Source: Isotricha intestinalis
Taxonomy: Eukaryota; Ciliophora; Litostomatea; Vestibuliferida; Isotrichidae
Length of the DNA stretch: 64,000 nucleotides
Direction: 5' to 3'
Assembly: GCA_023807065.1 (NCBI GenBank)
Contig: JAJJLU010000348.1
Location: forward strand, 1 to 64,000
Shown: positions 1-64,000 of the stretch, piece by piece
How the letters are laid out: every line of letters starts with the position of its first letter
How positions within the stretch are numbered: position 1 is the stretch's first letter
Made by a program: the position numbers and the translations under genes
The notes under the pieces: generated by a model
Told to the model about the DNA's origin: nothing
What the model saw: the letters and a program-made list of their open reading frames with translations, nothing else
Databases searched by the model: none

Positions 1-34
1 CCCAATCCCCAATCCCCAATCCCCAATCCCCAAT
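1..34. repeat. Telomere, CCCCAAT heptamer repeat
   Basis: The window starts with a partial unit (cccaat) and four perfect CCCCAAT units, then changes abruptly to very AT-rich DNA. C-rich repeats at a 5' end are the arrangement expected of a left telomere. The G-strand repeat is ATTGGGG (equivalently TTGGGGA), which is one base longer than the TTGGGG of Tetrahymena. Only about 4.8 units are present, either because the natural tract is short or because the assembly is truncated here. Confidence 0.93.
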
Positions 35-1451
35 AATTTTCACCATAAAAAATTGATTTTTCTTTATATATCATTAAATTTTTAAATTAATATATATTAA
101 AAAAATAATTTAAATCATACATTTCGTTATCTCCTTAATATAAATTTATTTAATAATTTTAATTTTTTATTTTAAAAATTAAAAAAGAGTCACATCATTT
201 TTAAAAATTTTTGATTTTATTATCATCCAATTTAGAAATAAACTCTTTTATTATTTTCACTTTTTTTGAATATTGTAGACTATAACTCCCATATTATTTC
301 AGATAATTGAGAATTAATCAAATATTTAATTAAATGTTTTATTATAATTATTTTATTGTGTTATCCTAATACTTTGTTTTATTGTTTATAATAAGTTTTA
401 ACTCCTTTTTTATAATATCATTGAAATGATAATAAAAATTGTCAATATTTCTTTCTTTTTTAATAAATATACTTTCACTATTATTATTATATCATTAAAA
501 GATTCTTCAATATTATATTAACAGTAATACTAAAAATGTTTTTATAATACAATAAAAAAACAGAAAAAATAATGAAATTACAAAAAATTTATTATTGTTC
601 AGATGATAAAAAATTTGAATCATCTAGAATAAGTAGGTTTAATTCATTTATTTAACTTATTTTTTTTAGATGAAATACAATTTATTTTATATTTAATATG
701 GAGAACATAAATGACTTCAGTAGATTTAATGCAAATCCAACAAAGATAGGCAATAAAAAACGAATGTTGGTTTAAATAATGATATAAAAGGCAAATTCCT
801 AAAATATTTTTTCCAAAACGAAGAAAAATTTTATTCACTCAAAATGGAAGAAAAAAGTTAATTCTATGATTAAAAATATCCATGTCCATATTTTTATTAT
901 TACATAAAGATTTATTAGTTTTATATTCAATCTATTTATCCCTCAATAAATATTAATTTAATGAAACTTTCTAATTTTAAATGAATAATAGTACAAATAT
1001 TTTTAAATTTTTACAATTTAAGGTTTGGGGGAGATAAAATTTAAAAAATAATTCTTTATTTTAAAATTAAAAATAAGTAGAAGAAGTTTAAGTGTATAAA
1101 GTGGAATAAATAACAAATAAGAAAGAGAAGAATAAATAAAAGGATAACACTAAAAAAAAGAAAGAAGATAAGAAGTGAGAGAAAAATTCAAAATATCAGA
1201 AAGAAACAAAAAATTACAGAAGAAATAAAAAATAATGTTTAAGAAGAATTTAGAAAAGTCAAGTTCTTCATTTTTCAATAAATAAAAATAATGAACCTAT
1301 ATAATTTAGGAAACCATGATTCTGTGGGTATCTACAGGTTTTATAGATATTTTAAACAAATTAAATGTTTTTCCATTATAAATTTTATATTATTTAATTT
1401 AAAAAAATAATAAAAAAAAACCAAATTAAAAAATAAATACATTTAAATAAC
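35..1451. other. Subtelomeric spacer, no intact gene
   Basis: I see no convincing gene here. Two patches look like decayed coding sequence on the plus strand. One around 600-775 includes a 25-codon reading frame at 698-775. The other is a purine-rich, Lys/Glu-like patch at about 1080-1260. Stops interrupt both. No subtelomeric tandem repeat is visible next to the telomere, so unique sequence and the first gene begin within 1.5 kb of the end. Confidence 0.6.
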
Positions 1452-3026
1452 CTAATAATCATCTAAATCTGGTTTAAAATCCCATCCATTTAAACTATCT
1501 TCATCAGAATTATAATCTTCACTTTCTCTTAAACTTTTCTGTAATCTTAACATAGCTAAAGTATCACTCATATTCTTAATTTCATTTTCTTCAAATTTTT
1601 TAACATCATCAGAAATCCATTTATCAGGAATATACCAAGCTCTAATAAATTTATCTTTTCCACTAGTAATTAATAAATTTAAATCATGAATATAATCAAT
1701 TTGAGTAACAGCACCATCATGAGCTAACCACATAAAAATACTTTTTCCAATTTTTAAATTCCAAATAATTATTCTTCCAAATTCATCTCCTGTAATAGCT
1801 TCATTTTTTTCCATAATATATTTAATAACTCTTAATTTAGTCTCAACTCCAAAATTAGATATTTCTTTAATTAACTTTTCTTTCCCAGGTAAATCCAAAT
1901 TTAATATAGTAATTTGTCCATCAGTAGAACAAGTAAATAAATAATTTTTAGTTAAATTAATATCAAAACCTCTAATAGGATCTTCACTAGAAATTTGAAT
2001 AGAATTAACTAAAATAGGTGGAAAAGAATTAGTTAAATAAACACTAATCATTCCCATTTGATCAGTTAAAAACATTCTTTCATTTTTTCTATCATAATAT
2101 AAATTAGTAAATCCAGAAGGATTATCAATTATTTCACTAGGATTATCTAAATATCCAATTTCAGTAACATAGAATTTTTTATCAGTAGAAACAGAGTAAA
2201 TATACCCAGTTTTAGCATCATAACAAACTCCCATAACTCTATTAGAATGTGGTTTAAAATCTATATATGGTTCAAAGTGTTTAAAATCAGAATCAGGATT
2301 TACTTTATAAAATATTATTCTTCCTGTATCTAGACCTACATTTACTGAATGTGATTCTGGATCATAATTAACTACTCCTGTTTGTTCTGGGAAACTTTTT
2401 GCAAAAACTTTTTTAAATTTAAATCCTTTATTTTCATTAAAAATAACTTTAAAAGCAAAAAATGCACCAACACTAATATGTGCATCTGTTTTTTCTTCCC
2501 AAGGTAAATTAACATTTGTAATATAAGCATCTATTCTACTTGAAATATTCATATCTGAACAAACTAATATAATTACGTTTTCTTCTCTAATATATTTAAA
2601 GTCTCTTATACCTAAAGGTAAATCACAGAATTCACTTAATTTTTTTGGTGTTTGAGTTAATAATTCAGGTGAATTTTCTTCTAAATGAATAAATTCTTTA
2701 AAATATCTATTTGAAAATATATCTTTTCTAACACTACATTCTCTTAAAAATTTTTCTAATATTGATTGACGTTTTTGAAGAGCATCAAAAGCTGTAACTT
2801 TAAATAAGGATTTTCCATCTAATAAAGGAGGATTTGGTATTATTGTTTTTAAGTCTTCTTGAAAACGAGTAAACTCATCAAATTCTTTTTCTAATGTCCA
2901 TTTTTTATTTGAGTATATATTTGTTATGTCTACTGTATAAAAAGTACTTTTTTTGTTGTTTACAAATTTTTCTGCAAATGATGGGATGTTTATTTGGATA
3001 CATGATTTTATAAAACCTTCTGACAT
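1452..3026 (-). CDS. PX domain + WD40 repeat protein
   Basis: This 524-residue protein has an N-terminal PX-like (phox) domain at about residues 8-115. The PX signature is the EFDEFTRFQEDL stretch followed by the proline-rich PNPPLLDGKS loop and a basic helix with QKRQSILEKFL. PX domains bind phosphoinositides on endosomal membranes. Residues about 135-490 form a series of WD40-type blades. The last is the clearest, with HDGAVTQIDY and SGKDKFIRAW. The arrangement suggests an endosomal scaffold similar in logic to the FYVE-WD40 WDFY1/2 proteins, with PX in place of FYVE. That comparison is inference. The gene ends in TAG, one of the observations showing that TAG is a stop here. It is the gene nearest the telomere and is transcribed toward it. 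Confidence 0.85.
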   Translation of the reverse strand: MSEGFIKSCIQINIPSFAEKFVNNKKSTFYTVDITNIYSNKKWTLEKEFDEFTRFQEDLKTIIPNPPLLDGKSLFKVTAFDALQKRQSILEKFLRECSVRKDIFSNRYFKEFIHLEENSPELLTQTPKKLSEFCDLPLGIRDFKYIREENVIILVCSDMNISSRIDAYITNVNLPWEEKTDAHISVGAFFAFKVIFNENKGFKFKKVFAKSFPEQTGVVNYDPESHSVNVGLDTGRIIFYKVNPDSDFKHFEPYIDFKPHSNRVMGVCYDAKTGYIYSVSTDKKFYVTEIGYLDNPSEIIDNPSGFTNLYYDRKNERMFLTDQMGMISVYLTNSFPPILVNSIQISSEDPIRGFDINLTKNYLFTCSTDGQITILNLDLPGKEKLIKEISNFGVETKLRVIKYIMEKNEAITGDEFGRIIIWNLKIGKSIFMWLAHDGAVTQIDYIHDLNLLITSGKDKFIRAWYIPDKWISDDVKKFEENEIKNMSDTLAMLRLQKSLRESEDYNSDEDSLNGWDFKPDLDDY

Positions 3027-4128
3027 TAAATTTTATTGATTTTTTATTTTTTTTTTTATTATTTTTTTTTGAATTTTTAATTTAAATTTTTATACTTATT
3101 TTTGTTTTTATGAATGGTTGCAAATCATATTAATTTAATAATGAAAGATAAGGGTAACTGATTGAAAAGAAAATATTCTTAATAATATAAATTATGTTAG
3201 TATAAAAATTCTTTTACAAAAGGAGTATTAAAAACACATCAACCAATCTTCCTCTTATAAAATCTAAATAATATAAATTCAATTCATAGAAAATTAATGA
3301 TAGAAGGAAAGGAATAGAAAAAAATATATTTAAATGAATAAAAAAGATATTTATTAAAAGGAAATACTCTAATTTTCTAAATTTTAAATACTCAATAAGT
3401 TAAAAAATATATGACTATAGGCCAAAAATAAAATAAAATGTGAATGCTCCAAGTTTAAATAGTACAAATACAAATACATGTTTATACAAAATATTCATTA
3501 TTAGAAAAAATAATATGGCAGAAAATAAGGAATAATAAAAACGTTGAAACCAAAAGATTAGTTCCTTATATTACTATATTTTCTAAGAATGATGAATATG
3601 ATTATAATTATAGTGATAAAATAGATTATATTACCTGAGTTAATAATCAAAATGGATTATTAATTATTGGGGTAAAGTAGGGGAATTTAATATAAATATG
3701 AATTAAATAAGAATGAAGAAATTGATAATGGAATAGTTAATTAATTCATGATTATTAAAGAAAATAATAAAAATAATTATATATTAGTAATAATAATGTT
3801 GAGAATTAACTTTCTAAAGAAAATCATTTTTTGATTAATGATTTTTTTGATAAATAGTTAAAGTATTAAGATATGATGGAAATCGTCGAATTAAATATAT
3901 ATAAAAAAAAATGAATTAAATATCACAAAAATAGCAATTATTTATTTTCAATTTATGTAAACATCAAATCTCACTATTTTAATATAAATAAACCTCTTTC
4001 ATTTAAATATATTTGATGTTCAAATATAATTATAAATAAATAAACTTAATAAATTTTTCCATTTAAAAAAAATTTTTTTTAAAAAATTAAAAAAAAACAA
4101 ATTCCATAAATTTATCCATTTAAACAAA
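3027..4128 (+). pseudogene. Spacer with decayed coding sequence (WGR-like fragment)
   Basis: No intact gene is present. The plus strand at about 3330-3860 reads as protein-like sequence in two frames, broken by TAA and TGA codons and at least one frame change. One segment gives ETKRLVPYITIFSKNDEYDY. Just after it, a shifted frame gives WGKVGEF near 3655-3690 and IIKENNKNN near 3750. That order resembles a WGR domain of PARP-type proteins (W-G-R/K-V-G-E followed by a K-x-x-N-x-W-like segment). I regard this as a tentative relic of a WGR protein. Only a profile search of the repaired frames would decide it. Confidence 0.35.
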
Positions 4129-4587
4129 TTATATTTCACTAATAGCTTGATCAATTTCCATTTTCATTCTATTATAAGCTCTATTTCTTGTATCTTCAGC
4201 ATCTTGAATGTTATATTGATCTAATTGATCCTCATCATATTTATCTTTAGCATCTTTTTCTCTTTTCATTTGAGATAACTTTCTATTATAATTAGAAGTT
4301 AAAGAATTCATATCTCTAATTTTTTGTTCATGTTCAGCTTCTAACATACTTCTCATTCTATTAATTGCTAAAGTTTGTTCTGCATATCTTCTTTCTTCAT
4401 CTCTTTCTTGTTGAGCTTTTATTTCATTTTCATATTTTTGCTGTTGAATCCATGCATTTTGTTGTAAAGTTTGTAAACGCATTCTATCTTGGTATTCTAA
4501 GTCTTCTCCATCAAATACTTTTAATCCTGATATATTGTGGTCATTGTAATATTCATATTTACCAAATCTGTCTTTTGTTCGTTTCAT
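4129..4587 (-). CDS. RIB43A-like ciliary microtubule protein (short)
   Basis: This 152-residue, highly charged, alpha-helical protein resembles the middle of RIB43A/RIBC proteins. The diagnostic part is GLKVFDGEDLEYQDRMRLQ followed by QNAWIQQQ and a long coiled coil. RIB43A proteins are filament-like inner proteins of the ciliary doublet microtubule. Family members are usually about 350-390 residues, so this one lacks the usual N-terminal part and much of the C-terminus. I see no coding sequence just upstream that could supply the missing N-terminus through an intron. It may be a genuinely short paralogue or a truncated copy. The start is the only ATG in frame before AT-rich leader DNA. Together with the STPGR protein at 35131-36729 it indicates a ciliated cell. 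Confidence 0.75.
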   Translation of the reverse strand: MKRTKDRFGKYEYYNDHNISGLKVFDGEDLEYQDRMRLQTLQQNAWIQQQKYENEIKAQQERDEERRYAEQTLAINRMRSMLEAEHEQKIRDMNSLTSNYNRKLSQMKREKDAKDKYDEDQLDQYNIQDAEDTRNRAYNRMKMEIDQAISEI

Positions 4588-5284
4588 TTTTTTTAATTAT
4601 TTTTTATTTTTTTTTTATGAGATATTTTATTCAATTTTTTTAATGTGTATAATTTAAAGTTTTGTAAGTTATTCTTTAAAAAGATAAATAATTAATTTTT
4701 TTATTATTTATATGCATGTGAATTTTTTTTATTTCTGATCATTCTATTTACAAATTATCTACTTTGATATATTTTTAATTCATCTAGTTATGTTCTTTTG
4801 ATAAAAGTTTTTGAGTTATAAATTATTTTCCTATTCTTTTGTTATTTATTTCTATATTATTACTCTTTTTTCTTTTTCATTTTTTAATTTCATTGAAGAG
4901 TCAAATATTTTTTTCATTGGATTTTTATAAAAAGTTAAAAGATTTATTAATTCTATTTCTGAATTTATTGTTGGTAATACTTTTGGTGAAGATAAATATG
5001 TTAAAATGGTTCATTTTTATCTTAATGTTTATTTTGAAATGCTTTTTACATTTTTAACTTTTTGTTGATTTAGAATATTTTGATATTATTAATATTACAT
5101 AATTTATTTTTCTTTTAGTTGATGTTGATAATATTGCAGAATTCTATGACATTTAATTTTTATTAATTTAATTTTGGGTGAAAAAATTCAAAAATTTTAT
5201 ATTAAATCTTTTTTTCACATTTTAAAAATGAAATAAACTCTAATAATTAAATAAAAATATAATATTTTAATATTATACTTGTTT
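4588..5284. other. Spacer with weak coding relic
   Basis: No intact gene is present. Around 4930-5065 the plus strand has a protein-like frame (for example SEFIVGNTFGEDKYVKMVHF) bounded by in-frame stops on both sides. It looks like a remnant of a lost gene. The rest is AT-rich DNA with T tracts. Confidence 0.4.
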
Positions 5285-8200
5285 TTATTTTTTTATTTTA
5301 TCAAGTTCAGGATCATAACCTAAAATTAAATTAGTTTCATGTCTAATGCTTTTTTCATTGATAATACCACAACCAAAAGTATATTTAACTTCTTTTAAAT
5401 TTGAATTATCTTCTTTATCCTTAATAAAATATCCTTTTCCATAATCAGTATCAACAGGTTCTCCTTTGAAAAAATTAGGTTGTAAAATTTTACTTTCCTT
5501 AATTTTTTTTTTTAAATATTTATTATCTTCTTCATCATTTAATTGGTCTAATAGACTTTTCAAAATATTATAATACATATTATCTTCTGGTTTATTTTTA
5601 TTAATATAAAATAAAATATAAGCTGCTCTATTTATAATACTTTCAGGTTTTTTTATAGAATAATATGAATCATTAAAATAATACCATTCACCATTAATTT
5701 TACAAGAACAAGTATAATGACCTGAATTTAAACTTCCAAAATGATAAATAACTGCATATAAATCAAATTTTTCCCCTTTTAATTCTAAATTCTCTGTTGG
5801 ATATTTTATAAATGTATTTATTTTATTATGATAATGAGAAGCAAATTTAAATCTTTTTAAACTTATAATTAAAACTGGAGGAAATTTATCAAAATTATTT
5901 TGCTTTGAAAATAATTGCCTAGATTGACAATATGCACAAGTTAAAGGATCTTCTAATTTTTCACTAAGTAAAAATAATTTAAAGCAATCTTCTAAATTAC
6001 TTTCAATTTGCAAATTTTTTTCAACTTGATCATTTTCATCTAAAACATCTTCAAGTTTAATTTCATATATATTAGATAAATTATTTTTTAGTAATTCATT
6101 ATTATATAAATTTTTACAAAATTCAACATGAATAATATAATTTAAATCAAATTTTAAAGCTTCTTCTTTATTAGGATCTAAAACGCAACCAGGACAAAAT
6201 TTATACCAAGGACATAAAGCACATTTAGTAAATCTTGAATTTTCAATTTTTTTAGTTACTCTAATAATAAAAGGATAACAATATTTAATATTTTTTTTTT
6301 TTGTTCTCCACCAAATTTCATCATCTGATTTATTTGGTGAAGCTAAAAATTTTCTATTTTTTTCTAAAATATAATCATATAACATTCTTGCTGTAAAATT
6401 ATTTTCTGTTGTATTGAAGATTAATATATCTATATTAAATTGAATTGGTATTGAATAAAATTTATGAAACAAATAATTATCATTTGTTATTAAAGGATAA
6501 TAATATGTTATTTTTATTGGATATTCAAAGTTTTTAATTGATTCTGATATTGACTCTATTGTTTGGAAATTTCTTTTTGGATAAAATATTAATGTATTGT
6601 CTAATGTGATGATTTCATCTTTTGCTTTTAAATTAAAAGTATCTTTTTGATATAATTGTGGAAAATTTTTAGGATCTATTTTAAAGGTATAATTAGATAA
6701 AATAATATTATTTGAATTAGAATTTAAAGTAGAAGTTGAAGTTAAAGTAGATTCATTATCATTTACATTATTATTATTATTTCCATTAGCATTATTATTT
6801 TTATTATTATTTTGTTTCTCATTTTTAGTTTCTTTATCCTTATTTTCTTCTTTCTGATAATTAAAAGGTTTTTTAATTTCATTAATTCCTCTAGAATTTA
6901 AAACTTCAAAAATTAAAACTGTAGATTGTTCTTGATAACATTGATCAATAGTCATATCTTTACTAACTGGAAGAATTTGTCCATCATGAGATCTTGTTCC
7001 AAAAATAAAACTAGTATAAGTTTCTATATTATATTTTTCTAAAGTATTTTCATTTTCTAAATCTATTTTATTTAATAAATTATCTTTATCTGGCTCTAAT
7101 TCTAAATATTTAATATTTTTTATTCTTTTTATTATTGTTTTTATTTGATGAGTTTTATTTAATGTTAAACTTAATCTTACAGGAACTGAAAAATAAGAAT
7201 TCTGTAAATTTTGACGATTTTTTCTTTGCTTTTCTTCTTCTTCTTCTTGTTCTTTTTCTTTCTTTTTTAATTCTATTTTTTCTAAATCTTCAGGAGACAA
7301 TATTGTTTCTTCTTTTATATTTTCATTTTCTTCTTTTTCTGATTTTTTACTTGTTGAAATTTCTTCTTCTTTTTTTTCTTCTTCTTCTTTTTTTTCTTCT
7401 TCTTTTTTTTCTCCTTCTTTTTTTTTTTCTTCTTTTTTATCCTCTTCTTTTTTATCCTCTTCTTTTTTTTCTTCTACTTCTTTTTTTCTTTGTTGTTCTT
7501 CTTTTTTTTGTTCTTCTTCTTTTCTTTTTTCTTCTTCTTCTTCTTCTTTTTCCCTTTCTTTTCTTTTTTTTTCAATTCTTTCTCTCAAAACTTTTTCATA
7601 TTTTTCTTGTTCAACTAATAATTCACTAAGTTTATTAAAAGAAAACATTTTCAAATTTTCAACCTTTGAATTTTCACTATTTTTCAAATTAAACTCTTTA
7701 AATTCTTCATTAATTTCATCATAATAAAGTTTATAGCAAAAAGGTAATCTATAAACAATAATATTAACATCAATTAATTTGCTTAAAGGAATTGGTAAAT
7801 ATAAATTAGTACAAGTTTCAAAAGTACTTTTACTTTTATGGCATTTTTCACAAGTTAAAATATTTTCTAATTGAAAAGAAAAAATAGCATTAATAAAACT
7901 TGCACTTCTTCTTATAGTATTTGCCCAATATATATTACTTAATTCTTCTTTTGTATTATTTAAAGCAATTTGATCATCTGGATTTGGAATATAAGTTCTT
8001 TTATTTTTTAAATTTAATTCTTCATGTAATTCATCTAAAACAAAATTTAAAAATTCATTTGCATCTTGTTGATTAAAATTTGAAAATTCTTCTCTTATTT
8101 TTCCTGCAATTTTTTTTAATCTTTTAGGACTTCTTGATTGATTCTTTTGCCATTCTTCTATCCATCTATATTCAATTAATTTTTTAAATTCCTCAAAAAA

Positions 8201-10615
8201 AACACAATCATGATTAAATTTTTCATTTTTATTTTTAAAATATTTTATATTTGGATTTAATATTATATCTTTTAATATTGGTAAATTAATTAATGATTGA
8301 CATACTGAATTAAAATAACATGTATTTCCCATATTATTTAATCCTATTGGAACTGGAATATGTGGCCTTTTTTTCCTTTCTTCTTCTTCTTTTCTTCTTT
8401 CTTCTTCTAATCTTTTCCTTATTTCTTCTTCTTTTTTCTTTTTTTCTTTTTCCATTTTTTCATATTCTTTTTTTAATAATTCTTGTTGTTTTTCTATTTC
8501 TTTTTGTTTTTTTTTTAATTCTTCTCTATAAAGTTTTTCTTCTTCTTCTATTTTTTTTCTATTTTCTTCTTCTTTTTTTCTTTGATCTTCTTTTTCTTTT
8601 TCTTCCATTTTTTTCTTTTCAATTAATTTTTGTTCTTCTTCTTTAACATATTCTTCATTTTCAACATATTGCATATGACTAATATAAGTATGTTCTTCAT
8701 CAAATTTAGAATCTATAATTAAAACACAAAAATTATGTAATCTAACATGTTCAAAAGTTTCTGAACATGTATGATGAAAATTAAATGAATTATAAAAATA
8801 AACTGAAGGTTTTTCTAAATGAGAATAACCTGCTTTTTTTATTATATTATCTATTATTTCTAATCTAGACATTATAAAACTTCTTTGACTTCTTGATTTT
8901 CCATCATATAATTTTGATAATAAATCTATATATTCTTTTGTACTTGCAATTCTTGATGAATTGTTATCTTTATTCTTTAAATAATTATATATTTCTTTTG
9001 CTAAAAAAACTTTAATGTGTATTGGATAAAATTCTATTTCTACTATTTCATTATTTTCATTTGTTATTTTTAAATCTTTTTGTCCTGGATGATAATATTC
9101 ATTTTCTTCTGGTGTTAAATTTGATACTAATTCCTTTTTATATGTTATTTTCTTTAATATAATATCATTTCCAATTTGAATAAAATATTCTTTAAAAAAA
9201 GAATTAATTTTATTTGGAACAACATAAAAATCTGTTAAATACTTTAAATTAGGTTTTAATAATTCATCATAATTTATTTCTTTCCAACATATACTTTGAG
9301 AATTTATTCTTGGTTTTTCTTCTATTTCATCTTTTAAATATTTATCTAAATTTTCTATGAAATTTTTATCTATTGCATAAAAAAAATTTTCATTTTTCAT
9401 TTTTTCTTTACAAATTTCATCATAACTTTTTCCTTCTTTATAATGTTCAAGAATAGCTTTTATAATATTTTTTTCAAAAGCTTTTTCATTTCCAGAAATA
9501 TAAGGATATAAATTTAATTCATCAAAACAATTTGAAATAGATTTAATAAAATTTGTTAATTGATTTGGTTCTACTGAATCAGTATAAATTTTAGTATAAT
9601 CTTCTTTTGATAATTTTTTAATTTTTGGTTTCTCTTTTTCATTTTCAAAAATTTCTTCTAAATTTTTTCCTGGAATTTCATTTGTATTTGGAAAAGCAAT
9701 AATTTCAAAAGATAAATCAATTCTTTCTTCTTCTTTTTTAGCCAAACAAATTTTATATAATAAATCAACAAAATTTATTCCATTTATAATATTTTTTAAA
9801 GTTTTTTTTTTAAAATATCTTATCATGGCTTTTATAAATAATGGATTTATTTTATAAAATTTATTTAATTTTTTTTCAAAATCTTCTGGTGTAAAATCAT
9901 GAATATTTTTTATTAGTCTTTCCATATATAATTCTTTATATTTTTCTTCAATTCCTTTTTTAACTTTTTCATTATCAACTTTTGGTTTAGCACAATCACA
10001 ATAAAAACTATTATAAAATTTATTATTCCTAGAAAGAGTTGAATTTAATAGCAAAGATGAAGGAACAAATTTTTTAATAATCATCATTTGAATCATATCA
10101 CTAAAAGCACTTCCATCATTTTTTTGATTTCTTGATAAACCAAGAAATTCATCTTTATAAATAATATATTTTCCTTTTTTTAGCACTTGACTTCTTTTAT
10201 TTAAAAAAGTATTAATGTATTTTCTAAAATTATCACATTGTTTATGGGAAAAATATTTATTTAAATTAGCTTTAAAAATATTTTCTTCAACATAACTTTG
10301 TTGATTAAATAATAATTCAGCCATAAATTTTAATTTACCTTGTAAAATATCTGCATCATTAGGATTAAACATAGTATAAAAATATTTGAGATCTGAAAAA
10401 CTCATTTCTTCTCTATAAGAAAATAAAGAAAATATTCCATTTATAAATTCTACATTTGATTCTTTTAAAATGTCATCTCTAAAAGTTTGAATCTCTATTC
10501 CTCTTCTGAAAGATCTATGTTGAAAATAATTTTCTAAATTAGGATTATTTCTTTTTATATTATAATAAATTATATCACTTGATATAAAATTTCTTCTTCC
10601 ATAAATTATTCCCAT
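5285..10615 (-). CDS. Giant ubiquitin carboxyl-terminal hydrolase (USP, peptidase C19)
   Basis: This 1776-residue protein carries a complete USP-type deubiquitinase core in its C-terminal half. The Cys box GNTCYFNSVCQSL places the nucleophile at about C766. The His box SLNSGHYTC places the general base at about H1633. YYFNDS gives the third residue at about D1649. Between the boxes are zinc-binding CxxC pairs (CEKCHKS; CALCPWYKFCPGC; CAYCQSR). Two long Lys/Glu-rich helical insertions, at about residues 655-755 and 1010-1140, interrupt the protein. The N-terminal 650 residues contain no domain I recognise. USPs cleave ubiquitin from proteins, so this is probably a regulator of protein turnover or signalling. 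The active-site residues look intact. It is the largest gene in the window and ends with TAA. Confidence 0.92.
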   Translation of the reverse strand: MGIIYGRRNFISSDIIYYNIKRNNPNLENYFQHRSFRRGIEIQTFRDDILKESNVEFINGIFSLFSYREEMSFSDLKYFYTMFNPNDADILQGKLKFMAELLFNQQSYVEENIFKANLNKYFSHKQCDNFRKYINTFLNKRSQVLKKGKYIIYKDEFLGLSRNQKNDGSAFSDMIQMMIIKKFVPSSLLLNSTLSRNNKFYNSFYCDCAKPKVDNEKVKKGIEEKYKELYMERLIKNIHDFTPEDFEKKLNKFYKINPLFIKAMIRYFKKKTLKNIINGINFVDLLYKICLAKKEEERIDLSFEIIAFPNTNEIPGKNLEEIFENEKEKPKIKKLSKEDYTKIYTDSVEPNQLTNFIKSISNCFDELNLYPYISGNEKAFEKNIIKAILEHYKEGKSYDEICKEKMKNENFFYAIDKNFIENLDKYLKDEIEEKPRINSQSICWKEINYDELLKPNLKYLTDFYVVPNKINSFFKEYFIQIGNDIILKKITYKKELVSNLTPEENEYYHPGQKDLKITNENNEIVEIEFYPIHIKVFLAKEIYNYLKNKDNNSSRIASTKEYIDLLSKLYDGKSRSQRSFIMSRLEIIDNIIKKAGYSHLEKPSVYFYNSFNFHHTCSETFEHVRLHNFCVLIIDSKFDEEHTYISHMQYVENEEYVKEEEQKLIEKKKMEEKEKEDQRKKEEENRKKIEEEEKLYREELKKKQKEIEKQQELLKKEYEKMEKEKKKKEEEIRKRLEEERRKEEEERKKRPHIPVPIGLNNMGNTCYFNSVCQSLINLPILKDIILNPNIKYFKNKNEKFNHDCVFFEEFKKLIEYRWIEEWQKNQSRSPKRLKKIAGKIREEFSNFNQQDANEFLNFVLDELHEELNLKNKRTYIPNPDDQIALNNTKEELSNIYWANTIRRSASFINAIFSFQLENILTCEKCHKSKSTFETCTNLYLPIPLSKLIDVNIIVYRLPFCYKLYYDEINEEFKEFNLKNSENSKVENLKMFSFNKLSELLVEQEKYEKVLRERIEKKRKEREKEEEEEEKRKEEEQKKEEQQRKKEVEEKKEEDKKEEDKKEEKKKEGEKKEEEKKEEEEKKEEEISTSKKSEKEENENIKEETILSPEDLEKIELKKKEKEQEEEEEKQRKNRQNLQNSYFSVPVRLSLTLNKTHQIKTIIKRIKNIKYLELEPDKDNLLNKIDLENENTLEKYNIETYTSFIFGTRSHDGQILPVSKDMTIDQCYQEQSTVLIFEVLNSRGINEIKKPFNYQKEENKDKETKNEKQNNNKNNNANGNNNNNVNDNESTLTSTSTLNSNSNNIILSNYTFKIDPKNFPQLYQKDTFNLKAKDEIITLDNTLIFYPKRNFQTIESISESIKNFEYPIKITYYYPLITNDNYLFHKFYSIPIQFNIDILIFNTTENNFTARMLYDYILEKNRKFLASPNKSDDEIWWRTKKKNIKYCYPFIIRVTKKIENSRFTKCALCPWYKFCPGCVLDPNKEEALKFDLNYIIHVEFCKNLYNNELLKNNLSNIYEIKLEDVLDENDQVEKNLQIESNLEDCFKLFLLSEKLEDPLTCAYCQSRQLFSKQNNFDKFPPVLIISLKRFKFASHYHNKINTFIKYPTENLELKGEKFDLYAVIYHFGSLNSGHYTCSCKINGEWYYFNDSYYSIKKPESIINRAAYILFYINKNKPEDNMYYNILKSLLDQLNDEEDNKYLKKKIKESKILQPNFFKGEPVDTDYGKGYFIKDKEDNSNLKEVKYTFGCGIINEKSIRHETNLILGYDPELDKIKK
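7221..7590. repeat. Polypyrimidine (TTC/TTTTTC) tract inside the USP gene
   Basis: The plus strand here is almost entirely T and C, so the coding strand is A/G. It encodes a Lys/Glu-rich coiled segment of the USP protein. A second, similar tract lies at about 8367-8645. Such long purine/pyrimidine asymmetry can slip in replication or form triplex DNA. Whether it does so here is unknown. Confidence 0.8.
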
Positions 10616-10709
10616 TTTGTTTAAATAGATATATATTATTTATTAAATTTTTCTTAAAAAAATTAAAAAATTTTATTTTAATTTTTTGAAATGTTAAAAT
10701 AATTAATTT

Positions 10710-11297
10710 TTATATATTGTGATAACCATCTTCATTAAATATATTATTATTATCATTTCCTCCATATTTTCTCATAAAACTTCTACTATTATTTTTCTCT
10801 ATAATTAAAATAAACATTAAAGAAACTATAATTACAAAAATTAAAAATAAGAAAGTCCTAAAATTTACTCTTTGATTATGTTTATTTTTATTTTGACTAA
10901 TATTATCATTTTTACTCTCAATAATTGAATTATCATTTAAATCATTATTATCATTATCATTATCATTATCTTTATCATTTTCATTTTTATTATCATCAAA
11001 CAATTTTTCACTTTCTTTATTCTTATTTTTATCAATAACAACTTCTACTTCATCCTCGTTTTTTTCAATTTTTTCGTTTTTATTTTCTTGATTATTCACT
11101 AAAGGAAAATAATTAATATTAATTCCTTCATGGCTATTTATCATTGGTTGAAAAATATATTGCCTATGATTATTTAGAAAATTAGGAACAATTGTAATCC
11201 CAAATAAAACAGCAAAAAACATTAAAAAAGGCAATAATAATTTTTTTGATTTTTCTTTAACTTTCTTTACAGTTTTTTTTGTAATTGCTACCTCCAT
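10710..11297 (-). CDS. Two-TM protein with acidic Asn/Asp-rich loop, unknown
   Basis: I do not recognise this 195-residue protein. It has a basic N-terminus (about residues 1-19), a first hydrophobic segment at about 20-40 (LLLPFLMFFAVLFGITIV), and a long loop rich in Asn, Asp, Glu and Lys at about 65-140. A second hydrophobic segment lies at about 148-168 (FLFLIFVIIVSLMFILII), followed by a short basic tail. A small membrane protein with a charged loop fits this layout. It lies 94 bp from the start of the USP gene on the same strand. The loop is repetitive and low in complexity. Confidence 0.7.
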   Translation of the reverse strand: MEVAITKKTVKKVKEKSKKLLLPFLMFFAVLFGITIVPNFLNNHRQYIFQPMINSHEGININYFPLVNNQENKNEKIEKNEDEVEVVIDKNKNKESEKLFDDNKNENDKDNDNDNDNNDLNDNSIIESKNDNISQNKNKHNQRVNFRTFLFLIFVIIVSLMFILIIEKNNSRSFMRKYGGNDNNNIFNEDGYHNI

Positions 11298-12191
11298 TAA
11301 TATATATAATTTTTAAATACATTTTATATTTTTTTGAAAAAAATAAATGGGAATACACCAATATTTAATCAGAATTCCAAGAAAAAAATATTTAAATAAA
11401 AAATGAATTATTAGTTAATAATAAAGAATCTTTTGATAATAATAATATTTTATCCTTTAAAAATTATAATGATATTTAGAATTGAGTAGAATATTTAAAT
11501 GTTTAATAAAATAATGATAAAAGTAAAATTAATAAATTTAAAGTTCTAAAGCCCAAGAATTAAGATGCAAATTTTAATTGTTTTAAATATTGAGAAGAAT
11601 TAAAAATAATAAATTATTCAATTGAATATGAAAAAATAGGAAATCCATATGAATCAAGTCAAAATTTTTTCAAATAAAAAATTGTAAAAATTATTTTTGG
11701 TTTAATTATAAAAATTATTCTTATGATTATGGTACAAAGTAATAAAGATTAAACATATATATAAAATTTCTTTTTCTTTGAAATAGAATTTAAAGATCAA
11801 AGTTTAAATTAAGTTAAATTCAAGGTTGAAATTTAATAAAAATATGATAATTAAAAAGATATAATAGGTAATGACATAATAAAGAAAAAAAGGAGATTTC
11901 TAAATTAAATAATATGATATGAAGAGGGTAAATTTTACTCTTTTCGATTACTTTCAAGATATTATAACTCAAATTAAAAAAGTAGATATTTTTGGTAATA
12001 TGTTTGAATAAACTAAACAAGATTAAAGAAAGTGTTTCACTAATGAAATTAGACAAATAATATCCTTTATGAATAAAAATATTTTAATCTATAATTAAAT
12101 ATTATTATTTTTTTGTATTATTTTAAATGCTTGATGGATTTTATTCTATATATAATTTATTTTTTTATATTTTTATTTTAATCTAGAATTA
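11298..12191 (+). pseudogene. Spacer with long single-frame gene relics
   Basis: No intact gene is present. From about 11355 to 11730 one plus-strand frame reads as protein for well over 100 codons with no frameshift. It is broken by roughly ten stops, mostly TAA, with a few TAG and TGA. Clean stretches include ELLVNNKESFDNNNILSFKN and IGNPYESSQNFFK. A second patch at about 11930-12075 gives NFTLFDYFQDIITQIKKVD, then TAA codons. The stops sit where CAA, CAG or TGG codons would be natural, which would suit C-to-T decay of once-coding DNA. A 78-codon minus-strand frame at 11820-12056 overlaps the second relic and looks like its shadow. Confidence 0.4.
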
Positions 12192-12429
12192 ATGTCTGAT
12201 AAAGGAGATAAAGGAATGATTGGGGATTTAACTGATTTTTATAAGGCCAGTAAAAATTTCATTATTAATTGCCAGAAACCCGACAGAAAAGGTAATTTTA
12301 TATTTTTTATTAATTATAGAATTTATGACTATTGCTAAACAATGTAGTTTAGGGTTTTTAATAATGGGAACAATTGGATTTGTTATTAAACTTATTTTTT
12401 TAATGATTAATAATATTCTCCTTAGTTAA
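12192..12429 (+). CDS. SEC61G: Sec61 gamma (SecE), one 28-nt intron
   Basis: This is the small tail-anchored subunit of the Sec61 protein-conducting channel of the ER membrane. Two exons, 12192-12291 and 12320-12429, join to a 69-residue protein, the normal family length. The conserved core reads NFIINCQKPDRKEF across the splice junction. It is followed by the single membrane helix (FLIMGTIGFVIKLIFLMI) and the family-typical NNIL end. The removed intron, 12292-12319, is 28 nt with GTAA at the 5' end and TATAG at the 3' end. Without splicing the frame breaks inside the conserved KPDRKEF motif, so homology fixes the intron. It shows that this genome uses very short GT-AG introns. The gene ends with TAA. 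Confidence 0.95.
12292..12319 (+). other. 28-nt GT-AG intron in Sec61 gamma
   Basis: The intron starts GTAATTTT and ends ATTATAG. Its removal creates the Glu codon of the KPDRKEF motif from one G of exon 1 and AA of exon 2. It serves as an internal reference for intron size and boundary sequence in this genome. Confidence 0.93.
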
Positions 12430-12756
12430 AGATTATATGATTTAAATAAAGAAAATTATAAAAATATTTTAAAAATTTAAAACAAAAACAATCCAAATAT
12501 ATTTTAAGTTTTTTATTAAAATAAAAAAATAAATTTTGCTAAAAGTTCAATTGAAATTTTAAAGTTGAATTGAGTTTAATAAACATATATATATACCCAA
12601 TTAAAGATTATATAATGATAAAATTAATTTCTTTTATAATTTTGTAAATTCCATTAAAATACATTATTTATAACATATGACTAAATTTTCTATTCATATA
12701 TTTATACTCTGTGGACAATTTAATTTATAAAAAATAATTTTTAATTGAATGAAACA
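12430..12756. other. Spacer, nothing recognised
   Basis: This is AT-rich DNA between the convergent ends of the Sec61 gamma gene and the SANT-domain gene. I see no coding signal, RNA gene or repeat. Confidence 0.6.
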
Positions 12757-13527
12757 TTAACAATGATTAAAATATATATCATCTAAATAGATATATGAAG
12801 GATTTTCATTAATAAAATTCAATAAATTATCAATAGTATTCGTATTCTTAATATTAAAAGAAGCCAATAATTTTTTACATTTATTAATAATTTTCGCTTT
12901 TATGATAACTCCAAAAAGCCAATGGACTTGTTCAATATTAATTTTTCCATTTTTAATATAATTTAATAAAAAATTTTGAATATCTGGTCTTTTCATTAAA
13001 ATATCATTAAACAAATAATTTTTATAATTAAATAAAATTCCGTTTGATAATTTACCTTTTTTTCTAAGCATTTTTGGATTATATTTATTATCACGTTTTT
13101 TTTTTTTTAGAGTATTATTTAAAGATAAATTCGGTGAAAGTGAATTTTCTTTTTCAGAATTACATTTATTTGGAATATCCTTTTCTAAATTATTTTGATT
13201 TAAAATTGAAATGATTTCATCTATAGAATAAAAACATCGTAAAATATCAATAAAATCATAATTTAAATTATAATTAATTGCTCTTCTTACGGTTTTAATT
13301 ATACATGTATGAAAGTGATTTTTTAATTCTTTTGTTGTTTTATAAGGAAAAAAGGGAGAAAATTTCTTCCATTTGTTTCCAAAAAATTTATGTACTTCAA
13401 AAAAAATATATTCTTCTTCTAAAGTCCATATTACATCTGCTTTTCTATGACGTTTTTTTTTTAAATTTGGATTTTCTTTAGATATTTTTTCTGAAGGGTT
13501 TTTCTCGGATAAATATTTTTTTTGCAT
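12757..13527 (-). CDS. SANT/Myb-like domain protein
   Basis: This is a 256-residue protein. Residues about 26-80 form one SANT/Myb-type helix-turn-helix with the spaced aromatic pattern: VIWTLEEEYIFFEVHKFFG, then NKWKKFSPFFPYKT, then ELKNHF. Single Myb/SANT repeats occur in DNA-binding factors and in chromatin-complex subunits. The N-terminus and the region before and after the domain are basic (KKKRHRKAD), consistent with a nuclear protein. The C-terminal half is unrecognised and contains several hydrophobic helices. Target genes cannot be inferred. Confidence 0.75.
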   Translation of the reverse strand: MQKKYLSEKNPSEKISKENPNLKKKRHRKADVIWTLEEEYIFFEVHKFFGNKWKKFSPFFPYKTTKELKNHFHTCIIKTVRRAINYNLNYDFIDILRCFYSIDEIISILNQNNLEKDIPNKCNSEKENSLSPNLSLNNTLKKKKRDNKYNPKMLRKKGKLSNGILFNYKNYLFNDILMKRPDIQNFLLNYIKNGKINIEQVHWLFGVIIKAKIINKCKKLLASFNIKNTNTIDNLLNFINENPSYIYLDDIYFNHC

Positions 13528-13894
13528 TTTTAGTTAATAAGAATTAATAATAATAAAGATTAATTATCAATGTTGTGTTCTTCAAATTTTTAGAATTGAG
13601 ATATGAATTTATTAAGGAAGTAATTTCTAAATTTATTAATAATTTATTTTAATGATAATTATTTAATAATAATCTTGTATCAAGGTTTAATCTTTTTTAA
13701 ATATTTTTTTAATTATAATTTTTTTATATTATCGTTTTTACAAAGGAAAAAAATTATTAAATTATTAGATGAAAAATTTAGTTATTTTTAATATTGTACT
13801 TTAAAATTAAAAATATCTATGATATCAAATTTATTATTATATTTATTTATTAGCTGAAGAATTTATTAATAATTAAATTTTAAATTTTTTTAAA
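13528..13894. other. Divergent intergenic region, nothing recognised
   Basis: This spacer lies between the starts of two divergent genes and presumably contains both promoters. It is AT-rich with T and A tracts. No specific motif stands out. Confidence 0.5.
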
Positions 13895-15982
13895 ATGGAA
13901 AATGAAATTTGTAATATTGGAGAAAATAAAGAAAATAAAAATATAACTGAAACTTTAATTAAAAAAATAATAAATAATTCAAAAAAAGATGAGGAACAAC
14001 AATTAAAAAGAGAATGGGATGAATATTTTAATTATGATTTTTTAGTTAAGTCTATAAACAATGGAATAGATATAAATAATTTAGGGAAATATTCTGTTGA
14101 ATTAGAAGCAAGAAATCAATTAATGGAAGGTATAGATTTAAAAATGTCAAATCAAATTACTTTTTCATTTAAATTTAAAGAAGAAAATATTTTAAGTGAT
14201 AATGAAGATTATGAAAATAATATTAATTTTGATAATATGAAATTTACTGAAGGAAATGATGATGACTCTATTAATCAAGAAAAATTTAATAATAATTTAT
14301 CTGATAGTTTGATTGAAGAAATTTCCAAAAAATTTATATCAGATATTATTAATTCAATAAATAAAGATAATTGTCAAAAACCAGAAAACAAAAAAATAAT
14401 CAAAAATTATATTCCTAATGGAAGTGTAGAAATTCAAAAAGATAATTTAAATTTAGAACTTGATAAAAAATATTTAAATACAATTAAACTAGAAATCAGT
14501 TTTTCAATTATAAAAAAAAAAATTGAAGATATGAATAATAATTATTATTTGAATGAATTAAAAAAAAAAGACAAAATAATTCATGAGTTGAGTGAAAAAA
14601 ATAAAAAATTGCAAAATTCAAATAATATATTGTCAGATGAAAATAAAAAATTATTAGAACTTGTAAATATATTTAAAATGATGTCAGATATAGACAAAAA
14701 AAATATAAGTACATCTGATATTAAAGATATTGAATCTCCAATTAGTAAAATAAATGAATCACCAATAAAATTAGATGAACCTTTTTATAAAAATATTGAA
14801 AAAAATAATTCAAAAATAAATAACTCTAACAGTAATAATAATATTAAAATTAAACAAAAAAAAGTTCAAACACCAAAAAAAGAGATAAAAGAAAAAATCA
14901 ATTCTTCAAATGCTACAAGCAAAATTTATAATTCTTCAAATTACAATAATTCTCGTCATAATACGAATAACAATTTGAATAACTATAGTAATTATAATAA
15001 TAATAGTAATAATTCAAATTATAAAGGAAAAATTCTCAAAAATTCAAAGAATAAAATAGAAACTTTAACTAATGACTATAGTAATAGTTATTTATTCCAA
15101 GGAGTTAAATCATATATAACCATAGAAACACCAAATCAAAACATATTAAATAGAAATAAAAATATTTATCAACAAAAACCTCAAAATAACATTCAAAAAA
15201 AAATTCCTTTGAATAATAATCAAAAATCAAATATTATTAATAATACAAAGAAAAAAAATCCTTATTTAAATTTGAAATACAATAAATCTAATCTTTATGG
15301 TTATAGTGATTTATATAATAAGAATAATATTTATGATAATAATGAAAATGAATCTTTAGAAGATATTGAAAATAGATTAAAAGAATATGCAAATGAAAAA
15401 TTAATTGATAAAGAAAATCAAAATAATAATATAGAAAATAAGGGAAATTTAAATTTATATGAACAAGATTTAAATGAAGATTATAATTATGATAATGATA
15501 ATGAAAACGAAGAATATAATAAGAATTATATTCCCATTATTGAAAAAGAATCAAATGATTTTTCTCCAGAAAAAAATCCATTAAAATCATCCAACGAAAG
15601 TAATAATAGTAATAATTATAATAATGATTATTCAGGATTAATCAATAGATTAAATAATTATAAAAATGAATTAAATAATGAAAATTACGATAAGAATATT
15701 TTAAATCAGAATTTGCCTTGTCAAATAACTAATAATAATAAAATCAAATATAATCAAATATTAAAAGAAAAAAAGGGAGAAACAAATAATGATACAGCAA
15801 CTTTTACATCTGTTAAAAAAACTAAAAAAAATTTAAAAAGTATATCATCAAATATAAATAAAGATAACAATAAAAATGAAGAATATTATAATAATGAAGA
15901 TATACAATACATTCCCTTTCAAATGATGGAAAAAGAAAAATTATATAAAAATATAGTAATATCTCAATATGGAAAAGTTTAA
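13895..15982 (+). CDS. Asn-rich coiled-coil protein, unknown
   Basis: I do not recognise this 695-residue protein. Residues about 195-265 contain a heptad-like coiled coil (ELKKKDKIIHELSEKNKKLQ and the following stretch). From about residue 300 onward it is dominated by Asn, Ser, Lys and Tyr with many short N runs, and is likely disordered. The last 20 residues (QYIPFQMMEKEKLYKNIVIS) are more ordered and could be a binding motif. The acidic N-terminal 150 residues may fold into helices. The plausible role is structural or cytoskeletal, but nothing in the sequence proves it. The gene starts in an A-rich leader and ends in TAA. Confidence 0.75.
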   Translation: MENEICNIGENKENKNITETLIKKIINNSKKDEEQQLKREWDEYFNYDFLVKSINNGIDINNLGKYSVELEARNQLMEGIDLKMSNQITFSFKFKEENILSDNEDYENNINFDNMKFTEGNDDDSINQEKFNNNLSDSLIEEISKKFISDIINSINKDNCQKPENKKIIKNYIPNGSVEIQKDNLNLELDKKYLNTIKLEISFSIIKKKIEDMNNNYYLNELKKKDKIIHELSEKNKKLQNSNNILSDENKKLLELVNIFKMMSDIDKKNISTSDIKDIESPISKINESPIKLDEPFYKNIEKNNSKINNSNSNNNIKIKQKKVQTPKKEIKEKINSSNATSKIYNSSNYNNSRHNTNNNLNNYSNYNNNSNNSNYKGKILKNSKNKIETLTNDYSNSYLFQGVKSYITIETPNQNILNRNKNIYQQKPQNNIQKKIPLNNNQKSNIINNTKKKNPYLNLKYNKSNLYGYSDLYNKNNIYDNNENESLEDIENRLKEYANEKLIDKENQNNNIENKGNLNLYEQDLNEDYNYDNDNENEEYNKNYIPIIEKESNDFSPEKNPLKSSNESNNSNNYNNDYSGLINRLNNYKNELNNENYDKNILNQNLPCQITNNNKIKYNQILKEKKGETNNDTATFTSVKKTKKNLKSISSNINKDNNKNEEYYNNEDIQYIPFQMMEKEKLYKNIVISQYGKV

Positions 15983-16161
15983 ATTTTATATATTTTATTT
16001 TATTTTTAAATACCAAATAAATTAAATTTAAATAAAAACCCAGAAAAAAATTATTTTAAAAATTTTAATCTTCAATAATCTATCAAATATATTAATAATT
16101 ACTATTAACTTTTCCTCCTTAAAAAAATACCCATTTTAATAACTAAAAAAGTAATTTTCAT

Positions 16162-16920
16162 TCAACTTAGTAATTCAACAAAGAAAAAAAAGTAAAGCAT
16201 TCCAATAGGATACACCATAAGAAAAATTTTATTAATATCTACTTTATTTTTAATAAAGCCGAAACTAACATAAGAACTCCAACAAACAGCAAATAAAGAG
16301 AATAAAAATTTTAAAACTCTATGAAATTTAAAAATAACCATAGGTAAAGAAACAATAATAAAAGGAACTAATGAATAACCTAATAAACAAGCATAACAAT
16401 AAAAACTTAATTTACTTCCAATAAATCTTCCATTTAAATATATGACAAAACTTCCAATCCAAAAAATAAAAAAAATTAACATAAATTGATTTTGTTTATG
16501 AATTGAACTTTGACAAAATGAAAGTAATATAGTAAAAATTAAAGGTCCCCATAAATCCCAATCTAATATTTCTTTATTTAAAATATCATTTTGTGAAAAA
16601 GGATTTAAAACAAATTTTATTTTAAATATTATTTTTAATAAATCTCTTAACAATGATGTTAAAATTGATTCATTTAATGTATTATGTGAAAAATTAGAGT
16701 TATTTGTTATTTTCGAATTTAAATCTGCTAATTTTATGTTTTTATCTGAATAATTTTCTTCTATTTTTACTTGTTTTTCCTTATCATCATTTTTTTCAGG
16801 ATTTAATTCTATTTTTTGATTGTTTTCTGCTGTGTCAAAACCACTTAATTCTAATTTATTTGAATTATCTTCTGATATATTATTTGGAGTTTCATCTAAT
16901 TTTACTTCGTTTGAAGACAT
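16162..16920 (-). CDS. YIPF6: YIPF6-type Yip1 domain membrane protein
   Basis: This 252-residue protein has an acidic, disordered N-terminus of about 115 residues and a C-terminal five-helix Yip1 domain. The hallmark ILDWDLWGPLIF motif just before the first helix is typical of YIPF6. The later pattern, with RFIGSKLSF, LLGYSLVPFIIV and MVYPIGMLYFFF, follows the same family member. YIPF proteins sit in ER and Golgi membranes and act with Rab/Ypt GTPases in vesicle traffic. The gene ends with TGA, which supports TGA being a stop in this genome. The ALG8 gene lies immediately upstream on the same strand. Confidence 0.9.
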   Translation of the reverse strand: MSSNEVKLDETPNNISEDNSNKLELSGFDTAENNQKIELNPEKNDDKEKQVKIEENYSDKNIKLADLNSKITNNSNFSHNTLNESILTSLLRDLLKIIFKIKFVLNPFSQNDILNKEILDWDLWGPLIFTILLSFCQSSIHKQNQFMLIFFIFWIGSFVIYLNGRFIGSKLSFYCYACLLGYSLVPFIIVSLPMVIFKFHRVLKFLFSLFAVCWSSYVSFGFIKNKVDINKIFLMVYPIGMLYFFFFVELLS

Positions 16921-17008
16921 CTTTTGATTTATTTTTGAAATTTTATTTTTTAAATTTATTTTTTATTGTTTATTATATAAATATTAAATAATTATAATTA
17001 AATTTTTT

Positions 17009-18589
17009 TCAACAAAATATTAACATTATTATAAAACATATTTGAGTCATTAATGAACTTATTACTGAATATAACATTAATGATATAAAAGGAAATTTTT
17101 TATTAATATTTCCTAATTGAAGCAAATATTTATTTAAATTGTAGTTAAATTGTTCTTTAAAAATTGTGTTAAAATCTAAAATAATACTAACAAAAATATA
17201 TCCGAATAATACTAAATTATAAATTATTGATTTATGAATTGAATTTTCATTAAATATCATTATTTTAACAAAACAAATGTAACAAAAAACAATAATAATT
17301 TTAGTACAATAATCTCTATAATCATGGATTAAAGGAATTTGTGCTAAGACACCTATTAAAACTAACAAAAAAGATAATATTGAAATACAATCCATTTTTT
17401 TACTTAAATCATTAACAATTACATAAATAAGAGTCATTAATGAAATTATAATAAAAGCTTTTTCATGAACTTGATAACCAAAATTAAAAAAAATTAAATT
17501 TGACATAATACAATATTTTAAAATTAATTTTAATTTATTTTCCTTTTTATCAACATTATTTTTTTCAAAAAAAATTGTTTTACTTATATAAACAAATATT
17601 AAAGAAATAACAATTAAATTTGAAAAATTTGAAGTTATATCAGGCAAAATATCAAACCCAGTTTCTTGAGTAACTCCATTTGGTGAAGTAGCTCCTAAAG
17701 CAGAAATATTTCTTTTCTTATATTCACTATTTTTATTCTTTAAAAAAAATAATATTTTATCAGCAAAAGAATACAAAGCCCAAAAATTTGGAGCCCAATA
17801 AGAATGTAGTAAACCTCTTTGAAAAGGAAATAATCTATCTTTAATATGAATTAATTGATTTATTGATTTTTCTTTATAACAAACGTATAAAAAAGGAGAA
17901 AATGTTAATAATATTATTGATACCATTGTTATCACAATTAACAATATATCTTTAAAAACTTTCATAGGTTTATTTTTTAGATTTGATAAAACTAAAAATT
18001 TCAAATAATATATTAAATAAGCTGGTGCCATATAAATAAAAATATGCTTCATACATAAAGCAATAATATAATAAAAAGCACCTAAAATAAAATTATCACT
18101 AATAATATAATTAATAGACAGAAAGAAAAGAGAAAATAAAATTGCATTATATTGAAAATGTATGTTATCAACAATAATCAAACCAGCAAAACCTTGAATA
18201 GAACCAATTAATATAGTCAAATTCTTTGTAGATAAATTTAAATTATTAGATAATTTTTTTAAGGAATAAAACATTAAAAAATCTCCAATTAAAACAGTAC
18301 ATCTCATATAAAATTTACAAGTATCACTTGAATAATTGATTTTTTTGAGATCAGTAATATTTTCATCAAATAATTTTGAGATCATTCCAAGAATAAATTC
18401 CATATATGCAAATAAAGGAGGATAATCTAAAGTCCAAATATTTAAATTATTAATATACCATTCTTTTATTGGTAATGATGTTGTTAATGCTTTCCAATTT
18501 CTATGAACTTCAAAATCTGTACTTTGATTTGTATTAAATAATAAACATTTTATTGAAAGTATTACAATAAAGAGAATATATTCTATCAT
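17009..18589 (-). CDS. ALG8: ALG8 dolichyl-phosphate-glucose glucosyltransferase
   Basis: This 526-residue polytopic ER membrane protein belongs to the ALG6/ALG8 family (GT57). The luminal first loop carries the family motifs STDFEVHRNWKALT, SLPIKEWY and WTLDYPPLFAYMEF. Further on, RGLLHSYWAPNFWALYSFAD and the HEKAF motif are more like ALG8 than ALG6. ALG8 adds the second glucose to the dolichol-linked N-glycan precursor. This implies that the cell makes a glucosylated N-glycan donor, in keeping with the ER folding enzyme (PDI) encoded at 28264-29856. About 10-12 hydrophobic helices are visible. The gene ends with TGA. It is divergent from NOB1, with only 52 bp between the two starts, so the promoters must overlap. 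Confidence 0.92.
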   Translation of the reverse strand: MIEYILFIVILSIKCLLFNTNQSTDFEVHRNWKALTTSLPIKEWYINNLNIWTLDYPPLFAYMEFILGMISKLFDENITDLKKINYSSDTCKFYMRCTVLIGDFLMFYSLKKLSNNLNLSTKNLTILIGSIQGFAGLIIVDNIHFQYNAILFSLFFLSINYIISDNFILGAFYYIIALCMKHIFIYMAPAYLIYYLKFLVLSNLKNKPMKVFKDILLIVITMVSIILLTFSPFLYVCYKEKSINQLIHIKDRLFPFQRGLLHSYWAPNFWALYSFADKILFFLKNKNSEYKKRNISALGATSPNGVTQETGFDILPDITSNFSNLIVISLIFVYISKTIFFEKNNVDKKENKLKLILKYCIMSNLIFFNFGYQVHEKAFIIISLMTLIYVIVNDLSKKMDCISILSFLLVLIGVLAQIPLIHDYRDYCTKIIIVFCYICFVKIMIFNENSIHKSIIYNLVLFGYIFVSIILDFNTIFKEQFNYNLNKYLLQLGNINKKFPFISLMLYSVISSLMTQICFIIMLIFC

Positions 18590-18641
18590 ATTTTAATTTA
18601 TTATTTTTTATTTTTTCTTTATATTTTATCATTTAAATTCA

Positions 18642-19871
18642 ATGGAATTGGGAAAAGATAATTTAAATGATAATAGAAAATTTTATGTTTTAGATACCTC
18701 ATTTTTTATTAAAATCAGACCATTGGATTTATTAGAAGATAATATATATATTTGTACTCAATATATTATCAATGAAATTAGAGATAAAAATGCAAGAGAA
18801 TATTATAATATGAAAAAAAGTTTTATTAAAATAGTAAATCCATCAAAAGAATCAATGAAACATGTTTCTCAATTTGCTAAAAAATCGAATGATTTATCTT
18901 ATTTATCAATTGCAGATTTATCAGTAATTGCTTTAGCTTATGAAACAATTTATAATATCGGAAAAGATAATTTATTGAATAAAGAACCTTTAAATTATAC
19001 AATAATTGATAAAGATAAAATTGATGCTGAAATAAGAAAAAAAGAAAAAGAAAGGGAAAAGGAATTAAAAAAAAAAGAAGAAGAAGAAAATGAAGATAAT
19101 GGAATTTGTTGGAATGATAATGGTGATGATGAAGATGAAGGTGATTGGATTACTCCAGAAAATTTAAATACTAAATTAAGTGAAATGACAGGAATAAGAG
19201 AACAAAAAATTGATGTTGAAACAGAAAAATGTAATGAAAAAAACACTGAAAATAAAATTGAGAATAATAATAATACAAATAATCAAGAAAATAATAATAA
19301 TGAAAACAAAGAAAATAAAAATACAAAAGTTAATTTAATCAATGTATATATTTATACAACTGATTATACTTTACAAAATGTAAGTTTAAAAATGGGAATT
19401 CCTGTTATTGGGTTGGATGGTTTTCAAATAAAAAAAATAAAAAATTATATATATAAATGTATAGTATGTGAAAATTTCATTTTTGATACAAGCAAAAAAT
19501 TTTGTGATATGTGTGGTTATCCAGAGTTAATGAAAATAGGATATAATATATATTCTGATGGTAATATTAGAATAAATGACAAAAAACCAGAAATCAGAAA
19601 AAGAGGGAAACAATTTGATTTACCTAAACCTAAATTAGGAAAAAAAGGTGTTATTTATATTTTAGCTGAAGACCAAATACCAAAAAAAAAGTATGATCAA
19701 GAAGTGAATATCGATAAAATTTTAGAAAATTATTCTGAATTTAAAGAACTATCAAAACCTGAAAATGATTTATTAAATTCAAAGAGTAATTCTTCTAAAC
19801 AATATATATGGGGTTATCCAAAGCAAAATCCAAATAAAGCCAAAAAATATCATAATAAGAGAAAAAAATAA
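18642..19871 (+). CDS. NOB1: NOB1, 20S pre-rRNA endonuclease (PIN + zinc ribbon)
   Basis: NOB1 cleaves the 3' end of 18S rRNA during late small-subunit maturation. This 409-residue protein starts with a PIN nuclease domain. FYVLDTSFFI places the first acidic ligand at about D18, followed by the YIINEIRDK segment. A charged Asn/Glu-rich insertion lies at about residues 125-225, longer than in animals. Domain closure comes with VYIYTTDYTLQNV and MGIPVIGLDG. The four-Cys zinc ribbon begins at about C273 (CIVCENFIFDTSKKFCDMCG). The following PKPKLGKKGV segment and a basic C-terminus match the NOB1 tail. The nuclease motif looks intact. The start codon is the first ATG after the short shared promoter with ALG8. 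Confidence 0.93.
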   Translation: MELGKDNLNDNRKFYVLDTSFFIKIRPLDLLEDNIYICTQYIINEIRDKNAREYYNMKKSFIKIVNPSKESMKHVSQFAKKSNDLSYLSIADLSVIALAYETIYNIGKDNLLNKEPLNYTIIDKDKIDAEIRKKEKEREKELKKKEEEENEDNGICWNDNGDDEDEGDWITPENLNTKLSEMTGIREQKIDVETEKCNEKNTENKIENNNNTNNQENNNNENKENKNTKVNLINVYIYTTDYTLQNVSLKMGIPVIGLDGFQIKKIKNYIYKCIVCENFIFDTSKKFCDMCGYPELMKIGYNIYSDGNIRINDKKPEIRKRGKQFDLPKPKLGKKGVIYILAEDQIPKKKYDQEVNIDKILENYSEFKELSKPENDLLNSKSNSSKQYIWGYPKQNPNKAKKYHNKRKK

Positions 19872-20035
19872 TATGAATATATAAAATAAATTCTGAAATC
19901 ATTAACAAAGTAATTTTTTAATACTTTTATAATTTTTCCTTACTTATATAAAACTATTTTTCATAAAGCAAATTTATGTAATAAAAATTTAAATATAAAA
20001 TTTTTAAACATTTTTTATTTTAATTTTGTATAAAA

Positions 20036-22766
20036 ATGAAAACAATATGGGAAAAATATAAAAAAATTCAATTACTTCATTCAAATTTATTTATTAATCT
20101 ATATAAAGCAAAAAATATTTCAACTGGAGACTATGTTTTAATAAAAGAAATTCAAAAATCAAAAATAAATCAATCGAATTTTTTAAAAATAATTGAAAAT
20201 ATGAAGAAATTAAAATCAGAAAACATAGTAAAATTCATTGATTTTCATGAAAATAAAAATTCATATTATTTAATAATAGAATTATGCTTTATGTCTCTTG
20301 AAGAATATTTAGAAATTAAGAAAGAACCTTTATCAATTGAAGAAATAAGAGATATATTATTAGAAATAAATAAAGGTTTAAAAGAAATAAGTGATAATAA
20401 ATTAATTCATCAAAATCTTAAACTTTCTAATATTTTATTATCATTAAACAAAAATAAAATAAATCAAATAGATTTTAAAATATCAGATTTTGGGTTAAAT
20501 AAAATATACGAAGAAAGTAATTCATTTCAAAAGAACATAGGTAGAAAATCGAATACAATTTCACCTGAAATTTTGAGTGGAGAGAAAATAAATATAAAAA
20601 GTGATATATGGAGTTTAGGAGTTATTATCTATTATATGTTATTTAAAGAATATCCTTTTATAGAAGAAATTGAATCCAATCAAAAATTCAAAGAAATAAA
20701 AGAAAAAAATTTATATGATTTAATCAAAAAAATGTTAATTATAAATACAAAAGAAAGAATTTCTTGGGAAGAATATTTTGACCATTCTTTTTTTAATTAT
20801 AGTTCTGATAGAATAAATTTACCTTCATTTGAAATACAATGTGAAAAACATTCACAAGAATTAATTTCTTATTGTTCTTCTTGTAAATCTAATATATGTG
20901 AAAAATGTTTAAATAATCACTCTGGCCATAAAGTTCTTTTTTTTAAAGATATTGGATTAACAGAAAAAGAAATGAATGAAGTTGATGATTTATTAAAAAA
21001 AATTGATAATAATATTGAATCTTTTATTAAGATAAAAAAAATGATTGAAAATATTAAATCAATCGACGAAAATTCTTCAATCTACGAAAATGATAATGAT
21101 AATAATTATAAATATTATTTTATAGATTGCTTAAAGGTAATTAAAGAAAAAATGAAAATTAATGAAATTTCAATCCCAAAGGTTTTTGAATGGGAATTAA
21201 GGTTATTAATAATAATATTGTAGAGTTAAATTCTTTAATTTTAATTTAGTGCGTAATTATCATTAATTATTATAGAAAGTAAATAAATTACATAATTGTA
21301 ATAAGAAAGTTAGAAAATAAATTAAATTAGTGTGTAAATGATTAAATAATATAGTATGTAAATATATATAAAAGTAGTATGTAATTTATATTATTTTAAA
21401 ATAAAATAGCAAGTAAAACTATTAAATTAATAAAAGTTTGTAATATTTTAAAATAATATATCAAGTGGGTAATAAAATATTATTAATATTAAGAAGGTAA
21501 TAAATAAAATAATAACTAAAAGGGAGTATATAACATATAAAAAGAAGAAAGTAAAATAAAAAAAGAAAAATTAGTATGTAAAATAATCAATAATAAAAGA
21601 AAGTAAAAGCAAATAACAATTAGCCAGTAAAAAAAGAGAAATAATATTTCTATTTATTTATAGATAGTAAGAAAATATTATTTAGTTTATATAGAATGTA
21701 TTAAAAATTGATTATATTGATTATAGGATGTTAAAAACAATATTAATTTATTAAAGGGTGTCAAATATAATTAATTTTTATTAGGGAGTTAAAAAAATAT
21801 TTTTAATAATAGATTGAAAGATAATATTCTTTAATTTTAGTGGGTAATCAATGATCATTAATTGATATTAGATGGTAATTTATATTATATTCCTAAATAA
21901 TTAAAGGGAATAAGATAATATTATAATTAATTCTAGGAAATATGATATTTATTAATTAATGATAGGGAGAAAGAAATTATTTTTAATAATTAAAGTGGAT
22001 AAGATAATATTATTAATTAATGATAGTATGTAAGATTAAGTTATTAGTTATAGAAAGTATAATTAAATATATAATAACTTTAGGGTGTAAAATAACATTA
22101 GGATTAATTATAGTATGTATGATAATTTAATTTTTATTATAGGGAGTAAGATGATTTAATCATATTACCAAAGGGAGTCAGATAATATTATAAATAATTA
22201 AAGTATGTAAGAATATATATAAATATAGTATGTAATTTAATATTTATAAAGAATAGAAAGTAAAACAATTTTATGAATTAAAGAGAGTAAATAATTATTA
22301 ACTGATTTTATAGAATTTAAGCTGATTTTATTAATGAATTATAGGGAGTAATATAATATTAAAAAAATATAGATGATTGTTATTTATTAAATTTTATTTT
22401 TTTAGTGTGTATATTAATTTCATTATTAAAGAATGTATTAAATTATTAATATTAAGGATGTATTCTTCATATTTTATTCCAGAAAGTTTAATATTTATAA
22501 TTTAAATTAGGAAGTAATATTAATAATATCTTTTTTAGCCTGTATTTAATCCAAATAATTTATTAGTGTGTATTTATTATATTTAAATTAGCCCATTGTA
22601 AAATATATATAATTTAGTGTGTAATTATAATAATAATAGCAAGAGAGTAAATAAAAATTATTTAAAATATAGGCTGTTAATAACTTAATAATAATTATTA
22701 TTTTAGTGTGTAACAAATTAATTTATATAAAAGGAAAATTTTAAAGAATCAAATTCCTTTGAATAA
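20036..22766 (+). CDS. Pseudokinase + B-box protein with a tail built of about 52 micro-exons
   Basis: Exon 1 (20036-21201) encodes a protein-kinase fold at residues 1-255. K37 is kept in VLIKE and D151 in the DFG motif, but the catalytic loop is HQNLK (residues 125-129) instead of HRDLK, and the Gly-rich loop is absent, so it is probably a pseudokinase. Residues 269-298 are a perfect B-box (C269, H272, C280, C283, C288, C291, H295, H298), followed by a coiled coil. Reading straight on hits TAG at 21221-21223, but that TAG is the 3' end of a GT-AG intron. The inferred gene continues through a 1-nt exon (A, 21224) and 52 exons of 3 or 6 nt. It ends with a normal last exon at 22734-22766 (ENFKESNSFE, then TAA), for a total of 453 residues. 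The tail is Gly/Tyr/Lys/Cys-rich with C390-x2-C393 and C437-x2-C440-x2-C443. The fallback is a 395-residue protein ending at 21223. Confidence 0.7.
21202..22733 (+). repeat. Array of about 54 tiny GT-AG introns separated by 3-nt exons
   Basis: I parsed this 1532-bp stretch by hand into 54 intron-like units of 20-37 nt (sum 1369 nt, mean 25.4). They are separated by one 1-nt, fifty 3-nt and two 6-nt segments (163 nt). In 48 units the 5' end is GT (usually GTAA, GTAT or GTTA). All units end in AG (usually TAG or AAG). Six have altered donors: GA at 21816 and 21969, AT at 21910, 21940 and 21999, TT at 22317. The triplets are about 31% G+C, far above the units around them. None of the 54 codons is a stop in the phase set by the upstream exon, while the other two phases hit TAA by about codon 14-17. 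Example triplets are 21250-21252 (TGC), 21466-21468 (TGG), 21785-21787 (GGA) and 22707-22709 (TGT). A few acceptor choices (for example near 21374/21377 and 21544/21547) are ambiguous. Confidence 0.85.
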
Positions 22767-23400
22767 AAATCTGATTCACAAAATTTAAATAATATTTAAA
22801 ATGGTTAAAATAATTTATATTAATGGATCAATTTAAAATATTTATTTTTTTAAGTAAAAAAATTCTAAATTTATAATCAAAAATGAATTAACAATTTAAT
22901 AATATATTTATTTTTGGTCATTATATTTTTAACATTGATTTCCAAAAGAAATGAAATCAAAGAAGAGCCTAGGAACTAAACTTTTTTTTATATATAAATT
23001 TATTATATTTTATTATTCAATACTGATATATAATAATTGTTACATTTATTTATAATGAATAAATATTCTCAGACTTAAAAATTAACGTTTAGTGATAAAA
23101 TTTAAAAAAACATAATTAGAAATAATTTTAATAATTGATTAATTAATTTTGAAAATAAAAATTCAATTATCAAAATAAAATTAAGTTTTAATTTACATTA
23201 TATATATTTTTTCACTTGAATAAAATTAACTTCTAAAAAATTCATTTTTTCACAAAATTTTAAAGTCCAAAGTTTGACCTAATAAATAAAAGCATTAATA
23301 ATAGACTTATAAGATAATGCAGAATTATATTTGAAAATATAAATATAGAAGTAATAGGTCATAATTTATATTCTTTTAAATAATTATTATATTTTTTTTA
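22767..23400. other. Spacer after the micro-exon gene, nothing recognised
   Basis: This is very AT-rich DNA. The AG-triplet-GT rhythm of the preceding region stops at 22733 and does not continue here. No coding or RNA signal is visible. Confidence 0.55.
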
Positions 23401-23404
23401 TCTG

Positions 23405-23593
23405 TTAATATATTTGATTTAAAATATTAACAAAATCAGAAACAATTCTATGATTATTCTGCTCTTTACTCATTAAAATAGCAATTTCTTCTTTTTCAAA
23501 AATAGATTTTAATATTGAAACATTCATCATAATTTTATTTACAAATTCATTATCAATCTCATTTTCTTTTATCTTTATTTTTAAGTTTTTTAT
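23405..23593 (-). CDS. Possible small gene or terminal exon, unknown
   Basis: The minus strand has 62 open codons with coding-like composition, ending in TAA at 23405-23407. Just upstream on the minus strand is a pyrimidine tract ending in TAG (23594-23596), exactly like a splice acceptor, so this may be the last exon of a small gene. No ATG exists on the minus strand between 23594 and the next gene start. If the reading frame is used alone, it would begin at the double Met at 23525-23530 and give 41 residues (starting MMNVSILKSIFEKEE). It could equally be a gene remnant. I do not recognise the protein. Confidence 0.35.
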   Translation of the reverse strand: MKNLKIKIKENEIDNEFVNKIMMNVSILKSIFEKEEIAILMSKEQNNHRIVSDFVNILNQIY

Positions 23594-23760
23594 CTAAAAA
23601 AAAGGGGATTATAATAGATATATGATAGATTTTCAGATAATGAAAAAAAAGAAAAAAGTATGGTTATGAATAGTTATTATAATTTTTATTATATATATTT
23701 TAAAATTAGTTTTTACTTTTTTTTTATTATTATTTAAAAAATTTAAAAAAATAAGTAAAA

Positions 23761-25617
23761 ATGTCATTAATTTCAAACCATAAATATAAATATAAAAATA
23801 AAAATTCTTTTAAAGAAATAATAAAACAATTTAAGAAAAATTTAAAAGCAAAATACAATAAAAAAGAATTTAATTATAATCGAATTATAGGAAATTATCT
23901 TATAATAAATGAAAAATGTGAAGCAGTTGTGAAGTATAAAGATTATTTAATATTAAATGAAGAAACTGAATTTTTAAGAAGATATTATTCAAATGAAGAA
24001 TTATATTCTCGATTATATAAAATTTTAAATTTTTATGAAAATAATTCCCAAATTTTTCCAAATTATTTAATTCTTCCAGAAAGTAAATTTTTATATACTA
24101 ATATAAGAAGAAAACAAAAAATGATAGATGCCGTTAATATTATAAAACATGAGGAAGAAATTAATAAAAATAACATTAATAATAATCCAAAAGATATTTT
24201 TACAAGGCAAGTTAAAGATGATATTCAAAGACATCAACCTTCAAATATAATTAATTATGATGATGAAAATTCTTTTCTAAATTCAATATCAACTTTTTCA
24301 AAAAAAAATCTTCAAACTCTAGATGATTCTTTTACATTAGATTTTACTAAAAATTTAAATGAAATAAATGATACAAATGGTTCTATTGAGAATATATTAA
24401 ATGATTTAAAAGGGAACAATGAGAAAATATTCATAAAAAAACCTACTCAAAAGTTAAAGAAAGTTGAAAATAAAATTAATATAAAAAATAATTATAATAA
24501 ACCTTCTATTAATAATTCAAAATCAAATTCTAATATTCAAAAGGTTATATCAAGTAATTTTAATGAAAATAAAAAAGGAAATTTAACAATATATAATAAT
24601 TTTCAAAATATAATTATTCCAAAAGAAAATACAATTATTAATATTTATAATAATTATTATCAAAATTCAAATCCAAGTGAAGAAAACAAACTCTTTAAAA
24701 CAATTCATTCAACAAAGAATATTTCTAAAAACTCAAAATATTATAATTTAAGTAATAGTCAAATGAATAATAAATTAAATAAAAATATCTCCCAAAGAGA
24801 GACTGCAAAAAATCCAAATTATAAATTAAAATTAGATGATAATGTTGAAATTATTAAAAGAGAATTTAGCTCAAAAAATACAAGAAATATAAATAAATTA
24901 GTTAAATCTCCTCCAAAAAGAAATATAAGAAATAAAAAATTTAATATTGAAAAATCAGAAACATTTTTAAAGTCATCTCAAACTATAAAAAAATTTTCTC
25001 ATAATCCAAATCCAAATAAATTATATAAAGATATATTTCAAAAAGGGAAAAAGAAAAGTAAAATTAATGATAATTCTAAATCTTCATTTTCAAATAATAC
25101 AATTTATGTAAAAAAAATTGAAAAAAAATCTTCAAAAATACCTTTTTCAAATTTAAATTCTGGTCTTAAAAAATTATATGAAAATGAAATAAATAAATTT
25201 TTAAATATTCAAACACCAAAAAAAAACCAATTATTATTGAATAATAAAAATGTTCCTTGGACAGAATTAAAACAAAATTATAAAAAATTTGTTCAAAAAG
25301 AAATGAATAATAATACAAATACTTCTAAGAGGAATTCATGTGATAATTTCTTATTTTTTACTAGAACTCAAAAAAATTTAACCATAGATAAATTTGATTA
25401 TAGAAACCAAAAAAAAAATAACAATTATAAAACACGTTTGAAGGAAAATCATTCAGAAAAAAATTTTTTAAATATCAAAAAATCTATTTCTTCAACAAAA
25501 AATAGAAGTTCTATTACTGAAAATAAAGATAATAATAATTCTGAAGTAAAAGGAAACAATAATAACTTAGTTATTAAAGTTAATAGACAAAGGTATTTAT
25601 CAAAATTAAAAAAATAA
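23761..25617 (+). CDS. Asn/Lys-rich protein with conserved-looking N-terminal domain, unknown
   Basis: This is a 618-residue protein. Residues about 35-135 are well composed and rich in aromatics (YLIINEKCEAVVKYKDYLIL, EFLRRYYSNEEL, FPNYLILPESKFLY, RRKQKMID). I have the impression of having seen similar segments in proteins of other ciliates, but I cannot name a family. The remainder, residues 150-618, is low complexity, strongly basic and rich in Asn, Ser and Lys, and probably disordered. The basic tail would suit a protein bound to microtubules or nucleic acid, but that is only a guess. The gene ends in TAA. Confidence 0.75.
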   Translation: MSLISNHKYKYKNKNSFKEIIKQFKKNLKAKYNKKEFNYNRIIGNYLIINEKCEAVVKYKDYLILNEETEFLRRYYSNEELYSRLYKILNFYENNSQIFPNYLILPESKFLYTNIRRKQKMIDAVNIIKHEEEINKNNINNNPKDIFTRQVKDDIQRHQPSNIINYDDENSFLNSISTFSKKNLQTLDDSFTLDFTKNLNEINDTNGSIENILNDLKGNNEKIFIKKPTQKLKKVENKINIKNNYNKPSINNSKSNSNIQKVISSNFNENKKGNLTIYNNFQNIIIPKENTIINIYNNYYQNSNPSEENKLFKTIHSTKNISKNSKYYNLSNSQMNNKLNKNISQRETAKNPNYKLKLDDNVEIIKREFSSKNTRNINKLVKSPPKRNIRNKKFNIEKSETFLKSSQTIKKFSHNPNPNKLYKDIFQKGKKKSKINDNSKSSFSNNTIYVKKIEKKSSKIPFSNLNSGLKKLYENEINKFLNIQTPKKNQLLLNNKNVPWTELKQNYKKFVQKEMNNNTNTSKRNSCDNFLFFTRTQKNLTIDKFDYRNQKKNNNYKTRLKENHSEKNFLNIKKSISSTKNRSSITENKDNNNSEVKGNNNNLVIKVNRQRYLSKLKK

Positions 25618-25904
25618 TATAAAAAATAAAGATGAAATTGATACCTTTGTAAAGTCTTCTTTAAGTTTTAAAAAAGAATAAAAGTTTTTTGCAATTTTAA
25701 ACTTTAATTTTTTTATTATATCTATATATAATTATTATTTATATAAATTAAAAAATATTATAAAAACTTTATAAAATGTAGTTTAGTTTTTAATAAATAA
25801 TTCTCACTCAAAAGTATATTTTTATTTACATAAATATATAAAATGAATTAATAAACTGCTCAAAAATACTACTGAAAAAGAATTAAAAATGAATTACATA
25901 AATT

Positions 25905-28046
25905 TTATTTAGATATTTTTTCATTTATTTCACTTCTATATTTTTTTAAACTTTCTCTTATATCATCAGGTTCTTCCTGTGCAATTTTAATTAAAATATT
26001 AATTAAATCGAATAAAACATAATCATTTAAACTATTATAATTATCATTTACAATAAAAGGTTTAATTATTATACTATTACTTAATTCAATATTATCTTCT
26101 TTGTCATCAATAATAATTGTTCTTTTCAAATCTCTTCCTAATTTTTTAATATCTTTATAATATTTTTCATTTAGATAACTAGCATTTTGTCTATACAATC
26201 TATAATCAAAATATTTTTGGTCTATTTCAATAAAATTAATTATTTGATCAGCATAATCTTTAACTCCAGTTGTAAAGACAATAATTTCATAAAATGGAAT
26301 TAAACTTTCTAAAAATTCTCTTAATCCAGGTCTTAAATATATTATATTGGTTCCTTTTGGAACATGTGCTAAAGTTTCATCTAAATCAAGAACTAAAGTA
26401 TAAGTTTTATATGCTGAAAAAGGAATTAAAGGTGTATTTGAATTTATAATATTATTTCTTTTATTGAATCTTTTATTTGGTTTTGGTAAAGTTAAATTTA
26501 AAGTTCCAATATTTTTATTGTCATACGGTGAATTTTTATTACTATAATCATAATATCTTTTTGAATTATTGTCTAAATTTGAATATCTTAATGAATCTTC
26601 TTTTAATCTTTGATTATATTTAATTGTATTTATATCATGATTATATTGATTTTGAATAAAATTTGATTCATCATTATAATAATTTTCAAATTCTTGTATA
26701 TAAATATTAGGATGATAAATTGGACTTGTATTATGAGAATAATTATTAGGAATATTTTGAAAATTAGAATAATTATTGGAATTATAATATCCATAATAAT
26801 TTGATTCATTATTCGGATAATTATTATTAATATGACCATAATTAATATTATTAATATTTGAACTAATACTTCTAATTCTTTGACTTTTTTCTCTTGATCT
26901 CATTGTATTTGTTTTTCTGAAAGGAAAAACAACTCCATAATTAGTTAATGCAGCACCAATATTATTTATATCTGTTGTTATAATATTTCCTGGACCTTTT
27001 ATTATCCTTTTTGCTTTTCGAATTGGCATTGAATTTGAAGAATAAGCAGAGATTTTATAATTATATGTATTAAAATTATTATTATTTAAGTTTGAATTAT
27101 TTTGATCTATATTATTATAATTGTAAATTATGTTTTTTGAATTTTCTATATCTTCTTGATGAGTTATTACTTGATTTATATTATTTTGATATATATTATT
27201 TATTTTTTTAAATTGTTTTATTTTTGATTTATAAAAATCATATATAGCTAAAACACTTATACTTCTTAATTTATTATATAATAAAATTATTTCTTTTGAA
27301 ATTACTGGATTTATATTATAATAATTTGATATTATTTTATTTAAATTATTATTTAAATCTTTATTTGTAATTGTAATTAAATTTAATTGTTGATTTAAAT
27401 TTTCTTCATTTGAATTTTTACATTTTTCAAATATACTTTCACTTAATAAAATAAAAATATTTAATATATTTTTAACTTCTTCAATAAAAAATTGAAATTT
27501 ATTTTGAACACTAATATCATAAATAATAGCAATAGTAAAAATAAGTAAATTCAGACAATTATTAATTAAAGGTAAATATTCATTTGCATTACACATTTCA
27601 ATTATAAAATCTGAATTATTATTAAATATTTCTATCCAATCATTACATTCATTTTCACAATTTATACTTTTCATAAATAAGAATTGAATTTGATTAAATA
27701 AATCATTTAAACTTTCAATTATTATTTCAATTTTATTTTTTTTTTGATTTAAAACAATAATTTTGGATTTATTTGGGGAAGAGAAATTTTGTTTGTTTAT
27801 ATTTTTATTTAAATTTACTGTAATTGGACTAAATTTTTTTTTTTCTTTTTGTATATTATCCATTTTATATGATTTTAATACTCCATCTTGTTTTATTTTA
27901 GTTGGTAGTCTTACTAAAGTAGATAGGATTTCTCTTTTATATAAACATTCATTTTTTTTATTTATAATATTAGAATTATTGGTACTTGAACCACTATTTA
28001 TTGTTTCTTTTTTTATAATTTGCTTTTGATTTTGATTTGAAGACAT
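25905..28046 (-). CDS. FCP1/SCP-type (NIF-like) protein phosphatase with long N-terminus
   Basis: The C-terminal part (about residues 545-700 of 713) is an FCP1-homology phosphatase of the HAD superfamily. The DxDET/V signature is present as LVLDLDETLAHV with D554 and D556. It is followed by YLRPGLREFLE, the Thr motif IIVFTTGVKDYAD, and the IIIDDKEDN metal-binding motif. These enzymes remove phosphate from Ser/Thr, often in the RNA polymerase II tail or in cell-division targets. All catalytic motifs look intact. The N-terminal 540 residues include a helical, leucine-rich stretch at about 95-290. After it comes a low-complexity Asn/Tyr/Ser region at about 290-530 that is probably disordered. 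The gene ends in TAA. Confidence 0.9.
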   Translation of the reverse strand: MSSNQNQKQIIKKETINSGSSTNNSNIINKKNECLYKREILSTLVRLPTKIKQDGVLKSYKMDNIQKEKKKFSPITVNLNKNINKQNFSSPNKSKIIVLNQKKNKIEIIIESLNDLFNQIQFLFMKSINCENECNDWIEIFNNNSDFIIEMCNANEYLPLINNCLNLLIFTIAIIYDISVQNKFQFFIEEVKNILNIFILLSESIFEKCKNSNEENLNQQLNLITITNKDLNNNLNKIISNYYNINPVISKEIILLYNKLRSISVLAIYDFYKSKIKQFKKINNIYQNNINQVITHQEDIENSKNIIYNYNNIDQNNSNLNNNNFNTYNYKISAYSSNSMPIRKAKRIIKGPGNIITTDINNIGAALTNYGVVFPFRKTNTMRSREKSQRIRSISSNINNINYGHINNNYPNNESNYYGYYNSNNYSNFQNIPNNYSHNTSPIYHPNIYIQEFENYYNDESNFIQNQYNHDINTIKYNQRLKEDSLRYSNLDNNSKRYYDYSNKNSPYDNKNIGTLNLTLPKPNKRFNKRNNIINSNTPLIPFSAYKTYTLVLDLDETLAHVPKGTNIIYLRPGLREFLESLIPFYEIIVFTTGVKDYADQIINFIEIDQKYFDYRLYRQNASYLNEKYYKDIKKLGRDLKRTIIIDDKEDNIELSNSIIIKPFIVNDNYNSLNDYVLFDLINILIKIAQEEPDDIRESLKKYRSEINEKISK

Positions 28047-28263
28047 ATTATCTAATTTTTTTTATATAATTTATAACACATAAAAATATATTATTAATAA
28101 ATAAAATGAGTTTAATAAAAATTAAGTTAATGCTTTGGAATAATTCTTACATAATAAATTTATTTAAATTTATGTAACAATATTTGTATGAATTATGAAT
28201 ACCTATTTTATCTTTGATATAAAAATATATTAAAAAAATTCTTTTATAAATTATTTAAAAATT

Positions 28264-29856
28264 TTAAAGATCTTCTAAAAATGGGTATTTCTTTAATTTT
28301 TCTTTTTTATCCTCTTCTTCATCTTTGACAATTTCATCGACACTCGCATCATATTCTTGCCATCCCATTTTTACAGCCATCCATTTTGTTAATTTCATTT
28401 CATTTATTTCACCTAAGTATTTAATAGGTTTATCTTTTTTATCTCTTAAATATAAAAATATAAGAGGTGGTTTATTTAAATCCTCTTCACTAACATATCT
28501 AATTTTATTTTTAGCAATATTAATAATAACAAAATCAATATCTGAGTGATTTTTATAAACTGAAGAAATATTATCTGCAATATCTCCTATTTTTTCACTT
28601 TTTTCATCTTCAGGAATTAAACCAAATAAAAGTACATTTTTATTATTTTCAATTACTTCTTTATCAAAAGTTTTTCCATAAATCAATCTTAATCCAGTTT
28701 CACTTTCATATTTTTCTTCTGGTATATCCTCACTTTCTAAAGCATTTAATATTTTTCCATCATTACAATCATTTACAAATTTCATTATTAAATATTTTGT
28801 TAATTCTTTAAATTTTTCTAATTTATATATTGGAGTATCTTCTTCTGTTATTATTCTTAAATATATTATTAAAGGTAAATCATGCTTTGAAATTGAAAAA
28901 AATTCATTTGTTTTTTTGAAAAAATTAGTGTTTTCTCCTTCATAATCTAAAGTGAAAAAAGCATATTTTTGTCTTAACATTTTTCCTAATTCTGTTATAA
29001 GTTTATCATTTGATGTTTGAGTTTCATTTGATGAATTTCTGACATAAAATATTGAAGATATGTTATTATCAAATATAAAATCTATATATTTATCATTGAA
29101 CATATCTCCTACTTTAAATGAGAAAGAACTCAAAAATTTTTTTAGTAAATCGATTGATATTTCTTTTGATTTTAAAAAATTTATTTCTTTTAATTTTACA
29201 ATTGGTTCATCATAATTTGTAAAAAGAATAAAATCTTTATTATATTTATTAATACATTCTTCAGAATTGCAAATTCCAAAATATAAATCATTATTTTCTT
29301 TTGAAAGATCAATAAAAATTTTATTTTCTTTTGAATCATTTGGAAAAGAAGATATTAATAACATTTGATTATCATTATAAAATTTTTCTACTTCATTAAC
29401 ATTATTAAAAATTTCATAAGATCTAAAAACTTTTTTATGCATAAATCTTAAAATAGATTCAACATTTCTTTGAGAATTATAAACAAAAACATCTTCTCCT
29501 TTTTTAACAAAAAATATCATTGAAGGATAAGATTGAATATTATATTCATGTGAAAATTTAGTATTTACAGTTGCATCAATAACTGAAATTTTATAATTTA
29601 AATTCAATTCTTTTACTTTTTTATTTAATTCTAAATATGTTGGCTTAAAATCTTTACAATAATGACACCAAGGGGCATAAGCTAAAACAAATAAGTTTTC
29701 ATTTTCTTTTATTGAATTTTCATATGTTTCATCTTTTAAAATTAATATTTCTTCTTCTTTAAACACTAAATTTTTTTCTTCTTTTTGTTCTTCTTCTTGA
29801 CATATAATATTATTTGAAATTATTAGTAAAATCAATAAAAGAAAAAAAATCTTCAT
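28264..29856 (-). CDS. Protein disulfide isomerase-like thioredoxin protein (secretory)
   Basis: This 530-residue protein begins with a signal peptide (residues 1-19, MKIFFLLLILLIISNNIIC) and an acidic linker. The thioredoxin domain that follows, at about 30-140, has the active site APWCHYCKDF (C64 and C67). The rest looks like degenerate thioredoxin folds, including a C-terminal b'-like domain at about 390-500 with PPLIFLYLRDK. PDI-type proteins form and reshuffle disulfide bonds in the ER. Only one CxxC site is present, whereas classical PDI has two. The C-terminus is PFLEDL and not KDEL or HDEL, so ER retention must work differently if it occurs. The gene ends with TAA. Confidence 0.87.
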   Translation of the reverse strand: MKIFFLLLILLIISNNIICQEEEQKEEKNLVFKEEEILILKDETYENSIKENENLFVLAYAPWCHYCKDFKPTYLELNKKVKELNLNYKISVIDATVNTKFSHEYNIQSYPSMIFFVKKGEDVFVYNSQRNVESILRFMHKKVFRSYEIFNNVNEVEKFYNDNQMLLISSFPNDSKENKIFIDLSKENNDLYFGICNSEECINKYNKDFILFTNYDEPIVKLKEINFLKSKEISIDLLKKFLSSFSFKVGDMFNDKYIDFIFDNNISSIFYVRNSSNETQTSNDKLITELGKMLRQKYAFFTLDYEGENTNFFKKTNEFFSISKHDLPLIIYLRIITEEDTPIYKLEKFKELTKYLIMKFVNDCNDGKILNALESEDIPEEKYESETGLRLIYGKTFDKEVIENNKNVLLFGLIPEDEKSEKIGDIADNISSVYKNHSDIDFVIINIAKNKIRYVSEEDLNKPPLIFLYLRDKKDKPIKYLGEINEMKLTKWMAVKMGWQEYDASVDEIVKDEEEDKKEKLKKYPFLEDL

Positions 29857-30070
29857 TTTTAAATAATAAAATAAAAAATTAAAATTTAAAAATATTATAT
29901 TTTACTTTCATTAATTCAAAAAAATAATCAAAAAGCAAGATTTCTTTGAAAGAATAATCAAAATCAAAATATATTCAAAAAAATTGACTTAATAAAATAT
30001 TTTTTTTCATAATTATATAAAACAAGAAAGTAAATTATAAAATATTATTCTATTTATATTATATATAATT

Positions 30071-30766
30071 TCAACTTATATTTACTTGAATACTGTAATT
30101 TTCTTTAACTTTATGTTGATATAAATATTCATTATTATGAATTTCATTTCCTCCAAAAAACAATCTAATTTTTTGATGATAAATATCTAAGTCTAATTTT
30201 TTTCTTTTAGCATATTCTTCTTTAATTTCTTTTCCAGTAATATCATCATCAAAAGTAAACTTTTCTTTTTCATCCCCTAATTTTAAAAAGATATTTATTC
30301 TATTTTTTTTTCTATCAGGCTCAACTTTAACTAATTCTTTTTCAAAATAAGGATCATTAATACAATAATTAGGAATTTGATAAATATATTTAGTATAATC
30401 AGTACATTGATTAACACAACCATTAATTGTAGTAAAACCATTTTTGATTAAATAATCTTCACATTTATTACTATCATATAGAACTGCTTGTCTTAAAAAT
30501 TTATATCTTTCATTTAATCCAATTTTCATTTGCCAGAATTTATCTCTTAAATTATTTAATTCATCAATATTTAATGGACATTTATAAGCTTTCATTCTTT
30601 TTATTCCATAATTTACATATTTTTCTTCATTAACTTCAGGCATATTATGAAAAAGTTCTTCTGATTTTTCATTTGTAGTTAATATATTTGCATGTGCATT
30701 TCCAAAATTTGTTATTGTATCAACTCTATATATTATACTGTTTCTAGGAAAACAACATGCACCCAT
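30071..30766 (-). CDS. UBTD1/2-like protein (DC-UbP domain + ubiquitin-like domain)
   Basis: This 231-residue protein starts MGACC, a plausible N-myristoylation site (G2) with neighbouring Cys for palmitoylation. That suggests membrane attachment. UBTD proteins also start with MGNC. Residues about 55-140 match the UBTD N-terminal domain (LNNLRDKFWQMKIGL and the conserved YQIPNYCINDP segment). Residues about 155-231 form a ubiquitin-like domain (IFLKLGDEKEKF, IRLFFGGNEI and the YSIQVNIS end). It has no C-terminal Gly-Gly, so it is not conjugated. In animals UBTD proteins work with E2/E3 ubiquitin enzymes, and a similar scaffold role is inferred here. The gene ends with TGA. Confidence 0.87.
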   Translation of the reverse strand: MGACCFPRNSIIYRVDTITNFGNAHANILTTNEKSEELFHNMPEVNEEKYVNYGIKRMKAYKCPLNIDELNNLRDKFWQMKIGLNERYKFLRQAVLYDSNKCEDYLIKNGFTTINGCVNQCTDYTKYIYQIPNYCINDPYFEKELVKVEPDRKKNRINIFLKLGDEKEKFTFDDDITGKEIKEEYAKRKKLDLDIYHQKIRLFFGGNEIHNNEYLYQHKVKENYSIQVNIS

Positions 30767-30938
30767 TTAATTTCTTTAAAAATATTTTTATTATTTGTTT
30801 TAATTAATTTAGAATTATTTTTTTAAAAGTTTTTTTTTATTAGTTTTTATATTTAAGTAAATTAATTATAGTTTTTATTGTGATATTTTTAATATTTTAT
30901 TGTTTATTTTTAAAATTTTAATTTATTAATTAAATAAA

Positions 30939-33419
30939 ATGAGTGGTACTCCAAGTTTTTTTAATCCTTTTCAATTAAGTAATTCAGCTTTTGTTGCAAA
31001 GCCTATTTCAAATTCTAATTCTTCGAATTTAATTTCTTCTAATAATAACCCAAATTTTAATAATTTAAATTGGCCAAACACAAATAATAATAATAATTCT
31101 TATCCATTTCAAACTAATAAATCTTCAAATAATATTTTTTCCAATAATTATAATTTAAATGTTAGTTTTAGTGGAAATAACAATCAAAATAATGGAGGAA
31201 ATGGAAATTTAGTTAATAATAATAATCCTTTTAATATAAATAATAATGGAGGAAATAATAATAATACTTTTTTTAACAATAATCTTTATAACAATAGTAA
31301 TCCTTTTGATACAACTAAAATTGGAAATAACAATAATATTTTTTCTAATAATAATAATACAATTAATTTAAATTCAAACAATAATAATAATTTAAATCAA
31401 AATGGTAGTCTAAATCAAATGGGGATTAATAATAATAATTTTAATAATAATTCTCCTTTTTCAAATTTTACACAAAATAATAATACAAATAATAATCAAT
31501 TTGTATTGAATAATAATTCAAATAATAATAATACTTCTTCTATTTTTAATTTTAATAATAATAATAATTCTAATAATATTAACAATAATATTAATACAAA
31601 TTCTTTTCAAAACTTAAATTCAAATTTTAGTTCTAATAATTCAAATAATCAAAATCAATTGAATTTAAATAGTAATTTTTCTTTTGGAGTGCCTAATAGA
31701 AGCAATAATAATAATTCTAATTCTACTAATATTATTAATAATATTAATAATACCAATAATACTACTAATAATAATACAAATCTTCAAAATAATAATAACA
31801 ATAATACTAATAATGGAGTCCAATTTGGGTTTAACAATAATAACAATAATAATAATAATAATATATTTAATAATAATAATATATTTAACAATAACATTAA
31901 TAATAATAATAACAATAATAATAATAATAATAATAATGATAATACTTTTAATAATAATAATTTATTTCAAAAAAGCAACAATAATTGTTTTGCTTTTCAA
32001 AATCCTTTAAATAATAATAGTAATCAATATTTAAATGGGCTTCAAACACAAAATTTTCCTTCAATAAATATTATCCCAGAATCAATAAATTCCGATGCAA
32101 TATCATTTATAAGAAGTTATCAAAAATGTTATGGCTTTTTTCCTGGAATTTATAATTATGTAATTCCTTTTTGTTATAATTTATCTTTTCCAAATTATAA
32201 CCACCAAAATTTTAATAATAATATTTCATATCTTAGAAATTTTTATAACAATAATTATAATAAATGCAATATTTTCAATAGGAATAATAACTATAATATT
32301 AATAATCTATATAATAATTATTATAATTATAAACTATTTGATTCTAAAATTCTTAATTTAAATAACGATAGAAAGCCTGAAATTGAAAAATTGAATTATA
32401 TAAAAAAAGAGAATAAGAAAAAAGAAAGTGAATTATCTGATGAAACTTTAGAATTATTTTTAAAAGACATTAAAATGAATAAAGAAAGAAATAAAGATAT
32501 TTCTAATTATTTTGACTTTAAAATCTCAAAACAATATATTAAAAATAAAAAAAGAAAAAAAAAATTAGAAAATTTTTATAAACAAAATCAATACGCTTTA
32601 AATAATAATTCATTAAAAAATATTCAATTTATATCTTCTAATTCAAAAGATAATTCAAATGATAATAGTGAAATACAAACTTTTAATAATAATAACATTG
32701 AAAGAAATATTCCATTTATTGAAAAAGAAAATGTGACTCCAAAAAATTTATTTTCAGAAAAAAAAAATATTATTGAAAATAAACCAATTATATCAAATAT
32801 TTCAGATAGTAAAAAATTTGAAAATTCAGAAAAAAAAAATGAAATAAATAGTTTTATTTCCAATAATAATGAAGATTTCTTATCAACAAAAAATAACAAT
32901 AATAAGATAGAAAATACTAAAATAATTAATAATAAACAAAATGATATAAAAAATGGAAATAATGATATTATAGAAAATGAAAATTTATTTTTTAAAGAAC
33001 ATTTTGAAGAAAATAATAATATACCAATTTGTACAAAATATAAATTACATCCCCCAATTGAAAAATTATGTGCTTTAAGAGAAAATGAGTTAAAAAATAT
33101 GAATAATTTTTCAATATTCGATGAAGAAAAAGATATTATTATTTCATTTTTAAATCCAGTAAATTTAAATTATGTAAATATTGATGAATTAAATATTGAT
33201 GTAAATTATGATTTTTCAATTAATAATTTTGACCCTGATTGTCCTTTAAAAAAAATTTTAGGTCCTGTATCAATTGATATTTTAAATACATTTCTACAAG
33301 ATGAGAATGATAAATTATTAAATATATATTTACATAAATTTAAAACAAATAAATACGAATATAATCAGGATGAAAAGATTTTAAGTTTATCGTCAGATTT
33401 AAGAAAAATAATCAAATAA
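30939..33419 (+). CDS. Nup98-like nucleoporin, Asn-rich
   Basis: This is an 826-residue protein. The first 380 residues are an Asn/Ser/Phe-rich disordered region with scattered FG and F-x motifs (SFGVPN, QFGFNN, NPFQLSN). Their composition matches an FG-type barrier domain but FG pairs are sparse. The last 130 residues look like the Nup98 C-terminal domain: YKLHPPIEKLCAL resembles the YYTIPSxxEL motif, followed by FSIF, VNLNYVNIDELNID and a late hydrophobic block. Nup98 lines the nuclear pore and anchors to the Nup scaffold through this domain. The autocleavage HF-S motif found at the end of the domain in animals and yeast is not visible here. A conserved-looking helical segment lies at about 490-560. 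I favour Nup98-like but the similarity is distant. Confidence 0.65.
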   Translation: MSGTPSFFNPFQLSNSAFVAKPISNSNSSNLISSNNNPNFNNLNWPNTNNNNNSYPFQTNKSSNNIFSNNYNLNVSFSGNNNQNNGGNGNLVNNNNPFNINNNGGNNNNTFFNNNLYNNSNPFDTTKIGNNNNIFSNNNNTINLNSNNNNNLNQNGSLNQMGINNNNFNNNSPFSNFTQNNNTNNNQFVLNNNSNNNNTSSIFNFNNNNNSNNINNNINTNSFQNLNSNFSSNNSNNQNQLNLNSNFSFGVPNRSNNNNSNSTNIINNINNTNNTTNNNTNLQNNNNNNTNNGVQFGFNNNNNNNNNNIFNNNNIFNNNINNNNNNNNNNNNNDNTFNNNNLFQKSNNNCFAFQNPLNNNSNQYLNGLQTQNFPSINIIPESINSDAISFIRSYQKCYGFFPGIYNYVIPFCYNLSFPNYNHQNFNNNISYLRNFYNNNYNKCNIFNRNNNYNINNLYNNYYNYKLFDSKILNLNNDRKPEIEKLNYIKKENKKKESELSDETLELFLKDIKMNKERNKDISNYFDFKISKQYIKNKKRKKKLENFYKQNQYALNNNSLKNIQFISSNSKDNSNDNSEIQTFNNNNIERNIPFIEKENVTPKNLFSEKKNIIENKPIISNISDSKKFENSEKKNEINSFISNNNEDFLSTKNNNNKIENTKIINNKQNDIKNGNNDIIENENLFFKEHFEENNNIPICTKYKLHPPIEKLCALRENELKNMNNFSIFDEEKDIIISFLNPVNLNYVNIDELNIDVNYDFSINNFDPDCPLKKILGPVSIDILNTFLQDENDKLLNIYLHKFKTNKYEYNQDEKILSLSSDLRKIIK
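31180..32040 (+). repeat. AAT/AAC-rich codon repeat (poly-Asn coding)
   Basis: Asn codons (AAT, some AAC) recur in runs, densest at 31820-31960, inside the nucleoporin-like gene. It is a simple trinucleotide expansion in a coding frame. Mixed AAT/AAC use suggests the Asn runs are not purely recent slippage. Confidence 0.75.
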
Positions 33420-33650
33420 AAATAATTTTTTCAATCAAAATACAATTTATAATTCATATATATATTTTTAAAAATTTATATCTATAAATATAATATAAAA
33501 TGTATAAAAAACTTTTTTAATAATTTAAGATTTTATACAATATTAAAAATTCATATTATTAAATAAATAGAAAAATCCCATAAAAAAATCTCAAAAAAAA
33601 AAGTAAAAAACTATAAAAATTATGTACATTAAAACCCCATATTACCAAAA

Positions 33651-34844
33651 TTAATTTCCAGTAGGACTTCTAGGTCTACTAAGAGAAACTTCTAAATTAT
33701 TTAAAGCCTCATCAATTTCTTGTCTGGTTTGAACTAAAACATCTTCAATATGATCACCTTTAGCAAGAATAGCTTTTAATTTTTGATCTCTATCAACAAC
33801 ACCTTCTAATTCCTGCATTAATTTTTGATTAATTTCAGTTAAAAACATAATATGAGCTTTATATTTGTCAATATCATTATTTGCTCTTCCTTTATCATTA
33901 CTTAACTTTTCAACATTAGCATTTAATATAACTATATCATTGCTCATTTTTTTAATATCGTTTATTTTTTCTTTTAAAAGATTATCTAATCTTTCTGCTT
34001 TATCTTGATATTCATCATGTAATCTTTTTTCATTTTGTAAAGCATTTGAAGTTGAATTTAATTCATTTTGAGTTCTTGTTAAATTATTTTGAGTGTCTTG
34101 TAATTGAGCATCTAATCTATTTATTGCTTTATTTGCATCATCTAATTGTTTACATGTTGCATTTAAATTTTCTTGAGTTGATTTTAATTTATTTGAAGTA
34201 TTTTTTAAATCATATGAAGTATTATTTAATTTATCTAATATGTTTTTTTTATCATTTTCTAAATTATTTATTATTCTATCTTGGTCTTCACATTGTTTAC
34301 TTAAATTATTTAGATCATCATTCATTTTTTGAATATTATTTTCATTTTTTAATTTAGTATCTGATAAAAGAGAAATAGCTTTTTCATTTTCATGTTTTTC
34401 TTCAGTTAATTTTTCTATTATTTCGTCTCTTTCATTTAAAGCATATTTTAATTGTTCAACTTCAGAATTTCTTGCTTCAAGACTTGCAAATAAATTATTA
34501 TTATCATTAAATAAAGTTTTATTTGTTGCTAATTTTTCATTTAATGTGTTTTGAAGGTTTTCAAGTTCAGTTTGTAAATCTGATATTATTTTATTTGATG
34601 TTTCTGTTTTTTGCTTTAATTCATATTCTAATCTCATTTTTTCTTCATTTAATATAGAAGCGTCGTTTGATAAAGATTTAAATTTTGTTTGAAGAGCTTC
34701 GTAACTTTTCTGGTTTTGTTCTAAATCAAATATTTGAGATTTTAATTGTGATATTAAATCTCTTTCGGATGGGTTTCGTAAATCCATGTTTGAGGATATG
34801 TTTAAGTTTTGGTTAGAATACATGTTTTGGGAAAGGTTTGACAT
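33651..34844 (-). CDS. Long coiled-coil protein, unknown
   Basis: This 397-residue protein is nearly all heptad coiled coil from about residue 28 to 365. Loose tandem similarity is visible in the middle (repeats of the type LKNTSNKLKSTQENLNAT, then AQLQDTQNNLTRTQNELN). The short N-terminus is MSNLSQNMYS-like and rich in Ser and Asn. The C-terminus ends in a basic, proline-containing SRPRSPTGN tail. Proteins of this kind are often part of basal bodies, cilia or cytoskeletal cables, but family identity cannot be assigned by eye. It lies next to the ciliary STPGR gene on the same strand. Confidence 0.8.
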   Translation of the reverse strand: MSNLSQNMYSNQNLNISSNMDLRNPSERDLISQLKSQIFDLEQNQKSYEALQTKFKSLSNDASILNEEKMRLEYELKQKTETSNKIISDLQTELENLQNTLNEKLATNKTLFNDNNNLFASLEARNSEVEQLKYALNERDEIIEKLTEEKHENEKAISLLSDTKLKNENNIQKMNDDLNNLSKQCEDQDRIINNLENDKKNILDKLNNTSYDLKNTSNKLKSTQENLNATCKQLDDANKAINRLDAQLQDTQNNLTRTQNELNSTSNALQNEKRLHDEYQDKAERLDNLLKEKINDIKKMSNDIVILNANVEKLSNDKGRANNDIDKYKAHIMFLTEINQKLMQELEGVVDRDQKLKAILAKGDHIEDVLVQTRQEIDEALNNLEVSLSRPRSPTGN

Positions 34845-35130
34845 TTCTTTTTTTATGAATTAATTTTTTTTGAACTATGAATAAAAATATAATTGAAAGA
34901 AGGATTAATAAATAATAATTAAATAAATAATAGAAATAAAAACTAATTTTTTTATTTATTAATATTATTTAAAAATATATAAAAAATGTAATTATTAACT
35001 ACAGATAAAAAAGTAAAAATAGATGAATGAAAACAAAAAATTGATTTATGAAAAATAATAAAATAATTGTTGAATAAATTTATTATTACAAAAAATAAAA
35101 AAAAAGACACAACAAAAAACTTTTATTAAT

Positions 35131-36729
35131 TTAAATAAACCTGAAATTATCGTCAAATTTCCCTTGTTCCCTTGTATAACTATTAACATCAACAATAGAG
35201 CATGGAATATGATAATTATTAGGAGCAGGATTGCCATTATCCTTATATTTCAATCTCTTCTCTTTTCCAAATTTAATATTATTACTATGTCTCCTCTTAA
35301 CAATAGGATTATAAGTTCCAGCTCCTGGGAAATTTTCTCTTTTTATTTTTTTTATCTCATCATCTCTTTTACTAGTTCCAATTTTCCAAGAAGGTTCCTT
35401 AGTATAAATATAATTATTATATAAATCATAATTACCAACACCAGGAACTTGCATTTTCCCAGATACAATTTTATATTTTCCTCTCAAAGTATATTTTGGT
35501 CCTTCTGGATTTCTATTTCTTAAATTATATTCTCCAACTCCTGGAGTATTATTAATATTATATAATTTTGGTCTTTGTGATGTTCCTATTCTCCAAGAAG
35601 GAGTTTTTGGTCTTTTAGAACTATAAAATTCACTCACAGTATAATTATTTGGAGCTGGTAATTTATCATCAATTTCATATAATTTTTTTCTTTTTGCTGT
35701 TCCTATTTTATATGAAGGATACTTCTTTTTTATTACTTTATAATCTGGATCATATTTTGGGCCTGGATATGAATTATATAATATATCTGGTCTTCCATAT
35801 GGACTTATTGTTATTTTTTTACCATCTTCACCAAAATCTTTCCTTATATTATAATTGGCTGGTCCTGGATAAGAACTTTTACCAAAATGTTCGATTTTTT
35901 CTCCTTTTTTATTTTTTAATATTTTCTCTTCCATTCTTCCATCTTTAGGAAAAGAAATTTTAGGAGCATTATCACCTAAATTATTCCTAATATCATATTT
36001 AGGCCCAGGACTAATATTATTATAATTATTTTTTAATTTCTCATCTTTAGTAAAATTTATTTTAGGAGCTTGTTTACCAGGTTCTTCTCTAGTATTATAT
36101 GATGCTGGTCCTCTTGATGGAGTATCTTTATATGATATATCTTTTCTTTCTGTCCCAAATTTTGTTGTTGGAACTTGCAAAGATGAACGAAGGTTATATC
36201 TTCCTACTCCTGGTGTTGTTCCATCATCTTGAGCATAATCTGAATCTTTTTTTTCCTTTTTTTGTTTTTTTTTATTTATTTTTTGAGATTCTAATAAATT
36301 CTTATTTTCATTATTTGGATTTTCTAAATTATCTCCTTGAAAATTACCTTCATCAAATTTAAACATATTTTTATTTTGCTTTGGTTGTGATGTTTGTGGT
36401 CTCTCCCCTGGTTTGTATTTTTTCCCTTTTCGAGGAATTACACCACTTGTTTTTCCAAAAGAATATTGAGGAGCTGTTGGTTTTACACTTGAGTAATTAT
36501 ATTCTTTTTCTGAATAATATTTTTCTGGTCCTGGAGTAGAGTAATCTTTATTATTTTTTTTTGAACAATTTGATGGTTTCATTATTTTCCATTGAGGATA
36601 CCTTTTTAATTCTGGCTCTTTGTTTGGATTATATGTTCCTGGGCCTGGTGTTGAGAATTTTTCAAAAAATTGAGATACTTTAAATCCACTACTAAAGGAA
36701 AATGAAGGAAGGTAGGTAAATCCACTCAT
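35131..36729 (-). CDS. STPGR (SHIPPO) repeat ciliary protein
   Basis: This 532-residue protein contains about 12 PG-rich STPGR motifs, beginning STPGPGTYNP near residue 26. They continue as STPGPEKYY, TTPGVGRYNL, ISPGPKYDI, SYPGPANYNI, QVPGVGNYDL and NFPGAGTYNP. They recur roughly every 35-45 residues and alternate with PSWKIGTSKR-type segments. STPGR proteins (ODF3/CIMAP relatives) are inner proteins of ciliary and flagellar doublet microtubules. The repeat number and the spacer motifs suggest a long filamentous protein lying along tubulin dimers. This is one of the two clearest markers that the cell builds cilia. Confidence 0.92.
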   Translation of the reverse strand: MSGFTYLPSFSFSSGFKVSQFFEKFSTPGPGTYNPNKEPELKRYPQWKIMKPSNCSKKNNKDYSTPGPEKYYSEKEYNYSSVKPTAPQYSFGKTSGVIPRKGKKYKPGERPQTSQPKQNKNMFKFDEGNFQGDNLENPNNENKNLLESQKINKKKQKKEKKDSDYAQDDGTTPGVGRYNLRSSLQVPTTKFGTERKDISYKDTPSRGPASYNTREEPGKQAPKINFTKDEKLKNNYNNISPGPKYDIRNNLGDNAPKISFPKDGRMEEKILKNKKGEKIEHFGKSSYPGPANYNIRKDFGEDGKKITISPYGRPDILYNSYPGPKYDPDYKVIKKKYPSYKIGTAKRKKLYEIDDKLPAPNNYTVSEFYSSKRPKTPSWRIGTSQRPKLYNINNTPGVGEYNLRNRNPEGPKYTLRGKYKIVSGKMQVPGVGNYDLYNNYIYTKEPSWKIGTSKRDDEIKKIKRENFPGAGTYNPIVKRRHSNNIKFGKEKRLKYKDNGNPAPNNYHIPCSIVDVNSYTREQGKFDDNFRFI

Positions 36730-36784
36730 TTTTAATGTTAGTTTTAATTTTTTTTTTTTATTAAATTTTTAAATTAATTAAAAA

Positions 36785-37579
36785 ATGGAGAAAAACTCAA
36801 AAAATCAAAAAATAAATAAAGAAATATTAAAAGAATTCTTAGAAAAAGAGAAAGAAAAAAATATCTTAATCCACCAATTAGTAATAAAATTCCTAATAGT
36901 AGTAATAATAATATTATTTATATTCATTATTATATTCAAATATAAAATATATGATATAAAAACTTACATAAAAATATTATCAAAAAGTATAGAAGATTAT
37001 CTTTTACAGAATGAAGACTATATAAATAAAATAAATAAACATGCAGTAAATTTATTTACATCGACATTAGTAAATAAACATTTATTGACAACTACTTTAA
37101 AATCACCTTCAGAATTTAATTTAATTACTGAATGGATAGGAATAAATAGAGGAATATATTTATGCTATAAAGGAACTTTTGACGGAGATAATTATGAATC
37201 TTTTAATGATTTTTGTGATAAAAATGAAATATTAATTATTGTCATTCAATTAAAAAATGGAAAAAGAATAGGAGGATTCAAAAGCAAAAATGATGAAAAA
37301 AATAATATAATTAAAGATTCTAAAGCTTTTCTTTTTAATATTAATAATAAAAAACAATTTCATGTTAATAATATTGAAAATTCAATTATTTTTAGTAAAG
37401 AAACTATTATTTCTTTTGGTGAAGATTTAGTTATTAAAAATGATTATTTAAAAAATAATAATTCTTATTCAAAATTTCCATCATCTTATGGAAATAATAA
37501 TGATTCTATTTTAGATTTTTGTGGAGACAGTAAATTGGAAATTTTAGAACTTGAAATTTTTAATATTTTGGATTATTAA
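36785..37579 (+). CDS. TLDc domain protein with N-terminal membrane anchor
   Basis: This is a 264-residue protein. A hydrophobic helix at about residues 36-58 (VIKFLIVVIIILFIFIIIF) follows a charged N-terminus, so it is probably membrane-anchored. Residues about 95-264 form a TLDc domain: LTEWIGINRGIYLCYKGTFD-type core with the EILIIVIQLKNGKRIGGF strand pair. SKAFLFNINNKKQF and IISFGEDLVI follow, then the DFCGDSKLEILELEIF end. TLDc domains occur in V-ATPase-interacting proteins (OXR1, NCOA7, TLDC2), and in protists they are often fused to other modules. A role at an acidic organelle membrane is possible but inferred. It is divergent from the STPGR gene with 55 bp between starts. Confidence 0.87.
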   Translation: MEKNSKNQKINKEILKEFLEKEKEKNILIHQLVIKFLIVVIIILFIFIIIFKYKIYDIKTYIKILSKSIEDYLLQNEDYINKINKHAVNLFTSTLVNKHLLTTTLKSPSEFNLITEWIGINRGIYLCYKGTFDGDNYESFNDFCDKNEILIIVIQLKNGKRIGGFKSKNDEKNNIIKDSKAFLFNINNKKQFHVNNIENSIIFSKETIISFGEDLVIKNDYLKNNNSYSKFPSSYGNNNDSILDFCGDSKLEILELEIFNILDY

Positions 37580-37668
37580 GATTTTAGGGTGGAGTATTAT
37601 ATTTTTATTTTAATTTTATTTTCTTTTTTTTTTGTATTTTTTCATAATAAATTTTTTATAATTAATAA

Positions 37669-40600
37669 ATGTCATCAGAAAGACAAAAACAATTTAATAA
37701 AAGTTTAGTAAGTTTAAATTTAAAAAAAAACAGAAAAAAAACAGAGGAGAACGAGAAAAATAATGAAAAAAACGATAAATTAGGAACATTAATTAATCAA
37801 TTAAAAAGTAGTTCATTTCAAATAGAAAATATGACAAATTCAATGTTAGGACAAATCCCTTTGACTCAAAGTAGAATAATTCCAATTAATGAATCAAATA
37901 TAAATACAAATATAAATTTTAATAATAATCTTCAAAATACGAATAATACATATGCTTCAAGCATGAATAATTTTAATTTATATAACACTAATTATAATTT
38001 TAATAATTTAAAACCATCAAATTTAAATTCAGATAATTTTAAGTTTAAAACTTTTTCACAAAGAGTAGATAATAATCCACAAGATTATTATGAAAATGAT
38101 ATTGATACAAAAATAGATTTCAAGATAATCAATTATTTTCAATTTCAATCAAAGAATTTACCAGAAATAAAAGAATTGAATGAAAGTAATTTTGATGAAA
38201 GGAAAATTGAGGAAATAAATAAAGAAAAAGAAGAAAATGAAAAATTAAAAAAAGAAATTGAATCAATAAAAAAATTACGAGAAGAACAAGAAAAAATAAA
38301 CAAGCAAGAAGATGAAAAATTAAAGAAAAAAAAAGAAGAAGATGAAAAAATAAATAATGACGAAGAAATAATAGTATCTCAAAAAAATATTGATGATTAT
38401 GAAAATGAAAATTATATTGGGTTAATGGAAGAAGAAGAAAGATTAGAAAAAGAAATAATAGAAAAAGAGAAAAAAGAAAAAGAAAAAAATAGAAGAATAA
38501 AAAAAGAAAGATTAGAAAAAGAAAAAAGAGAAAAAGAAGAAAAAGAAAAAAGAAAACAATTAAAAAATAATTTTACACTTACAAATAAAAATAATATAAT
38601 TGACGGAATAGAAATAGATGAAATATCTGAAATAGAAAAAATGAATTCATCTCATTCAAATGATAATAATGATAAAAATAAAAAGAAGGAAAATTCAAAA
38701 ATTAAATTAAAATCGCCTTTAAAAAAATCATTTAATGAAAATAATACAAGCTCTGAAAATGAAAGTTCAGATAAAGTTGATTTAATAAGTCCTAATGATA
38801 AAAGAGAAATTGAAAAAAAAAACCAATTAAATCATAATTTATTAAAAGATTTATCCAAAGAACAACAAAATATTATTGAACAAACAATTAAAGATGTTAA
38901 TTCTTTTGATATTAATCATCCTGATTTATCAGAAAAAAATAATTTCTATCATATTAAAGAATTAGATAAAAATGAAAAATCAATTAATAATATAATTAAT
39001 AATTTTAAAACAGAAATAATTGAAAAAGAAGGAAAAATAATTTCAAAACAAAGAAGAAAAAATTTTTTAAAAAAAAATTACTTTGAATATAAATTAAAAA
39101 AGAATAAAGTTGTTGAAGATTGTTTTGATATGAATACTTTACCTCATCCAACTTATATGATAAAAGCTTTTGAATCTTGTGATTTTGATAAAGAATTACC
39201 TAAATTTAAAAATAATTTTGAAGAGAAAATTTTTAAAGAAAAAAATTTAATTGAAAATAATTTAAATCCAATTGGAAACTTTGAAAATTATACTACTTTT
39301 GTTTATAAATATTCTTGTCATGATAATTATAAATTAATGATTGATGCAATTAAAACTTTTTCTTATTGGAGAAAAACTTTTTTTGATGGAAATTCATTTT
39401 ATAGAGTTTTTATGTTTGGTTTAATAGAAAATTATATTTTAAATAATAAAATAGAAGACATTGAAATTTTATTTAGTGAATTAATTTATGAAAAAAATAT
39501 TGAATTTTATAAAGAAGAAAATATTAATGTTAATAAATTTTTAAAGATATTATCTGCAATAAGGTATTATTTAAAAGAAAATCAAAATGAAAAAGCATAT
39601 GAACTTTTTTTAAAATCTTATAAATTAAAAGATGGTTGTTTTGATAATGCATTAATTGTTTATTTAAGACATGTTGTATATAAATTTTTACCGGAAATTT
39701 ATGAAGAAGCAGAAAAAAAAACAAAAGATAAAAAACAAAATTTTAAAGATAAAATTATTAATTTAGAAGCAATTCAATATTTAGGAATTGAACCAGAGTT
39801 TATTATATTAAATTTTATGATCTATTTATTTAATGTTAATATTCAACTTTTATGGATTGATAATGATTTTTTAAATCCAAAATTTGGAATACTCAATTTT
39901 AATGAATATGATTATGATGAAAATGAAGGATATAAATTTCCTTTAATTTCAATTGGATATTTTTTTTCTGGTTATGTTCCTCTTTATTCTGATAAACTTT
40001 CATCAAATGAAATTTTACAAAAACAAATATCAGAAAGTAATATTTCAATCAAACAATTAATATTTTTTTTAAGAGAGAAAGAAAAATGTAAAATTTGTAA
40101 TAAAACAACAATTCATATAATTTTTCTTCAGAAAAATTTTTATATTTGTAAAAATTGTCTAGAAAAGCATATAAGGGATATGTGCTCAAAAAGAGCAATA
40201 AATTTATTAAGAAATAATTTTATAGGAATAGAATATTCAACTAAACCAATTCATTTAGAAGGAAATTATTATATTGAAGAAGATGATATAATTGAACTTT
40301 TAGAAAATAGAAATTTAATTAATGAATTACATTCTAAACTCAATAAAATTTGTGTTTCTTGTAAACAAATATTTGATACAAATTTATTAATTAATTTAAA
40401 ATGTTCATGTAGATATTGCCAAAATTGTTTAATTGAAAAAGCAAATAATGCAACAAATAATTTAAAAATTTTAAATAAATATGAAAAAGAAACTTTTGTA
40501 AAAAAATTATGTGAATGTGGAAATTTGTTTGATGTTGATGATGCAAATAATAATAGAAAAGATATAACAGATAATGATACAAATCAAGCAAAAATAAGAA

Positions 40601-41073
40601 TGGAAATTTATATTAAAACTTTATGTATGAATTGTCTAATTGTACTTCAAAAATTTATTTCTGAAAATAATATAAATAACATGAAAACTGAAACTGAAGA
40701 AAGTAAAAAAGAAAATGAAAATGAAAATAGAAAAGAGACAGATAATAATATTGATTTAGAAAAAGGAAAATTTGAAGATTTAAAAATAAAATTTAGAACA
40801 ATTAAATTAAAAAAAGAAAATGCAAGTGGAAAAGGATTAAATTACTCTGATATTGATCATATTATCTGTGAAAAATGTTATTATGAAACTATTAGTAAAA
40901 AGAAAGTAAATTATGATTCTGATGATGATTTAGAAAATCCAAATACTAAAAAACAACAAAAAAATAATGTTTTAAAAATCTATTGTAATATTTGTAAAAA
41001 AACTCATTTAATGAATTTGGATGAATCTAAAACAGGAGGATGTTGTAAAAATAATGGGTGTAATGTTTTTTAA
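37669..41073 (+). CDS. Otubain-like (OTU, C65) protein with lost catalytic residues and Cys-rich C-terminus
   Basis: This is a 1134-residue protein. Residues 1-175 are Asn-rich and 180-310 are a Lys/Glu coiled coil. Residues about 540-780 look like an otubain fold. The catalytic block reads DGNSFYRVF with Ser at about 576 where active otubains have Cys. The C-terminal block reads FFSGYVPLY where the family has GHYDILY, so the His is Tyr (about 769). Aspartate 573 remains. It is therefore probably an inactive ubiquitin-binding OTU domain. From about residue 807 to the end there are many CxxC pairs (CKICNKT, CKNCLEKH, CVSCKQIF, CRYCQNC, CEKCYYE, CNICKKTH). This suggests a RING/IBR-like zinc region, possibly an E3 or ubiquitin reader. 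Active otubains lack such a region. Confidence 0.75.
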   Translation: MSSERQKQFNKSLVSLNLKKNRKKTEENEKNNEKNDKLGTLINQLKSSSFQIENMTNSMLGQIPLTQSRIIPINESNINTNINFNNNLQNTNNTYASSMNNFNLYNTNYNFNNLKPSNLNSDNFKFKTFSQRVDNNPQDYYENDIDTKIDFKIINYFQFQSKNLPEIKELNESNFDERKIEEINKEKEENEKLKKEIESIKKLREEQEKINKQEDEKLKKKKEEDEKINNDEEIIVSQKNIDDYENENYIGLMEEEERLEKEIIEKEKKEKEKNRRIKKERLEKEKREKEEKEKRKQLKNNFTLTNKNNIIDGIEIDEISEIEKMNSSHSNDNNDKNKKKENSKIKLKSPLKKSFNENNTSSENESSDKVDLISPNDKREIEKKNQLNHNLLKDLSKEQQNIIEQTIKDVNSFDINHPDLSEKNNFYHIKELDKNEKSINNIINNFKTEIIEKEGKIISKQRRKNFLKKNYFEYKLKKNKVVEDCFDMNTLPHPTYMIKAFESCDFDKELPKFKNNFEEKIFKEKNLIENNLNPIGNFENYTTFVYKYSCHDNYKLMIDAIKTFSYWRKTFFDGNSFYRVFMFGLIENYILNNKIEDIEILFSELIYEKNIEFYKEENINVNKFLKILSAIRYYLKENQNEKAYELFLKSYKLKDGCFDNALIVYLRHVVYKFLPEIYEEAEKKTKDKKQNFKDKIINLEAIQYLGIEPEFIILNFMIYLFNVNIQLLWIDNDFLNPKFGILNFNEYDYDENEGYKFPLISIGYFFSGYVPLYSDKLSSNEILQKQISESNISIKQLIFFLREKEKCKICNKTTIHIIFLQKNFYICKNCLEKHIRDMCSKRAINLLRNNFIGIEYSTKPIHLEGNYYIEEDDIIELLENRNLINELHSKLNKICVSCKQIFDTNLLINLKCSCRYCQNCLIEKANNATNNLKILNKYEKETFVKKLCECGNLFDVDDANNNRKDITDNDTNQAKIRMEIYIKTLCMNCLIVLQKFISENNINNMKTETEESKKENENENRKETDNNIDLEKGKFEDLKIKFRTIKLKKENASGKGLNYSDIDHIICEKCYYETISKKKVNYDSDDDLENPNTKKQQKNNVLKIYCNICKKTHLMNLDESKTGGCCKNNGCNVF

Positions 41074-41590
41074 ACAAAATAAAAAAAACAAATATTATTA
41101 TTATTAATACAATAAATAAAAATTAAAAAAATGATATTTTTAATTTATTTTTTTTTTGTGTAAATTATTTTTCAAATGTTATTAATATTTTTGAAATTTA
41201 TAAATTTATACCAGAAATTTGAAAATTAAAATGAAATATTTTTAAAAAGAGATTATTATAATGATTTTTTTTTCTGTGACAAAAAACATTCAAAAATTTA
41301 TTCCATTTAAAGTTTTTTTAAAAAGGTAAAAAATTTAATAATATCATCTTCAAACATGGAAGAAAAAGAAAATTTTAGTCCTGTTATGAATAGTTCTGTT
41401 TTATGTCAAAATACTTTAAGGAAGGGAGAACAATACAATTAAGTCATGAAAACACAATGGATAATAAAAAAAATAAAAATATTTCAAATACACATTAAAA
41501 ATATTAAATTATTCTGATAATTCAAAACCACAAAAATTAAATAAAAAAAAATTTTTAATTTCAAAAAAAACATAAATAAAATAATTATTT
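41074..41590. other. Spacer with short relic
   Basis: No intact gene is present. A 28-codon plus-strand frame at 41356-41442 starts MEEKENFSPVMNSSV and ends in TAA, and similar sequence follows in another frame. It may be a gene remnant. The rest is AT-rich. Confidence 0.4.
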
Positions 41591-43540
41591 TTAATCAAGA
41601 ATATCCAAACTATCATTAATTCCTGCAAGAACAATACTATTATCTCTTAATTGAATACAACTATTTAATCCAATTCCATATTGCCTATTATATTTACAAA
41701 CAACAGAATCAGGTTCTAATCCATAAATAACAGCACTTCCATCAAAAGAAGTAGAAACATATCTACCATCATTAAGTAAATATAATGAGGTTATAATTTT
41801 TGAATGTTCTTTAAATTCTTTTGTAATTTCCCATTTTTCAGGACAAACTAATTTAATTGAAGAAACTTTTTTATCATTTATACAAGAAATTACTAATCTT
41901 CCATCTAATAATTGAATTGCATTTAATGGATTTTCTCCTATATCATATTCTTTTAAGACATTAAAAGTTTTGGGACATAATTCTTTTATTTTTTTATTTT
42001 TAACTAATACAATTAAATGACCATTTTTTAATTGAATAACATCATTAATAAAATCATTTTCTTTGATAGATTTCACTAATTTATCATTAGTATTATCATA
42101 AATATTAATGATTTTATCCCAACCAGCAGTTAAAATTTTACCATCTTTTAATTGTAAAACTTTACTAACTTTTTCATTATGAGAAGGATAGCTTTTAATA
42201 AAATCTAAATTATCTAAATCCCATTCATTCACTGAAAAATCTTTTGAACCTGTTAATAAATGACCATTATTTAAATAGCACATTGTTGTTATTCCTTGAA
42301 AATGACCATATAAAATTCCTATTAATCTTCTTTCATTCATATCAAATAATTCTATCCAACCTGACCAATCTCCAACTGCTATTCTATCATTGGGAAGAAG
42401 TAATAATTTATCTACTGAATAAATATCTCCTGGACTTTTAAATATTTCTTTTAATGTAAATGGTGTTGATGTTGATTTAAATAAGTAATTTTCTTTATAA
42501 AAATTCATAAAATTATCTATATTTTTATATAATGGTAATTCATCATTAAATTTGAAAAATTTATCATTAAAATTTGATAATCTTTTTATATTTGTTATTA
42601 TATTGTAATTTAAATAATTTTCAATTGTGTTATAATAATTATCAAAAAGGAATTGAATAATTTTCACTAATTCATTGCAAATTTTAATATTACTATTACA
42701 TACTTTTTCAACAAAAGGTAATTGATTCCTAATATCACCTTCTTCATCAATTTTTTGATAAATTTCCAATCTATTTTGATTTAATTTCATTTCAAAATCA
42801 CTTTTAACTTTATTAAATTTTTCATAAGTTTTATCAGCTAATTCCTTAGGAAAATATTCATTAAATAAATCAATAGTATGTAATTTATCATGTTGATCAT
42901 AGCAAGTTTGACATAAATGCATTTGGCAATCTTCACAAAAGCCAATAATATAATTATTTTCTGTATGTCTTTGGCAACCATAATTTAAATATGTTCTTTC
43001 ATCACTTGTAGTGTGATTTGGATTAATATTTTTATGAATTGAATCACAAAAAGAACATAACCATTTATCACATTCAAAACAGTATGTGACTGCATTATAT
43101 ATTGAATGTGATTTATTCATATCACATGAAACTAATTTTTTTTTCTTTTCTTTTAATAAATTAATATATTCATCATATGAATACTTTTGAGGCATTTTTT
43201 CACATTTACATGTTAATTTTATTAAAGCCGTTCCATTTTCTATTAATGGTTCTATTATTGGCCAATTTTTACATTTTGGACAAATTGACCATAATTGTTT
43301 TTCATCTAAAGGGGGAATTATTCTTTTTGGAATTTCTGGTTCTTTTTTTTCTGTAAGATTTTCCTCTTCTTTTTTTTCTTGATTTTCTGTGGGAATTCTA
43401 TCTTCATAAGCTCCCGACTCATATAAATCTTTATTTTCTTGTTCTTCTTGTTTTTGACTTTGTTCTAAATTTTCTTGGTGTGAGTGAATTGATTGATTTT
43501 CATTTTGTACTGATAGATTTTCTTGTTCTGACGGTTCCAT
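41591..43540 (-). CDS. B-box zinc finger + WD40 repeat protein
   Basis: This is a 649-residue protein. After an acidic N-terminus there is a Cys cluster at 87-113 (CPKC ... CKC). A B-box-like finger follows at about 139-176 (C139, then CFECDKWLCSFCDSIH). A second B-box lies at 189-221 (CQRHTENNYIIGFCEDCQMHLCQTC, interrupted only by normal spacing). A helical linker is followed by WD40 blades at about 365-645, for example LLTGSKDFSVNEWDLD and ILTAGWDKIINIYD. The architecture resembles TRIM-type scaffolds but lacks an obvious RING, so E3 activity is doubtful. It shares a B-box with the pseudokinase at 20036, which suggests B-boxes are a common module in this organism. Confidence 0.87.
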   Translation of the reverse strand: MEPSEQENLSVQNENQSIHSHQENLEQSQKQEEQENKDLYESGAYEDRIPTENQEKKEEENLTEKKEPEIPKRIIPPLDEKQLWSICPKCKNWPIIEPLIENGTALIKLTCKCEKMPQKYSYDEYINLLKEKKKKLVSCDMNKSHSIYNAVTYCFECDKWLCSFCDSIHKNINPNHTTSDERTYLNYGCQRHTENNYIIGFCEDCQMHLCQTCYDQHDKLHTIDLFNEYFPKELADKTYEKFNKVKSDFEMKLNQNRLEIYQKIDEEGDIRNQLPFVEKVCNSNIKICNELVKIIQFLFDNYYNTIENYLNYNIITNIKRLSNFNDKFFKFNDELPLYKNIDNFMNFYKENYLFKSTSTPFTLKEIFKSPGDIYSVDKLLLLPNDRIAVGDWSGWIELFDMNERRLIGILYGHFQGITTMCYLNNGHLLTGSKDFSVNEWDLDNLDFIKSYPSHNEKVSKVLQLKDGKILTAGWDKIINIYDNTNDKLVKSIKENDFINDVIQLKNGHLIVLVKNKKIKELCPKTFNVLKEYDIGENPLNAIQLLDGRLVISCINDKKVSSIKLVCPEKWEITKEFKEHSKIITSLYLLNDGRYVSTSFDGSAVIYGLEPDSVVCKYNRQYGIGLNSCIQLRDNSIVLAGINDSLDILD

Positions 43541-43658
43541 ATTTTTATATTATTATTTTTACTTAAATATTTTTAATATTTATTTTTGTTATTTTATTTT
43601 TATATTATACATTTATATATGACAAATATTTATTTACCTTTTTTATTTGATAAAAAAG

Positions 43659-44411
43659 TTATTTTTTTAATTGTTTTATTAGGGTTTTTTTTGGTTTTTT
43701 AAGAAGAAAAGTAGATAAATGAGGCTTTGAATTTGAAGTTTTTAATATATGATTTGAATCATTTTGATTATTAATTTTTATTTTATTAAAATTTATTTTA
43801 GGAAGATAAAATTTATTGTTATTATTATCTTCTGATTTATTAAATATATTATTAATTGTTTTATTTAAATTAAAACAAATATTTCTATGCTTCTGATTAA
43901 AGCTAATTTCCAAAGGGAATTTTTTTTTTTTATCTTCACTGTTTATAAATGAATCATATGTATTTTTGTTTGAGAAATTTCTTAAAGTTTTTGTTGGATT
44001 TTGATTAATAAAATTTAAAAATAAATGATGTTTATTATTTCTATTACTATGATAATTATTCTTTATAAAAAGAAAATCCTCTTTTTTCAAATTTATTTTT
44101 TTCAATGAAATTTGATTATTTTCTCTTTTAAATAAGATTTTATTTTTTAGTTGTAAAAGATTAATTTTTTTATAATTTTTTTTCTCGTTAGAATAATTTT
44201 TATTATTATTATTATCATTATTTTCATTATCACTTCCTTCAAAATAAATTCCATCATTTCCTAATCTTTCAGAGGGTAAAGAATTCATTAAATCTATTAA
44301 TATACGATATAATTTTGAATATTTAAAATGTGCTCCATATTCGTAAAATTGTTTAATTTTTTCTTTAGATTTCATTGTTTTTATTTTTGGGTTCATGTTA
44401 AAATAAGACAT
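43659..44411 (-). CDS. Basic Asn/Lys-rich protein, unknown
   Basis: I do not recognise this 250-residue protein. The N-terminal 55 residues are ordered-looking (IKQFYEYGAHFKYSKLYRIL, then LMNSLPSERLG). The rest is basic, rich in Asn, Lys and Phe, and ends KKPKKTLIKQLKK. It might be a short disordered or nucleic-acid-binding protein. It sits on the same strand as the B-box/WD40 gene with 118 bp between them. Confidence 0.65.
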   Translation of the reverse strand: MSYFNMNPKIKTMKSKEKIKQFYEYGAHFKYSKLYRILIDLMNSLPSERLGNDGIYFEGSDNENNDNNNNKNYSNEKKNYKKINLLQLKNKILFKRENNQISLKKINLKKEDFLFIKNNYHSNRNNKHHLFLNFINQNPTKTLRNFSNKNTYDSFINSEDKKKKFPLEISFNQKHRNICFNLNKTINNIFNKSEDNNNNKFYLPKINFNKIKINNQNDSNHILKTSNSKPHLSTFLLKKPKKTLIKQLKK

Positions 44412-45884
44412 TTTATTAAAAATGATTATTTATATTTTTATAAATGTGAAAATAATATAAAAAAAAAATTTTTATTCACTTTAAGCAAGAAATAAATAAA
44501 AAACAAAAAATTAAAAAATATGAAAATATAATTAATCTCTTAAATTCAACTAATTTAAACTATTAATATTAAACAACAATAACCACAATTATAATAAATA
44601 AATGTAATTTAATTATTTATTATAAAAATATGAGAATTAGTAACAACGGCTTTTCAAGGATTTCCATAATTTTTTTAACGCAGTTTATATAATATTTTAA
44701 TGAGTTAGTATTATAAGAAAAATATATTTATTTGTATATCCCTATCATATGATAAAAATTAATATTCAAATTGAAATGATGTTTCAGATTTTTTAAAATT
44801 AATAACATTGTTTTGGAAATTGGAAAAAATTAAATATAAAATAAAAGGGTCAAATAAAAAATTGAAATTAGATTCCAAAAAACTAAATACCTTTAGAAAA
44901 TGTAAAAAAAAGACAAATCTAATGTAAGAAAAAAAAAGGAGTTCAATATGAAATTCATTTATAAGAAATAATAATAAAATTCACTGCCTAAATTTTTAAA
45001 GATATTTCTAAAAATAGAATTTTCAAAAAAGAGACGGATTGAAATAAAAGATGATTAAATTCAAAATTTATAACTTCAACAAAAAATATTAGAAAAGAAT
45101 AATGATAATTATCAGGAAATAGCAATAAAAAAATTCATTTCAATCAGATGATAATAAAATAAAAAAGAAAAAAAAGATAATATAGGAAATTTGAAAGATA
45201 ATGAGAAAAGAAAGAAATAAATACAAAATCAGAATTTACAAGATGATAATCAAAATGTTTTAGGTAAAGCTGTTAAAAAAAATAAATAATGAAAAAAACA
45301 ACCACAGAGAAAAGCCAAAAAGTAATTTTTGGTATAGAAAAAATTTCTATATCATCATATCAATTAATGTCACAATCATCTTTTTGTAGAAAAAATAGTT
45401 TTAATCTTTTATTATAATAATCATACAACAATTTAATTTTATCTATAAAGCAAATTATTCTATTTATATTATATTGTTTTCAAGAAATATTAATTAAAAA
45501 ATTATATCATCATCTTTTTGATAAATTATTCAACATTTTCTAAAATGGAAATCAAATTATATAATAGTGCTTTTTATAAATTTCTAAAAAAATGAAGAAA
45601 TTATAAAAAATAATTAGATTAATGGAATAAAGAAAATGTATGATAAAGATATTAAAGTTATAAAAAAAGAAATTAAGAATGAATATGTTCGAAGTTACCA
45701 ATTCAAAAGTAAAATAAAAAGATTTCAAAAGGAAAATATTAATTTTACACCAAATATTCTATATACATATATTAAACAAAACAAAACAAAGACTAAATAA
45801 TTAATATTATTTTATAAAAAAACTCTTTAAATGAAAAAATTAAATCTACTATATAATAATAATTTATTAAATGAATAAAAAAAA
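44412..45884. other. Long spacer with weak coding-like patches
   Basis: This is 1.5 kb without an intact gene. Several short plus-strand stretches look coding-like but are broken by stops and frame changes, for example around 45050-45290 (a DDNQNVLGKAVKKN-type fragment). A slightly GC-richer spot at 44645-44685 does not fold into a tRNA by eye. No tandem repeat or micro-exon rhythm is visible here. Confidence 0.5.
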
Positions 45885-46442
45885 TTATTTTAAGAATTTA
45901 TTGCATAAATTATCTAAGTCTTCATCACTTAATTTTTCAAGTTGATTTTTAATATAAAATTTATATTTATCATATAAAAATTTTTCTCTTTTTTCATTAA
46001 TATCTAAATTATTAACTATTTCTTTGTTTTCATCTTTAAAATAATTTATTATGGAATCTTTGTTTTGATAAATTTCATATAATTTTAAATAAATTAATTC
46101 ATCAATACTTTCAACTTCAAAAAAATCACTTATTAAAGCATATTCATATAATTTATTTGAATCTAAACTATTATAAAATTCTATAGTTTTATCATTTAAA
46201 CTTTTTTTATAAGTTTCAATATCAAATTTACAAAAAGGTTTTTCAAATTTAATAGGTTTATAATTAATTATTTCACAAAAATTAATTAATTTTTTCACAT
46301 CATTGGATTTTAATTTATATATGGAATCTTCTTTTTCAATATTGTAATTTTGAATTAGAGTTTCAAATAATTTAGAAATTAATTCAATTCTTTTATCTAC
46401 AATTATTTCAATATTATCTTCTGTTTTTAAAGAAATGGACAT
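45885..46442 (-). CDS. SKP1-like protein
   Basis: This 185-residue protein has a divergent SKP1/BTB-type fold. The N-terminal strand-helix unit reads SLKTEDNIEIIVDKRIELISKLFE, where SKP1 has a BTB strand followed by the xxSxxL helix. The later LYEYALISDFFEVESIDELI segment resembles the LxxAANYLxIxxLLDL helix of SKP1. SKP1 links F-box proteins to cullin in SCF ubiquitin ligases. The C-terminal extension is helical and does not carry the usual WCED end of SKP1, so F-box binding is uncertain. It lies 52 bp downstream of the large 46495-49344 gene on the same strand, with no splice donor at the junction, so the two are separate genes. Confidence 0.65.
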   Translation of the reverse strand: MSISLKTEDNIEIIVDKRIELISKLFETLIQNYNIEKEDSIYKLKSNDVKKLINFCEIINYKPIKFEKPFCKFDIETYKKSLNDKTIEFYNSLDSNKLYEYALISDFFEVESIDELIYLKLYEIYQNKDSIINYFKDENKEIVNNLDINEKREKFLYDKYKFYIKNQLEKLSDEDLDNLCNKFLK

Positions 46443-46494
46443 TTTAAATAAATTAAATTTTTTTTAAATATTCAATTATTTTTAAATATATTAT

Positions 46495-49344
46495 TTAAAG
46501 AGAAATAAATGTTGCGACTGGAATAGTAACTTTTTCATGGTTTCTTTCATAAAAACTAATAGTAATATCTTTTTTTTCATTTGAAATAAATTTAGAACAA
46601 TCATAAATGATATTATCATCGTATTTTATTTGAATATCATTTTTCCAACCTTCTAAAATTATTTTCTTTACTTTATAGTTTTTAAATATTGTTTCTAAAT
46701 CCATTTGAGGAACATTAAATTCTTCATAATATTTTCCTTCAACACTATTTTTAATAAAAGATGAATAATTACAATATTTATTAATTTCCTTTTTATCATA
46801 ATTTTCTTTTAAAAATAATTCTAACCAACCATTATTTGAACTCATATTATAATTAAAAGGAACATTTTTCTTAAAAAACAAATTATATATTTTCAAAATA
46901 AAAGAACCATTTAACATAATTTCAATTCTATTTTTATCTTTGAATTCCAAACCTAAATTATCAACAAAAAATAAAGTTAGTTTACAATTAACATTATAAG
47001 TTTCAGTAGAAATAATTTCAATATTTTTCCAAAAAACTTTTTCACTTTTTTTATCATCTCCAATGGATATTTTATATAAATCTAAATTTAAAATACCGTT
47101 AGAATCAGAAATATAATAATCTAAAGGTTTTTTAAGGAAAGAATACATACAATCTAAACTAGGAAAAACTAATACATTATCTTTTAAAGTTTGACAATTA
47201 GGAATAAAAGAAAAAAATGTAGGATCACTATTACTAGCAAAAGGCATAAAGACAACATTTTTATATATATTATCATTGCTAGCAATAAATTCACTTAAAT
47301 AACATGGATTATTTTCAAAGTCATCATTTTCTTCAATAAGTCTAAATGGATTTAATTCATATTTTTCATAATGAGGAATTACATGTAATATAAATTGAGG
47401 AGTTATTTCTTCTTTTTCATTCACAAAAAATTTCCAAAAAGAATTAAAATTATCTTCTGAAATTATTTCTTCTATATTATTTAAAGATTTATTTATTAAA
47501 TTTTCTATAAAATCATTTATTACTCCATCTTCTTCAAACAATATTATTTTTATTCTATAATTATGATAAAAGTTTTCTCTGACTTTTTGTAAATTTCTTT
47601 GAATTAAAGGATCTTCACTTGTGAATAAAAAATGAGGGAAATAATTTTTAACAACATATTCAAAGTTTTCTTTATATAATTTTAATATTTCTAATTCATT
47701 ATTTTCATTTTCATTTCTATATAACTTTTTAATATTTATAAAATTTGGTTTTAAATAATTTCTAAATGAAGTTATTGGTAAAAATGCTTCTTGATTTAAA
47801 ATTGTCTCTTCTTCATCATCTTCATTTGAATTCAATTGAATTTGCTCTGATTGACTTATTATTTTACTTGCTAATATATTTATTTGTTTATCAAAATCTT
47901 CACATTTTTTATCAAATCCATAATCAATTACTTGTAATAATTTATCTAAAGAATTTTTTGTATTTCCAGTATCTATTTTTTTAATTTCTTTTCCATTTTC
48001 ATCTTTTTTCTCTTTTGAATATAAATTTAAATTTTCTTTTGAATAAATTTCGTGATAATTAGGGAGAAATTGTAAATAAATTTTCTTTAGGACATTATTT
48101 GAGAAACTTTCTTTGGAATTAAATAATATAGTCATAAATAATTTTAAAGTTAATTCTCTTATATTTAATTTTGTGATATGATTATTTCTTTTTTTTATTC
48201 TTAATCTATCTAAAAATTTAACTATATTAAATCCATCAGGTTTTTCAGTATTAATTGTAGAAACATGTCTTTTGTCCCATTCATTAGAATAAACTAAGAA
48301 AACTCCATTAAAATATTCTGTATCAATTTCAATTACATTTTTATTAAGATAATCAATAAAAAATTCATCTCTTAATTTATTTAATAAATTTATTCCTTGA
48401 AAATACATTTCATTCATAATATTTTCTAAAACTTGATTTACATGATTTCCAACGGGAAATGGAAAAGTTTTTAAAGCATTAACAGAATAAAATATTTTTT
48501 CTAAATCCAATTTATGTAAATAAAATGAATAATCTTTTATTATTTTATTTATTACAAAGATATTAACTAAAATATAATTATCAATTTGAACATTATTAAC
48601 TTTTGAATTTTTTAAAATATCAAATTTCTTTATTAAATTAATTAAAATATAATAAGGAATGTTTCCCACTTGAGAAACATTTTTTTCTCTTCCGAATTTA
48701 TCACAATAAAAATAATATATTTTCTCAGAAAAAAAAAGATTATGATTTGAAGCAATATCATATTCATTATCATTTTCATTTTTTATTTTTGTCGTTAAAC
48801 TTTGTTTCTCAAAGATTTTTAAAAATTGAAAAATTGTATTTAAGCTTTCTATTGAATAATTATAATTTGTTCTTCCTTTTTGTAAAAACATATTATCAAA
48901 AAAATTTGAATTCATTTTTTGATCTATTTGTTTTTCAAAGAAATTATTTTCAAAATGCCAAGCTAATAAAAATTCAAATTTTAAAATATTTTTGTCGAAT
49001 TTAAGTTCAATTAAATCTTCTTCATTTAATAATTTTAAAATTTCAGTGGAAATTTCGTAAAAAAAATATAAAGGACCTTCTTCTTTGAATAATTCTTGAC
49101 ATATTTTTAATCTTTCTTTAAATTTATTTAATGCTCCTTCATTTTTTTTTAAATTATCAAGAAAAGGAAACAAATCGAAATTTTTGGATTCACTTTGGAA
49201 AATATATTTCGTTAATATTCTTTCAAAAATTGAATTTCTCATAATTAAAGTTAAATATCTTTCTTTACTATAACTTTCATCTAAATTCAAAAAAAATCTT
49301 GAAAGAAAAGAAGTTGTAGATAAATCTCTTTTCCCTTCTGACAT
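46495..49344 (-). CDS. Large helical protein, unknown (949 residues)
   Basis: I could not place this protein in a family. It is well composed, not low complexity, and predominantly alpha-helical up to about residue 700, with segments such as RELTLKLFMTILFNSKESF and HVIPHYEKYELNPFRLIE. The last 250 residues look beta-rich. It has no signal peptide and no membrane segment. A large folded protein with a helical repeat body suits a complex subunit or adaptor, possibly in ubiquitin biology given its SKP1-like neighbour, but this is only positional inference. It starts MSEGKRDLSTTSF and ends with TAA. Confidence 0.75.
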   Translation of the reverse strand: MSEGKRDLSTTSFLSRFFLNLDESYSKERYLTLIMRNSIFERILTKYIFQSESKNFDLFPFLDNLKKNEGALNKFKERLKICQELFKEEGPLYFFYEISTEILKLLNEEDLIELKFDKNILKFEFLLAWHFENNFFEKQIDQKMNSNFFDNMFLQKGRTNYNYSIESLNTIFQFLKIFEKQSLTTKIKNENDNEYDIASNHNLFFSEKIYYFYCDKFGREKNVSQVGNIPYYILINLIKKFDILKNSKVNNVQIDNYILVNIFVINKIIKDYSFYLHKLDLEKIFYSVNALKTFPFPVGNHVNQVLENIMNEMYFQGINLLNKLRDEFFIDYLNKNVIEIDTEYFNGVFLVYSNEWDKRHVSTINTEKPDGFNIVKFLDRLRIKKRNNHITKLNIRELTLKLFMTILFNSKESFSNNVLKKIYLQFLPNYHEIYSKENLNLYSKEKKDENGKEIKKIDTGNTKNSLDKLLQVIDYGFDKKCEDFDKQINILASKIISQSEQIQLNSNEDDEEETILNQEAFLPITSFRNYLKPNFINIKKLYRNENENNELEILKLYKENFEYVVKNYFPHFLFTSEDPLIQRNLQKVRENFYHNYRIKIILFEEDGVINDFIENLINKSLNNIEEIISEDNFNSFWKFFVNEKEEITPQFILHVIPHYEKYELNPFRLIEENDDFENNPCYLSEFIASNDNIYKNVVFMPFASNSDPTFFSFIPNCQTLKDNVLVFPSLDCMYSFLKKPLDYYISDSNGILNLDLYKISIGDDKKSEKVFWKNIEIISTETYNVNCKLTLFFVDNLGLEFKDKNRIEIMLNGSFILKIYNLFFKKNVPFNYNMSSNNGWLELFLKENYDKKEINKYCNYSSFIKNSVEGKYYEEFNVPQMDLETIFKNYKVKKIILEGWKNDIQIKYDDNIIYDCSKFISNEKKDITISFYERNHEKVTIPVATFISL

Positions 49345-50983
49345 TATGTTAAAAAAATATTATAAATTAAATATAAAAATTTAATAAAAAATGAACAGAA
49401 TGTTATTTATAATCAGGAAATTCCAGTGAGGAAGAAGAAATAATTTATGAAATTTTTGATAATATTTTAAATACTTAAAATCAAATTAAAGATATTCAAT
49501 ATTATATCTAAAATATTAATGAAATAAAAGGTTTTGGATTTAAATTAAAAAAATTAAAAAAATGAAATGAAAAAAATATTTCTTCAATTAATGGAATAAA
49601 AAATCAAATGATGAAAAAGTAAATCATTTCAATGAATATAAAATTAAATATAATTTAAATATTAAAAAAAATGTTCGATGAAATATATGAAAAAGATAGA
49701 AAATTAAGATCAACTAAAATAATAATATATCAAATGAATATAATACAACAGATAATCTAAAAAGAATTATAGATATTACTTTATTAGATAAAATAAATAA
49801 GAGAATGTAGAAATCAATTAATGTTAAAAGAAGAAAAAGAAAGTATATATAAGAATATTATCCTCAACAAATGAATCAAAAAATAATTCTTTGATTCAAT
49901 AGAATTCAAGAGCTTTTTAAAAACTAATAATATTAATTTTAATTCGATTTCTTCAAATTCAATATTTTCAATTCCAAAAAAGATTTGAAGATATAATAAC
50001 AATAATAATTATTATAATCCTTTAATCAATAGATCTTCTGCCTTATTTTTCTCTTATTAGAAGCAGGAATTTAGATTATTATTATAATTTATATAATAGG
50101 GATAAAAAAGAATTATGAATGATAAAAATAAAATGCAAATATTAAGTGAAGAAATTTATCTGATTATGAAAAAAGAAAAAGAAAGAGGAAAAAACTAATT
50201 TGATTAATAATAAACAAAGATTTAGAAAAGGTTACAAAAGTGATAATTTCAATTTTAATTATGAAAAAGAAAATAAAGATTTATCGAAATTAAATATGAT
50301 AAATCACTTAATAATATGTTTTTATAGAATAATTAAAGAAAATGAAAAAAAATTTGAGCTCTAATGATAAAATCCAAGAATTTATATTGAAAAAATATCA
50401 ATAAAAATAAATAATAAATTCTCTCATTTATGTATTTATCAAAATAAGAATTTAACCCAAATTCCAATTGAAAATATGAAAATGACAATTATAATTAATA
50501 ATTTAAAATATATCATTCAAATTTTTCAAAAATTAAACATATAATGAAAAAAAATGATAAAGTTGATATGGATACTTTTGTGAAATCACAATTTCAATTA
50601 TATTAGAAAATACTGTTAAAAAAAAATTTATTTAATACGCAACTTTCTTATTTAAACAATGGTTGAAAACAAAGAATTTAGTTTGTTTTTTAAATTATGA
50701 AGATATTAAATATGACTAAATGAACTGAATTATGTGATTAAAAATAAAATGAATTATTATTTATTTATAACTTTATTATTTTAAAAAGTTGAGGTATTAA
50801 TGATATATTTATGTCATTTTAAATAAAAAAAATAAATATTATAATGATGTAATTTAAATTATTGAACTAAAATTTAAATTCTTTTTTTCTTTTTTTTTGA
50901 AATCTTAAAAAAGAAATTTTTTTTATTTACATTATAATTAAATTTTAAGAAAATAAAAATAATATTTTAAAATAATTCGACAT
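49345..50983 (+). pseudogene. Decayed coiled-coil gene in long spacer
   Basis: From about 49400 to 50620 the plus strand is protein-like over long single-frame stretches, broken by stops and several frameshifts. Around 49670-50080 one frame runs about 135 codons with clean segments such as FKSFLKTNNINFNSISSNSI and IRECRNQLMLKEEKESIYKN. About nine stops (TAA, TAG, TGA) interrupt it. An earlier segment (ILNT-stop-NQIKDIQYYI) starts near 49400. The end near 50600 reads DKVDMDTFVKSQFQLY before TAG. I read this as one pseudogene of a Lys/Asn-rich coiled-coil protein. Stops lie mostly where CAA, CGA or TGG would be natural. The final 340 bp before the TBC gene hold nothing recognisable. Confidence 0.5.
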
Positions 50984-52756
50984 ATGGGAAATAAACAAAA
51001 AAATCAACAAATAGAAGAAACAGAGCAATTTATTTCTCCATCCAATGTATTTAATTCAAAACTAACAGAATATACTCCTTTTTATTCAAATTTTTATTAT
51101 TTTTGCCAATGGATGGCAAAATTTAATTTTTATACTAATTTTGTTCCAAAGGAAAATGATATAACTCATTTAGTGATAATGAAAAATGGTCCAAATGATT
51201 TTAATGTTTTTAAAATAATAAAAGCAATAGATAAATTAAAAGTCAAAAATTTTGAAGATTTTAATTATAATGAATTATTAATAATAAAAAATGAATTAAC
51301 TGAAGACATTGATAATGTAGAAGAAAATATTAATTTACATAATAAAGAATTAATAGAAAGATTATATAATATATTAACAAAAGTATATCAAATTTATCCA
51401 ATAAAATATCAAAAAATTTTATTAAGAGGACCACCAAATAATCATAGATGGATTGTTTGGTTAACAGCAGCAAAAATAAATTATAAAATAACAGCAAAGA
51501 AGGATTTAATGAAAGAAAATTTTGATATATATAATTATTTAAATGGAAAAAAATTAAAAAGAAAATATAAAAGATTAATTACAAGTGATATAAATAATTC
51601 CTTTTCTTTTTTTGGTCCTGAAAGATTAAGATTATTATATAATATTTTAAAAGCATTAACATTATATTATAATATAATTGAATATATCCCAGGAACAGAT
51701 AAAATTGCAGGTTATTTATTTTTAATAAGTGATTTTAATGTAAATGAAACTTTTTTATTATTAAGATATTTATATTCACCTTATTATGGTTTAAAATATA
51801 GAGAACTATTATTAGATAATTCTCCTCTTTTAAGTTTATATTGTTTCACAACTCATCAATTAATTAAAGATAGATATCCAAGAATATTTCAAAAAATAAA
51901 AAAAATGAATGTTGATAGAGATTTATGGTATGGAAAATGGTTTCAATTTTTATTTACTCAAAGTTTTATTTTTCCTATTGTTACAAGATTCATAGATTGT
52001 ATTTTTGGTTTTGGTTTAGATTATTTATATAATTTAGCTTTAAGTTTTGTTAAATGTTTCGAAGAAACTTTAATTAATTCAATTGATTCAAGTGAGTTTA
52101 TTAATATATTTCATTTAAATTCTTTAGTCTTAGATGATGAAATAGTTAAATTTAGAGAAAAAATAGTAAAATATGCAATTGAAACTAATATTAAACAAAC
52201 TTTATTAGAAAAAATTAAGAAAAAATATTATCAAACTGAATATTGTGATTCTGATTATTTTTTTGAGACTTATAAAGAACTATGTGAAGCTGATAAAATC
52301 AATAATGAAGAATATAAAATGATTGAAGGAATATTATCAGAAGTTTCTGAACAAGAATCTGAAATTTCAAAAGAAAAAGAAGAAGAAGAAGAAAAAGAAT
52401 CAAATGAAGAAGAAGATGAAAATTCTAAAAATAATGATAATGAAGGAAGTGAAAATGAAGAAGATGAAAATGAAAATGAAGAAGAAGATGATGAAAGTGA
52501 TGAAGATGAAGAAAGAGAGAGTTTAGAATCTTTGGAAATTCAAAGTGAACATCAACCCAAAAAAATTTATAATATGAAAGAAGAAGATAATAATATTAAT
52601 AACAATAGTTTTGAAAATACTGAAATTAATACTGATAGCAATCAAATTATTAATAACGACAGTATTTTAAAAAAAAATAGTTTTATGATTATTAGTAGTA
52701 TTCATAAAGATAAAAGTGTTGATGTCCCTTCTATAGATGAAAGTGATTCTGATTAA
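50984..52756 (+). CDS. TBC (Rab-GAP) domain protein lacking both catalytic fingers
   Basis: This 590-residue protein starts MGNKQKNQ, a possible N-myristoylation signal. Residues about 145-370 form a TBC domain. It begins LLRGPPNNHRWIVWL, followed by LITSDINNSFSFFG, LLYNILKALTLYYNIIEYIPG and a long helical remainder including RDLWYGKWFQFLFTQSF. Active TBC proteins stimulate Rab GTP hydrolysis with an Arg finger in IxxDxxR and a Gln in YxQ. Here those positions are N205 (D202-I-N-N205) and P236 (Y234-I-P236), so classical dual-finger GAP activity is unlikely. It may bind Rabs without activating hydrolysis. Residues about 445-515 are an extremely acidic Glu/Asp/Ser tract. The gene ends TAA. Confidence 0.85.
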   Translation: MGNKQKNQQIEETEQFISPSNVFNSKLTEYTPFYSNFYYFCQWMAKFNFYTNFVPKENDITHLVIMKNGPNDFNVFKIIKAIDKLKVKNFEDFNYNELLIIKNELTEDIDNVEENINLHNKELIERLYNILTKVYQIYPIKYQKILLRGPPNNHRWIVWLTAAKINYKITAKKDLMKENFDIYNYLNGKKLKRKYKRLITSDINNSFSFFGPERLRLLYNILKALTLYYNIIEYIPGTDKIAGYLFLISDFNVNETFLLLRYLYSPYYGLKYRELLLDNSPLLSLYCFTTHQLIKDRYPRIFQKIKKMNVDRDLWYGKWFQFLFTQSFIFPIVTRFIDCIFGFGLDYLYNLALSFVKCFEETLINSIDSSEFINIFHLNSLVLDDEIVKFREKIVKYAIETNIKQTLLEKIKKKYYQTEYCDSDYFFETYKELCEADKINNEEYKMIEGILSEVSEQESEISKEKEEEEEKESNEEEDENSKNNDNEGSENEEDENENEEEDDESDEDEERESLESLEIQSEHQPKKIYNMKEEDNNINNNSFENTEINTDSNQIINNDSILKKNSFMIISSIHKDKSVDVPSIDESDSD

Positions 52757-53042
52757 TGTTTATTTAAGTTTTGTATATTTTTTCATGCATTAAAGTTTTT
52801 ATATTTTCAAAATTAATATTAAATAAGTTTATTGGTTTTTAATATTTTTATACATTTATAATCAAAAAATCAAATATAAATTAATGATTTTTATTTATTA
52901 TTGTTAATATTTCATATAAAATTAATATAAAAAATTTGAATAATAATTGAACTATATAATTTAATTATTTTGATTTCAATTTTATTATATTAATTTTTAA
53001 TCATTCTCTAAAAAAATAATAATAAAAAATAAGCATAATAAT

Positions 53043-54374
53043 ATGTTCAGCCAAAAAACAAAAAAAAAACAATCAGTATCAAAAGACAGCAAAAAAAAAG
53101 AAAGAGGTTCAATATCTCCTTTTAAAAAATTATATAATTACAAAAGTAGGAAAAATAATCATTCATTAAATTTAAAAGATATAAATACAAAAAATAATGT
53201 AAATTTAAATAGAATCAATATTAGAGATTTCATAAATCAAGCAAAAAAAAATAACTCAAAAAATAAAATATCTTTTCATCAAAAATATTCAACTTCATTT
53301 TCAAGAGCAGAAACTGATTCAAATGTTTCAAAAATAAATCAAACAATGAATTTAGGAATTAGAATTTTAAATAAATCAAAAGAAAAAAAGAATTTAAATA
53401 TTTCAAAAATTCCATTAAGGAAAAAACCAATAAATTCTAATTTTTCTTATTCAATTAAAAATGTTCAAACTGAAGAAAATAAAAGGAATTCAAGAGAAAT
53501 GTTAAGACAAAATTTTCTAAATAATTTTCCTAAACATTCTCATACAAATACAAATACAAGTATAACTTTTATTAAAAATTGTTCTGCTTCTAAAAACTAT
53601 TATTTTGATCCAATTAAATTATATAATGAATCAGGAAGATCAAATAGTAAAAACAAACATGAAAAAAGTGAAATTATTCATAAAAATGATAATTGGGAGA
53701 AATTAACAAATTTAAAAGAAGAATTTAATAGAATTGAAAATAAAATAAAAGATAATTTGAATAATAATGTAACTTATAGTAAAAGTAAAAGATATAATAT
53801 CATTCAAAATATTTTTGAAGAAACTATTAAAATTTTACCTGAAGAAAATAAAAATGTTTTTAAATCTATTCTTAATGAAATTCATGATGTTGTTTCTGAT
53901 TATTCTAAAGAAAATAGAAGATTAAAAGAAGAAAATGAATTATTTAGAAATAAAGTGTTTTCTCTTGAAAAAGAACAAATTTTAAATAATAAAATTATAA
54001 ACGAAAAAGAAAAAGAAATTGAATTTTTAAAAAAGAAAATTATTTTCACTCAAGAACAATTTATAAGTCAAAGTACAAATTCATCTGTTATATCTTCTGT
54101 CGATAAAGAAAAAAATTATTATGATTTTAAAGAAAATGAAGATAATAAAATTGATAAATTTAATAAAAAAAATTATAAAGATTTAGATGCTTTATATTTT
54201 TTAGATAAAATTAAAATGAATTCTGATTATAAATTTATTGCTCAAAGCTTAAATGGACAAGTTATTCCTCCTTTAAATTTAAATTTTGAAGAATTATATG
54301 AAGAAGAAAAAAAGAAAAATTATGAAAAATTAAGTTTTATTGAAAAAGTTAAATTAAGTATGAATTTGGATTAA
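53043..54374 (+). CDS. Basic N-terminus plus coiled coil, unknown
   Basis: I do not recognise this 443-residue protein. Residues 1-220 are basic, rich in Ser, Asn and Lys and likely disordered, with many potential phosphorylation sites. Residues about 220-350 form a coiled coil (LKEEFNRIENKIKDNLNNN, ENRRLKEENELFRNKVFSLE, NEKEKEIEFLKKKII). The C-terminal 60 residues are more ordered (FLDKIKMNSDYKFIAQSLNG, VIPPLNLNFEELYEEE). This organisation resembles centrosomal or basal-body linker proteins, but nothing is diagnostic. Confidence 0.75.
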   Translation: MFSQKTKKKQSVSKDSKKKERGSISPFKKLYNYKSRKNNHSLNLKDINTKNNVNLNRINIRDFINQAKKNNSKNKISFHQKYSTSFSRAETDSNVSKINQTMNLGIRILNKSKEKKNLNISKIPLRKKPINSNFSYSIKNVQTEENKRNSREMLRQNFLNNFPKHSHTNTNTSITFIKNCSASKNYYFDPIKLYNESGRSNSKNKHEKSEIIHKNDNWEKLTNLKEEFNRIENKIKDNLNNNVTYSKSKRYNIIQNIFEETIKILPEENKNVFKSILNEIHDVVSDYSKENRRLKEENELFRNKVFSLEKEQILNNKIINEKEKEIEFLKKKIIFTQEQFISQSTNSSVISSVDKEKNYYDFKENEDNKIDKFNKKNYKDLDALYFLDKIKMNSDYKFIAQSLNGQVIPPLNLNFEELYEEEKKKNYEKLSFIEKVKLSMNLD

Positions 54375-55540
54375 TTTTTATTTTCTAATTTATATAAATA
54401 TAATTCATAATTCATATTTAATGTTTTTATATAAAAAAATAAAATAATTTTTTATCATTAATTAAAAAAATTTGTATTATCAAATTAGAAAAAATATTTA
54501 AAGAGCTTTTTAAGAAACAAATAAATAATAGTAGAAAAATTTATTGTAAAAAAATTTATCAAAAATAAATTGGAAATTTTAATTATATAAAAAATTTTAT
54601 TATTTTAAATATTATTCCTCTTATTCAAAATAACAAAAAATTATTTTAAGTTAATGTTGAAAATATAAGTGAATGAAAGACTAAAATTACCTGTGGTTTT
54701 ATAAATTATTAATATAGGTAATACTCTAATTTATCAAATAAGGTATAAATGAAATTATAGGAGGTTTTATTATAAATACAATTATCACTTAAATTTATTA
54801 TTTATAAATCTTTTTTTATTTTTGTTTAAAAATATATTATTAATATTTTATTTGTAGAAATTTTATTTATTTGTTTTTATTAATTATAAATTCCTGAAAT
54901 TTTTCTGCATATTCATAGAGATTAATAAATCTTCTTTAAGTTTATATACCAAAGATGGAATTAATTATATATGGTTTGTTTTTTCTTTTTTAAATAATCT
55001 TTTTATGTGTGATAAAGAATAAATAATAATATAAATAATAGAGTAAATCCACAGAATGTATTCAAAATAAATTTTCATTTTTTTGACAATTAAGATGAAA
55101 TATTAGAATTTTTCCTTTATAATTTTAAATTATAATAAAGAATTAAATACATTTAAAAAAATTTAAAGATGATGTGAAAAATCTAATGCTCAGTAATCTA
55201 CACTACATTTGAAGTTTTTAATTTTATTTATAAAGATGTTTTGTTATTCAAAAAAGAACTTTCTTAATGTAGATAATTTGAAAGAAAATCAAAATCTTAT
55301 GTTATTATTGATTAAAAATTATTGTAAGAATGATAGAAATTTTTCTAGTACTCTTCCAATGACTTTTAGATTGAATAAAACTGAATAAAATGATATTAAT
55401 TTTCCTGAAAGATTAGGAGAAAATAAATATAAAAATAATATTATCATTTTATTTTTATTACTATGAAACATACTATGCTTTCCAAAAAAAAAAAAAAAAA
55501 CAAAAATAATTTTTAAGAAAAAATAAACCCGTTAATTTTT
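54375..55540. other. Long spacer with overlapping coding-like frames
   Basis: No intact gene is supported. At 55236-55388 a 50-residue frame opens (MFCYSKKNFLNVDNLKENQN) and ends in TAA. The neighbouring frame at about 55180-55350 is also protein-like (TTFEVFNFIYKDVLLFKKEL) with stops. Both frames reading well argues for caution: one may be a relic and the other its shadow. A run of about 18 A residues lies near 55484-55500. Confidence 0.45.
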
Positions 55541-57100
55541 TTAATAATCATCCCCAACAGTAAAAATTTCTTTTTTTGTAGGTTTCAACATAAAAGTATG
55601 TTCAAACTGACTAACATAACACCCTTCAATATCAGCAAGAGGTGGATAAGGATCAACCAATCCTTGATCAATTAATTGTTTCAAAGCCAAAGAATGATTT
55701 TTAAATCCATCTTCTTCAAGCCATCTCCTACACCAAGCTAAAGTATTATAATTCTTATATAAATGATTAAATAATTGTCTAGGCTTATCACCTCTTATTT
55801 TTTCCCCAGTAGCATATTCATTAACCATATAATGTGAACAATCACTTTTATCTGTCACCCATCCTTTCCCAGTTGAAGCAAAAGTTTCAATTGCATACAT
55901 TTCACCTTCTTCCATTTTAGTATTATCATCCTTTTTAACTATTGGTACACTTTTACCAGCATGAACTTTATATTGTGCAACAGTGTGTCCACATAAATTT
56001 CTAATTGCTCTAATTGGATAATTTTTACCATTTAATTCTACTTCATAACTTTCAAGTACTTCTTGTATTCCAGCACCTATTTCACCTAATCTAGCATCAA
56101 TCCCTGCTAATTTAATCCCATGATTTGTAGCTTCCTTTGATGCCATTAATAAATTATCATATATGGGATTGAAAGCTACTGTGAATGCTGTATCAATAAC
56201 AAATCCATTAATATGTGTTCCAAAATCGAATTTGCATACATCATCGTAATTCAATACCGTCTCATCACCGGAGTTAGGTGTGTAATGTGCGGCTACATGA
56301 TTGAGGGAACATCCTGTAGGGAATGATTGACCACAATGAATAGTATTTTGATTTGTTATGAAACGAAGTATTTTTTCTATATCTTCACATATATCAATCA
56401 TTTTACGACCTGGTTTAATTATTCTTTGTGAATATTTCCTTACTTGACGATGACACTCTGCACCTTTACGCATTGAATCAATATCATATTCACGAAGACG
56501 TTCCATTTCTATTTTTTCTTTATCATTGCTTCTCCATATATTTCTAAATATTTAAAAATAATATTATATTTTTTTTACTTACTCGCTTGAATATTCTTCA
56601 ATTATTCCAACAGGCCATTTTTTATCAGGAAATAATTCATCAATATCTTTTGTTGGATAATTAGTTTGAGTCCATTCTCCTTCTTTCCATGAACCTAAAA
56701 GACGAAATTGGGAATTGTCTTGAAAACGAGAGTTTGTTATTTCAATTCCTTGTTCTTTCCAATTTGTGTATTTTCTATATGGATTCTCACGAGGTCCATC
56801 TTCTGATTCTTGCTTTTTTTTCTTGTGATGTTTCTTTTTCTTCTTTTTTTTATGGGGCTCTTCTTCTTTTTGATCTTCATCTAATTCTTTTTCATCTTCT
56901 TTTTGTTCTGAAATTTCCTTTTTTTCTTCTTCATTCTTTAACTCTTCTTGTTTTTCCTCTTTTGGAATTTCTTCTTTTTTATTTTCTTGTTTTGACTCTT
57001 CTTTATTTTTTTTTTTCTTGTTTTTTTTCTTTGATGGTGTAGCTTCTTTTGTATCATCATTAATAAAATCTAATAAATCATCAATTGATTGTCCTTCCAT
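55541..57100 (-). CDS. METAP2: Methionine aminopeptidase 2, one 39-nt intron
   Basis: The minus-strand exons 57100-56583 and 56543-55541 join to a 506-residue MetAP2. Exon 1 gives the Lys/Glu-rich N-terminal region typical of eukaryotic MetAP2 (HKKKKKKKHHKKKK near residues 82-95) and a linker up to WPVGIIEEYSS. The intron, 56544-56582, starts GTAAGTAAAA and ends ATTTAG. After splicing the protein continues ENIWRSNDKEKIEMERLREY and then HRQVRKY, in register with other MetAP2 proteins. The pita-bread domain keeps all metal ligands: D279, D290, H359, E392 and E487, plus H259. It removes initiator Met from nascent proteins. Unspliced, the gene would look like two separate proteins, so this is a good example of how tiny introns mislead gene calls here. 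Confidence 0.95.
56544..56582 (-). other. 39-nt GT-AG intron in MetAP2
   Basis: The donor GTAAGT and acceptor TTTAG bound a 39-nt AT-rich intron in phase 2. Its boundaries are fixed by continuity of the MetAP2 protein (Glu codon GA+A). It is the second reference intron in the window. Confidence 0.92.
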
Positions 57101-57169
57101 TAAATTAATAAAATATATATTTAATAAATAAGTATTATTTAATTGTTTTAATTGAGAAAAAATAATTTA

Positions 57170-59491
57170 TTAAGTATTAGTATTTATTAGTTCATTTCCT
57201 ATCATTCCTTTTAAATTTCGTATTAATTCTTCAACTGTTTTAATGTATTTTTTTCTGTTTCCTTTAAAAGCACTTTTTAATAATTCTTCTTCCCAAATTA
57301 AATCTTCTTCTTTTCTAGGATGATTAACTAAAGTCATTAAATTATCATATAATAAATTTAAATCTTTTTCAAATTTATTTTTTCCATTATCAACTTTATC
57401 ATCTTTTTTATTATTATCTACATAATTATCATTTTCAATTGAATAAAAAGGTTTATTTGCTAAAGCTTTAAATAAAGCTAATTGGGTTTCTCTTTTTAAA
57501 AAAGTTTTTTTTAAACTTTCAAAACTTTGAACATAATCTAATATAGTAATAAAATCAGTATCATTTCTTAAACTCTTTAAAGCATTTTCAAAAACTTTTT
57601 TTTTATTTTTTAAATCTTCAGAAAGACAACAAAAACAATATTTTAATAACCATGATTCTCCTAATGAAAAATGTAATCCACTATAAACTTTATTAATATA
57701 TATTGCATATACTAATTTTGCTATGTTATATTTTGCTTTTTCTTTATCTTCATTTTTTTCTAAAGATATATTACTTGAATCTATATTATCTTCTTTTTTA
57801 TTTGTGTTTATTTCAACATTAGAATTTTCATTTTTTTTCCCTTCCTTTTCTTTTTCTTTTTCATTTTCATTTTCATTTTCTTTTTTTGTTTCATTTTGTT
57901 TGTAATATTTATTTTTTGTTTCTTGTAATTCATTTTTTTTACTTTGGAAAAAATGAATAAAAATTTTTTCTTTTTCATTAACATACATATTTTTTTTTAT
58001 ATTATTTATTTTTTCTTCTTCATTTTTTTTCTTTTCTTTTTCTTTTTTTTCCTTTTCTTTTTCTTCTTCAAATTCTTTGCTAGTAAAACTATTTTCATAT
58101 TCCTCTTCTTCAATCGTTTCTTTCTTTTTTTTTTCTTCTAATTGTTTTTGTTCAAATTCTTTTATCTCTTCAACATTTTTTTCAAATTCATTTAATTTAT
58201 CTAAAAAATCTTCAAATTCCATTTCAGTTTTATCATTATATTTAGGATCAACAACATCATAGAAATCATTAATTAAACTTTCTTCATATTCATAAACATT
58301 TCCAATTAAAAATAAAATAAAACCAAGAATTAAAATAAATTTACAAAGTCCTCCAATTTGACCAATAATTTCAAATATAGTTATATATGTTCTTTCATAA
58401 TTATCTATAGTATCACTAGATTTAATACTTATTGAAAGAATTTCAGTTCCATTTAATTCATCTGGACTATGAGTATATTTTTCACTGTTAAAAGATACAA
58501 AAGTTTCTGATTCATTATTTCCGCCTAAATATTTTGGAATAACACTTTTAAAAGAAGATAATTTATTAATTTGAAAATAAGCATTTAATTTTGTTGACAT
58601 TTCATAACTTAATGAAGAATATTTCCAATCAACTACTCTTGTTATTGGCTGATTTTTGTTTGTTTGATTAAACAAAGATTCAACATATAAAAAATATATA
58701 TTATATTTTGGAATTAAACTTTTAATTATGTCATCTGATACACATTCTATTGGAACTTTATTATTTTCTGGTTCTGTATCAACATATATTTCTTCTTTTG
58801 TTGTATTATTTAAAATCCCACCAACTGAATTTTTTAAATTATTATAAGCAGTATAATTTTCAAGTGAATGATTATAATATTTATCATTTTCACATAAATT
58901 TGCAGATATTTTAACATATTTATAGTTATCATGTACTTCATCTTGAGATAATTCAAAAGGACTGTAAATACAATAAACTTCACTTAAATCATATAATTCA
59001 TACATTGATTCACTTACATGAGGAACTCTTTTACATTTTGAATAAAATAGTTCTTTTGGTTTTCCTTCAATGTAATTGTATACATTTACTGAAAATATAG
59101 AAGCATTTATATTAACCCATTTATTCTCATATTTAATTCCAAACATAATTTGTTGAAAACCTTGATCTGTTTTTTCTCCAAATAAACTTGGTAATTTTTC
59201 CAAAAAAGTATATTCTTTTTTATCAATATACTTACTATTTTCATCAATTTCATCAAAAAAACCAATATAATCTGGAACTAAAGTAAATGAAGGTGGAGGA
59301 TTTAAACTTTCTGGAACATTTAAAACTGTTGGTTGATTCATTTTTGTTATATCTATTATAAAGAGAATCAAATATACTATTATTATTATTATCACAAAAA
59401 ATGATACACATAATCCACAATTTGTTGAAAAGTTAAAATGATCTTTGTATTTAAAACGAATTGGTTGTCCATACATATCAAGGTATTTCAT
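57170..59491 (-). CDS. Two-TM protein with large extracytoplasmic domain, unknown family
   Basis: This is a 773-residue protein. The N-terminus reads MKYLDMYGQPIRFKYKDH and runs into a first membrane helix at about 30-50 (CVSFFVIIIIIVYLILFII). A beta-rich domain at about 60-375 contains several Cys and potential N-glycosylation sites. A second membrane segment at about 385-410 (IGQIGGLCKFILILGFILFL) is followed by a long Lys/Glu-rich cytoplasmic tail and a helical C-terminal domain. The DxYGxP start and the GG-x-C-K-F segment recall a large family of putative transmembrane proteins in ciliates. I am recalling that from memory and no function is known to me. It may be a receptor-like or adhesion protein. 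The gene ends TAA. Confidence 0.8.
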   Translation of the reverse strand: MKYLDMYGQPIRFKYKDHFNFSTNCGLCVSFFVIIIIIVYLILFIIDITKMNQPTVLNVPESLNPPPSFTLVPDYIGFFDEIDENSKYIDKKEYTFLEKLPSLFGEKTDQGFQQIMFGIKYENKWVNINASIFSVNVYNYIEGKPKELFYSKCKRVPHVSESMYELYDLSEVYCIYSPFELSQDEVHDNYKYVKISANLCENDKYYNHSLENYTAYNNLKNSVGGILNNTTKEEIYVDTEPENNKVPIECVSDDIIKSLIPKYNIYFLYVESLFNQTNKNQPITRVVDWKYSSLSYEMSTKLNAYFQINKLSSFKSVIPKYLGGNNESETFVSFNSEKYTHSPDELNGTEILSISIKSSDTIDNYERTYITIFEIIGQIGGLCKFILILGFILFLIGNVYEYEESLINDFYDVVDPKYNDKTEMEFEDFLDKLNEFEKNVEEIKEFEQKQLEEKKKKETIEEEEYENSFTSKEFEEEKEKEKKEKEKKKNEEEKINNIKKNMYVNEKEKIFIHFFQSKKNELQETKNKYYKQNETKKENENENEKEKEKEGKKNENSNVEINTNKKEDNIDSSNISLEKNEDKEKAKYNIAKLVYAIYINKVYSGLHFSLGESWLLKYCFCCLSEDLKNKKKVFENALKSLRNDTDFITILDYVQSFESLKKTFLKRETQLALFKALANKPFYSIENDNYVDNNKKDDKVDNGKNKFEKDLNLLYDNLMTLVNHPRKEEDLIWEEELLKSAFKGNRKKYIKTVEELIRNLKGMIGNELINTNT

Positions 59492-59565
59492 TTTTTTTTT
59501 TTAATTTTTGTATAATTTATTTTTTATATTTTCAAAATTTTATTTTTTGTGCTTTTTTATTTTAA

Positions 59566-59772
59566 ATGGATAATGAAAATAACTTTGATAATGAAAAAAA
59601 GAAAGAATTAGATATTGAAAAATTGAAAAAATTATCTGATGTTAAAAATGAAATTTTTAGGAAATATGATTTAATTATGAAATTATATAATATTTATGAT
59701 AATGATATTGATAATGGAAATGGAATGTTAAATGATATTAAAAATTATATGAAATCAAATAAAAAATCATAA
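59566..59772 (+). CDS. Small charged protein, unknown
   Basis: This 68-residue reading frame is rich in Asp, Asn and Lys with a helix-like centre (DIEKLKKLSDVKNEIFRKYD, LIMKLYNIYDND). It starts 74 bp from the divergent membrane-protein gene in an AT-rich leader and ends with TAA, and the composition is coding-like. I know no homologue. It could be a small helical partner protein or the first exon of a decayed gene, since coding-like sequence also appears further downstream. Confidence 0.5.
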   Translation: MDNENNFDNEKKKELDIEKLKKLSDVKNEIFRKYDLIMKLYNIYDNDIDNGNGMLNDIKNYMKSNKKS

Positions 59773-60467
59773 ATTATTTAAATTTTTATATAATTGTTTA
59801 TTTTTTATAGAATTTTCCTTAAAATAATTGACTATAATACTTTTAAACATTTAAATTTTCTATTAATCAATTTAATTCTTGAATTTACATCTTTTCAAAT
59901 ATTTACTCTATTTAATTTTTTTGAAAAAAAGTTCATTATTTTTATTATTACCATTAATATCATTTAAAGAATGACAAACAAGTAAAAAATATTTAATTTA
60001 ATTTTAATTTCAATAATTTATTTCTTTATTTATATTGCAATTTTATTATCATTAAATTATTACTCTAACTGATGAATTTCTTTGACTTAATTTTTGAGAA
60101 TAGTATTTTTGATTTAAGAAAGCTTGATGTTTATAAGAAGAGTCTGACAGAAAAAAATATTTTATGTAATATTGATGTCTATATTTTAGGGGTTATTTTT
60201 TTTTTATAAGAAATAAATACCAACTTTTGAAGAAATTTAGTATTTTTATTTCCAAACAATAATAGATAAAGATTATTCCATTATTTCTTTTGATTTATCA
60301 AGGTGATATAATCAATATTTGATAGTAGATTTTTTGATGTAAATATCTTTGTTTAAATATCAATCAATATTTTTCTTTTTAAGAAATTATTGAAATGCTT
60401 TCCTAAAAATAAAATAAAAAAATTCAATTAAAAAAATAATAAAAAATTCCATTATATTAATAAAAAA
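59773..60467. other. Spacer with a short coding-like relic
   Basis: No intact gene is present. Around 60070-60210 the plus strand reads MNFFDLIFENSIFDLRKLDV and onward for about 45 codons before TAA. This may be a remnant. The remainder is AT-rich with no repeat or RNA signal. Confidence 0.4.
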
Positions 60468-61874
60468 ATGAATACAGAAGATATCAAACCACCAGAAGAA
60501 AATAAAGAAGAATCAAAAATGTCGAATGAACAAAAAAATGAAGAAAAAAAAGAAGAAAATGAAAAACCAAAAGAATTAACTCAATTAGATTTATTTAACA
60601 AACTATTATTAATAATAAAAAATTTCTTAACAGAACATACAGTTTATGAAGCAATACCAGGAAATATGAAAATATTAATTTTTAACAGTGAATTAAATTT
60701 TTTAGAAACAATATATGCAATGGTAAAAGAAGATATATATTGTGCTTTAGTCTATGATTCTCTTTATAAAAATTTTATAGGAATAATTACAATAAGGGAT
60801 ATTATGGAATTAATTAAATTTATAAATGATAGAATAAAAAAATATAATGGAATAATAGTAAATACAAATTTCTTTATAAAAGAAATTTTTTCAAAAAATG
60901 AAGTTCAATTAAATTCTCTTTCTTCAATTAAAGAAAATGAAGAAATTAAACCAGTTAAAAAAAAAAGTTTTGGTTCATTTGATAGAATAAATGAATTAGA
61001 TGAAGAAGAAGGAAGTGATTCTTCTTTTGAAGGGGAAATAAAAGAAAAGCCACAATCAAGTTCTTTAAAACAAGGAGTTGATTTTTTCAAATCATTAAAT
61101 TTAATTTCAATTAATGATTTTTATAGAACTGTAAGAGGAATTCCAATTCATAGATTAATAAATAAAGCTAAATTACTTTCTGTTAGTTTAGATAATAATT
61201 TATTTGATTGTGCTAAATTAATTAAAGAAAAAAAAACTCATAGAATTATTATTGAAGAAACTAAAGAAAAACAAAGTGAAATTCATCAATCTAATAATAA
61301 TTTACTAAATATAAAAAATACAAATTATATTAAAAATTATACTGGGTTTATTACTTATGAAACTATGTTTGATTTTTTTATTCAAAATTATTACGGTGAT
61401 ATGAAAGAATTTAAATGCTTATTAAATGATATTATTGATGTAACTTCTATTGCAAATAAATTAACTTACAAATTTGATAAAAATGAAAAAGTTTTTGTCG
61501 TTTTTGAGCAATGTTTTTTAACTAAATTATCTATTATGCCTATTTATGATTCTAGTAACAATAATGAAATTTTTGGTTATTTATTTTTAAAAGATTTAGT
61601 TTATTTTTTTATGAAAGTTGGTATTTTCTTTTCTTTAGATGATTCAGTTGAAAATTTTTTAATTAAATTATATGAAGGAATTGATGAAGAAAAGCCTTTA
61701 GGAAAAGAAAGAGTTAAATATATTAATATTAAAAAAGAAAAATACACTATGAAACAGATTTTTGAATTACTTAATGCAAGTCCTGAGAAAAAAATAATTG
61801 TTAATACTGGAGATGATTTAAGTTTAATAACCTTATCAAATATTTTCAGATGTATTTTTAATCTAAAAGAGTAA
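60468..61874 (+). CDS. AMPK/SNF1 gamma subunit (CBS domain protein)
   Basis: This 468-residue protein has four CBS-type units. The first is diagnostic of AMPK gamma: FLTEHTVYEAIPGNMKILIF, then LNFLETIYAMVKEDIYCALV, then FIGIITIRDIMELIKF. That corresponds to the family order hxCYDLIP / F...AF.AL / GMLTITDFI. Later units give IPIHRLINKAKLLSVS, VFEQCFLTKLSIMPIYDS and the closing IIVNTGDDLSLITLSNIFR. AMPK gamma senses AMP/ATP and controls an energy-sensing kinase. The N-terminus is short and Glu/Lys-rich, and an insertion of about 70 residues (about 150-215) separates CBS1 and CBS2. Alpha and beta subunits are not in this window. Confidence 0.87.
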   Translation: MNTEDIKPPEENKEESKMSNEQKNEEKKEENEKPKELTQLDLFNKLLLIIKNFLTEHTVYEAIPGNMKILIFNSELNFLETIYAMVKEDIYCALVYDSLYKNFIGIITIRDIMELIKFINDRIKKYNGIIVNTNFFIKEIFSKNEVQLNSLSSIKENEEIKPVKKKSFGSFDRINELDEEEGSDSSFEGEIKEKPQSSSLKQGVDFFKSLNLISINDFYRTVRGIPIHRLINKAKLLSVSLDNNLFDCAKLIKEKKTHRIIIEETKEKQSEIHQSNNNLLNIKNTNYIKNYTGFITYETMFDFFIQNYYGDMKEFKCLLNDIIDVTSIANKLTYKFDKNEKVFVVFEQCFLTKLSIMPIYDSSNNNEIFGYLFLKDLVYFFMKVGIFFSLDDSVENFLIKLYEGIDEEKPLGKERVKYINIKKEKYTMKQIFELLNASPEKKIIVNTGDDLSLITLSNIFRCIFNLKE

Positions 61875-63069
61875 GGAAAAAATATTATTTAAATAAATAT
61901 TAAATAAATAAATAATTTTGGAGTTAAGTAATAATTTTATTGGAGTATTTAAAAAAAACTTTATAAAAATTTATTTTTCTTTTGAAATAAATCAAAAAAA
62001 ATTAAAAAATTCCGAATCCATAATTGTTTCTAATGAAAAAAAAGCCAATTAAACAAACAATAAATTCTAAACGTATAATAAAAAGCAAATTTTCCATATG
62101 AAAAATGAAACAAAATTAAAACATCCATCACCCAAAATTCTAAGAATTCAATTTCTTGTAAACTATTAAAATAACAATTACAGTAATAAATTAATGATAT
62201 TCATATTATTTAATTCAGGTAATAGATATTTAATTTTCTTAAAATTTCTAAAGAAGAATTTTTAAATGTAGAGGATAAAATAAAATAAGAATCAAATATA
62301 AATTGGATGAACAAAAAATTTAAAAACATATAACAATAAAATATGAAAAAAATATAATGATAATAGACGATTTACTAATCATTAAAAATTTTCAATAATT
62401 CAATTTATCAATATTTATTTATGATATGTGTTTTTTTTGATATTAATTTAATATTTTGAATATTAATTAAAAAGGAAAAATATTTAATTAAAAATTAATA
62501 TCAATAAAATTTCAGGTTTAGGAAAGTTAATGAAAATATATTTTAACTAGAAGTGGTGATATAAATATTGAAATTTAGGATATTAAAAAAAAAACTTGGT
62601 TATTTCTTTTAAAAAAATAATTCTAAATTTCAACAAATTAATAAGATAGTTATGACAATAATTCTGTAAATTTGGTTTAATAATAATGGTTTTGTTTTTT
62701 AATATTATTGAAAATTAGGTATTTCCTTTTTTGAAAATTTACATGAAGGAAATTCTTTTTGTTTATTTGAATATTTTAATCCTAATGAAATGGAAATCCA
62801 AAAGACTAATATTAATTCAGATACTAAAATTCTTTTGTTTATAGGATGGTATTATTAAATGAAAGAATTTTTTTAATTTTGTGCATACTAATATAATAAT
62901 TAATTTTTATTGATTTCAGTTCTTTATTTATCTTTTATTTTTTGAAAATTTTATGAAGATTTTTTCAAAATATTTTTTTAAATTTTTTTTATGATTTTTT
63001 ATTATTTTATTTTGACTTAATATAATTTAATTTATGTAAAATATATTAAAAATTAATAAAAAAAAAGAA
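61875..63069 (+). pseudogene. Long spacer with stop-rich coding-like relic
   Basis: No intact gene is present. From about 62090 to 62410 one plus-strand frame is protein-like without frameshift but has about 17 TAA/TAG/TGA codons. Clean stretches include TSITQNSKNSISCKLL and IFNFLKISKEEFLNVEDKIK. A second patch at about 62735-62860 reads HEGNSFCLFEYFNPNEMEI before stops. The stop density is not lower than expected for such AT-rich DNA, so the relic reading rests on the quality of the sense codons only. Confidence 0.35.
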
Positions 63070-64000
63070 ATGTCATTTCTTTTAACAAAATCTCCAGTTT
63101 TAGGAAGTGTTGAACATTATAATGATATATTAAATAATCTTCCTATAGGAATTGTTGTCTTGACTCAAGAATTTCAATTTGAATCAAACGAATATATCAT
63201 TTCAAATTCAAATCAAATTGGAAGAAAATTATTATCAATTCCAAAAGATAATAATATAAAAAAATTTATAAAATCTTTAAACGATTATCAAGAATTTTCA
63301 TTTTCTCAAAATAAGAAAGAAACTTCCCTTTATGAGCATATTTTTTTAACAAAAGAATCAAGTAATAAAACTTTTATTCATAATAATGATATATTATATA
63401 TAAAAGTAAGAAGAAATAAATTTAATATTTATATTTTAATTGATAATTATGAAGATGAAAGAAAAAATATACAAAATCAATATGTTAAAAATATTGGATA
63501 TCAATATTTATTAACTTTATATCATGAAATAAATAATCCAGTTAATAGTTTATTATCAACAGTAAATGAAATTCCAGGGAATTTTAATTCTAATTCTACA
63601 AAAAGAATTGAACTTCTCGTTTATCTTATAAGATTTTTTTTAAAGAATTTTATTTTATATTTTCAAATATCTTCATTAAACGTGAAAGATAAATTTAACT
63701 TAAATTCAACAATAAATTTAGAATCAATATTTGCTAGAATATCAGAAAAATTTTCAATGTTATTTGAATATAAGAGAATAACTCAAATTGAAAATATATC
63801 TCTTCTTTCAAATAAATGTGCAAATTTAGATTACTTTTATTTTAAAAATTTAATTAAAATGATATATTTATATTTTTATAAAAGAATTCCAAAAGAAGGA
63901 AAATTTTTAGTTAATGCAGAAAATACTAATGAAAACAATTCAATAAAAATAACATTTTCAAACAAAAAAATAAATGAAAGAACAAGAAGTTATTCAAATG
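63070..64000 (+). CDS. Sensor histidine kinase-like protein, partial (runs off the window)
   Basis: The reading frame starts at 63070 and stays open to the end of the window (310 codons visible). Residues about 15-130 look like a divergent PAS-type sensor region (NNLPIGIVVLTQEFQFESN, then YIKVRRNKFNIYILIDN). Residues 148-170 carry an H-box, TLYHEINNPVNSLLSTVNE, with the phosphoacceptor His at 152 in the HEINNP motif of HisKA domains. A second long helix follows, as in a DHp dimer. The visible end (about 290-310) should be entering the ATP-binding domain, but its N-box is not yet reached. Hybrid histidine kinases are known in several protist groups including ciliates. Whether a receiver domain follows cannot be seen. 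Confidence 0.8.
   Translation, partial: MSFLLTKSPVLGSVEHYNDILNNLPIGIVVLTQEFQFESNEYIISNSNQIGRKLLSIPKDNNIKKFIKSLNDYQEFSFSQNKKETSLYEHIFLTKESSNKTFIHNNDILYIKVRRNKFNIYILIDNYEDERKNIQNQYVKNIGYQYLLTLYHEINNPVNSLLSTVNEIPGNFNSNSTKRIELLVYLIRFFLKNFILYFQISSLNVKDKFNLNSTINLESIFARISEKFSMLFEYKRITQIENISLLSNKCANLDYFYFKNLIKMIYLYFYKRIPKEGKFLVNAENTNENNSIKITFSNKKINERTRSYSN

Follow-up and report, generated by a model that had tools for sequence, protein, structure and literature searches.

Evidence for an array of one-codon exons between tiny introns in the tail of a ciliate protein kinase gene

Downstream of a protein kinase domain, the window (the whole stretch of 64,000 nucleotides analysed here, which is the first 64 kb of the 84-kb contig C148 in a genome of 57.3 Mb) contains a sequence that we consider, with high confidence, to be the 3' part of a real macronuclear protein-coding gene, cut into exons of 1, 3 and 6 nt by tiny spliceosomal introns. 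That this and similar loci are coding micro-exon arrays at the DNA level is close to certain, and that the units between the codons are removed by splicing is very likely, judging by analogy and by the pattern of selection. The features of the gene are as follows.

20036..21201, forward strand: exon 1, encoding a protein kinase domain and a B-box (from the open reading frame and Pfam), ending ...W-E-L-(AG) with its last codon split after 2 nt
21202..21223, forward strand: intron 1, 22 nt, GT...AG, read from the sequence
21224..21224, forward strand: 1-nt exon A, completing the codon AGA (Arg) and setting phase 0 for the array, placed by the AG-A-GT junction
21225..21249, forward strand: intron 2, 25 nt, read from the sequence
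21250..22709, forward strand: 52 micro-exons (50 of 3 nt and 2 of 6 nt) between 51 introns of 20-37 nt, from the parse and its statistics
21250..21626, forward strand: conserved N-terminal block of the domain, reading CKKCYYQFWKGKYKP, with a single codon in each exon and no non-GT donor
21627..22405, forward strand: variable loop, with all six non-GT donors of the window array, from the parse
22406..22709, forward strand: conserved C-terminal block CNDKEPC(PI)CRAC, with PI in one 6-nt exon, from the parse
22710..22733, forward strand: last intron, 24 nt
22734..22766, forward strand: last exon, 33 nt, encoding ENFKESNSFE and the stop TAA

The region 21202-22733 divides into 54 intron-like units of 20-37 nt that add up to 1369 nt, and the 163 nt left over consist of one 1-nt, fifty 3-nt and two 6-nt pieces, so that all the counts given in the first-pass annotation were reproduced. 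Introns 1, 2 and the last were placed by hand and the other 51 come from an automatic parse. The description of the units as GT...AG stands for the donors of 45 of the 51 inner introns, the other 6 starting with AT (3), GA (2) or TT (1) in the 3-nt parse, whereas the AG ends are imposed by the parser. The parser also permits exons of 3, 6, 9 or 12 nt only, and hence the independent test is a count of spacings. When the ends are taken strictly, 21202-22733 contains 44 instances of AG-NNN-GT, whereas 500 shuffles of that stretch average 4.95 and never exceed 12. Among the other AG-to-GT spacings from 0 to 15, only k = 1 is clearly raised (10 versus 4.94), and k = 6 is level (5 versus 4.92). The longest chain in the array has 20 units, whereas no shuffle has more than 4 and, outside the array, neither strand of the window has more than 2. 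Read on in frame from the kinase/B-box exon upstream, the joined pieces stay open as far as the stop at 22766, and the predicted spliced product matches Pkinase (E = 1.2e-41) and zf-B_box (E = 1.4e-8) in Pfam.

The window array is one of many. A three-unit pattern has 661 matches in the 57-Mb genome and 5 in the reversed control, and the matches listed, which go no further than C538 of the 2153 contigs, include about 18 arrays spread over 17 contigs; extrapolation from these gives a guess of about 70-110 arrays for the genome. Arrays in C275, C396, C515, C538, C1925 and C1364 sit at contig ends, so the assembly may break inside arrays and their number may be underestimated. The exon-1 protein has at least 114 matches in its own genome. 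Of the 20 loci listed among these, 12 were scanned, and 9 of them (L001-L006, L008, L011, L017) have an array, with none in L010, L015 and L018. Twenty further regions all have an array, but they were picked for the array or for its gene.

Ten genes form a first family. They have the junction, the 1-nt exon and the encoded domain in common, but their introns cannot be aligned. Exon 1 ends in W-(E/G)-L-(R/K), the junction AG-A-GT is found by eye in 10 of 10, and a TGY triplet comes next, which in C1946 is flanked by TG and GG. The parser chose the 1-nt exon in 6 of the 10 and took other paths in C741, C1042, C1946 and C231. The kinase exon belongs to 6 of the 10 genes, the other four (C453, C231, C281 and C18) being absent among the exon-1 matches listed. 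In C281, the exon-1 frame opens at MSDKWELK and micro-exons would make up most of the gene, unless there is another exon upstream. Patterns for Q-F-W and C-P-x-C have 14 and 10 genome matches, respectively, and 0 in reversed controls. Over 18 parsed arrays (10 from the first family, 4 from the second family described below, and 4 others), 884 of 907 exons are 3 nt long, 20 are 6 nt and 3 are 9 nt, and in 19 arrays the single canonical introns, 643 in all, range from 20 to 39 nt with a median of 26.

The first-pass annotation had the joined triplets open solely in the phase dictated by the upstream exon, and this holds across the ten genes as well as in a second family that has a phase of its own. 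In the predicted phase, the first family has 0 stops in 465 joined codons, compared with 7/411 and 67/411 in the other phases. The second family has five genes in which the first exon ends in TG, so that the triplets straddle codons. Read in that predicted phase, it has 0 stops in 176 joined codons; its triplets read as codons give 21 stops in 193, TAA and TGA included, and the third phase gives 8/176. Both families together have no stop in 641 codons in the phase set upstream. Forced units of C741 and C231 contain TAA, and with those parses the count is 2 stops in 593 codons. In ten further arrays whose upstream phase is not known, phase 0 alone is open in C538, C275, C515 and C1616, offset 1 alone in C174, C72 and C1606, offsets 0 and 1 in C398, and all of them in C545 with its 7 triplets. 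C519, the last of the ten, has stops in all three phases. Of three second-family exons submitted to Pfam, the one belonging to the second array of C2 (L054) has a Trypsin_2 match above the cut-off (E = 1.3e-6), the one in C439 (L051) has Trypsin_2 below the cut-off (E = 0.00013), and the one in C94 has no Pfam match. Trypsin_2-like proteins ending in an array of the other phase lie at 1740-2456 of L051 and at 4424-5344 of L054 on the reverse strand.

When joined, the window tail spells a zinc-ribbon-like CxxCxYQFWKG...CPxC. An alignment of 8 of the 10 joined tails has W-E-L, C, G, P, C, D, CP, C and K invariant. In terms of the zinc-ribbon knuckles CxxC/CPxC, columns C8, C69, P70 and C72 are invariant in the 8 tails and the first Cys is found in 7 of 8. 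Among the nine genes parsed as far as CPxC, the P and the residue after it share one 6-nt exon in 6 and occupy two triplets in C453, C231 and C18, and K-E comes after the motif in 7. Pfam scores two joined tails as zinc-ribbon-like below the cut-off, the best being C281 (Zn_ribbon_8, E = 0.0012, 19.3 bits versus 34.4). It matches no zinc ribbon to the joined product of the window itself (E up to 1) or to the joined C439 tail (E up to 0.05).

Nine equivalent codons at the conserved motif can be compared in all ten genes, where amino acid identity is 61% and base identity at codon positions 1, 2 and 3 is 0.746, 0.852 and 0.709; 41 of the 199 differing codon pairs are synonymous. The eight introns between those codons are no more alike at equivalent sites than at non-equivalent ones (interior 0.593 versus 0.588), and those at equivalent sites differ in length. 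The conserved triplets and diverged introns that had been proposed as a check on homologous loci are thus seen in related genes of the same genome. As far as DNA can establish it, the triplets are coding, the upstream exon sets their phase, the exon boundaries are conserved from one related gene to another, and the intron sequence drifts freely.

Searches for an uninterrupted copy of the domain were negative both in the organism's own genome, with a 43-aa composite query run without a positive control, and in the protein collection, where 60 candidates were compared at E up to 0.1. Searched with residues 250-453 of the joined window protein, 247 candidates yield 4 proteins, 395-443 aa long, that cover 66-69% of the query, none of them shown to cover the tail. 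With no homologous protein for the domain found outside, there is no intron-free copy to confirm the reading. Codon usage does not discriminate, as the correlation with the window ORFs is 0.73 for the first-family triplets and 0.72 for their introns taken as codons.

The alternative that fares best is that the array is a 3' UTR or one large spliced-out block, with translation either stopping at the TAG at 21221 or passing from exon 1 directly into the last exon. If intron 1 is unspliced, an in-frame TAG at 21221-21223 closes the exon-1 ORF at 21223, and the nearest protein of the collection, P0001 (99% identity over the covered part), has the 395 aa of that unspliced ORF; splicing from one donor to the last acceptor is also a possible in-frame outcome. 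An untranslated array would, however, offer no reason for the conservation of the triplets, the invariant cysteines, or the dependence on phase, and we regard this alternative as very unlikely.

From its telomere repeat, standard code and base composition, we place the window on a macronuclear chromosome of a ciliate of litostome, trichostome type. Two features outside the kinase gene are needed here.

1..34, forward strand: telomere (CCCCAAT)n, the contig start being a macronuclear chromosome end; a repeat type found in PMC11316547, PMC10978948 and PMC6211341
56544-56582, reverse strand: GT-AG intron in MetAP2, 39 nt if the first acceptor is used, one of three in-frame choices (39, 51 and 54 nt)

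The CCCCAAT-type telomere repeat is known in Entodinium caudatum (PMC6211341) and, in the available text of the respective reports, in Muniziella cunhai (PMC11316547) and Balantidium ctenopharyngodoni (PMC10978948). The far end of contig C148 (L071) has no telomere repeat. Long ORFs of the window stay open under the standard code, G+C is 15-24%, many of the ORFs besides MetAP2 are long and uninterrupted, and an Rfam search of the window gave no match. The intron of 39 nt claimed for MetAP2 was confirmed in outline, with a GT-AG stretch of that length joining the two frames, the downstream one being Peptidase_M24; a motif scan did not locate the Sec61-gamma gene for which a 28-nt intron had been claimed.

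Ciliates excise many short DNA segments, and the array units resemble short IESs in size, which counts for an explanation of the units as germline DNA eliminated in macronuclear development. But the window contig starts with a macronuclear telomere, which makes DNA elimination unlikely, and five other contigs with unit chains (C18, C72, C398, C439 and C545) have telomere repeats at one end, so that the arrays, far from being absent from macronuclear DNA, are found on telomere-bearing contigs. Furthermore, the units end GT...AG as does the MetAP2 intron. We give elimination an even smaller chance than the untranslated block.

Several arrays contain introns that are nearly copies of each other. 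Neighboring introns agree in 0.86-0.91 of aligned columns in C439, C1616, C275, C538, C826 and C453, where the AT-rich baseline in other arrays is 0.74-0.82, except for C515 (0.86). In cores selected so that every intron is at least 0.8 identical to the central one, the mean agreement is 0.86-0.94 at intron sites and near random (0.26-0.41) at triplet sites; wobble sites of the cores are raised in C439, C275 and C538 (0.64, 0.62 and 0.52) and not in C1616 or C826. One 28-nt intron has 155 genome copies with at most 2 mismatches, and 0 in the reversed control; its one copy in the window, with 2 mismatches, lies inside the variable loop at 21999-22026. C826 has a segmental duplication of 12 codon-plus-intron units (L069, about 1800-2600), between the copies of which two introns differ as GT versus AT. 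Eleven identical units, chosen for their identity, have 0/33 triplet bases and 12/305 intron bases changed, and the 13-unit stretch that takes in two mismatched flanking units has 2/39 and 16/361. Between neighboring units of C826, 49/72 triplet bases and 83/661 intron bases differ. Judged by these triplet and intron changes, tandem duplication of a single codon with its intron, followed by mutation, fits badly. Instead, the introns seem to have been copied or converted without their codons, with strong early diversifying selection as a possible alternative for the homogenised arrays.

Near-identical tandem copies of this kind, together with decay of donors in the loop, could suggest a non-coding degenerate minisatellite with an accidental 3-nt spacer or a decayed pseudogene array. 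We hold that to be a very slim prospect, lower again than elimination, in view of the 641 stop-free codons in two families in the phase set upstream, and of triplets that are diverse in sequence and yet kept by position across genes. Returning to coding arrays with spliced introns, a more speculative proposal, to which we give somewhat less than an even chance, is a system of genes split codon by codon. Introns would spread between neighboring codon boundaries without the codons, each would be a unit of splicing and at the same time a handle for recombination, and the loop could gain or lose whole codons in frame. The zinc-ribbon-like tail could then have arisen inside the arrays and not from an older continuous domain. 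Loops of homogenised arrays, for instance those of L070 (C1616) and L051 (C439), include some that are long, hydrophobic and membrane-like and others that are charged.

GT donors account for 807 of 889 units in the 18 parsed arrays, and some of the 82 non-GT donors are forced by the parser. The non-GT donors number 0/139 in the N block, 2/96 in the C block and 68/331 in the loop (Fisher p = 6e-12 for N block versus loop), a count that puts the end of C741, beyond the examined sequence, into the loop, and in which the 0/139 omits GA at the first intron of C741 and GG after the first-Cys triplet in C1946, both immediately before the units counted, and non-GT donors right after the conserved proline in C826, C231 and C18. 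In C1946, the acceptor before the first-Cys triplet is also non-canonical (TG), and that codon may be lost. After the conserved proline, either the residue is lost or such donors can work. The overall pattern is what we infer selection on GT-dependent removal to produce, if loss of loop codons is harmless. Positions +3 and +4 of the donor are A-rich (0.89 and 0.79), and T comes before the final AG in 0.72. Among units of length 3n, 252/276 give a stop when read in phase 0, so a retained unit would either shift the frame or, in those cases, bring a stop.

The machinery is probably the ordinary spliceosome. Rfam finds U6 twice and U1 and U2 once each in the genome, all above the cut-off. We suppose that the major spliceosome would remove the introns singly, by intron definition. 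The simplest order would be 5' to 3', in which each round adds one codon to the upstream exon and the next donor would always have a normal 5' exon. Because all exons of one array have the same phase, any donor used with a later acceptor should drop whole codons only, so the frame would survive a splicing error or a lost donor, which would account for dead-looking donors being retained chiefly in the variable loop. That ribosomes or some RNA process skip the units in place of the spliceosome has the least chance of all, for although translational bypassing occurs in some yeast mitochondria and the non-GT starts are in its favor, GT is far better kept in the conserved blocks than in the loop, the units have the donor and acceptor preferences just described, and the snRNAs share a genome with a GT-AG intron.

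Micro-exon genes of Schistosoma have many small symmetric exons, the skipping of which keeps the frame, and those exons are larger than one codon; here an exon holds a codon or less, and the introns measure about 26 nt. Single-nucleotide exons have been reported in Arabidopsis APC11 (PMC4674806) and Fusarium CYP621A (PMC12940212), and as in those genes the 1-nt exon lies between two introns and is required for the reading frame. The available text of those reports describes one such exon, whereas here the 1-nt exon opens a run of about 50 3-nt exons and recurs in ten genes. Drosophila homothorax also has a 3-nt exon, which the accessible part of the report presents as a single alternatively spliced micro-exon (PMC7392893). 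Among ciliates, Stentor coeruleus is described, in what is available of the account, with introns of 15-16 nt (PMC9505925), which like the ones here are AU-rich, very short, and have splice sites of the major spliceosome, but the canonical single introns here measure 20-39 nt, and the minimal part is the exons. Near-identical introns at many genome sites, such as the 28-nt family with its 155 copies, resemble introners as the available text presents them (PMC9860276), but differ in being only 28 nt long and clustered at successive codon boundaries.

Arrays of consecutive 3-nt exons were found by title in none of the matches listed from the open-access literature, which leaves most subscription papers and bioRxiv preprints outside. 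The closest known cases are isolated 1-nt and 3-nt exons, and we rate the array architecture as categorically new, beyond any exon structure that we found described. If transcripts confirm it, the spliceosome handles about 50 successive introns 3 nt apart. This would be a new lower limit of exon spacing, and would make intron definition and the order of splicing directly testable. Standard gene prediction and RNA alignment will probably overlook such genes, so whole coding tails may lack annotation. The arrays are also a natural experiment on intron multiplication, as the introns of one array can be about 90% alike and the codons between them unrelated.

Viral contigs were considered as hidden relatives and set aside. 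They have 13 matches to the QFW pattern, of which 12 are without a chain of at least five units and the other, in L072 (a viral contig of 56% GC), has a chain of five; all were taken as chance, and two further scans gave no relative. Within the kinase/B-box family itself, L019 and L016 are other members with a single open frame into the C-terminal region, which resembles MORN repeats in L019 and BspA-like leucine-rich repeats in L016.
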